NCBI RefSeq assembly: GCF_029227915.1
Contig: NC_079876.1
Span: 11,904,001 to 11,968,000, forward strand
Source of the DNA: Hydractinia symbiolongicarpus
Lineage: Eukaryota > Cnidaria > Hydrozoa > Anthoathecata > Hydractiniidae
Direction of reading: 5' to 3'
Length of the DNA stretch: 64,000 nt
Numbering within the stretch: the first letter of the stretch is position 1; each line of letters starts with the position of its first letter. Under the pieces are notes generated by a model. The model was not told where the DNA came from. It saw only the letters and a list, made by a program, of their open reading frames with translations, and searched no databases. Of this stretch, positions 1 to 64,000 are shown piece by piece. A program made the translations under genes and the position numbers.

Positions 1-447
1 GTGTGCTACCAAAAGCATATGATGTAAATAAAAAGGAAAAAAAAAAAAAATTCCAATAAACTTATTTTGCAAGTAGAGCATGAAACTTTAACGCCACTAG
101 CGATATCCGTGTGTGGCGGAATGGGTCGCGTGTGTCGAAAGTTCTATACTCGGCTTTCCGAAATGATTTCTGAAAAGCGTAAACAACATTTTTTAAAACT
201 TTCAGCATAGATATGACGTAACATTTGTTTTGCGCTTATCAAGTCTATATGCATGTGTGTTCGAGGAAGTCGATCAGTCTTTTCATCTAACCTTGTCGCA
301 TCTCTGTCAGTGGATCCTAAAGTAGTTCTGCTACCTTTATATATCATACTTATGTCGACATCAACTGAATAGCATTTTTCTTTTAATAAAGCGGCGATAT
401 TTCGGTATAGAAAAATTATAACAAATTATTTTATTGAAATGTATGTA
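1..447. other. gene-free AT-rich stretch
   Basis: No exon-like segment, RNA gene or repeat structure is recognisable here. The single short minus-strand reading frame at 144-347 shows no family resemblance and no clear splice context. Confidence 0.4.
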
Positions 448-627
448 CAGTTGACTCTCTCTAATCCGAATCTCAAGGGGGATAATTCTCTTTCAGATTA
501 CAGAGAGTCGGATAGTAGAAAGTAGATTATGAGAGTTTCTTAAGGAAAATTGACGCTGATTTTTAATTTGTTCGGATTATAGTTAAAAATTCGGATAATA
601 GAGATTCGGATCGGAGAGAGTCAACTG
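448..627. mobile_element. 180-bp pogo/Tigger-like MITE with TA target duplication
   Basis: The two ends are inverted repeats: CAGTTGACTCTCTCTAATCC at 448 matches the reverse complement of the right end, with a one-base difference near ATCCGA. The element is flanked on both sides by TA (446-447 and 628-629), the target used by Tc1/mariner/pogo transposases. The inside is short and AT-rich with no coding potential. It is therefore a non-autonomous element that would need a transposase supplied elsewhere. The pogo/Tigger assignment rests on the CAGT..ACTCTCT start and the TA target and is an inference. Confidence 0.8.
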
Positions 628-629
628 TA

Positions 630-1300
630 TATACGTTTTAATTAAATATAATGTTCAAAAAAGGACCATAATTTTTTTGTAACATACTGTGTGCTTCTAT
701 GCTACCTTCGTGTAGTATGGATGGAGCATGATGACGGGTCTATTCAGAGCAATACGCTAACTATCTTGTGAACTGCCTTAGTCTATTAGAATTACTAAAA
801 CCTTTTAGAAATAACTCAACAAATTTTACTGTTTTGCAAAAAAAAAAAATGCTAGAGTACTATTTCTTTTTAGGAGTCAAAATATACCCAATATTAGCTA
901 AATCAAATTCTATTCATACTATTATTACCTAATAGCTATTTTCAACCGGTTATTATGAGAAAGTCTTAGCGTTCAATGGCTAGAGAGCCTTAAGAACGGG
1001 CCTAGGACAGCACAATATAACTTAACTTCGTAGCAACCATAACAGTCATAACTCAATTTTATTTAGCTAGTTAGACTATATTAATAACTATGTCCCTCCA
1101 ATAGTTTTTCTAACAGCTACGAACAAAATAAGTCCATATACATTTTTATCATTTTTGTCATAAGGTTTTAGTTTTAAAAATATTGAAAGTTCAAAATCGC
1201 ATTAAACTGCTTCCTATGAACAGCAAAAAAACATATGATACACATAAGTATTTTTCTGAAATATCGTTTTTTTTGTGTATGGATAGTTATTCAACTCTAC
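630..1300. other. gene-free stretch
   Basis: AT-rich DNA with short homopolymers (for example the A-run near 840). I see no exon, RNA gene or repeat that I can support. Confidence 0.35.
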
Positions 1301-1317
1301 TGCTTGTTTCAATATCT

Positions 1318-2610
1318 CTCTTTTGATAGATGTATGGATAGGTGTCCCACATTCCTTCATTTTTACTGCGTCGAATAAAGTATTCCGTGAATTGAGCTGT
1401 TAGAACATCTAAGGTTGGCGTGCTAAATATTTTAATTCGCGCGAAGGGTAAGATCAAAAAATGCGTTTTTCAAATGATGCATGTATATTGATAAAATCTC
1501 TATTTTTATAAGGTATGGATGGATCTCTCATTTGATTGGTTGTTTACTGAGTAGAACTAATTTTGTATACACAGGTCTGCTAGGACATGCTGTATGTTTT
1601 TCCGCCTGAAGATATTTTGCAAAATATCCTTTTAATATTGTATGGTGGTATGGATCGGTCTCCCTTGTTCCTGCTTCTTACTGAGTGGAATAAAGTCTTC
1701 CCGTGAATTTACATGCTAGGACATCTGATATTATCGCGCGTGATTGTTATCGGAGTGGAACGAAGTGTTTTTAGACATATCTGGTAGGGTCTTCTTCTTG
1801 ATTGCTTCTTTGTGGTGTAGAATAAAGTTTCGCTTTTGATTCGCTTACTAGCTAAATCTCCTTTTTAGTAGTGTATGGATGGATATCTAACATTATATTC
1901 AGCGTGAAAGGCAACTTCCAAAATTCTCATTTCAAATGATGTATGGATAGGTCTAACACTCTCGTGCCTGTTTTCTGAGTGGAATAAAGTCTTTTCTCGA
2001 ATTGGCCGACCAAGAGATTTAATACTTCACCTTTCGCGATAGCGTTTTTATCAGATATCTTTTAGGTTGTATGTCAGGATCTTTTGCTCCCTTGCCTGTT
2101 TACAAAGTAGAAGAAAGGCTTTTTTATTCGCTTGCTAGAACATTGAACATTTCATTTGGTGCGAGCTTCTTCCTACAATGTGCGAGAGAGCTTTAACAAA
2201 ATCTTTGATGTATGCACATGCAATGATATACGCACGCGCGTGCTACTCGCCCTTTCGATTTTTGAGTAGAAAAAAGTGATCGTTGGACCGTTTTTTATTC
2301 TGTTCTTTTTTTTTATATTGCGTAAGATTATTTCCCAAAATACTTTTTTAATGATGAATTGATAGGTTTCGCTACTTGTCTAATTGTTTTTTAATCAGAA
2401 TAAGATTTGCCTTGTTTAGCTTCACAAAACATTCAATATCGTATATATTGCGGGAATGGTTTCCTAAATTTTGTTTTCAGTATTGTATGTGTAGGTGTGG
2501 ATGTGCCAGGCTAATTGCCTAAATATTTACCCTAATAGGACATCTTTCCCAATTACTTAATACAATTCGCTTGCTTGTGTACTGACTAGAATAAAGTTTC
2601 CCCTTGCTTT
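1318..2610. repeat. degenerate tandem repeat, unit roughly 140-180 bp
   Basis: Two word-pairs recur in fixed order. The first resembles GTATGGATGGATCTC (near 1329, 1511, 1648, 1868, 1937 and 2067). The second resembles CTGAGTGGAATAAAGTCTT (near 1365, 1550, 1680, 1760, 1817, 1978, 2105 and 2585), usually followed by a GAATT-containing segment. Spacing is irregular and copies have diverged, so this is an old tandem array or serially duplicated element. No protein is encoded. Confidence 0.65.
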
Positions 2611-4337
2611 TTTGTTTCCGAACAAACTCGTTAAAATTTAGAACAGTTGTACACATTTCATGTGATAAAAAAAGACCTTAAATGTTAATCGAGATATTTA
2701 GTAGGCCTTTGCGTTTTAATTCTTAGTATTTAACCAGAATTTTAAAATTTGTTTAACGATGAATTTCACGTTGCAAAAAATAAATGCGTACGGTACGGTA
2801 TGGATGGATGCGTTGTTTTATGAATGACGAGCATATGCCATAACCCATTGGGTAATCAATTACTCTGCAAGTAATAAAAGAGACACAGTTACATTAATAC
2901 ATGCAGCCATGCCGCCGAGCATGGTGATACATACTAACTTTCTGCAGCCCTTCCCTGGCCACTTCCCAGCTGAACTTGTGTTATGTTATATAAGTACAAC
3001 GTCGTCCGTAGCGAGGTTATAATAATACAACCTCGTCCCTGGCTATAATCGCTGTTGCGATGTCAGAAAAATACAACTAGTAGCTGGATATTTACGTTAC
3101 ACTTTAATAAGGGACATTAAATTAACGTGAATTTTTAAAAAAATCTGGCTAAAAAGCGAAAATAGCCGAAAACCAGTTGGCTGCAACAAAGTTTTCAGAT
3201 AGGTGGCTACACCCTTTACTTTAGAAAAAAATTTTGCGAAAGTCTAAAGTTTGTTAATTCAAGGAGACAACAGTTTCAACAAACCTGTAATACTTAGCTA
3301 CGGTTTTTAACTCACAATTAATTTTGTAACAACAAGCTTTATGATGTGTTTTTATTTGAAGTGACATTGAATTTCGTGAATTCCAAGTAAATTAAGTCTA
3401 TTGTTGCAAGACTATGAAAGTTATTGGTTCGAATCCAATCCATCTTTAAAAGGTGGTAGTTCAAATTAAAGAACAACATGGTGTGCAGTAATAATCCAAA
3501 ACAATAATCCAAATCAATTCAAAATTTGTAATTCATTCAGTAATACACTTATTCTATCTTTTTGTGTGCAAAATTGCAGTGTAATAGAATAAGCTACATT
3601 AATCTCCGGTATTTTAATTATTTTTAATTGCCATTGATCATAAGAACCGCCGTACGCTTTGTTACCCAGTCTTTTGTAACCACATCATCAAGTTCTATCC
3701 AAGCCAGTACCGGTAAGTAACGATATGGAGGAGATTCTTATTTATCTTTTGCTGCTTTTTTAAAATGGAAACAAATCAGAAATTTAAGCTCTTCGAATTT
3801 TTCTACCGTGATTAATCAAAAGTTAAGGCTCTTTACATTGCTTTTTAATGGTTCGACAACGAAGATTTGAACAGCCAGATTTGAATAGTAAAGTTGTTGG
3901 GTTTTGACAAGGTTTAAAATGTTCTCCTTATGACATTTTTGACTTCTAAGGGCTTTGTTTTTACAACATACTCACTATAAAAAACGGACAATATATCGAT
4001 AATGTAGAATTGATATTATGTCCATATGCACTGCAATGAACGGGCTTCTAAATATTGACATATTGACCATATGTATGAAAAATGGATATATTGATGATTT
4101 TTTCAGGAGATCCGAGAATCCATATAATATAGAGAACTGGTGACTATGTCAGGACGGAGTGCATCGCTGCTGCGTCTATCCGCTGCACTGCAGGGCGCTC
4201 CGCGGTTTACGGACTACTGCATCCTTGTTCCCCATCCTCTTCCCTCTTTCAAACAAGGAAATATAACACTAAGATTTATTTATTAACGTCATCATCAGGT
4301 ATCTACAAACTTGAGAAGCCGCCACTTACACTAAGCT
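2611..4337. other. gene-free stretch with foldback debris
   Basis: No supported gene. Near 3000-3050 there are two pieces of the cnidarian-style AACCTCGTCC motif in opposite orientation (CGAGGTTATA and ACAACCTCGTCCCTGG), probably remnants of the foldback family seen again at 50.2-51 kb. A GC-richer patch at 4150-4250 has no recognisable coding content. Confidence 0.35.
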
Positions 4338-4508
4338 GAGTCTGTAGCCAGGATACCCAGCTCAACCTTCCATAACATTTCATATCATACTTTATGACTA
4401 ACCTAGTTATTTAAGCTTTCTTTGATAGAGAAAGAAAAAATTGATCATAAAGGCGGTTTGAAGGGAAAACGCTGGGTCTCCTGGCTAAATTTGTGGCTAG
4501 ACAGACTC
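4338..4508. mobile_element. foldback/MITE-like inverted repeat
   Basis: GAGTCTGT followed by AGCCAGGATACCCAGC at 4338-4362 is the inverse of GCTGGGTCTCCTGGCT near 4470, which continues to ACAGACTC at 4501-4508. The right arm has about 11 extra bases between the two blocks. The spacer is AT-rich and non-coding. I could not define a target-site duplication, so the class is unknown. Confidence 0.55.
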
Positions 4509-5399
4509 GTTTTTTCACAGAACTGTGCGTTTCTCTGCACGATAGTCGTTTAGGGGACGTAGGTAATGTTTATTTACAGGTAATCAAGATTCTAATATGA
4601 TTCTAATAAGTGGAAAACAATAAACTGCCGTCATTAGCTAGGAGGGGGAGAGGTGGGGGTGGCTTTTGGAGATGGCCAGTCAGTTAGGCGCGTACAAGAG
4701 TTATCTTACCTTCTTTCTTGCCTCCAGCGGTGAGTTAGGGGGCCACCAATCCATACTGTGTATTTTACCGTGGTCACTCACAAACAGAGTTGTTTGCCAT
4801 GGTATAGACAACCGCAAAAAACTAAATTGTTTAAAAAGGATAATTACCATAGCACAAGAACTCACAGTATAGTACTAAATTTGCACAAAGTAAAAGGCTA
4901 AGAGTATAAAATATCAATTGTTTAATAACATTCTATGAAGTATTCCATAATGGAAAATCATTTGAAACTTAAGTAATCAGCATGAGATAGTTTGTTGGGA
5001 AAGGTTGCTGAATATCGTTCCATTATTTAAAAGAATGACCGCTGAGCGAATGTAAATTGGAGGTGGTTGTTTATCTACACTAGGTACACTAGGTACACTA
5101 GGTAACTTGTGAGTGAAGTGCAGAGCAAGTATATTTCGAGCTAAAAATGGTTCCTTCCTGATCAATATAGTAAATTTCAAAAAGAATAATTGAAACAAGA
5201 ACGTATTGAAATTTCAATAAACACATTGAAAATGTGTATGTACTTTTCAAGAAACAATCACACAATGGTTCCATGGCGAAAATCTATTTCATGAAATTTA
5301 ATTTCATTTTTTTAAAAGTTTTCTTCAATTCAATTCAATCTTGCAAAGTTTCTATGATTACAGTAAGTAAGATATATTCTATCATCTGAATATATCTTC
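4509..5399. other. gene-free stretch
   Basis: No supported gene. The only structure is a 9-bp microsatellite at 5083-5105 (CTAGGTACA repeated about three times). Confidence 0.35.
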
Positions 5400-6280
5400 T
5401 TGTTTCATGCAAAAGATCTAGAGTGGATCTCAACAAAGAATTATCCTGCTAGCAAAATGGAAAATTTACTCCGTGAAAAACTTAAAAATAACAACAGCAA
5501 GCGAAAAGAAACGACACCTTATTTCATGGGCAGAAGCAACGCATATAAGGACAAACAAGAAACAAAGAAGGCAGATAATAAAAGGAGAATTGAATTACAT
5601 AGTATGTAAATCTGTGGAGACGTTGATAAAGACTTCATGAAATGTTATAACACCATTGCGGGGGCATTGGTGTACCTCGTGTTGAGGAGAAGTCTGGCGA
5701 AGACAGTGATTTTGATTTCCCATGGATGGAAAATATAGAGATTGGTAAGTAGAATTGTTGTTACATTTCTTGACACTTCATATATCATGATTTTACACTC
5801 ATTGTGAAAACATTCGGGTTGAGGTACTGTAGGGTTTAAAAAATAATGGCGACAACGAAAATGAGTTGTTGAAAAGATGCGAAGAAGAAGTCGGCATACT
5901 CAAAAAAGAAATGTCTAGCTACTGGCTTTTTTACAGTATAATTGGAAAATGAGATAGATGTCAATAGCTTCAACTTTTATGCGAATGAGGTATGCTGAGT
6001 GCTTCTTTTGCCTAATTGTGCTAGTTTATATTTATATTTTTTTTTTTTTGGTTTTGTCAAATGTTCAGGATTCTTCTTTATTGTGTGCTTTTGATTGGGA
6101 TATCTTAACAACAGCTCTTGCAGTTTTAAAACTTAGGATTAGATATGGTTTCTCAAATGCTTTTCTATGACATTTTTTTATATTTCAGTGCTTACCAATG
6201 GCGAAAAGGTTAATCCTGAAGAGAGGCATGTTTCCCTGTCCGGCTCAGACAGTGACCCGAAATAATGTAGCTGTTATCGT
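5400..6280 (+). pseudogene. possible fragments of a spliced gene, unrecognised
   Basis: Several short, hydrophilic, exon-like stretches lie in order on the plus strand. One at 5400-5600 is Lys/Asn/Glu-rich (contains KMENLLREKLKNNN). One at about 5670-5752 encodes an acidic segment with SGEDSDFDFPWMENIEI and ends at a good donor (TTGGTAAGT). One at about 5850-5945 contains ELLKRCEEEVGILKKEM. One starting after the acceptor TATATTTCAG at 6188 reads LTNGEKVNPEERHVSLSGSD. Composition and splice-like borders suggest real coding DNA, but I recognise no family and cannot connect all frames, so it may be a decayed gene or part of a transposon. Confidence 0.3.
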
Positions 6281-6441
6281 CTGTATTTATTATTTGAACT
6301 ACCATAGCTCTTTTCCGGGATTACATATTTTTTTAAGATTTCGTATCGTATCCGAAATCTTGTTTAAACGGGCTTTTTCCTCCTTCGTTTTCCTTCTTAT
6401 CCTTCTCACTCATTTCACACAGTATGTTCTATTGTTTGTAA

Positions 6442-6625
6442 TCTCTTTAATAATAGCCGTCGTCTGTCTGTCTGTGTGTCCGCGAATACCGTGTCCCGTA
6501 ACGGAAACACGAATTTTTAAAATGCGCATCAATACCAAATGCGATATATTTCTGTCCACTTTGTTGCAACGGGTTAATTTGAAGGACGGACGACCCCGTG
6601 GATTTTTCCACGGGCTAACGACTAG
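6442..6625 (+). mobile_element. non-autonomous mini-Helitron, copy 1 of a tandem pair
   Basis: It starts with TC directly after an A (6441) and ends with CTAG followed by T, as Helitrons do when they insert between A and T without a target duplication. Eight bases before the terminal CTAG is the expected 3' hairpin, CCCGTGG-ATTTTT-CCACGGG (about 6593-6614). The start (TCTCTTTAATAATAGCCGTC) is followed by CTGT microsatellite sequence. There is no coding capacity, so it depends on a Rep/helicase elsewhere. Similar elements recur at 40888-41217. Confidence 0.75.
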
Positions 6626-6782
6626 TCTCTATAATAATAGCCGTCGTCTGTCTGTCTCTGCGCGGACCCCCCGCTGAGTTAGAAAATGATGTAGCGGAAA
6701 CCTGAATATCAAATGCGATATATTTTTATCCACTTTGCTGCGACAGGTAAATATAAAGGACGGGCGACTAATTAACGACTAG
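6626..6782 (+). mobile_element. non-autonomous mini-Helitron, copy 2, hairpin deleted
   Basis: It begins with TCTCTATAATAATAGCCGTC immediately after the CTAG of copy 1, with no intervening base, and ends ATTAACGACTAG at 6782 followed by T. It matches copy 1 over most of its length but has lost the CCCGTGG/CCACGGG hairpin just before the end. Head-to-tail abutment of this kind is known for rolling-circle transposons, either from insertion at the 3' junction or from read-through. Confidence 0.75.
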
Positions 6783-7667
6783 TCAATTTATATTATCAAC
6801 TTGTGTCAAGTCATTAAAGTATGTTTCTGAACTATAAAGGGAATGAAATAAATTGAATTTGTTCCGAAATCTTTTAGCCTGCAAGGACTTTTCATTCTAC
6901 TTTAATCAAGAAGAGAAAAACTAATAGCTCTATACTATATTTTAACTATTTGTAGAATATATATTTTTCCCTTTTTAACAAGTAGTTAATTGCTTCTTAG
7001 AATAATACAAGACGTATAATATACGTAAAACTAGCACACCTCATACGTGACACTGTATTATACATATTCATTTGTGGAAATAAATTGAAATCAATCACAA
7101 TGGGCTATCAAACGGAAAGTGAATGTCTCAAAATATCATTCCCTATGTAATATATTAAAAAGGATGACCACAAGCTTGATCATATTATTTTTGAAGTAAT
7201 CATATAAAAAACTTCCTATATTAACAAAAAGCAATTCATAAAGAAGTAGCAATCTTTTTGTAAAACATTCTGTGATGCCACGGATGCTAATTGTTTTGAC
7301 TTTCGTAGTGCATGAGCATATTTTTAGAAAGTAACTTTTAGTCTGTGAAATACACAAACACCACTAGATTTCATCAAGACTCTACAACTATAACCTACAA
7401 TCGTTCAATATATATTAACAATTGTTTCACAAAAAACGGATTCTTCTATATTCGAAAGCATAACAGATTAATCCTTGGCGAAGACGGCGTGATACATATT
7501 TGCCGAAAACTTTGTTCCGGTATATGTTAACAAGTTTTAATGTTGTGAAACAAAAAAAGGTTTCTTTCAACCAAGAGATAATCGGCATATACAAAAGTAT
7601 TCAGGTCTTAATTCATCGAAACAAGACAAGTAGAGTTCGTATATGTGACAATACCTTAGACACATTT
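6783..7667. other. gene-free stretch
   Basis: AT-rich DNA. The short reading frames at 7136-7751 show no family signature or convincing splice sites. Confidence 0.35.
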
Positions 7668-8365
7668 CATTTTCCGGCCAAAATTAAGCGAAACGAGAGA
7701 AACATGGAGCGCTTAATTGATAATGGCATAGACAAGTGCCGACTTCGGTGATTTTTGGTCTAAAATTTCGTTTTATATTGTCAAAATTGAACGAAACAAG
7801 AGAAACATGGAGCGTTTAACTGATATTATCATAGACAAGCGCCAAATTCGGTAACTTTTGTTCTGAAATTTTATATTCCGGCCAAAATTGAATGTTAAAA
7901 AGTATTATCTAAAAGGTTATGAAAGGCCCAATTCACCAAAACAACTGAACCTGTTATGTATAGATTGCTTCTAGAAACATGACCATTTTCCTGAATTTTT
8001 ATCAATGGCCTAGCTCACCGAAACAAGTAATTCTATTATGTACGGATTGCTTCTCGAAACAGGATCTTTTTCCTGAATGTTTATCAATGGCTCAATTTAC
8101 CGAAATAACCGCATCTGTGATATATGGATTGCTTCTAGAAATAGGAGCTTTTTCCTGAATGCTTAACAATGGCCCAATCCACCGAAACAACTGAATCTGA
8201 GATGTATGGATTGCTTCTAGAAACAGGAGCTCTTTCCTGAAGGTTTATCAAAGGTCTAATTTACTGAAACAACCGAATCTGTGATGTATGGATTGCTTCT
8301 AAAACAGGAGCTTTTTTCTAAATTTTTATCAAGGGTCTAATTTACGGAAACAACCGTATCTCTTA
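7668..8365. repeat. two adjacent tandem-repeat families (about 120 bp and 83 bp units)
   Basis: At 7668-7890 a unit of about 120 bp is present about twice. It contains CGAAACRAGAGAAACATGGA and GACAAGYGCC, with the CCGGCCAAAATT word at both borders. From about 7921 to 8365 an 83-bp unit is repeated five to six times. Each copy has a CAATGGCCYAATTYACCG-like start, then CGAAACAACYGAATCTGTGA, TATGGATTGCTTCTAGAAAC and a TTTTTCCTGAATGTTTATC end. Copies begin near 7925, 8007, 8089, 8170, 8253 and 8336. Both units contain the short word CGAAACAA, so they may share ancestry. Non-coding. Confidence 0.8.
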
Positions 8366-8792
8366 CGTAATACTGATCACTCGCCTTCACTAATGGTATT
8401 TGGAACATACGTTGCTTGTGATGTATTCTGTTAGACTCAAACAAACTGATCATGTCTCGTTGGGTAAGCGCAGTAAAACACAAGATGTGAAATTGAAAAT
8501 GAATATTTAGGCGTGTCTGCTAAATTTGTGTCTTTGCCTCTGATATTATAATGACCACTGGCGAATCGGCCATCATGGCTTGTTTATCTACTAACTACAA
8601 TTGATGTACTAATGAGAATCTTTTTGTGGGAAGATGTCCAGATAATTTTTCGTTTGTATATAGTGCGAGACCATCATGGCGATGGTAGTCACTTGAACGC
8701 CGTTTTCCCCAGTTCAATTTAACTGAAAAGTTAGAATATTTTTTGAAACTATTTGTATGAAGCTTAACTGCTGTAAACCCCTGCGCTTCTTA
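8366..8792. other. gene-free stretch before the satellite
   Basis: Nothing supportable beyond ordinary AT-rich sequence. The ATG at 8757 that opens the long satellite reading frame lies here but is not credible as a gene start. Confidence 0.35.
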
Positions 8793-11700
8793 ACAGGCTA
8801 CTACACTCTACTACAAGCTATTACAGGCTACTACACTCTGCTACAGAGAAATACGCTCTGCTACGCTCTACTACAGGCTACTACACTCTACTACAGAGAA
8901 GTACGCTTTACTACAGAGAAATACATTCTACTACGCTCTACTACAGGCTACTACACTCTACTACAAACTACTACAGGCTACTACACTCTGCTACAGAGAA
9001 ATACGCTCTACTACGCTCTACTACACGCTACTACACTCTACTACAGAGAAATTCGCTTTACTACAGAGAAATACGCTCTACCACAGAGAAATACGCTCTA
9101 CTACGCTCTACTACACGCTACTACGCTATACTACACGCTACTACACTCTACTACAGAGAAATACGCATTACTACAGAGAAATACGCTCTACTACAGAGAA
9201 ATACGCTCTACTACGCTCTACTACACGCTACTACGCTCTACTGCACGCTACTACGCTCTACTACAGGCTACTACACTCTACTACAGAGAAATACGCTTTA
9301 CTACAGAGAAATACATTCTACTACGCTCTACTACACGCTACTACACTCTACTACAAGCTACTACAAGCTACTACACTCTACTACAGAGAAATACGCCTTA
9401 CTACAGAGAAATACATTCTACTACGCTCTACTACACGCTACTACACTCTACTACAAGCTACTACAGGCTACTACACTCTACTACAGAGAAATACGCTTTA
9501 CTACAGAGAAATACATTCTACTACGCTCTACTACACGCTACTACGCTCTACTACACGCTACTACGCTCTACTACAGGCTACTACACTCTACTACAGAGAA
9601 ATACGCTTTACTACAGAGAAATACATTCTACTACGCTCTACTACACGCTACTACACTCTACTACAAGCTACTACACTGTACTACAAGCTACTACAGGCTA
9701 CTACACTCTACTACAGAGAAATACATTCTACTACGCTCTACTACACGCTACTACACTCTACTACAAGCTACTACAGGCTACTACACTCTGCTACAGAGAA
9801 ATACGCTTTACTACAGAGAAATACATTCTACTACGCTCTACTACACGCTACTACGCTCTACTACATGCTACTACACTCTACTACAGAGAAATACGCTTTA
9901 CTACAGAGAAATACATTCTACTACGCTCTACTACACGCTACTACACTCTACTACAAGCTACTACACTGTACTACAAGCTACTACAGGCTACTACACTCTA
10001 CTACAGAGAAATACATTCTACTACGCTCTACTACACGCTACTACACTCTACTACAAGCTACTACAGGCTACTACACACTACTACAGAGAAATACGCTTTA
10101 CTACAGAGAAATACATTCTACTACGCTCTACTGCACGCTACTACGCTCTACTACAGGCTACTACACTCTACTACAGAGAAATACGCTTTAGTACAGGAAA
10201 TACATTCTACTACACTCTACTACAAGCTACTACAGGCTACTACACTCTACTACAGAGAAATACGCTTTACTACAGAGAAATACATTCTACTACGCTCTAC
10301 TACACGCTACTACACTCTACTACAAGCTACTACAGGCTACTACACTCTACTACAGAGAAATACGCTTTACTACAGAGAAATACATTCTACTACGCTCTAC
10401 TACACGCTACTACGCTCTACTACACGCTACTACACTCTACTACAGAGAAATACGCTTTACTACAGAGAAATACATTCTACTACGCTCTACTACACGCTAC
10501 TACACTCTACTACAAGCTACTACACTGTACTACAAGCTACTACAGGCTACTACACTCTACTACAGAGAAATACATTCTACTACGCTCTACTACACGCTAC
10601 TACACTCTACTACAAGCTACTACAGGCTACTACACTCTACTACAGAGAAATACGCTTTACTACAGAGAAATACATTCTACTACGCTCTACTACACGCTAC
10701 TACGCTCTACTACACGCTACTACGCTCTACTACAGGCTACTACACTCTACTACAGAGAAATACGCTTTACTACAGAGAAATACATTCTACTACGCTCTAC
10801 TACACGCTACTACACTCTACTACAAGCTACTACACTGTACTACAAGCTACTACAGGCTACTACACTCTACTACAGAGAAATACATTCTACTACGCTCTAC
10901 TACACGCTACTACACTCTACTACAAGCTACTACAGGCTACTACACTCTACTACAGAGAAATACGCTTTACTACAGAGAAATACATTCTACTACGCTCTAC
11001 TACACGCTACTACACTCTACTACAAGCTACTACAGGCTACTACACTCTGCTACAGAGAAATACGCTTTACTACAGAGAAATACATTCTACTACGCTCTAC
11101 TACACGCTACTACGCTCTACTACATGCTACTACACTGTACTACAGAGAAATACGCTTTACTACAGAGAAATACATTCTACTACGCTCTACTACACGCTAC
11201 TACACTCTACTACAAGCTACTACACTGTACTACAAGCTACTACAGGCTACTACTCTCTACTACAGAGAAATACATTCTACTACGCTCTACTACACGCTAC
11301 TACACTCTACTACAAGCTACTACACTGTACTACAAGCTACTACAGGCTACTACACTCTACTACAGAGAAATACATTCTACTACGCTCTACTACACGCTAC
11401 TACACTCTACTACAAGCTACTACAGGCTACTACACTCTACTACAGAGAAATACGCTTTACTACAGAGAAATACATTCTACTACGCTCTACTACACGCTAC
11501 TACGCTCTACTACACGCTACTACGCTCTACTACAGGCTACTACACTCTACTACAGAGAAATACGCTTTACTACAGAGAAATACATTCTACTACGCTCTAC
11601 TACACGCTACTAAACTCTACTACAAGCTACTACACTGTACTACAAGCTACTACAGGCTACTACACTCTACTACAGAGAAATACATTCTACTACGCTCTAC

Positions 11701-13486
11701 TACACGCTACTACACTCTACTACAAGCTACTACAGGCTACTACACTCTACTACAGAGAAATACGCTTTACTACAGAGAAATACATTCTACTACGCTCTAC
11801 TACACGCTACTACACTCTACTACAAGCTACTACAGGCTACTACACTCTGCTACAGAGAAATACGCTTTACTACAGAGAAATACATTCTACTACGCTCTAC
11901 TACACGCTACTACGCTCTACTACATGCTACTACACTCTACTACAGAGAAATACGCTTTACTACAGAGAAATACATTCTACTACGCTCTAATACACGCTAC
12001 TACACTCTACTACAAGCTACTACACTGTACTACAAGCTACTACAGGCTACTACACTCTACTACAGAGAAATACATTCTACTACGCTCTACTACACGCTAC
12101 TACACTCTACTACAAGCTACTACAGGCTACTACACTCTACTACAGAGAAATACGCTTTACTACAGAGAAATACATTCTACTACGCTCTACTACACGCTAC
12201 TACACTCTACTACAAGCTACTGCAGGCTACTACACTCTACTACAGAGAAATACGCTTTACTACAGAGAAATACATTCTACTACGCTCTACTACACGCTAC
12301 TACACTCTACTACAAGCTACTACAGGCTACTACACTCTACTACAGAGAAATACGCTTTACTACAGAGAAATACATTCTACTACGCTCTACTACACGCTAC
12401 TACGCTCTACTGCACGCTACTACACTCTACTACAGAGAAATACGCTTTACTACAGAGAAATACATTCTACTACGCTCTAATACACGCTACTACACTCTAC
12501 TACAAGCTACTACACTGTACTACAAGCTACTACAAGCTACTACACTCTACTACAGAGAAATACATTCTACTACGCTCTACTACACGCTACTACACTCTAC
12601 TACAAGCTACTACAGGCTACTACACTCTACTACAGAGAAATACGCTTTACTACAGAGAAATACATTCTACTACGCTCTACTACACGCTACTACGCTCTAC
12701 TACAGGCTACTACACTCTACTACAGAGAAATACGCTTTACTACAGAGAAATACATTCTACTACGCTCTACTACACGCTACTACACTCTACTACAAGCTAC
12801 TACAGGCTACTACACTCTACTACAGAGAAATACGCTTTACTACAGAGAAATACATTCTACTACGCTCTACTACACGCTACTACACGCTACTACACTCTAC
12901 TACAAGCTACTACAGGCTACTACACTCTACTACAGAGAAATACGCTTTATTACAGAGAAATACATTCTACTACGCTGTACTACACGCTACTACGCTCTAC
13001 TACACGCTACTACACTCTACTACAGAGAAATACGCTTTACTACAGAGAAATACATTCTACTACGCTCTACTACACGCTACTACACTCTACTACAAGCTAC
13101 TACAGGCTACTACACTCTACTACAGAGAAATACGCTTTATTACAGAGAAATACATTCTACTACGCTCTACTACACGCTACTACACTCTACTACAAGCTAC
13201 TACACTGTACTACAAGCTACTACAGGCTACTACACTCTACTACAGAGAAATACATTCTACTACGCTCTACTACACCCTACTACACTCTACTACAAGCTAC
13301 TACAGGCTACTACACTCTACTACAGAGAAATACGCTTTACTACAGAGAAATACGCTCTACTACACTCTACTACAAGCTACTACACTCTACTACAAGCTAC
13401 TACAGGCTACTACACTCTACTACAGAGAAATACGCTTTACTACAGAGAAATACATTCTACTACGCTCTACTACACGCTACTACACT
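8793..13486. repeat. 4.7-kb satellite array of a 10-bp unit with higher-order modules
   Basis: The whole array is built from 10-bp words of the form CTACANNCTA (CTACACTCTA, CTACAAGCTA, CTACAGGCTA, CTACACGCTA, CTACGCTCTA) and two 20-bp words starting CTACAGAGAAATAC (ending GCTTTA or ATTCTA). These are combined into modules of about 70-140 bp that recur in similar order. Register is kept over the whole array except for one 1-bp loss near 10191-10196. All other length change is in multiples of 10, so the array grew recently by register-preserving exchange. Because 10 is not divisible by 3 and no word creates a plus-strand stop in any frame, the array contains long open frames (8757-11990 and 11924-13543). 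These are by-products, not a protein gene. Confidence 0.95.
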
Positions 13487-14899
13487 TGTGCTTTATGGAG
13501 AATAGCACATCATTATCTCCACAAGGCTTGGGAACGTACATAGGTCTAACACATGTTGAATACTATATCTCCTTTATATTCAGGAAGTAATACGTGGACG
13601 ACTTACCAAGATATTCGTTTTTCTCAGAGGGCGAGGGTTAAGCGAGGCAATTGCCTCGTTTTTTCAGATGTTTTTATAAGAGCATTTTATTTCCCAAGCC
13701 TGCAAAAAACTCACGAGTCTTTTTTTAGCACATCCTAACTTAATCAATGTATAAAGGGTTGCGAGGCAGAAGAAGACATTTTTTTATCAGTATACAGATC
13801 TCTAAGGTTTCTTTTTACAGTAGGGGTTGAGATTCTGTTCCATATCAGCTATAAAAACATCCTTGTGCCCAGGTTTTATTGCCTACACGGCGTAGCGCTT
13901 ACTTGACGGCTAAAAGAAAGAAGTTTTTTCGCCGCCGCCCTCGATGTCAAAATGCAAAAGCCCCTGGGGACGAGGTTGTTTTAAAGAATCGTGAATCTTA
14001 GCGAAATTTCCTTCGTTGCGCAGGAAAGAAGGAAATGAAGTTTCTTTCCGTTTCCGCAGGAGGAAACTTCAAATCTCCTTTAAAAAGAGCGTTTTTAAAC
14101 TTGTGAGACCTCGGTTTGTTGGGACAGCATCAAAGACAGTCTTTTTTATTATTTATTTAACTAAAATATATTTTTCTTTCATGTGTCCATAGCAACATGT
14201 ACGTTCAGCACGATGAAGAGAAGGAGGGCAACTGGTCAAGTTATTCAAACGACGCACAACGCTACACAGAACTATCTTATAGCTAATCTATGTATAAACA
14301 AGTTTAAGGAACCCGTGCACGATTGGGTAGCAGTACTGCATGGATCGTGTGGATGTTCCATCACAGATATCTGTTTTTGGTTTCGCTCCCGGCTTTAACA
14401 TCAGTTTCTTGTAAAAATTATAATGTAAAGATATGAGTTGTCAAAGAAAATAACGGTTAGAAATTAACAGAATGCAAGCGTTCTGACGTAAAGTGAAATT
14501 TGCAAATATAAAGCCATGCGTGCTATCCAACCAATCCATAAATTCCAAATACCAACAAATACGGATGTTTTTATTTATTCTGTCCGAATAGGGAATAGGA
14601 AAGAAAACGTATTTGCTTTCAGCAAGTGAAGACGGCATCATTGTAAAAAATGCTTATAAAAAGCATTACACGAGAAGTTTTCCCTACATAATTGCTTTTT
14701 TCCGTTTTCAGTGTTTTTGATTTTTTAACAATTTAAGTATTTAATTTTTGAACTATTACTCTGGGCGCTCATTTGAACTGAACGATAATTTGGTCACTGA
14801 GTACTTCTTATTTGGGGAAAGCATTAATATACAGAGATATTAGAAAAAATATAACATTGTTCACACATTTTTCTATCAAATTAGCAAAAAACAACAAAA
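13487..14899. other. gene-free stretch after the satellite
   Basis: No gene supported. A single copy of the CCTGGGGACGAGGTTG foldback end lies at 13962-13977. Short open frames (13553-13738, 14183-14398, 14441-14641) have no recognisable content. Confidence 0.35.
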
Positions 14900-15005
14900 A
14901 AACAGCGCACAGCACCCTCGTTCCTAGGTTATTTTTGCCTTCTTGATATAAGAGATTCTCATATTTAAAAGACAAAAAAAAGTGGGAACGAGGGTGCAGC
15001 GCGCA
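14900..15005. repeat. foldback element, about 105 bp
   Basis: CGCACAGCACCCTCGTTCC at the left is mirrored by GGGAACGAGGGTGCAGCGCG at the right, around an AT-rich centre. The ends resemble the AACCTCGTCCCCAGG foldback family found elsewhere in the window. No target duplication was defined. Confidence 0.6.
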
Positions 15006-17871
15006 CATTACACACGAAGCATCATGGCTGACTTGCATAACTTCTTCGAATTTGATAAATTAAACATTTGTTTTAAGTTTGATATTTTTGTTATGTTTTC
15101 ATTAGATAAGGCCAACAACATCAAACTACACGTGTTCTTTTGACAGTTATCATTCAATAACAATAAAAATTACCTGCTATTGTTCCTTCGCCAAGCTAAG
15201 TTAAATTACAAATCAATGAAAGGTACAAGAATAAGAAGTTTTAAACGTCTTCTTTACGCCAGTGGGAAAATCTAAAGTTCTTCACATTTTTTGTTGAAGA
15301 ATATTTCTATACTTAAAGTTTTCATTACTATCGCCATTGTTTTGTGTATGTATTGGTTGCGTAATCTAAATAATAAATGGCATAGATTTATGTTAGTGAG
15401 ACTAGAAATTAAAAAAATTCGAACTGTAATTCGAACTCGCAGGGGACCGAAAAAAAAGTTCGAAATAGGGAAAGTTCGAATTAGGGAAAGCTTATACCTC
15501 CTCAATTTCTTGAGGTCATAAGCAGAACTGGACTAAAAGTGAAAAGTGTACAAATGACTAACTTTTTAAAAGAGTTTTTTTGTACGAAATATTTTTGCTC
15601 GCTTAAATGGCGGATGGATTTCGCTTGTGCTCAGGCACACTTCACTCGATGGTTTAGCTCCGCAATCTATATATAATGGGTTGCGGGGTGTGAACATATG
15701 TGAAATATAGCTTATCTTGAACCTTTTTATGCGCTTGAAAGAATTATGAAAGAGTTAAATAAACTAAAGAATCTTCTATTAAACATAAACACGTCAAAAA
15801 ATTTATGGTAATAAAAAAATGTATAAAATATAACAGAAAAAAATACTTTTAAAAAATGCCTGGTGTAGTTTATACTTAAATTGAACTTTGAAATATGAGC
15901 ATTCATCTTGACTTCAGGATTAAGTTGACCTCTAGTGATAGTGATGGTGATGAAGATGAGGGCGAAAATATTCCGGAAGATATCGTAGCCGAAATACAAG
16001 ATGATGAAGAAAATAGCGTCGAACAAAATAAAGTGCGTATTTCCTTGATTCTTTCCTTTTTAATTTGTGGCGTTAAATGGCGGTAAGGCAAAATTTCGCT
16101 TGCCAACAAGATATACTTTGACTGTAAGTAAACGATTTTTTCTTAACTTGAAATTACGCGGTTATAAACTTTTGCGAAAAACAGGGTGAATAACTACCTT
16201 CTCAAGTGCCTCATGAGTTTTTTCTTAGTTGTGTCCCTCGAAGTGTCAATTACTCAGTAAAGTACCACGATTCATCGAGAAATCGCGACTGTACTTTCAC
16301 TTTTTCGTGCTGTGCGTTTCGTATTCGTTAAATATTTAACACTTATACTGGAATGCGTATTCTTTAATGTTTTAATAGAGTTGCTCGATAAACCAACCAG
16401 ACCAAAGAACAAGACTTGTTATGCTTTTTGACATCGAAATATAAAATTCCTAACATATCCCGGGAATGAGGTTATCAGCTTCTACTTAAACTTTTGTGAA
16501 GTAAAACCATGTCTCGATAAGTAATTACTGCCAACTCTTGCCATACTCCACAAAATACTGTCTTTTCTTATGTAATTTACAGGGTTATTGTTTATTAATT
16601 TATTTTAAGCAAAGGGTGGTACGTTTACTGTCCCTCTCCCCCATCACATAATGGTAACGCCGAGACAAAACAACAACATTTGGCTGAAGCAACAATTATT
16701 GTACATGATTCTCCTATATATACTTTTAAGCTCACATATAATAATAATACTATCGTACATAAAGTTTGTCTCGTTTAACCCGACAGAAACAACAAATAAC
16801 ATTTATACACCTAAAAAGTTTATTTGGAGTGCATTTCCACTACAAGCTGTCGTTTAATACGCAAATAGAGTCAAGAATCACGGTTATGAAGTTTCTAGCA
16901 AGCTCATATGTGGAAATCCACCCACCCAAAAAGATACGTAACTTACGTACTCTTGACAAAAGAACGTTTTGAACGATAAATTAATAGAAATAAAATCACC
17001 TTTCAGAGGAAAATAATAAACGAAATACAGAAAGGAAAGCAATAGCTGAGAATTTGTAATATACACCCTATTCGAGTCAACACTTCTCTAAAAGAATTAC
17101 GTACCGATTTACCCTATTATTCCCGCATTCTAACCTTTACCGTATCTACGTCCTTCAATATTTCCAGCATATAGTAGTGTGAGTATCATTTTACGACAAT
17201 TTCATATGATTTGTCCCATTTTATTCGTACTTATGCTTTTTTATACATCAAAATTCTGTGGCTTTTATAAAATAATAGTTACCTGATTTTCATGGTTAAG
17301 AAAACAATCCCGCCTCTCTATTAAAACCGCCAATTATTTTTAAGGCTGAAACGCTAATCTCGCCGCAGAAATAATAGAGTAAATGCGATATATCTAAACA
17401 GATACATATATATATAGTCTTTTATAAATATAGTCGTCAAGTCAAGCAGTACATGCATGGAAACCTGTGTAGTGAAAAAACAAGGCAATTGTTTTAAAAG
17501 GCCTGTAAACGGGTATCACTAAAAGTTCAAAAGAATGCTTTGACTTATAGTAGGTGCTTTTAATGTTAATCTGAAATTATCTCGAGTAGTCTCTCTATAT
17601 ATACAAAGAAAGAAGGTTGGAAACAAAAACATTTGATAATAAATCATTTTCTTTCCCAGCGTCCGTAAGATTGCGAGTAGGCTTGCGAATCTAGCGAATA
17701 TCCAGATAGAAAAAGATTGATTCAATAACAACAAAAAAGTTTTAACGGTCACAAAAAAGATGCTCCTTTGATTGGTCGGTTTGATTACAAACGTTACCAA
17801 CAGTTTCTAACAAATTTGCACTTGTGGTCATCTTTTAGAAGAACAATCTTTATATGCACAACACGATACAG
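15006..17871. other. sparse region with transposon debris and one weak exon candidate
   Basis: At 15415-15490 there are repeated AATTCGAACT / GTTCGAAATAGGG words in both orientations, probably the end of a pogo-like DNA transposon. At 15919-16030 a short acidic frame (contains SSDSDGDEDEGENIPEDI) starts after the acceptor-like GACTTCAG and ends at the donor-like AAAGTGCGT. It could be an isolated exon but I cannot attach it to a gene. The rest shows nothing supportable. It includes the 3' flank of the kinase gene, where I could not place a polyadenylation site with confidence. Confidence 0.35.
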
Positions 17872-31471
<13,600 letters not shown>

Positions 31472-32689
31472 GCTTATTTAAAAACGCCACCAGGAAAATA
31501 CAATTTCTAATTATAATAACAAAATAAACTAAGTTTCTATGCAAGTCTGCAGGGCATTTCGTAGAAAGTTGCTTTATAACGCTAAAAGCTGTTCACTCCT
31601 TTTCTCAAACACACAGCTCCTATCATTCCCGCTGCAAGAAACAAAATGCTTTCATAAAAGTACTGAAGTAGCAAAATAGCGACTTGTTATTGGCTTAGAA
31701 AAAAATATAAAAAGCCGATTGGAGAATTATTTCCAGCTGTTCAATATTACGAAAATAGAATTTCACCGGATAAAGTTAATGCCGCAGATGAGCCGTAGCC
31801 AAGGTTAGGAAAGGCCCGAATCACACACATCGTGCAGCAAATATGTATATTGTCTGATCGTGTGAACTGATCAGCCGTGTTTACGCTTTTTCAAAAGCAT
31901 TAACTGTGTCGCTATAACTTGGCTTACTTTACTTGTTTTTGCCTCAGGGCCGTAGCAGACTAGGGGCGGAATCTTTGCTGATCATGGTCAATATATTGAA
32001 AAGACTTTGCATGGAGGTAGGGTCACGAAAATTAAGGGTCGCTAAATTTAGTGACTTCGGCGGCGATCGTCATTTTGTGCGATATTGTAAAAATTAGCAC
32101 CTCCAGGTTACCGGAAATCTTTCCATAAAATCGATGTAACCAATTAGCGACGAGGTAACGATATTGTTATTTGTTATGTTCTTTTTTTAAAAAAGACATA
32201 ATTTTTAAAAACACTCCCGGAGTGACTATATACCACCCCATCATAACCTCACCCAACCCACCTCTTCCCACTCCCTCCCTCCTCTACGACACTGCACAGC
32301 GTGTGTGTTGTAGTAAATGACTGATTGATAAGGTGTTAAAAATCCTCTCATTTCGTAAAGAAATGTTAATGGTCGTATCTATGTGTCGCCTTTATGGATA
32401 AAATTTTACACGTTTCAGATTTCTTCCGACCGATTCCGATATCAGCTCTTCACGGCCAATTCGACGTCAAAAAGGAGGGCAATAATATCAGGCGCCTAAA
32501 AAAAAGAAAATCGAGGGGGATGTTCCACCTAAAATTTTAATCGAAGTAACAACCTAAATGGGCGTGTTAACTTTGACTTCCTGTTCACATAATTAATTTT
32601 CTGTAGTAAGTAAGCAAGTAAGTAAGGAAAAGTTTTAATGTTCTAATGGGTGTCACACCGACTGTAACTATGTCGCATTACCGCCATAG
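31472..32689. other. 5' flank of the kinase gene, no gene seen
   Basis: This is upstream of the PKA start codon and presumably holds its promoter and 5' UTR. I see no TATA box or other element that I could assign with confidence. A short direct repeat of GTAAGTAAG type lies at 32606-32626. Confidence 0.35.
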
Positions 32690-32880
32690 ATATATATATA
32701 TATAGCATTGTTCTAACTTGGTTGCCTGTCACACAAGCCAGTTAGCGGTTGGTAGATGGCACCAAATGGGCTGACAACACTACATTTAAAGTGCGCCGGA
32801 GTGGTGACTCGAACCCGAAACCTTATGATTGCAAGCCGAATGCGGTACCGCCATGCGCTACCATCTCCGCACTGGAGAGA
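32690..32880 (-). mobile_element. tRNA-derived SINE
   Basis: On the minus strand the head (from about 32876) reads GCGGAGATGGTAGCGCATGG, an A-box, and about 35 bases later GGTTTCGGGTTCGAGTCACC, a B-box. This is followed by a non-tRNA body ending CAAGTTAGAACAATGC and a (TA)n tail at 32694-32706. Both pol III promoter boxes are well formed. The anticodon arm is imperfect, so it is a SINE head rather than a tRNA gene. Target duplications were not resolved. Confidence 0.7.
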
Positions 32881-33526
32881 ATTTCTAAACACAGTCAGCT
32901 TTAATTACACGAGTACTCAATTTTGAGAAATCTTACAGAAAATCGCGTAATTCAGGAAATTGAATTCCCTTTAAAATACGTTTCTTTAGTAAAGAGGTAA
33001 TTGTCTAAAATTCATTCTTTTTCTAAAATGAATCCCATCTCTGCTCCAACGTCATTTTTCTGTATATTATGGCCCTGTTCAAGAGAAAATTGGGAACTCT
33101 TCGTGAAACTCAATCATCACCATTATTTACATTGCGCCGTAAAATGCCTCCATAACTATCATTCCCCTCCCCAGAGGAGACTTCTCAGGTTAATCTCAAA
33201 GAGCTCTGGGGACGAAAATGAATAGCCGTATTGTCTTTTCGTGTGGCAAAACCACAGGTGCTACTTTAAAGAGAGAAAATGTTCGCGATTTTCGGTCCGC
33301 AAAATATTTTAAAACGCTATTCACGAAAGTTAATTCTCCAAAATTTTATAAATTCTGGAATTTACTTCCTTTTTCCCTTTTATCACTTTTATTCTTATTG
33401 TTTGAGATTACGTGTAATAATTCTTAACCAATTGTTTGAAACAATTCAAAATCATGTGGGGTTTTTTTATCGTCAATGACATTTTTGTGTAACTTTACAC
33501 GATTGAACATAATAACCAACACCTAT
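32881..33526. other. gene-free stretch with a foldback-end remnant
   Basis: Contains CCCCAGAGGAGACTTCTC and CTCTGGGGACGAAA at 33170-33217, resembling ends of the foldback family with AACCTCGTCCCCAGG termini. The overlapping short plus-strand frames have no recognisable content. Confidence 0.35.
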
Positions 33527-33850
33527 GCCTATCGCGAAAGTTAGTTCTCGCAAAAACTATTAAAAAGGAAGATTCGCCAAAGTTAATTCTCGCAAAAAAA
33601 CATTGAAATGATCATTCGAAAAAGTTAATTCCCGCAAAAATCATTGAAACGATCATTCGCGAAAGTTAATTCTCGAGAAACATTATTGAAACGATCATTC
33701 GCGAAAGTTAATTCTCGAAAAACATCATTAAAACGATTATTCGCGAAAGTTAATTCTTGCAAAAAATCAATAAAACGATCATACGCTAAAGTTAATTCTC
33801 GCAAAAAATAATTGAAACGATAATTCATGAAAGTTATATCTCGCAAAAAA
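33527..33850. repeat. tandem repeat, unit about 43 bp, seven or more copies
   Basis: The unit is approximately CGATCATTCGCGAAAGTTAA followed by TTCTCGCAAAAAACATTGAAA, repeated from about 33530 to 33850 with increasing divergence at both edges. The minus-strand open frame across it (RELTFANDRF repeated) is a consequence of the repeat, not a supported protein. Confidence 0.85.
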
Positions 33851-34358
33851 TTTCAAAGGAAAAATATCAACCGCGATATATTTTTACCGATTTAGCAGCG
33901 TCTCCTACAAAGTAAATCATAGTATGATATCATGCACAAAATGCGCACTAGTCCATTAGTCAAGTAATATTGATATGCTACAAACTTCCTTTTACTCACC
34001 GGTGACATGTTTATTTTACCGTACAAAAGAACATAAACATCCGTAAACATCCCAGAAAAATAGTGGCTACTTTAGTATAAGTTCTTACAAACTTTGCATA
34101 GCGAGCAAGAAAAGTTAAGGTCTTCAACTACTTCAACTTCTTCAACTTCAAGGTAAAAACGGTTTCAAGACTACCTGATTTAGGTCTAAACGGATACAGA
34201 TATGTTTTATAGATCTTTCGCATTTATCTCTTCAAACATCTGTTAATGCAGGTAACGGCTGAAAATAGCGAAATAGCAACAACCAACGCAAAATGATATG
34301 ATAAAAATTTTTGTTATATAACTAAAAATCAAGCCTAGAAGGAAATCACATTTGAATC

Positions 34359-34521
34359 CAACCTACCCCATTTTTCGTATTCTTTATCCTTTCCCATATT
34401 ACTGCGTTCGGGTGGAGTTAAGTACGGCTTCTCTTCAGTAGTTACTCCTTTCTGACTCTTTTCTTCTAAGATGATGCTTTTGTTGCTTGCACTATCCTCA
34501 ACATGAGGAGATGAAACACTA
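34359..34521 (-). CDS. possible isolated exon, unrecognised
   Basis: On the minus strand a polypyrimidine tract and acceptor (TTTTTTTCTTATAG) precede a hydrophilic frame containing SPHVEDSASNKSIILEEKSQ and later PYLTPPERSNMGKDKEYEKW. It ends at the donor-like GGGTAGGTT. The composition looks like real coding sequence, but I do not recognise the family and found no neighbouring exon with a matching phase, so this is only a candidate. Confidence 0.3.
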
Positions 34522-34667
34522 CTATAAGAAAAAAAGAGATATTTTGGCGAAAACATCAACCCTTGAAACTGTCTACATGATGACGATGATATTCAGTCAT
34601 TTTGGGGAAAGACGAACAAGGCGTGCGTACTTTAGGCGGCTGAATTTCTAAGGTCAAAAATATCGAT

Positions 34668-34742
34668 CGTCCGTTCATGACCACCTCCGATCATGACCGT
34701 CTCCGATCATGACATCCTCCGTATCATGACCGCCTACGGTTT
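34668..34742. repeat. short tandem repeat, unit 16-17 bp
   Basis: TCATGACCRYCTCCGA is repeated about four times (TCATGACCACCTCCGA, TCATGACCGTCTCCGA, TCATGACATCCTCCGT, TCATGACCGCCTACGG). No function is evident. Confidence 0.75.
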
Positions 34743-34879
34743 ATGTTGCTAACGACGAATAAAAAATATGTGTCGGAGAAGTGAATGGACAAAAAATCAT
34801 TGATTTGGTTTCAAATTTTTCTATGAATAATCTTTTTTGGAAATAAGGTAATTATTTTCGCCTGTTTCCAGCACAGTTA

Positions 34880-36390
34880 GTGATCAGTTCAGGGTGTTTC
34901 AAATGTCTAAATTTCCTCCTACGGGGTGTTCTAAATCTCCTCCTTCGCCCACCACACCCAACTTTACAACGATCAATGTATGAAATGGAAAAAAATTCTT
35001 ACGCTGAACATCCAATATCGGCAAATTCAGCTGATAATCAGTAACCAACCAATCTACAACGATTTTTATGTATATTTCTAGAAATAAACAAAATGGTATA
35101 AACAACAACCTCGTACTCAGTACTCTCTCTACTATAAGCACAGCGATACAACCATAGATTGTAAATATGCTGTGTTTTATTCAAGAGAATAACTTGTGAA
35201 TACTATTTTGTCACGTTCTTGCGTGCTATGCAGAACCTAATAGTCAGAGGTGGAAATAAACGAAGGGAAGAGGCGTAAAATATAATGTATAACTCGGGTG
35301 TATCTGGAACAAATGAAGTGGTCGGAAAAGAAGGTGGATGTTTCATATATACATACTGTTTGTAGTTTATTCTATTGAAATATTACTGCAGTGCAATATT
35401 AAACTTGTTATTTCCCTCTTCAGACATCTTCTTACATTCTGATATTCTTCTTCAATTTGACTGGGCAAAAATAAATAGGCTGGATGTTTCAAACGAGTTA
35501 AATAGTTTGCCCATGTGAATGGGTTGTGTTTAAAAGAAGGGATGGGTTTGGAATTTAAACACACGGCTGTATACAAAAGAGGCACTGTATTGTGACACAC
35601 CACCTTTCGAGAAAGAATCTGAGACGATCGAACAGGCTAGCTAGATTTGTTTTATAGTCCCAAATAATATTTGTCATTGTCTAAAACATTGTCCAAATTT
35701 GTAAAAACAGTAATTTTGTATCCTGAAATTAGAACATTATTTTTACCAGAAAGAAGGTTAGCTTACAAGATAAATGAGAAAGTTTTTTTTATGACAAACC
35801 TGTAACATCATTAAGAATAAATAAAATAACAGCTTCTATGATTTCCTAACTTGACTCAAAATAAACAACACTGATGTAATCAACATGCAAACATATAAGA
35901 ATAACTGTGAGAAAGGTTTTTTAAAAGAAGCAAGAAATTTAAATCTATCTTGGTTTTTTTTTTTTTTTTACAACTGCAAAGATTTGCGATAAAAAAATTT
36001 AAGTTTACATAAGTTTTCAAAAACCACAAAAATTGATTTTTAGAACATGTCTGCATGTTTGTTGTTTTTTCATAGGATAATAAATTTTTCGTAATAAGCA
36101 ATAAATCTTCAGTCTTGCTAATGTTCTAATGTCTCAGCCACTCCCAGTCCCATTGTTTTCTAAAATTATTCTAATAAAAATGGAACCAACATATAACAGT
36201 AAGTTATTCATTAATTTACAATTGAGAAGTCTTTTGCAACATCTATGATTTTACATGGATTCATAATATCAGTATTGTTAACATAAGAAATCTGGTCATT
36301 TACGTGTTTGGGTAAATTTACAAGAGAATCTCTATAAACTTTAAGATGCAAAAAATAAAAACACATGCCAAGGTTTCTCAATGTTTAGTG
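34880..36390. other. intergenic stretch with one weak exon candidate
   Basis: At about 35367-35558 (minus) an open frame follows an acceptor-like TTGTATACAG and contains NPFTWANYLTRLKHPAYLFL and EEEYQNVRRCLKREI. It has a protein-like composition but no convincing family and no partner exon. Otherwise nothing is supported. Confidence 0.25.
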
Positions 36391-36398
36391 TAAAAATC

Positions 36399-36590
<192 letters not shown>

Positions 36591-39500
36591 CTTTTTTTTT
36601 CAATCACTTTTAATCAATTCCATCAAATTACACATTTGTGTTGTCACTGTTGAACTTCTTGTTATTTATCAACTTCAAGGGAACTGTGTAAGTCACCGTT
36701 ATATGGAAGTGGGATTCGTTTCTTAAGAGTTTAAGAGTACATAAATATTGAGTAACAAAAATAAACACAAGTTATCAAAATACTAAAAAAAATTAAATTT
36801 TCAAGAGTTGTGAGGACAGCATAAGTGTAGTGGGCTGTAACCTTTTTCTTTATTTGATTTTCCTTTTCTTTATTTATTCATTTACTCAATCATTTATTTA
36901 TTTATTTATTCAATTATTTATTCATTCATTCCAACCCATTCATTTTTCTTGTTTATTTTAACTTTTTGGGTTTTTTTTGTGTAATTATTTTTTTTTGTTT
37001 GTTATATAAGTTTGTTTGTTTGGAATTTTTCACTTGCTTTGAAACAAACTGGCAAATGTAATAAATGAAGAATCAAAGTATAAGAATTATGTCTAAGATT
37101 AATAGCTTGTAAGGGAAAGCTGTTATATATACTATAACAGAAGTATGATATGTCTTGCGATAAAAAATCTGGTTGTTGTTTATTTGTTTAATTAAACTTT
37201 CAAGGGCTCGATCGTCAATTGCAGCTAATTTTGTAAAATTATTAACATCAATAATATCAATCAATACATATTCATCTCTTCACATATTTTTGCAAGCTCA
37301 AATTGGAAATCAACTTGACCCAGCATAGGAAATTACTTTTCAGTTCTTGTAATGGTCTGTCTGCTATACAAAGATTGGCATAATTTCATATAATTTTTTA
37401 AATTTTATTTCTAGTTATCTACATTATTCTAATTACATGCATTTCACAAGGTGCTAAAAAAGAAATAAAAAATATTTCTACACAATACAACACCCAAATC
37501 TACTGAATTTAATCTTGCCAGTCAGATACAAAATTTTACACATAAAGGAAATGAGTTTTCGTTCCCATTTCATTAACGGTCCAACTAACTCGTAAGCATA
37601 TCATTTTTTTATCATTATTAAACTTGTAACATACCAGTGCCATAAAATACATCATATTTGTCATAATAATCAAACCCTTGTAAACTATATAAATGTTGCA
37701 GGTATTTTTTTAAAAAAATAGGCTCACCATAAATCGTTTTTACAAAATAAAACAAAAGTTATTGCTATAGATCATTGATCATAAGGGAGTGTCACATTAA
37801 AAATAATGTATTAATAGTAAGCCATATACAATTAACAAACAGAAATGTTTAAAAGTGAAAAAACAGTGTGATTTAAAAAATTTATAAAACTATGAAACAA
37901 ATAATCAAGTAAATAAGTAAATAATTAATAACAAGATGTGAAAAGTAACAATATTTCGTTTTAAATAGAAGAATTTTGGTTTTAGTTTTTCACCTTTAAG
38001 TTTAATTTTTCTAAAAAAGCAAATGTAAAGACACAGTTGCACTTATGCGATATTTCAAAAATATAGGAGCAGAAAATAATTTTGCTTGTATATATATAAC
38101 TTATTATTGTATATAATAAAATTATAAACAAAAAATTGAAGATTTGAGTGATCTTTTTGCTTATTCTAAATTAAATTGAAAAAAACAATCCAATTCCAAA
38201 ATTAAATGAATGAAAAACGATTTTTTTCTTCATCCTGAAACATTTTTATTAACATCGTAAGAGTAATCTTAAAATATTTTACAACTATATATGACACAAT
38301 TTTTGAAAATTAATATCGCACAAGTGTAACTTCACCTTAAAAAAAATTGAACACCGTGTCGCAATTAACAAACTGTGATATCAACCAACTATTAAGTTAT
38401 GAAAACATACATTAAAGCTATTTTTTGACATATAAATCCAATTTCTTCAAAGAGGCCTCAATTTAAAGAAGGTAACAAAATCTGAATATTTCAGTACATT
38501 TTATCTTGTTAGTTTTGCTTGTGGACCAGACAAACAACTGTCAGAAAAAATCTCTCCCATGCAAGTAACTATTTGCAGTCGAAAAAAGTTTTGCTTTTAC
38601 ACAGGGTGCCCCAACAAAATTCTACTTGTTAAAAGATTTAGTTTATTGACAATTTTTATGTAAACATAAACAATACCTCCAAATATAGTAAAAAAATTAT
38701 GCGGTATTATAGATTCAGAAAGGGTAGCAACTTAAAGAAATTATAACCTGAAAGTGTGGAACCCCAGTGTTAGTGTGTAGTGAAGATAACACATACTGCA
38801 CCTGGGGCATCCTCATCAAAAACAAAACAAGAACAAATGTGTAGGGAACTTTTGTAAAAGGAGATGAGAGTAAAACAAAAATGAAAAATAAGCTGCTTCT
38901 GAACTTATTGAAGGGGTAACATTGACTAAAGCTAGGTTCCAAAATAAAAACCAACAAACAAACAAACATCTAAAACAAAAACAAACACTTCTTTTCAATC
39001 TTATTGTAAGTCTATCTTGACATCACAGAAAACATTTCTTTAAAAGCAACTCTGAATCCTTTCGTCAATTTTGTTAACGTTATATCCGTTGCCTGAGTGA
39101 TGATGTAAAAAACAAAAGAAGGTTCTAAAAATAACTTTAAGATTTTATCAAAACTTCTTCTGTCGGAATTCTATTAAAAGAAATCGATTGTTCGTATTAC
39201 AATGTTAACATTAGTTGAAGTAAAATAACAAAGTTAAACAGTGAATGTATGCAAACATATCAACGGATTTACAAATAAAATGACATCAAAAGGATTGTCT
39301 ACCTGCGAAAAGCTATCATCATACCAATCGATTTGTTGACTGTTTTTGTTTACACTTTCAGTTTCAAAATGGTTTCGATTTATGCATTTATTTATTTAAG
39401 ATTTCTAAAAACTCTTTCCCGCTTCGTTCCCAGACTGCACTTGTTATTATATTTTTGTGAACGTTTTTACGATAAGGAAAGTTAGTGAAAACTAGACAGC

Positions 39501-40017
39501 ACCAACTTCGCACCCGGACTACACGAATTTTTTTTTATACTTTATATTTAGAAAAAACCCTCAACATTGATAGATTAAAGAATTAAAGAAAAAGGTGTAT
39601 ACAATTTTAAAGATTACCGAAAACTCATGCTAAAAAAATTCTTATCCACACGCAATTTTTGGTTTTTGTTAAATTCTTACCTAAAATCCAGAGTTAAATG
39701 TAGCTCGGGTAAAATACAGGCATGAAGTGAAGACAGGCAAAGAACACCGTGTCGCAATTAACAAACGTTATTCCCATAGTTTGTTGCTTATATCCGGCTA
39801 GTACTTCCAAAGTTTGTAAAGATTGCTTATAAAAAAATACGGGTTTTAAAAGAACATTGACTGACAAAGGCGATAAGAAACGATCCAATTAATCGAATTC
39901 GATATGTCAAAATTATATTGAGCATTAAAATAAAGTCGAAACTTGACAGGTGATACACGAGAACAGATTTTTGATATTTTTCTTCCGATAAAACGTCTTT
40001 AGAGTTGAAATCGCTGA
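36591..40017. other. gene-free AT-rich stretch
   Basis: No gene, RNA or transposon that I can define. A (TTTA/TTCA)n-rich patch lies at 36870-36935. A 23-bp word, beginning ACACCGTGTCGCAATTAACA, is present at about 38350 and again at about 39747, suggesting two fragments of one dispersed repeat. Confidence 0.35.
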
Positions 40018-40281
40018 GCGAAGATTTTTTCAACTATGACGTCATTTTTTCTATCTGGTATGCAAATTACACTCTTGTCAGATATTTGTACTTCTTAAGA
40101 GTGTTTGCATAATTTTTGAATAGTTACTAATTTGTGGTGTTTTATTATGTTCCTGTGAACTTTTTTTTCATTTAAATGCAATGCAAAATATTTTCATCAA
40201 TTTTGGAAAGATTTTTTCAACTATGACGTCATTTTTTCTATCTGGTCTGCAAATTTACACCCTTGTCCGAAATTTCGTATA
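40018..40281. repeat. direct repeat pair of about 70 bp containing TGACGTCA
   Basis: AGATTTTTTCAACTATGACG followed by TCATTTTTTCTATCTGG, GCAAATT and ACACYCTTGTC occurs at about 40022 and about 40210, with few differences. Each copy contains a perfect TGACGTCA (CRE-type palindrome). Spacing between copies is about 188 bp. It may be part of a larger repeat. Confidence 0.75.
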
Positions 40282-40887
40282 CTGTAATGAAATGTTTAAC
40301 GTTAAGATTACAGTTTATAAAATTGTTTACTGGTTGTTGTATACTTTCTTGCGCTTTTAGAGCGATTTGTTGTAGTAATATTTAAGCTACGACGTCATCA
40401 TTACGTCATTTCTAAAAATAAACCATCAAAAATTGATATATTTTTTCTTTTACAAATATATTATCTACTGTAAAAACTTTAAGTTCTTACCATGTCTCAA
40501 TCTGGAGTTATTGATTTTTAAAGATAGAAATTGTGAAAAAAAACTATACATGACCCCGTCTTTGTGCCATGTTTTGTTTCGAAATTGGTTGAAAAACGCA
40601 ACAAAAAAGAGCTATACTATCTATTACAAAAGTAACAATAACTAGAGAATGACTTGGAGTTAGGAGTTGCACGACCCCTCGTTGAAACCGTATAGAATTG
40701 TAAAAAGCGTTGCTTACGGCTAAAAGTTCGAGCGGCGCATAGAAAAATTTTACCTGAACAGCCTAATATGATTTTTACATGATACACAATCCGATTTGTG
40801 GAATTTAATAAATCGAATTCGATAAATCAAATCGTGTGTCACCGCCTTTACACATTTTTAGAGTGCGTAATGGTTTAATTTAATGTA
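40282..40887. other. gene-free stretch
   Basis: Only short, unsupported frames. A further TGACG-type pair (CTACGACGTCATCATTACGTC) is at 40387-40407. Confidence 0.35.
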
Positions 40888-41028
40888 CTAGTCGTTAGCC
40901 CGTGGAAAATCCACGGGTTCGCCCGTCCTTTTTGTACTGCATTGCGTGCGTCTTGCTACTCGCGCAGCTAAGCTACCATTTTGCGTGACAGACAGACAGA
41001 CAGACGTATACGGGTATTACAATATAGA
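40888..41028 (-). mobile_element. non-autonomous mini-Helitron, downstream copy of a tandem pair
   Basis: Read on the minus strand it starts TCTATATTGTAATACCCGTA (41028), followed by a CTGT run. It ends with the hairpin CCCGTGG-ATTTT-CCACGGG and then CTAACGACTAG (40888), followed by T. These are Helitron termini: 5' TC, and a 3' hairpin about 8 bases before CTAG. Its 5' end differs from the 6.4-kb copies (ATACCCGTATACG instead of ATAGCCGTCGTC), so it is a different subfamily with the same 3' end. Confidence 0.75.
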
Positions 41029-41217
41029 CTAGTCGTTGCCCGTGGAAAAATCCACGGGTTCGCCCGTCCTTTATATTTACCCGTCGCAACAAAGTAAACA
41101 AAAATATATCGCATTTGGTACCGGTGCGCATTTTAAAAATATGGTGTTTCCGTTACGGGACGCGGCTCTCGCGGACACACTGACAGACAGACGACGGCTA
41201 TTATGTCTCCAAACTGA
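41029..41217 (-). mobile_element. non-autonomous mini-Helitron, upstream copy of the tandem pair
   Basis: On the minus strand its CTAG (41029-41032) abuts the TC start of the next copy. It has the CCCGTGG-ATTTTT-CCACGGG hairpin and the AATAGCCGTCGTCTGTCTGT start of the copies at 6.4 kb. The exact 5' base is uncertain because the first bases have diverged. It also shares the GTCCCGTAACGGAAACAC-type interior with the copy at 6442. Confidence 0.7.
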
Positions 41218-44040
41218 CGTTAGATAGAATTTATCTTTTTTTACTGACATTTAAAGTAAGATGATGAGAAATGAGAATGAAAGGAAAGGAAAGGAAATAT
41301 AACTCTGATGTGAATCCTTTTTCTCCCTCTGGCATGTGAGAAACAACTGTACTCTATCGGAACGGCCTAAACTTCTTTTTTGATTTTGTAAACGTGAGAA
41401 TATTTCAAATTTTTAGCTTAGTCTTAACAGGTTTTATTTTTTTCGTCAGGAGTTTGGGTTGCCAAACGACATCAATGTAATCATGGAGGTTGGAACCAAA
41501 AATGATGTTTGTTCCTACTTGCAAGGGAGACTTTCTAACTAAAAATTTCTAGGTTATGTTCTGTTTACGTGCACTTCAAGAGTTACATACCAAATCATAA
41601 ACAGCACAGATAGCCGGAGTTTTAAACATTTATTTATTATTATTTTTTACTAACTTCAATTAAGTTTTACACGGATAAACAAATCTTTAACGTGGTTTTT
41701 GGGCAAAACAGGTGACGATTCTGAATTCTGAAAGGTGGAGATATTAACCCTCGTTGTGCGGCCCGTTTGTCAAAAAGCCCAAACCGCTCAGTAAGAAAAA
41801 GCGCTGGGGACGAGTTTGAAAAAGCTTAACTTTGACACATCTTTTATTCCAGATTCAATTATCCATAACTCAAGACAAAAAACGAACTAAATGTTCAATC
41901 CAGACTCATTTGAGAAACAACTTAAGCTTTCATTTTGGCATCCAGTAATTTGCGTCGGGGGACCACTGCCCCCGCCCGGACCCCAGGACAACCCATTCAG
42001 CTGTTGACTTTAGTTTAACATAAAAAAGAAGTGCAAGCATACAATGTGTCACAAATGCATTGGGCGCAAGCTAAGTAGGTGTGCGATGACACAAAACTGT
42101 GTTTGGGTGATTTTGCGCTGCATTGGTGACCCGTAACATGACCAAAAATCTCGGATTTGGGAAAATTTGCGGAGAGATTTCTTGGACAAATTATTGACAT
42201 TAAAGCCGGAGACTCTTCTAGACTTTCTTTTTAAAATTCAATGTTTTGGTCGCACTACTAGATCTAAGCCAAATTAGTTTGTTGAAATTGCTTATGACGC
42301 AGCTAGGCGGGCCTGTGAAACGCCCATGGCTATCCCGTATATATACGGGACCCGCATCAAAAGGGTTAACAATTATGGACAAAATGTAATGCAACATGGG
42401 AGATAATTTCGAATTTCGCCGGCACAAGATTGGTTGTTTCTATACTAAAGTTCCGGGCTTGGTTAAATCCGTACTTGTTTTTATTATTTTCCGAAATTTA
42501 TGCCAAACAAATGCTATCGTGTTTTACCGTCTTCTCACACAATTAAATACGCCGTAAATCACTTCACAGTTCGAACAAACAAACTAAGAACGCGACAAAG
42601 CCGGCACCGAAAAACGTTTTTGGTGAAAAAATTGTCTTTTAACCAAGTCCATCAGCCACCGACCCTTAAAGTCTGATGCTAAATTCCCACTGGAAAAAAT
42701 TTCTGCGTTGCGACGCGTTTTGACTTTATACGGTAGTCGCTAAATGACGCACACTCGCTGTTGGTTTACTGCGTGACGTCACGTTATGTGTTGCCGCATG
42801 CTAATAGAAGTATTTTTCATTGTTATTCTGAAATCACATGTTTTTTTTTTGGGGTACAAAGTTAAAAGAAAATATTTTAATATTCGATGTAAACAAAAAA
42901 AAAAAAAGAAGAAGCGATGATCATGTGGCGACGTGTCTCGCTTTAGAGAACTGCGTTATCCCTGTGAATTCCCTTAAAGGAACTGCTAAGAAACATATGC
43001 GAAGTTATATAGAGTAATATTCTTCGTACGAAATATTTTACACCCAGCTCATTCAGGTCTTGTGCCACAGATCATCTCATTTTCAGATGTGTTTATAATA
43101 AAACAAAAGTCTAAATGTCAACCGCAGTGATAAACCTCGCTTTGCTTTATATATGACTTATAAAACAAACAAGAACCCAAAAGATTTCCAACATTCTTTC
43201 CAATGTCAGAAATAACGCCTTTTGATACATGTTAGTTGTTTCTGTCGTCAGCACGACCTATCTTTCCGAACTTTGCGACCCCAGACGTTGATATTTTTGT
43301 TGAGCTGGTGCGGTGGAGATTTTAGATGCCATTAGCAAATTTCAAAAGCTCTCTACCTGGCATATGTTTGCACAAAAGTAGCGACTTTGTAGCCTGCAGG
43401 CATAACTAGTATTGACCATGATCTTTTTGGTTTACAAACACTAGCCCATTCCTAATTCCCACTAAAAGCGATAAATTTGCTCTTTACGAAATTAAATTTA
43501 CGCAAAGATGAATAAAATTCACTAACTTTAATTTTTTGCGAAAGAAAGAGTTTAATGAAACAACCAAACACATGAACAAACATAAATATGTTTTAGCCGT
43601 ACACACGGCGCGGCTAGCAAATATACTTTCACATCGATGTTGGCTTTCCACTTTTTCTAGTATCCTGTCCTAAATAAGGTGCACAAAGTATAAACAAAAG
43701 AGCTAAAGTTAGAATTATTTTTCTGGACATTCAAACCTTCTCACCCGTGTTATTGCTTCTCATCCTTATACCTGCTTACTGGTGCTATTTTTAGTTTTAT
43801 TTTATCCTCCTAGGGACAATGGAATTCATGGTATATTTAACTTCAAGAATTTAAGATGAAAAAAGAAAGGTAAGCAAGACCACATAATTACTATCTAACT
43901 GATTGAATTTTGTTGGGCAAATGTCTATTTTCTTTCTTACTTGATTCCATTTTTACATTTCTTGCAGGGTACAAGCACAGGTAAGATCATATCATATTAA
44001 CAAAATTACAAAAAATAAATTGCATTATGATTAATTTTAG
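41218..44040. other. gene-free stretch
   Basis: No gene supported. Notable small items are one foldback-type end, GCGCTGGGGACGAG, at about 41801, and a perfect 18-bp palindrome TCCCGTATATATACGGGA at about 42334-42351. Short frames do not resemble any family. Confidence 0.35.
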
Positions 44041-44803
44041 CTAGGTAGGTAGATAGATAGGTAGATAAGTAGATAGGTAGATAAGTAGATAGGTAGATAA
44101 ATAGATAGATAGATAGGTAGATAAGTAGATAAGTAGATAAGTAGATAAATAAATAGGTAGATAGGTAGATAAATAGATAGGTAGATAGGTAGATAGGTAG
44201 GTAAGTAGATAGGTAGATAAGTAGATAAGTAGATAAATAGATAGGTAGATAAGTAGATAGGTAGATAGGTAGATAGGTAGATAAATAGATAGGTAGATAA
44301 GTAGATAAGTAGATAGGTAGATAAGTAGATAAGTAGATAAATAGATAGGTAGATAGGTAGATAGGTAGATAGGTAGATAAGTAGATAGGTAGATAAGTAG
44401 ATAAGTAGATAAATAGATAGGTAGATAAGTAGATAGGTAGATAAATAGATAGGTAGATAAATAGATAGGTAGATAAGTAGATAGGTAGATAAATAGATAG
44501 GTAGATAGGTAGATAAATAGATAGGTAGATAGGTAGATAAGTAGATAAGTAGATAAGTAGATAAATAGATAGGTAGATAAGTAGATAGGTAGATAAAGAG
44601 ATAGGTAGATAAGTAGATAATTAGATAAATAGATAGGTAGATAGGTAGATAAATAGATAGGTAGATAGGTAGATAGGTAGATAAGTAGATAGGTAGATAA
44701 GTAGATAGGTAGATAAGTAGATAAGTAGATAAATAGATAGGTAGATAGGTAGATAAATAGATAGGTAGATAAGTATATCAGTAGATAGGTAGATAGGTAG
44801 ATA
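44041..44803. repeat. 763-bp (TAGA/TAGG/TAAG)n tetranucleotide array
   Basis: Tandem TAGATAGG/TAGATAAG tetranucleotides throughout, with only scattered substitutions. The minus-strand frame rich in YLSTYLLIYLS is an artefact of the array. Confidence 0.97.
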
Positions 44804-47244
44804 CAATCGTTGCCAAAAGTAGTTGAGACAAATGCAAAAACTGACTATTAGTGGTAAAAAAGACAATAAATACAGAACTACGACTCTTTTTATCCCCCCC
44901 CCCCCTCCTTTACACAATGTTGGAGAGTCATAGCAGCAAACTTCTGTGTTCAAAAAACCTGAGTACAACATTGTGGTGAGGGTGCGGGGGTGAAAGGTTG
45001 AAATAATTCAAATTTCAAAAAATGTCTCAACACTTTAGGTAGCTAGGTAGCTGGTGGTTAATGATTTCTTGTGCTATTGAAGCAGTAACTTAAAAGGATT
45101 TTGCATTTTCATGAAGAAAAGAATAAAACGTCTAATTAAAGAAATTGACTCCAAGAATGATTATGTTCATAATCACTTCATAGTCAGATAAACATTATAT
45201 TTTGTTTATTAGCAAATTTATACAGTGCGGTCAAGTTTGTCTGAATTTACTTGCATGGCAATAGCTCATAATGGCGGCGATTGTTTTGGTGAATTTAGTA
45301 GATAAATCGAAGAAAAACGTTGTATATTGCAATAGTATATAGTTTATTTATGATATCAATTAGTAAAGATTATAAACATGGGCAATACAAGGATGTTAGA
45401 ATGTTCAGAATGGCTAAAATATATTTTTAAAGTTTATGCATTATCCTCGTCTAGTAAAACGTCTAGAAGACAAAGCAAATAAAAATTACCAGTTCAGTTG
45501 TGTAGCTAATTGGTGTAAAAAAGATGAAGATACATAAGGTAAAAAGCTATTAGAACGTTACAGAGTAGAAAGGTAGTAACTGTTAAAACTTTAGTTGATA
45601 ATTCGTGTACATATGTAAAAGCAATGGTAAAAAAGTCATATGGTACTGAAGCAAGGTCAACGGTGTTTTTATTTGAAAATGGATACCCACGTTCTTGCAG
45701 TTTTGTTATTTTTGAAACATTTCCACAACACTGACAATCAAATTTTGGCTGTGACACAATAGTTGCAAAAATGGCATCGACGGTCTAGAAAAAGATTGGT
45801 TCCTATGGTTTTGTTTAAGGCTGCAAAAGTTAAGTCAGCAAATGCAAGAAAGGAAAATGGAAAAGTTGTTCTTAATGCTGCAGATCCAAGTGAATCTTAT
45901 TTTAAAAGAGATGTCACTTCAATTATGAAAACATTAAGACCACTTAACCTTTTTTGTTGTAGTTCGTAGCTAGCTAACGTTTGTAATGAAATCTTCCAAT
46001 ATATTCGGAAAGGTCTTTACCAAGTGTTAAACTATTATGCAGTTAAATGTTTATATTAACGTTTTAACATAAAATAAGCTGGACGTTTTATGTTTGGCTC
46101 TTTAAAAGCACAACAAACCTCCCATTATGGATTTTTTTCCCCGCACAAAAAAAAATTTAAATAATTCTAAATTAAAAAAAGACACTCTCAACTTCACAAC
46201 TTTAGTAAGTTCTCTCAAGCCTATTCTTTTTCTTACTCAAATAAAAAAAGGTTAAATTGCTATTACTCAGAGCTCTAATTACTTTACTTCATTTTCCAAA
46301 ATATAAACCGCCCAGTTTAAAGACAAAAATGGTTTATTTAAAGACGGTAGGTTTTAATATTCCGTGATCCGAGAGAAATAGGTTTACACCCTGTAGCTGT
46401 TTCTTTCACGAATTCCCCTATTATTACTTTTAAAAAACCTGTATCAGCTGATCTGGCACCTTCCAGCTGGCACTAACTTTCTTTTCGATTGTCTTGAAAG
46501 CCTAACAAGCAAAGGCGTAAATAGCAAAATGATCAACAACATTCAAAATTAAAGCTTTTGCGTTGCTATTGAAAAATTTTTATGTTTTTTGGGTAAAAGT
46601 GTTTGTTAACCGTCTGGATTTTTCAAGCCGGCCATACAAGTTTTTAAGCATTCTGATTGGCTTAGCGCTCTTGACGACGGGCCGATATTTTGCAGTATTG
46701 CCCGTCGTCAAGAAAAGTTCAAGTAAAATTAACTTCTAAAATGTTTTTTTTCACTTAGTCCTGAATTATTTTTTGTATGTTTGTTATTTTTTATCTAAGT
46801 CAATCAGTTTTTTATTCTTAAAGAAATAATTACAAGGAATTTCCGATCCGCTTTTATCAACTGTTAACTCTTTGATCACGTACTTTGGAAATTTTTAAAT
46901 TAAACCTCTTTAAACTAAGGACGTGAAATGGCGCAATAAAGACAATTGGAAAGTTAAGATTTCGTTAAAAATTACACAAGAATTTCCCCTGTATTCAATG
47001 ATTAAAATGTAAAATGAAGAAAGCAACAACGACAACAACAAAAACAACAAAAACAACAAAAATAACAAAAACAACAAAAATATAAAAGTAAAGTTTAAAA
47101 AACATTATCTGGAAAGTGTACATTCTTCAATTACTAATTTTAAGCATCAATATGATACATCTTTATAAATTCTATAAAACCAGTATGGTATGCTAAAACC
47201 AGTACTTGTTCCAGTTTCACTATCTGAATGATATGATACGTGTC
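44804..47244. other. gene-poor stretch with a palindrome
   Basis: At 46670-46712 a perfect 13-bp inverted repeat (CTTGACGACGGGC ... GCCCGTCGTCAAG) surrounds a 17-bp loop. An (ACAACAAAA)n-like simple repeat lies at 47025-47085. A plus-strand frame at 45763-45969 (contains KSANARKENGKVVLNAADPS) is hydrophilic but unrecognised. Confidence 0.35.
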
Positions 47245-50101
47245 TTATAATTCGTTCGGAGTATGTTTTTTCTTTCCCAACTTTGTACAGCTAATATTCG
47301 TGGCGGAAATGTATTTCTTCCAATATCCGTTGTTGTCATCATGGAACCAAACTTCGGTGCAACAACCTGGAACTGCAAATATTTCCGCTCCTCTGACCGG
47401 TTTCTTACCTGTGAACGAATTCCCAACATCTCTTACGTTACCCAGAATGCATCTGTTTGTGTTAAGGAAATAGTGCATGTTTTTGTTTGAGTGAGGTTTA
47501 ATTGTTAGAAAGTAATGCTGATAACTGTTCCAATCAAATTCAACGTTGCCCCTGTAAGACATAAACAAAGATTTCGTAAATTACAATTACCTTGAGAAGT
47601 AATTAAATTAGTTTGTACATTATCTTTAAATTAGTCCCTGCAAAAAATATTGAAAAACTTGCTATTCGTACTAATTTTTTTCTCTCTGATTTGCTTAGAA
47701 CTACAAATTTCTTATATCTCAGGTGACATAAGCTGCGACCCAAAAATGACTGCGCGAAAAATCATGATATCAACTTTGCAGCCTCTTGTATTGATGGTTA
47801 AAGGTTTATTATGTTAACAAAGTGGCAAGACGCACAAAAAGGTTGCTACCCGCGTCTTATATACTGCAGAATTGCTGAAAAGGCTTTCCAGAGCTTTCAT
47901 AAATCGTGTGTTGCACATTCTAAGAAACATTACCTCAATTTTTACTTTACACAGTATAAAATGAGGAACAAAAATTCATCAAATTCTTTTTTTGCCAAAT
48001 TCGCTAAATTTAATTCTCGCTTGAAATATAAGAACCTTTCAGACCTACCTTTAAATAGGCCCCCAAAGTGAAAGTAAAATACTCATCTTAGCAAAAAAAG
48101 CACATTTATGTGAAATATCAAGAACAATGCATCTTACCAAACATAATTAAGTTGATATGGATCACGAATTCCTTTAAAAGAGAATGAAAACTGACTATCT
48201 CGAATGGTTCCATATGTGCACCAGGCATATCTCCAATGCTCGTATATTTGTTCAGCGTAAAGAAAATATAAGCCAAGTAGAAATATAATCTTGATGTTAA
48301 AGCTGGGTAGATAAGAGATGAATTTTTTCACGTACTGTACAATTCTTTTCGAAGTGGAGGACACAGGGAAGTAACATTGATAGAATGTTTTCAATTTTTC
48401 TACAGCATCGCGGTGGTTTAAAGTTTCGAAGATCTGAATTAACGTTTGCACATTTTGGGATAAATTTTTTCCATTTTCTTCAATAGCCTCACCAAAATCC
48501 TTAAAAATTTCGAGTTTGTCGTCCTCTTGGACCAACTTAAACGACACACATAATTGTCGAAACCTTTCAATCTTTTTCTCATCGTACTCTTCAATACATG
48601 CAAAAAGCAATCGTGAAAACTCAGTAGCATTCATCTTCCAATTGAAGTCGTTTTCAATGGTGGTCAATTTCTGTTTCAGCAACGTTACATCAGCTACAAT
48701 GAAGTCGACACCAGATTGCGTGTAAGTTACGCTTCGTTGAAGTTGATTAACACGTAATGTGTTACCGTCTATCTTTCCATTTTCCAACATGGAAATCCAA
48801 TTTCTCATGACATGAAAATCGGATTGGAGGTTGTTGATACTAATGCTACTAATATTAAACTTTTTTTCCAAAACGGATACATTGCTCTTTGTAAGTGAAA
48901 TGTCAGATAAAAGGTCTCTGACTTCACCAGATAAATTATCCATGACAATGCTATTGACTTCGCTAGCTGTGTGTAAATCCGTTGTTGATATACGTACGGA
49001 TTTCGCCTCGATTTGAAGTAGAGAAAGCTGTTTAGAATGATCAAGCACATTGGTTTCTGCAGCAGCAATTCTTTTGGTGTTGTCGTCAACTTTTTGTATC
49101 TCCATATCGCTCACGAACTGTTCCAAACAAGAGAGTTTCGTTTCCAATGTTTTCACGATTTGACCTGTGTACATTTTCAAGGTTCCTGTTTCCAAGTCGT
49201 GAAATAGAGATATGTTGTTGTAGCATAAGCCATTTAAAACGGAGTCAATTGTTTTGACGTAAGAAATGAATTGCGCATGCGTTAAAATGTTATTGATACT
49301 CCCATGGTTAAAGTTATTGCGCAGCTCTCGCGCACGTAAACAAAATGCGGCTTTACTTTGGTCACCAGGACGTGGTACCTTTTTTTTCCATCCACCCTGC
49401 GGAGGAGAGAGTTTTGTTTCGTAACAAATAACGATAATGATCAATGTTATATCCCAATCCTTTGCGTTTGATTTACCAGTTGGAGGGCAGAGAACGAGCC
49501 ATTGATCAGGCTTGACAATTGATTTTAGTTCACTTTGATAATTATTCTTAAAACTTGCCATCCGGTTGAACAATGCAACTTCATTGTCAGGTAGTCCCGT
49601 GTAGGTAGGATCGTTATGGTAGTTGTGCAGTATCCAAACAAGTGCAGACTTCACGCATAACTGCAACATTAAGCCTACCCTCATCCAGAAATCACATTGT
49701 GGTATCATTGATGTGGATGCTGCAATGGATGCTGCAGTGGCTGCTGCAGAATTGGTCGCTACGCCAACTCCGACGGATGCTGCAGTATTTGTTGCTATGC
49801 CAACTCCGACGGATGCTGTAGTATTTGTTGCTACGCCAACTCCGACGGAAGACGCAATAGCTGTAGCACATCTCGACGTTGACATTGTGGCGCCTGTTGC
49901 TGATGAAATTGTTGCCATAGCAACACCTGTCGAAGAGGCTGTGGTAGATGCGCCCGTGGCAAACGACGTAAAGGAGGTAGATGTGCTCGATGGTGATGTC
50001 GTTGTCGAGTTCATAATCGGCAAGCAGGAGTAAATGATAAACACAGCTATCGTACTATTGGAAAAACGTATGATGTAACACCCTAAAATAATTTTAAACA
50101 A
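47245..50101 (-). CDS. HEPN (DZIP3-type)/coiled-coil/transmembrane protein, two exons
   Basis: Exons 48138-50101 and 47245-47551 join in frame (donor TTTGGTAAGA, acceptor TCTTACAG), giving 756 residues. A second possible start is the Met at 50014. The N-terminus is Ser/Thr/Ala-rich with three 12-residue repeats (SVGVGVATNTAA type, about residues 86-121). Residues about 145-300 match the HEPN domain found in DZIP3-like proteins: YHNDPTYTGLPDNEVALFNR, KPDQWLVLCPPTGKSNAKDW, DITLIIIVI, and the putative RNase motif RxxxxH in RELRNNFNHG. A long coiled-coil-like stretch follows (about 310-480), then a predicted membrane span near 600-617 (IIFLLGLYFLYAEQIY). The C-terminal part of about 140 residues has several cysteines that I do not recognise. 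HEPN proteins often act in RNA cleavage or innate immunity, so the role is inferred from family only. The first Met opens a hydrophobic stretch that could be a signal anchor. Confidence 0.75.
49785..49860 (-). repeat. 36-bp coding minisatellite in the HEPN gene
   Basis: A 36-bp unit (plus strand words GCAACTCCGACGGATGCTGC and AGTATTTGTTGCTAC) is present about three times within the N-terminal coding region. It encodes 12-residue repeats and keeps the frame, so copy-number changes alter protein length without a frameshift. Confidence 0.8.
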
Positions 50102-50219
50102 AAATCTGTATTTTATTACTTATTTTGAATTTCCACTCAGTAGCAACAAAACGGAACGAAACAAGAAAAATATTTAAATTTAATTGGCTCTGATAATTAC
50201 TCATCTGTTTCTAATTTCT

Positions 50220-50495
50220 TCCCATACCTGTCAATTCAACCTCGTCCCCAGGGCATCTTTTCTGACCCCAGGACGGCGAATGTAGTGTCGTAATGTTGCT
50301 AACATTTAGCACAAATCGAAGAAACATCGACGTTTAAAGTACAGCCTAAAAATTTTGAACTTGCCCGACAAGCTATTTGCCCTCTAAGGATTGACCAATT
50401 AACAGGTCGCATGCGATGAAACTTAACAACCTCGTCCCCAGAGTCTGGTGCCCCCTTACGATACAAAAATGCCCTGGGAACGAGGTTGGAAACTT
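50220..50495. mobile_element. foldback elements with AACCTCGTCCCCAGG ends
   Basis: AACCTCGTCCCCAGGGCATC occurs at about 50238. ACAACCTCGTCCCCAGAG at about 50428 is mirrored by CCCTGGGAACGAGGTTG at about 50473-50489, making a compact foldback unit of about 60 bp. The same end sequence, in either orientation, recurs at 3.0, 14.0, 14.9, 33.2, 41.8 and 50.8-50.9 kb. It is abundant and non-coding. I associate this type of repeat with cnidarian genomes from general familiarity only. Confidence 0.6.
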
Positions 50496-50814
50496 AAGAT
50501 TTACTTTGAAGTTTTTTTAAAAAAATATAGAAATGAAAAAACTCAAACAAATCAATTTATTGTTGTTGGCTTGGTAATTATTGGCATAAAGATTATGTTG
50601 TAGGAGTGTACTACAAAAATTGTTGACCTTCAAAGATTTTTAGGGAAAATAAGGAAAAATAAAGAAACATTTTAGGCTCAAAAAACTATTAAAATTTTAC
50701 AGGCTAAACCGAGTACTTAGTTTTCTTACAAACAAAGTGTAAAATATATACCACAAGACAGTATTAAAAAAGTTGATTTTGACAACCATTTAGCAACTTG
50801 TGGCAGGCAAGCAA

Positions 50815-50920
50815 CATCTTCGTCCCCACGGTCTTGTGGCCCCTGAGCCGTTATTGCGGAGTGGCCAACAACTTCATCAACAAGGCAAAATGGCTTGGGA
50901 ACGAGGTTGAGGCAAGCAAG
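50815..50920. mobile_element. another foldback copy, about 100 bp
   Basis: CAACATCTTCGTCCCCACGG at the left pairs with CTTGGGAACGAGGTTGAGG at the right, around a unique centre. It is the same family as 50220-50495. Confidence 0.55.
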
Positions 50921-51921
50921 TTAGAGCAATACTGTACGTATCTCCAGCGAGTAATGTAACATAGTTACAGTCGGAGGGGAGAAAGAAGCAGCCATTAGGA
51001 TGGAATAAATCTTCCCGTTACTTTGTTTGCTATATGTAAACAACGAAGTAAACAACACAGCGATCGGACATCGATCAAATAAACATTCAATCAGTTATTA
51101 ATCAGTTTTGTCAAAGAGACAATTTTATTGAACTATAAATATGTGAAAGAATCTCTTACCTTGTATGTTTCACGTAGTATTCACCAAACTGAAAGTTCGT
51201 AGTTTTATCGCAAAAATCTAATTAGTGTGTTAGGGTCGAGTTACACAGAGAAAAACAGCGATATAAATATCAATTCGTTTTTAAAAAGTTAAAAATCAAA
51301 TTGATTTTACTAAAGTTTGAAAAACGTAAGAATGAAGATTTATCTATTAAACCATGATAAGTAACATTGTTATTCAAGCTTTATTATTTCACCACAATTT
51401 AAAAATTTTATTTGATGTATGGAAGGGGGTTTAATTCAGGGTTTTCCCTCTGTGTTTTAATCACAACGGGTAAGAACAATGAGGAAATTCCCTTGACGTC
51501 ATGCAATCATATAAAAAAAATTTGTCATCACCAGTCTCCTTCCCAAGATATTTTAAACACATATGACGTCAGAAAAATGTCTACTTCATTGGGGGTTAGG
51601 TCGATTGTGCGCATGCTCAATCAACAATCAAAATAGCGCCGTTATAATCTCTCATATAAGTCAGAATAGCTAGTGTAGGGATGGCGTATAATCACATTTT
51701 TCAATTCCCACGGTCAAACTCTCATTAACTGTTGTGACGTCACAGCTGTTCATCACACCTCATTTCCACAAAGATCACCAAAAATCCGCTGACAATCAAC
51801 GCAAGCGCAAAACTTTCAACAACATCTGACAAACCCGACAATGCTATCGTGCGCAAGTTGAGTAGGGGAAATTCCCAACCTCGAAGCAATCTTCGGATGT
51901 TGTTGAAATGTGTATATATAA
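50921..51921. other. gene-free stretch rich in TGACGTCA-type words
   Basis: No gene supported. Several TGACGTC words occur between 51490 and 51750 (for example CTTGACGTCATGC, ATGACGTCAG and TGTGACGTCACAG). They could be CRE-like sites or part of a repeat upstream of the decayed ORF that begins at 51922. Confidence 0.3.
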
Positions 51922-52080
51922 ATGAATTGGTTCAAAAAGGCAATCAGCAAACTATATAGCACCGTGTCTGCACCAGTGGCAGCAACTCGCGACGCTCTTG
52001 CCGATTGACTACAGAGTGTGCAGGATACCGTTGCCTTCTACTATAACAAGGCAAAGGAGCAAATTTCGGGAGGTACAACA
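51922..52080 (+). pseudogene. 5' part of a decayed ORF split by the 5.9-kb transposon
   Basis: An ATG at 51922 opens a frame containing NWFKKAISKLYSTVSAPV, broken by a TGA at 52006-52008, after which the same frame continues with protein-like content (LQSVQDTVAFYYNKAKEQ) up to 52080. There the large transposon begins, exactly on a codon boundary. The rest of the ORF resumes at 57994. I do not recognise the family with certainty. The style (short amphipathic helices, multi-copy appearance) makes a mobile-element or virus-like origin possible. Confidence 0.55.
52074..52080. repeat. target-site duplication, left copy (TACAACA)
   Basis: The seven bases TACAACA lie immediately outside the left terminal inverted repeat and are repeated directly outside the right one (57987-57993). 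This fixes the ends of the 5.9-kb element. No longer direct repeat is possible, because the next flanking bases differ. Confidence 0.9.
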
Positions 52081-52400
52081 TATGGAGTCATGTACTGGAC
52101 AAAAGTCACGCTATAGAGTGTCGTGTTGCGTAGTAGAGTGTCGAGGTTCAATATAGATCCCAAGGTCGCGAGGCGTAGTATAGGTGGACGCGAGGCGTAA
52201 TAGTGAGACGCGTATGTAATAATAGAGAGACGCGAGGCGTAATAGAAGGACGCGAGGCGTAATAGAGAGACGCAAGGCGTAATAGAGAGACGCGAGGCGT
52301 AATAGAAGGACGCGAGGCGTAATAGAGAGACGCGAGGCGTAATAGAGAGACGCGAGGCGTAATAGAAGGACGCGAGGCGTAATAGAAATACGTGTAAAGT
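52081..52400. repeat. left terminal inverted repeat with 20-bp subterminal array
   Basis: The first ~120 bp match the right end almost base for base. They are followed by about nine tandem copies of a 20-bp unit (GACGCGAGGCGTAATAGAGA, with AGAAG variants) at about 52187-52390. Arrays of this kind in other transposons bind the transposase, and that role is inferred here. GC content is clearly higher than in the surroundings. Confidence 0.9.
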
Positions 52401-52896
52401 CGGAGCGTAATAAGATGTGTGATGGGAGGATCCGTGTCAGAGAAAGAACTACGCTTACATACATCTTCACTTTTTTCTTGTCATGAATACTTTAAAAGGA
52501 AAAAATGAAAAAAAAAGATTCCATACTTGGTGTACAAGGGCTACTAGTTCATCATAACCTCTCGTGTATATTATATGCCTATTAGAGGGGAGTTATGATA
52601 AGCAGAATAACAACCTCGATCAGGGCATAATACAACTTTTCGACGTTGGGACGGGGAAACAAAAAAGAGCGCGCTCTATAATTAGGCACGGGAAGAACTT
52701 ATTAAATGACTACTGCTGTGGCTATTTTTTCGCGTGGTTAGAAGAACTGAAGGAGCTTTATTTTACCTAAGCATAATATCTAGTACGTATATAGTGAACA
52801 AAATGTTTGAATTTCTTCTTTGTAATGTATCTAATGTAACTAATGTCAAGTTAAGCAATTCAATCAAAAGTTCTGTGAGTGAACTAATAGTGGTGT

Positions 52897-54339
52897 TCAT
52901 AACAATGTACTTTCTACGACCTGAACAGTTCGAAGAAACACTTCGATACCGAAGTTATCGCAATTTGCCATTGGATCGTTAGATCTACAAAATTCCAGGT
53001 ATAAGTCATTACTTTGAAATGGATGATTTATCTCGGGAACCACAATAGCATCGTCACGGGTTTCGATATAATGACTCGGTACACTCCAATCTATACCATA
53101 TGAATCGCAGTCATCGACAATATCATCTTCTGACGGTCTCCTTTGCAACAACAAACCTCTTTCCCATAATTGAAGAGGAGAAAGGTTTCTCTCTGTTCGG
53201 ATAGGATGGTGATCATAGCCCAGGATAAATCTTTGAAAATGTGCATTTATTCTTGGAATAAAAACATAATGAAGGCAAAACAAATGCAACTCATTCGATA
53301 TATCCAAGGCTCCTATCTCTTCCAAGTAAGTGAATATGTTGTGGTATATGTATGTGCAGCCGTGGAATAGATCTCTCCAGAACCTCTCTATCCTTTGGTT
53401 ATGGCAACTTTTCCCAGCGATAAAGCTACCACGATTACTTCCTCGTCTTGATATCATAAACCAAGCAACGTCTACATTTTCCACCCCATGATCTCCTCTT
53501 ACACGCGACGGCAAGCCAAAATTTTGTACTGCGGTCAGAAATAAATCGAGTACTACAGTAGCCTTGTTACTTGATCCGCACGACAGAAACATTAGACGCC
53601 TAGAATACCCATCTATGCCGCCATGAATGACTATCGACCATCTTATCAATTTGTGATTGCCGTCTATATGCCACAATGACCTTGGCGCTGCAACACTATA
53701 TTTTCTTCTTCGAACTACATTACGTTGCAACGAGCGCATCAATAGCCCTGATGGATCAACCCGCCACATACTATCACGAACAACTTTCCAAGGAATGTGA
53801 TAACCATGAGACAGTAAAAAACCTTTCATTCTACGTATGCCACAGTTAGGAAAATCTGAAATAATTTTTTTGACATGTTCATCAAGTTCCTCGTCACCAA
53901 TCATAGTGTGCGATTTAGGTTCAATATCAAACTCTTTAAATCTTCTTTGAATAGTTTTTGCACTTACTCCGAACATTTCAGCTATTGCCGTCTGCGAAAA
54001 ATTCAACCTCACTAAAGTTTTTAGAGTTTCCTCAGGTATATCGAAAGAAGGCCTGCCTATCTTGTGCCGTACAGTTTCCGCGTTACTAGTTTTGTTCACT
54101 GATTGAATTATCACTGATGCTTGATGAATACTACTCAGTACATTTTCGGTTATAACATCTGGATACTCTAAAGCTGCTCTAGAGCAGAAGCTGTAAAGTT
54201 CATCAAGTCTATAGACAGGATAATCCAAATCTGCTGTATTCGCGTCAACAAAGGATGACAATAACGACTGGATTAGTTTCAATGTATCAACAACAGAATT
54301 CTTAATAAAATCAACTGGACTCAATTGTTGTATATTCAT
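52897..54339 (-). CDS. integrase-like DDE transposase of the 5.9-kb element
   Basis: A 480-residue protein from the Met at 54339. That start is chosen because TTTTATTTTTCAG, an apparent splice acceptor, lies just upstream, and an in-frame Met at 54396 would fall in that intron-like stretch. A helix-turn-helix of about 45 residues ([20 protein letters not shown], then [13 protein letters not shown]) precedes an rve/integrase-type catalytic core. The DDE residues are visible as the Asp in LWHIDGNHK, the Asp in [10 protein letters not shown] and the Glu in [14 protein letters not shown]. The reading frame is intact. It presumably cuts and pastes the element by binding the terminal repeats. It is closest in style to IS3/retroviral-integrase-like eukaryotic transposases, but I could not test the family assignment. 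Confidence 0.85.
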
Positions 54340-54399
54340 GTTATATTCTGAAAAATAAAAGTACTGCATAAGTACACGAAATGTCAACAAAACCACTTG

Positions 54400-55051
54400 T
54401 TTGTTTAATCATACAATAAATCCTAAAAATGCCAGACGAAATTCCCTCCAAAATGTTCGAAATATGTTTAAAAGTTACTTAACGATAACAGTTCTGTTTT
54501 TAAATAACTTTCTCTGAGTGAGTCGACCGTATATAAGTAGAACATTTTTTCACATAAAGAACAAAATAACAAACATAACCCTTGTGAAATAAAAAGAAAA
54601 GAAAAATATCTTCTTGGTTAGCACAGCTGAATGATAATGCAATGCGTAACTTGATCACGACTATAACCATACATCTTTTCCATATAAAAGTTAGAAAACA
54701 AACAAAATAGAACAACAAAAAGACGAACTTATAAATGCATGTGCAGTATATATAGACTTCAAGGAGCGTACAAGTCAGTCATAAATTCGAGACTAATCAT
54801 AATCAATCTGATCATTAAAAGTATGTATATCACTGGAAGAATTCTTGCATAGGACTGACAGGATTTTTATATTCCCCCACCAGAAAAAAAATCAGTTTTA
54901 TAGAAGTGAGGCATATTTTGGAAGAAAAAGAAAAAAAATCGGCATTTTTTCTCAATGACAACATAATAAGAACAATGACAACATAAGCTAAAAATCGATC
55001 ACCTTGAAGGAAAAAAATAAACTCGTTAGTGCCCCTAAAAATTTACAATTA
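54400..55051. other. intergenic spacer inside the 5.9-kb transposon
   Basis: AT-rich sequence between the transposase and the E3 ligase genes. It probably holds the 5' exon and promoter of the transposase and the 3' UTR of the ligase gene. No exon could be placed confidently. Confidence 0.4.
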
Positions 55052-57414
55052 TCATGGATTTGCGAATCCCTTTGATTCACATGCTAAAGCTGTTGCCAAC
55101 ATATTGTGAAACGCCTTTTCTACAGAATGAACTGTAGGTAGGTAGATTATTTTTAAACATGCAGAGGATTTGCACATACTGTTTTTTTCATCATCCGACA
55201 TGTATTTCACTCTGATTTCATTTTTCATACCATCCAGTGGAACAACTGTATGACTAGTACAGAAGGCAAGTACTTTACTCAATGTCATACTGTCACTTTT
55301 TTCAATAAACGACAGAAAAAATTTCTTTGCCTGTGTCTCCACGAAGGAAGTTGGTTCGTCAAAACTAAAACATTTGATAAATTCTTTACTCTCAATCATG
55401 CGATAACCAGCACAAAATATTTGATCCATAACTTTCCAATGACACCGAATCGTATTCAAGAAATTGCACGAGCTCAAACCTTCGAATAACATGTCTGAAG
55501 AGTTTCGGCGTGACAATATCACATCATTCAAAATGAGTTGTTGAATCAGTAATGGGACATTTTCTTTGTTAATATTCTTGTCGGCAGGCCAATGCGCAGA
55601 ATTAATAAGTGACCAAAACACATCTTGCTTCTGATTGTCCTTGTAAAGCAGTTTGTCTATATCGTCCTTTGTTTTACATTGATCAAGTGATTCAATCAAT
55701 TCAATCAAATTTTCAGTTGTTGCATTTGCTGGTATGTGGCTTTTATTCAAACTTTCAATCAAACTGTCGGTATCTCTACCACACATGTGTAAAAAGTATG
55801 GTTTTGCTAATACTGGGAAGCCGGTGTCAACACCAGCAATCAATGAATGTACGATAATCATACCAGCAACTTTGAAAAGCACAGCTTTTGTGATGTCTTT
55901 CACAGGCAACAAACTGTTATTTTCACCTTCAAATAGACGATTTTTAACTTCTTCTAACAAAAGGTTGAAATATTCGGTTTTCATTGCCCCACCATCAAGG
56001 CCGTCCTCTCCTTTAAACTCAATGATCAATTTTTTGGTCATAACTTGAGAATTCACAAGGTTCCTTTTGTAAAATCTCAAGGATTCCATCCAAAGATTGT
56101 CACGTTCAATTTCCAAAGTGATTGTATCATTTTCTGAAGCAAGAGATGTAATTTGATTGAGAATTTCTTTTAAAGACATGTCCTTATCTACACATTTAAT
56201 TTGCAGCATGTCAGACATATTTTCACTTGCACTTTTCTCACTCAAAATATTGGCTGCCACATCGATAGATTTGGTATTCCGTAAAATGTCCTGAATTGTG
56301 GCTTTAGAGATTCGAGGAAACATTGCCGACAAAGTATCGATATGGGGAGAAGTACTTCCTACTTCTTTTTCATTCGATGGCCCAGCTTCATCGTCTATCA
56401 TCTCTGGAAAAATGTCATCATCAAGTTGACAATAAGCTTGATGGAATCTTAAATCATTTAACGGATATTTCTGATTACATCGTACACAGTTAACTTCAAT
56501 ACCTGAATCCATAGTTGGTTCCTCCATTGGTAAGTCGCTCTGCACTGGTCTGATGTATATTACAGCGTGACCGGGTACTAAATTTTTTAAATAGCTGATA
56601 GAATAACCATCTTTTCTTGGTGGTATCAACACCAATGGTCGGTTTATTCCACCACTCTCAGCCCTCAGAAGTTCAATGCCACCACTCTGTGATGATAATT
56701 TTGGATAAGCTTTTGTTAACTCTTCCAGAAGCATAGCATGTGTTCCAGTTTTGGAAGGAAAAACAACTTTTTCAATTCCGAGACCAACTTGGTTTAGCTC
56801 CATTAATTCACGTGTATTAGGTGAAACTGATGTATCTTTGTAGCTCAGTGCACAGAATTTATGGGTCCATGTGTCCTTAATGAAGTTATTAGAGAGACGT
56901 GGTTTCTTTGCTTGTGGGCGATATCGGCTACCACCAGCATTCAACGCTGGAAATTGCTTACTGAAACAGAACAAGAATTAAAATAAAAATCTGTCTCAAA
57001 CATAATAATCTTTCTACTCAGTGTATACAGAAAAAAATTAAAGTTGAACAAAATCAAAAAAATGAAAAATGTTATAAAAAGGTACAAAGGCACGAAAAAA
57101 TTCAATAGTCACAATCAGCATAATGCCTGTGAGCAGTACTCCTGGAGAGATGATTATTGAAACTTATCGAAAAGATACAAAGGAGGCAATGATCATGCTG
57201 GGAGCAGAAATTCACAACTCTTAAAAATATCAACCTACTTGAAATCTTGTAGAATTCTCTGATGTTGTGGACTTGGATGTAAGTTTGGACTTGGATGTGA
57301 GTTTGGACTCTGGAAGATGTTCTGATTTGGATTATTTTGAGTACTTGTTGTTGATGATGACAGACCATCCAATGCATTATTCAGTCTGTCTATAGCGTCT
57401 TTCACTTTCTGCAT
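55052..57414 (-). CDS. transposon-borne HECT-type E3 ubiquitin ligase with C2HC finger and CUE-like region
   Basis: Exons 57239-57414 and 55052-56960 (donor TCAAGTAGGT, acceptor TTCTGTTTCAG) join in frame into 694 residues. Order: a Ser/Pro/Asn/His-rich N-terminus with HPSPN repeats; an unrecognised region with PGHAVIYIRPVQSDLP; a C2HC finger resembling UBZ types (VNCVRCNQKYPLNDLRFHQA plus YC, about 217-236); a CUE-like ubiquitin-binding segment (HIDTLSAMFPRISKATIQDI, about 264-302); and a HECT domain (about 350-694). HECT features include FKGEDGLDGGAMKTEYFNLL and a candidate catalytic Cys near 660 in SSACLKIIYLP. It would transfer ubiquitin to unknown targets, perhaps host repressors or the transposase. 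The HECT domain resembles G2E3-like proteins. No disabling change is seen. A cellular gene captured by the transposon is the likely origin. Confidence 0.9.
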
Positions 57415-57704
57415 GCTGAATCAATTTTTAATTCCTAAAACATCACATACAATTTAGCTTGAAAGTTTTGAAAATTACAACCATGCCGATAAATATTCAC
57501 GATAGTAAGACAAAAATTTAAAAATGTCTTAAGAATATCCTTAAAGGAAAATGGAATAAGAACATTGTACATATTTGCTGCATTATTTAAAATTCTTGAA
57601 AATGGGTGCAGTGTCACTTGAAGAAAACCGTGTTTTGTCTTGATTAATTTGCCAGTCAATTGAAAAAATTCGAAATTTATTCACGGGTAACCAAGGCAAA
57701 TGGC

Positions 57705-57986
57705 GCGAAAGTACGCGTCCCCTCTTCCTACACGCCGCGTCGCCCTTGTTTGCGCGTCTTTCCATCACGCAACGCGTCCTTCTGTTACGCATCGCGTCCT
57801 TCTATTACGCCTCGCATCTCTCTATTATTACATACGCGTCTCACTATTACGCCTCGCGACTCTCTATTTCGCCTCGCGTCCACCTATACTACGCCTCGCG
57901 ACCTTGGGATCTATATTGCACCTCGACACTCTACTACGCAACACGACACTCTATAGCGTGACTTTTGTCCAGTACATGACTCCATA
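57705..57986. repeat. right terminal inverted repeat with 20-bp subterminal array
   Basis: The outer ~120 bp are the reverse complement of the left end (TATGGAGTCATGTACTGGAC at the tip), with a few differences such as GTGCAATATAG for GTTCAATATAG. Copies of the 20-bp unit continue to about 57715 and become more diverged inward, ending near GCGCGAAAGTACGCG. Confidence 0.9.
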
Positions 57987-57993
57987 TACAACA
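57987..57993. repeat. target-site duplication, right copy (TACAACA)
   Basis: Direct repeat of 52074-52080, immediately outside the right terminal repeat. Confidence 0.9.
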
Positions 57994-58386
57994 CTTTACG
58001 ATGAGGTGAACAGAAAGCACGGAAAGACTACACAGAGGAATATCAGGGGGGACGATATCCAAATGGTAGAAGACGGAGATAGAATCAAAACATGACGGTT
58101 CAACAAGCATTTGAACCAACCTCTAAAGGACGCAATGCAAAAAATTACGTCACACATAGAAATGCACGTAAGGGTTGTGTATAGTTTTAGTTGTGATATT
58201 TACAAGGGTGGCGTTTCTAATTACAATAAAACTAAGAGCTTCAGGTTGCTGTCAAGTATAGCGAAAATCGAAGCGTTTATGGAAGAATGTGAAATGAAGC
58301 GTCTCGATCTGGAGGATGGCGAGTTCTGGACTAAGGCTTATGGTGGCTCACCAATAAAAAATACCCGATTTTGGCCAAAATTTTGA
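57994..58386 (+). pseudogene. 3' part of the decayed ORF split by the 5.9-kb transposon
   Basis: The frame broken at 52080 resumes at 57994. If the element and one duplication copy are removed, the two parts are in the same frame. A TGA at 58093-58095 interrupts it, after which protein-like sequence continues (DAMQKITSHIEMHVRVVYSF, FMEECEMKRLDLED) and fades out after AYGGSP near 58350. Both stops are TGA where CGA would keep the frame, as expected from CpG decay. The family is not securely recognised. It is dead in this copy. Confidence 0.55.
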
Positions 58387-58611
58387 GATTTTAAATGATT
58401 TAAAGTAAATAAATATCGCTGAAAACGATTCTGAAAACCAATTTTTTATATCTGGTGTAGTTTTTCAGGAATTATCCCATTACCAGTGAATGTCCCCCTG
58501 GCAACGGGCCTTAGTAACGGTGATTTGGTCCTTTTTAGGGCTTTTAGTACTTACAATTTTAGTATTTTTGACCAGCTTGGTTAACCACGCTTTCGACTAA
58601 GCTTAGTTTAA
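58387..58611. other. spacer before the Kolobok element
   Basis: AT-rich sequence with no gene. The TTAA target of the Kolobok insertion is at 58608-58611. Confidence 0.5.
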
Positions 58612-59018
58612 AGGGACTGTCCGGTGAAAAATTATTTTAAAATATTATTTGTAATTTAAAATTATGACATAGAAAATACCTTTCTTTTTTGATATTATTC
58701 ACTTAATCACATATATAAACAAACTTTTTTATCGTAGATGTGTTAAAGCATGGCTTCGTCTTGTTGCTGCAAATGCGCGCAAAACGGCCTGGGTTAAAAA
58801 TTTAATATGCGTAATTATGCATGTGACGTAGAACAGTGGTGAAAAACAGACTATGTAGCGAAAGTGTGTAGCGTTTTCAGTACAAATATGAACCCCCCTA
58901 GAAGTTAACTGTTTAGAAACTTATTTAAAAAAAACTTTTAATTTTAAACTCTTCTCTACAAATTATGAAATACGATTATTAATATGTCTTCGTCGAACAA
59001 AAATTTCACGGTATTAGG

Positions 59019-59738
59019 ATTTCAGATTCCGAAATAGCTTCACAGCCTAGGCGGGTTTTTAATGATGCTTTTGATGATCAGGCAGACTTCGATCCTCAGC
59101 AAAATCCTAGATTGTGTAAGCCTGTTACTGATTGGTGTCGTTGTGGTAAATGTGAGAGGATGCCGACAGAGAAAGAGTGTGTTTGCTGTGTTGAAATCGA
59201 TGCCATAAAATACTTCAATCTTAATGGTAGCGATTTATTTTTATATATTTCCAAAAATAATAAGGGGAGTTTATATTTCCAGACTTTTTTCTAACTTCAC
59301 GATAATTATTTTAAGATCAGGAATGCATCACACAGCATCCACATTTTAACTACATCGTGTTGTTGAAAGATGTGTTATGGACAGCGTTAGTCGCGCTATA
59401 TGACCGGGAAAGTCGCGGTTTACCTGAGCGTGACCATGTACCAAATAGGTAATCTATTTAATCTCTCCCGCGTTACTAAAAATTCGACGATTGACTTAAC
59501 TTATTTTGCTAAAAATTTTAGGACGTACCGTTACGGTGCTTATCGACAGTTTTGCTGGTTTATCCACAACAAACTTGGGCGAGGTGTACGACGTGTCATA
59601 CCAGCGTGTGCAGTTTGTAAGATCAGGGAGGAATATCCTAGTGTAGATGGACGATACACTGGGTTTAAGGGTGACGCAGAAGGGGGAGAACTGGTTGAAA
59701 TGGATTTTTCTTGGATAGCGGAGATAGAAGACGAATAG
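59019..59738 (+). CDS. P2X7 C-terminal (ballast/zinc) domain protein carried by the Kolobok element
   Basis: Exons about 59026-59226, 59316-59448 and 59522-59738 join in frame across GT-AG introns. They encode the conserved blocks of the P2X7 receptor cytoplasmic domain: DWCRCGKCERMPTEKECVCC, then CITQHPHFNYIVLL, then YRYGAYRQFCWFIHNKLGRG followed by RRVIPACAVCKIREEYP and YTGF. The clustered Cys residues are those that bind zinc in the P2X7 ballast. There is no channel part, so this is a stand-alone soluble domain. The start is uncertain: an ATG at 58984 is in another frame and hits a TAG at 59035, and an acceptor-like TTTCAG at 59020-59025 suggests an upstream exon that I could not place. 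Known mainly as a domain multiplied in invertebrate genomes; its role within a transposon is unknown. Confidence 0.85.
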
Positions 59739-59912
59739 TTATTATATACACTACTTGTACATATTTACAAAAGTCATACACATTTTTTTCGTATAAGAAT
59801 CTGTTTTTTAAGAAACGTAGTAATAGATTTTTTTGTGCAAATTTAAGAAACGTTAGAAGAAGTATTCATCGGATTGCTTAAAAATTAAAAACGTGTATTA
59901 GAAATTTTATAT

Positions 59913-62900
59913 TTACAATTTTATACGTTTATATTTGGTCGATTTTTCAATAATTTCTTCGCGAGGTGGCCTGTCATCGGGAGTAATCTTTAACGACAGT
60001 TGGCGTTTCATCCGATTTCTTTCTGAAACTTTTTTTTTACATTCGGCGCGTTTCATTATTTTTTGCAGGATATAGTGTAAGTAGCCATAATCCTTATCAA
60101 CTTTCACAATTTTGGATACAAATCTTTTGTTCGGTTTGGAATACGCGACTTTGAAAAGTGGTTTCCGAATTCCTTCTTCGTTAACTGAGTGTTTCTAAAG
60201 ATTATCAGAGCACACAAAATATTGCATATTTAATATCAAAAACATAAAATTTGCAATGTTTTATATACCTGTTCTCTGTTGATGTTGTGGTTGTGATCTA
60301 AAATAGCGAGTTGGGTACCAGCGAGCATCTTTTCCATTTTAAAAAAGGTTGACTTTGGCAAGTACCTAATTTTCAGTGAATGAAAAACTTCCAAGAGGGT
60401 AGTGTTGATTTGCTCCGTAAGCTTTTCAAGATCTTTTACAAGGCAAGGCTGTGTCACAATTTTAACCAATTTGTTGTGAGCTTCAGAACCCATCACAAGC
60501 CACTTTTTTCTTTCTGTCTCTTCCTCATTTAATCTTGGATGGTCGCAAGCTTTGTATGTCTTGTTGTGGGTAAAGGTATGTCTGTTGACAGAGTGGTGAA
60601 TTATCGACGTAAATCTTTCAACTAACTCTTTTCCACTACCATTACAATTATGGATTGACCAGTACAGGTGGTTGACCACTGCAGGTGCCCAGCTTGCAAG
60701 TATGTTTAAGTCTATGAAGAAATAATTTAATAAAATCTGCACATTGAGATCTTAATCACTCTACAACAAAAGTAACATACCTTTCTTTTTTGAAGCCTTT
60801 ATTAACTTTTTAACGAGTCCCTTCCCAATGTGCCAAGGATCGAACTGATGAATAATTTTTGTAAATCTTGGGTCGGTCCTCATTAGCTTCTTTATGGAGG
60901 GATGCCTATCAGTGGAAATCACACGTATTGGAAGTTCCATGTCTTCTTGAAGTTCTTGGATACATCTGATAAAGCCTTCTTTTTCCATTGCTTGTGAGCT
61001 GGTTACCTCCTAAATGTAAGAAGAAGTTAAAAGCCGATGAGATAGAAATATATATTTAGGAACACTCAAACGTAAACAAATTTACCTTCACGTGTACTAT
61101 GCTGAAATTTAATATTTTGTTTGTCTGGCAGTCCATCGCCGATACGGTACTGTAGGTGGCGTTGTGACCAGGTGTATCACATTGACCGTCAACGGCAAGT
61201 TCTAGCTGCCGATTTTCATTTGTAATTTCACGTGACAGTATCTGTTTTTCTTTTCGCCAAGCATGATCTACCTCTGGGTAAACAAAGTTGCCACGATGCT
61301 CGTAGTACATGGTTTTGGAAATGAATTGCAAGTTTAATATGTTTGCAAATTTTAACATTTTGTTAAATGTTATTCCAGCTAGTTCAATAGCAGCGGTTAA
61401 GTGTAAATTACCAGCTCCTTTGGTGCAATTTAGTTTCGGTTGACCAGACCAGTTGTAGTTACAACCTAAAATTCAACAATTAAATTAGAACCTAGGAGGG
61501 AGCTACAGGCTATTTTTCAGAATCGAACAATAAATGTTTTACTTAACCTTTTACACACTGTATCTTGTACGTTAGCTGACTGCCAGTATTCTTAACTTCG
61601 CTGATGCTTTCACTGTCTATGATGGAACCACACTTTATGCAATACTTAATCAGCTCTTTGATACATGTTTCGTACACCAAGTAAGTTTTTTGCTTGCATG
61701 GCTCCATGTTTCGATGTTCAATACGTTCTTGTTCTTGTTCTTCGTCTTCTCCTTCATCCATCTCTTGACTAATTGAATAATTAGGGTCACTTTTATCAGC
61801 CCTGAAATAAGGAATATGCAAAAAATAGATTCATAAATACGACTTTATGGAAGTGGTTGGAAATTTATTTTTGTTTTGTTACCTCTCAAGAGATTTGACT
61901 AGCCATTCATCATTCTCACTCTCATTGTCGCCATCGGAAATTACGTCCTCGTCCAAATCGTGTCCCTCGTGTGAAAATTCAGAAGTTGGTGGTTCAATTA
62001 AATTCGACAATCCCAGCATTTCCAATGTGTTGCTTATATTACCTGAAGTATTAAATGAGGAAAAACGATATAAACAGTTCCTTCATTAATAATTTTTTCA
62101 TTGTAAATTCGTGCACGTATAAGAAAATATTTACCTTTGTGTAGGATATTGAATGTACTGTTCAGAGCTGCTGCTGCGCTTTGTAGGTTCACGTCATCCA
62201 AATCGGAATTAAATGAGGAATCAGTACAATTTGAATCTGAAAACATATACATTCTTAAAAATTACAAAATAATTTGCCACTTCGGTTAAGCATGAAAATA
62301 AAATAAAGTCGAAAGCCATACCGTTATCTGTGTCCGTTTCATTTTCAGTTTGACAAGAAGCATGTACAACAGCTACTTGGGTTTGCGTTTGCGCATCTGC
62401 TACAGAACACAACGTTTGTGTACATGTACTTCGTACTGACGTATCTTTATATTGGGTTGCACTCGTTTGTGTTTTTGGTATGGCCTGTATTCCAATTGAT
62501 AATTTGGATTCAACTTCAAATTCAACTTCATTATCGATTAAACATAATTGCTCAGAATCTTCAACCAAGGCTGACTTCACCAACTAATAACGATCGAACG
62601 AAGTAATAAAAAGGAATGGGAACGAAGATGATATACTCGAGAAATGTTAAGAACATTCAAGGCTTTGTCAATACCAATAGCAAAATACGAGGAAATTAAT
62701 TTTCAAGATTAACATTCTGATAAAAAAAAAACGGATTTGCTTACGTCTTTAGATTGACTTCGTTTGGCTCGCGATGTGGAGGATGTACGTTCCTTAGGGG
62801 CAGTCTTATGACAAAAAATTGTCGGCACAGAATTTTGAATCAACCGGCGTTTGCAAGGACGATCTTTATAAAATAATTCATTCTGAAGTTTCCAGCTTGG

Positions 62901-63080
62901 GTCAAAGCAGGTTTCTTCAAAATGGTCAGAGCATAGAAATACTTTAGCTGGCAGCTTTGTTCTGTTAATTGCGGCAATCCAGGCTTTGCTAACTTCAGGA
63001 TTCTTAGGCATTAGAAAGAAGCTTTTATCTTTGTTTGACTTAATGTTGTTTTTACAACCGTACGCCGAACAGTAGGCCAT
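59913..63080 (-). CDS. Kolobok THAP-domain DDE transposase (9 exons)
   Basis: Exons 62745-63080, 62322-62583, 62135-62236, 61883-62042, 61548-61801, 61086-61465, 60781-61009, 60269-60711 and 59913-60194, all with GT-AG borders, sum to 2448 nt and 815 residues with no stop. Residues 1-85 are a THAP DNA-binding zinc domain (C2CH: C4, C9, C50, H53; contains FLCSDHFEETCFDP). A Gln/Thr/acidic-rich linker follows (about 113-300). The catalytic region contains LELAVDGQCDTPGHNATYST (Asp about 464), RVISTDRHPSIKKLM (Asp about 532) and HQFDPWHIGKGLVKK, typical Kolobok core blocks. The C-terminus is basic (DRPPREEIIEKSTKYKRIKL). It would bind the AGGGACTGTC ends and insert at TTAA. Reading frame and splice sites look functional. 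Confidence 0.93.
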
Positions 63081-63645
63081 ACTAACAGCAAGTTTTTCGA
63101 CCTTTCTCCGTTCAGAGTTGTTTCACAAAAAGAAACAAAAATGTTATTTAGTTTGCTTTCTAGGGGAAATTGCGTAATGAGGCGGCCTCTTTTACATTTT
63201 GATCTTTAAATTTTATCTTCAGCGAAGCGCCTTTAGCGAATAATAACAGAACCTGTGAAATCTGATAAATTATTTATAACACATTTCCGAATATATGCTA
63301 CACGGGGGTATTAACTGACTTAAAAAATAATAAACGAAAATAAAATAAGTCAATAAGATTTTTTGTTCCGGTCTATCCTTTAACGGGCTAGCGCGTTTTG
63401 TTTTGATTTTCTCACCATTGTGCTACGTCAGGGGAAACATGTGTGTTTAGCCTCTCATTCATGCTGAATTATTCAAACAAAATGGCGATCCAAAGGTGAT
63501 GCTTCACGAGGGAATTGAAAAAAAGAAAACAACTTACATAAGCGTATTAATATATTATGTTTTAAAAGATGCAGATATTCTTTAGTAATAAGTACATATT
63601 AGTTGATATAATAAAACTTATTTTTTTACCGGACAGTCCCTTTAA

Positions 63646-63732
63646 AGTTTATTCGGGGGCCATCTTGGATGATTTTCAGGCATAAACAAACGGAGTTTGA
63701 GTGAAGTGATAAGGAGGAAATTTGTTTTTTAA
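63646..63732. other. short spacer between two Kolobok copies
   Basis: About 85 bp separate the TTAA duplications of the complete element and the next copy. No feature is seen other than the flanking TTAA at 63729-63732. Confidence 0.6.
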
Positions 63733-64000
63733 AGGGACTGTACGGTGAAAAATATATATACCTTATATCAATTCTCCTCCTCTTGTTATTAAAGAAAATC
63801 CCCTTCATTCACTTCGTATTTTTTTATTATAGAAGTCTAACCTTTTTTTTTTATTGACTTTCTTCGTGAAGCATGACCTTCGCTCACCATCATGGCGGGA
63901 ATAAGTCTGCATTGAAAGTGAGGCTGGATAAATATGTTTGCGTATGACGTAGAGCAATTCAGAAACAAATCATAACAAACTCATTGTATGGAATGTGAGG
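63733..64000. mobile_element. second Kolobok-family copy, left end only (cut by window edge)
   Basis: It starts AGGGACTGTACGGTGAAAAA directly after TTAA, one base different from the neighbour's left end, in the same orientation. Interior words such as GCATGACCTTCGC and ATGACGTAGAGCA correspond loosely to GCATGGCTTCGTC and GTGACGTAGAACA in the complete copy. The remainder lies beyond the window, so whether it is full length is unknown. Confidence 0.75.

Follow-up and report, generated by a model that had tools for sequence, protein, structure and literature searches.

The stretch of DNA analysed here (the window, 64,000 nucleotides from Hydractinia symbiolongicarpus) contains at positions 52081-57986 a DNA transposon of 5906 bp with two open genes, both on the minus strand (Table 1). 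By its identity and composition it is, with very little doubt, a recently active cut-and-paste transposon of the IS3EU type, comprising the genes of a DDE transposase and of a HECT E3 ubiquitin ligase.

Table 1. Features of the transposon and its flanks (positions in the window)
Feature	Position	Strand	Remarks
TSD TACAACA	left 52074-52080, right 57987-57993		exact copies
Left TIR	52081-52212	+	starts TATGGAGTCATG..., transposase side
Subterminal array	52167-52386		20-bp unit CGCGAGGCGTAATAGAGAGA, 10.8 copies, partly overlapping left TIR
Transposase ORF	52897-54408	-	503 aa, no internal stops
Transposase CDS from Met used in RefSeq-type protein P0001	52897-54369	-	490 aa
rva_4 integrase core PF24764	53143-53700	-	residues 237-422, E 3e-78
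Helix-turn-helix stretch, upstream of core	53929-54012	-	Pfam HTH matches, all under curated cut-offs
HECT ORF	55052-56977	-	641 aa, no internal stops
HECT gene exon 2	55052-56960	-	most of CDS, including stop
HECT domain PF00632	55064-55945	-	53.2 bits, cut-off 23.9, E 4.5e-14
Catalytic Cys607 codon	55157-55159	-
CUE domain PF02845	56237-56350	-	25.5 bits, cut-off 21.1, E 1e-5
C2HC zinc-finger-like motif C164-C167-H179-C183	56429-56488	-	invariant in 11 aligned relatives
Predicted intron	56961-57238	-	278 bp, GTAGGTTG...TTTCAG, GT..AG ends
HECT gene exon 1 (predicted)	57239-57414	-	ATG start
Point of missing stretch	57629		617 bp missing that 5/5 other compared copies have
Right TIR	57855-57986	-	HECT side

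The outermost arms of the terminal inverted repeats (52080-52212 and 57855-57987, one base of the TSD counted at each end) comprise 133 nt and are 97% complementary, and a wider alignment of both element ends spans 234 columns at 86%. Copies of the 20-bp subterminal unit are sparser at the HECT-side end. Since both flanks of the element belong to another repeat family, empty sites could be searched among its paralogues (among the matches listed, 39 places for each flank, the window excluded). At 21 of these paralogues the flank halves adjoin without the element, with a gap of exactly 7 bp, i.e. one copy of the TSD, in 15 cases and gaps of 2, 8, 10, 10, 23 and 23 bp in the others. The terminal repeats and 7-bp TACAACA duplications given in the preliminary description are thus confirmed by the complementary arms, the exact duplication and the paralogous empty sites. 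The same description called the element intact, which holds true for its two genes, while the window copy lacks 617 bp that were found in all five other copies compared. This stretch is non-coding, as no long frame crosses it.

A search of the genome yielded 17 two-ended copies of the window family, each with TIRs and an exact TSD. Fourteen copies have a TSD of 6 bp, and three, among them the window copy, one of 7 bp, so that the reported 7 bp are correct for this copy and a minority length in the family. Sixteen distinct target sequences were found, as two copies share one duplicated segment. HECT sequence is present between the same ends in all 17 copies; both genes are open in 8/17, and the HECT gene is broken in the remaining nine. 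The HECT gene is therefore neither consistently missing from other copies nor a single-copy host gene, but is dispersed inside elements. In five of the 17 copies the transposase is full-length and HECT is broken, which indicates that the ligase is not required in cis for every copy. The copies are nearly identical: the full-length HECT ORFs (n=9) differ at one site, and among the transposase ORFs (n=13) ten are identical, two are one-site variants and one carries a deletion. A dN/dS comparison of the HECT gene across the copies was run as had been proposed, and due to the single variable site in nine ORFs it is uninformative within the window family.

The two genes had been described as undamaged, and this was borne out by ORFs of 503 and 641 residues. 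The core of the transposase corresponds to PF24764/rve with the catalytic triad D249, D306 and E341 (numbering of the 503-aa frame), with 34 residues between D306 and E341. Helix-turn-helix matches lie upstream of the core, and no Pfam integrase zinc finger was found among the matches listed. In structure comparison the fold resembles the RSV/MMTV intasome and IstA.

For the HECT gene, the predicted splice would place the ATG exon in frame with the main ORF, resulting in a product of 694 aa. The earlier claim of a complete E3 ligase with zinc finger, CUE and HECT domain appears well founded, since HECT and CUE score above their cut-offs and both the C2HC motif and the putative catalytic Cys607 are present; zinc-finger Pfam matches in relatives lie below cut-off. 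In the profile alignment Cys607 pairs with the TCFN cysteine of UBE3A. For the motif F-x-T-G, Cys607 and Pro614, the F, T, C and P are invariant in 10/10 aligned HECT sequences and the G is nearly so. The predicted model (pLDDT 74, pTM 0.52) showed its best Foldseek match with 1zvd (E 1.8e-13), with a TM of 0.38 by query length and 0.59 by target length. The HECT fold and the catalytic cysteine are shared with the animal HECT E3s described in PMC2837046 (UBE3A, SMURF/NEDD4), whereas the best structural matches reach just 13-19% identity. Judged by architecture, the combination of N-terminal region, C2HC finger and CUE was assigned to none of the animal HECT subfamilies listed.

The window family ends in TATGG..CCATA, i.e. 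TA..TA ends. Together with the usual 6-bp TSD this suggests the IS3EU type, an assignment by ends and TSD. Fungal IS3EU elements are described with ends TAYGG..CCRTA, a TSD of usually 6 bp, an IS3/integrase-like DDE transposase and, as extra genes beside it, alpha-kinase and TET/JBP (PMC12730594). The window element resembles them in the TA..TA ends, the mostly 6-bp TSD, the integrase-like DDE transposase and the presence of an added gene, and differs in that this gene is a HECT E3 ligase and in the 7-bp TSD of a few copies (PMC12730594). The IS3EU-related Styx of Zymoseptoria, which shares the type of transposase and the 6-bp TSD and whose ancestral element is likewise said to encode two proteins, is about 7.9 kb long with four coding sequences; unlike the window element it is fungal, and the main text of its description mentions neither HECT nor ubiquitin (PMC10853768). 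Ginger1 comprises integrase-related cut-and-paste elements, many from Hydra, with enzymes of the ubiquitin/SUMO pathway, whose participation in transposition was suggested by the authors (PMC2836005). There, OTU or Ulp1 proteases are fused and remove the modifier, whereas in the window element an E3 ligase, an enzyme that attaches ubiquitin, is encoded by a gene of its own, and the Ginger1 TSD is 4 bp compared to 6-7 bp in the window family (PMC2836005). Membership in Ginger1, which is further characterised by an H2C2 finger and a GPY/F motif, was rejected based on the TSD length and the ends, a best core match to PF24764 and the absence of any OTU/Ulp1 match. IS481EU (TSD of about 4, 15 or 25 bp, ends TNT..AYA) was rejected, since all TSDs found are 6 or 7 bp long and the ends are TATGG..CCATA. 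A transposase-derived recombinase with ubiquitin-ligase activity, of the RING type and in the same polypeptide, is RAG1; in the window element the ligase belongs to the HECT class and is encoded apart from the transposase. Among the listed titles and abstract openings of the literature on HECT or ubiquitin with transposons or on IS3EU, no report of HECT in a transposon was found. IS3EU and ubiquitin occur together in two papers, one of which proved unrelated.

The pair of genes is not restricted to the window family. Among the best 150 of 151 scored PF24764 matches (from 705 candidates), 39 loci have a HECT locus within 6 kb when the Pfam HECT profile is the only query, compared to a mean of 0.35 and a maximum of 4 in 2000 random placements (sizes of contigs C7 and C13 rounded). 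With all HECT queries the number rises to 71/150 against a mean of 0.81 and a maximum of 5 in 1000 placements (C7 rounded); since the wider queries were taken from the elements themselves and are biased to genes linked to elements, the number from Pfam alone gives the fairer estimate. Conversely, this genome has 92 Pfam-HECT loci, of which 37 have one of the listed PF24764 transposases at a distance of no more than 6 kb. At 79/150 listed transposase loci no HECT match was found within 6 kb with all queries. Inspection of two such HECT-less transposase types by eye revealed HECT-like frames unscored by Pfam, one type with a weak match at one copy. Three further diverged families (F2, F3 and F4) were delimited, each with its own TIRs, a 6-bp TSD (one copy each) and a HECT gene; their elements start with TATGGGG, TATGGAACG and TACGATGG, respectively. 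Across the diverged families the pair occurs in three arrangements. The preliminary description of a mobile ubiquitin-transposition module is therefore supported in part, as to a mobile transposase-HECT pair in 17 copies, with tuning of transposase levels or removal of host repressors as conjectural roles of the ligase; it was also understated, since recurrence in strongly diverged families makes this more than a single element with an odd passenger.

No relatives of either protein were found in viral contigs, and a HECT profile search of proteins gave no further relatives; the two HECT protein searches were confined to the 7998 candidates with the most words in common, by which some named animal HECT relatives may have escaped. 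A transposase relative (P0003, 51%) and a HECT relative (P0122, 43%) each come from a single contig of 10225 bp, presumably the same one, which hints at the pair in another animal.

In family F3, a SAM-type domain was found at the start of both the transposase and the HECT protein, and three further loci likewise combine SAM-like segments of both kinds. Outside F3 the evidence for SAM is weak: two transposase-side segments examined there showed no Pfam match, and for 13/23 transposase-side SAM matches no HECT-side SAM match was found nearby.

Between families, the dN of the HECT gene ranges from 0.38 to 0.99 with synonymous sites saturated in 4/5 pairs, and the frames are nonetheless open. The similarity matrices of transposase and HECT agree with r 0.71 over 9 pairs, a value reached in 4/5000 permutations of an F3-type test that treats related families as independent. 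Inside F2, pairwise comparisons with few substitutions gave omega values of 0.36-1.36 (HECT) and 0.52-5.67 (transposase); this scatter around neutral on few changes does not demonstrate recent selection within F2. Altogether, the sequences suggest that the ligase is very probably maintained by selection in these transposons and, since distantly related families in one genome carry the pair, it looks like a lasting component and not a stray passenger.

We lean towards the reading of a two-gene transposon whose ligase, lasting in the lineage in Hydractinia, is kept as helpful and would act at the transposition complex. Its activity would benefit the element and thereby explain its retention, and it would most likely act in trans. 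In one group of families, recruitment to the transposase may proceed via the SAM-like domains present in both proteins, and in the window family via different contacts of the N-terminal regions. Once there, the ligase could attach ubiquitin to the transposase or to proteins bound to the cleaved ends, which might limit the amount of transposase, take the complex apart after transfer or recruit repair. An accidental pair, formed by repeats that landed separately on the two sides of a host HECT gene, has practically no probability left: nothing was found in its favour, and the recurrence of ends, TSDs and gene order at all 17 sites together with the paralogous empty sites refutes it. A functionless passenger, taken over from the host and now decaying in the majority of copies, would fit the nine broken HECT genes and the near-neutral omega on few changes in F2; it is nevertheless very improbable in view of the pair in many diverged families and three arrangements, the invariant catalytic motif, the frames open despite saturated synonymous sites and the agreeing similarity matrices. 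A passive one-off capture is likewise disfavoured by this recurrence.

As to the target, the transposase complex is tentatively preferred to repressors of the host, at somewhat below even probability. The ligase might instead ubiquitylate transposon repressors of the host (small-RNA or chromatin factors), by which the element would escape silencing, and this is possible, if rather doubtful. It would parallel the TET/JBP genes of fungal IS3EU relatives, which are thought to counter silencing (PMC12730594), and the ligase's own CUE, zinc finger and conserved N-terminal region, the latter found in ten HECT proteins of which none has a SAM domain, could bind other substrates; the paired SAM-like domains of some families point to the partner protein and not to a host factor. 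That the ligase serves competition between transposons or the benefit of the host, for example by destroying rival transposases or being partly host-adopted, is improbable, even though the many related families in this genome mean that rivals and cross-mobilised deletion copies abound. Extending the preferred action at the transposition complex, the animal IS3EU lineage as a whole could be a two-component transposon, with a HECT ligase co-diverged with its transposase, matched interaction domains and a ubiquitin-controlled transposition complex; we regard this as rather unlikely at present.

The suggested part of ubiquitin or SUMO in eukaryotic transposition has, since Ginger1, rested on transposon-borne proteases that remove the modifier (PMC2836005). 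The window element appears to work the other way, as it encodes an E3 ligase whose catalytic centre is putatively intact. Transposon-borne multi-copy HECT genes may be annotated as host genes in animal genomes. Since near-identical copies exist in an animal amenable to laboratory work, the role of ubiquitin in transposition becomes testable, and if the two-component reading is true, the element would possess a transpososome under ubiquitin control of its own.

The window element is bounded by outer inverted-repeat arms of 133 nt with a 97% match, and its duplication is present at both borders. It is nested in another dispersed repeat: for each of the two flanking parts, no fewer than 39 other genomic sites match (88-98% in the case of the left flank). 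A Pfam search of this flank repeat gave nothing significant. Among the places listed, 21 are element-free paralogues with both flank halves side by side, and in 15 of these exactly 7 bp separate the halves. The arms, the exact duplication and these paralogues confirm the matching terminal repeats and the target-site duplication (TSD) claimed in the preliminary description.

Features of the window and of the related two-gene families F2 to F4
Feature	Position or length	Strand	Ends	TSD	Remarks
Window element	52081-57986		start TATGGAGTCATG	TACAACA	
Left flank repeat	51930-52073				
Right flank repeat	57994-58160				
HECT gene, predicted exon 1	57239-57414	minus			
HECT gene, predicted intron	56961-57238	minus			GT..AG ends
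Transposase frame	503 aa	minus			PF24764 integrase core, E 3e-78 (Pfam)
F2 (L079)	5695 bp		TATGGGG	CACCCC	convergent HECT gene, several exons
F3 (L080)	6080 bp		TATGGAACG	GTAGAC	HECT gene downstream, same strand
F4 (L081)	4585 bp		TACGATGG	TAAAAT	convergent HECT gene
Long satellite-like array	8793-13486				20-bp unit within 100- and 290-bp units; strong strand asymmetry; open frames up to 1588 codons, not gene-like in appearance
Short-unit array	44038-44803				TAGATAGG/TAGATAAG-type units, 16-48 bp; very strong GC skew in surrounding 2 kb
HEPN_DZIP3 frame	48134-50119	minus			661-codon open frame; E 3.1e-13
P2X7-like frames	58983-59738	plus			two adjoining frames matching the P2X7 intracellular domain PF20478, 38.0 and 18.9 bits

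The window transposase comprises D249, D306 and E341, the last two 34 residues apart, and weak helix-turn-helix matches. Its predicted structure (pLDDT 79) showed the best matches to the Rous sarcoma virus intasome, IstA and the MMTV intasome. On the ligase side, a long exon 2 completes the predicted product of 694 aa in all, for which Pfam reports a CUE domain above cut-off and a HECT domain. The four ligands of its C2HC motif are invariant across 11 aligned relatives, and a profile built from the ligase's relatives puts Cys607 at the position of the UBE3A catalytic cysteine, within TCFN. The ligase model matches the HECT structures of SMURF2, HUWE1 and NEDD4 (best E 1.8e-13), its pTM of 0.52 making the domain arrangement unreliable. 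Since the catalytic centre is present, activity of the ligase is likely. Frames and domains agree with the earlier claim of two undamaged minus-strand genes, one a ligase with zinc finger, CUE-like segment and HECT.

The terminal repeat was searched across the assembly (480.9 Mb, 76 contigs), as the preliminary description had proposed. The 41 matches listed can be assigned to 17 elements with both ends, to a rearranged cluster on contig C10 (six ends) and to a single isolated end on C1. All 17 two-ended copies showed exact TSDs (6 bp in 14, 7 bp in 3) and HECT sequence inside. Eight copies keep both genes open throughout, one of them with a 7-residue transposase deletion; five combine a full-length transposase with a broken HECT gene, and in four both genes are broken. 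The lone-ended C1 copy carries a truncated transposase and a full HECT frame. A stretch of 617 bp, in which no long open frame was found, is absent from the window copy and present in the five other copies compared. Among the nine full-length HECT frames one site varies, with the window copy as the exception, and of 13 transposase frames at or near full length, 10 are identical. This near-identity indicates that the window family is young, and selection is unreadable from its copies: the proposed dN/dS comparison of the HECT gene is uninformative here, the differences being too few.

The C10 cluster (7938486-7954529; loci L014-L017 and L066) consists of deletion copies with exchanged TSDs: CGGGAG, from the left copy, matches the sequence just outside the end at 7950283, and GTTTAT, from the right copy, the sequence just outside the end at 7950215; it looks as though the intervening piece had been inverted or recombined. 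Two more tandem copies with a period of 3744 start directly inside element sequence. Copies L011 and L012 (C3, 4.46 and 4.47 Mb) lie 10 kb apart with identical flanks, tRNA-gene-like by eye, and the TSD GCCGAG; they represent one insertion, duplicated later together with its surroundings.

The pairing of both genes recurs in the genome. A Pfam HECT search gave 141 matches, merged to 92 loci, and of the 151 PF24764 matches the 150 listed were used for counting. A Pfam-HECT locus lies within 6 kb of 39 of these 150; random placement (2000 trials) gave 0.35 on average and at most 4. The pairs are arranged on the same strand with HECT (12) or transposase (9) upstream, convergently (17, two of which are second transposases beside an already counted HECT locus) or divergently (1). 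Adding HECT queries from further families raised the count to 71 of 150 (random mean 0.81, maximum 5; 1000 trials). Much of either count comes from the window family, and element-derived queries are biased towards element-linked genes; the argument therefore rests on the delimited families.

Three such families, F2, F3 and F4, were delimited; the inverted repeat that holds the F3 ends is long (493 nt, 99.6%). The window transposase shares 41% identity with F2 and 37% with F3, F4 being more distant. Transposase and HECT frames also adjoin in partial sequences of more types (L084-L087). Two types unflagged by Pfam HECT, L082 and L083, contain HECT-like frames by eye, without a Pfam score: L082 matches the window HECT weakly (E 4.4e-4), no catalytic exon being found for it, and L083 aligns to the F-x-T-G, cysteine and proline pattern of HECT. 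Altogether, the transposon with transposase and HECT ligase was described correctly, and it represents a broader, recurrent two-gene design.

Ten aligned HECT sequences (window, two relatives and seven other Hydractinia loci) retain four invariant residues, including the catalytic cysteine, at a mean column identity of 24% in the region. Between families, dN ranged from 0.38 to 0.99 for HECT (dS saturated in four comparisons, 2.58 in the fifth) and from 0.26 to 0.67 for the transposase (dS saturated in all five); a sixth comparison of each gene, joining near-identical loci, is not included in these ranges. Frames open at such divergence speak for long-term purifying selection. The similarity matrices of both proteins agree over 9 pairs (r 0.71; 4 of 5000 permutations as high), the families being related and several HECT pieces short. 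Inside F2, where changes are few, pairwise omega spans 0.36-1.36 (HECT) and 0.52-5.67 (transposase), a pattern of decay in recent copies, with no evidence for current selection there.

The element is an IS3EU-type transposon with an accessory gene, a ubiquitin-pathway enzyme in an integrase-like transposon, and no new class. IS3EU elements are described with TA..TA ends and TSDs of usually 6 bp (PMC10045372), fungal ones with TAYGG..CCRTA ends, an alpha-kinase gene and in some cases TET/JBP (PMC12730594), and the IS3EU ancestor of Styx is reported to encode two proteins (PMC10853768). For Ginger1 elements, many from Hydra, OTU or Ulp1 domains are described, and participation of the ubiquitin pathway in transposition was proposed (PMC2836005). 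HECT and IS3EU are absent from the main text of the Hydractinia genome paper (PMC11067881). The literature searched yielded no account of a transposon with a HECT gene; Repbase Reports, outside that search, could record the pairing.

The ligase is encoded between the element ends and hence moves with them, and its persistence implies a benefit to the element. As deletion copies with a full transposase and a broken HECT gene exist, it is not required in cis. Both F3 proteins start with a SAM-type domain in Pfam (HECT 27.4 bits; transposase 22.5, just below the cut-off of 23), and three more loci (C11:5.78, C7:14.24 and C10:19.37 Mb) show SAM-like segments on both sides. The HECT-side segment at C11 passes the cut-off (32.7 bits), that at C7 reaches 12.8 bits, and the two transposase-side segments read, at C11 and C7, gave no Pfam match. 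Pairwise scores separate transposase-side from HECT-side segments, with weak similarity between the groups. A transposase-side hit lies within 6 kb of 10 of 12 HECT-side hits, most of the ten being F3 copies; 13 of 23 transposase-side positions have no HECT-side hit, and the window family has no SAM-type domain. Since SAM domains often bind one another, the simplest guess would be that ligase and transposase meet. The preliminary description had suggested that the ligase tunes transposase levels or removes host repressors. Tentatively, marking of the transposase or its DNA complex would be favoured; marking of host repressors is only slightly less likely.

As a PF24764 transposase lies within 6 kb of 37 of the 92 Pfam-HECT loci, some of the HECT genes taken for host genes in cnidarian annotation may belong to transposons.
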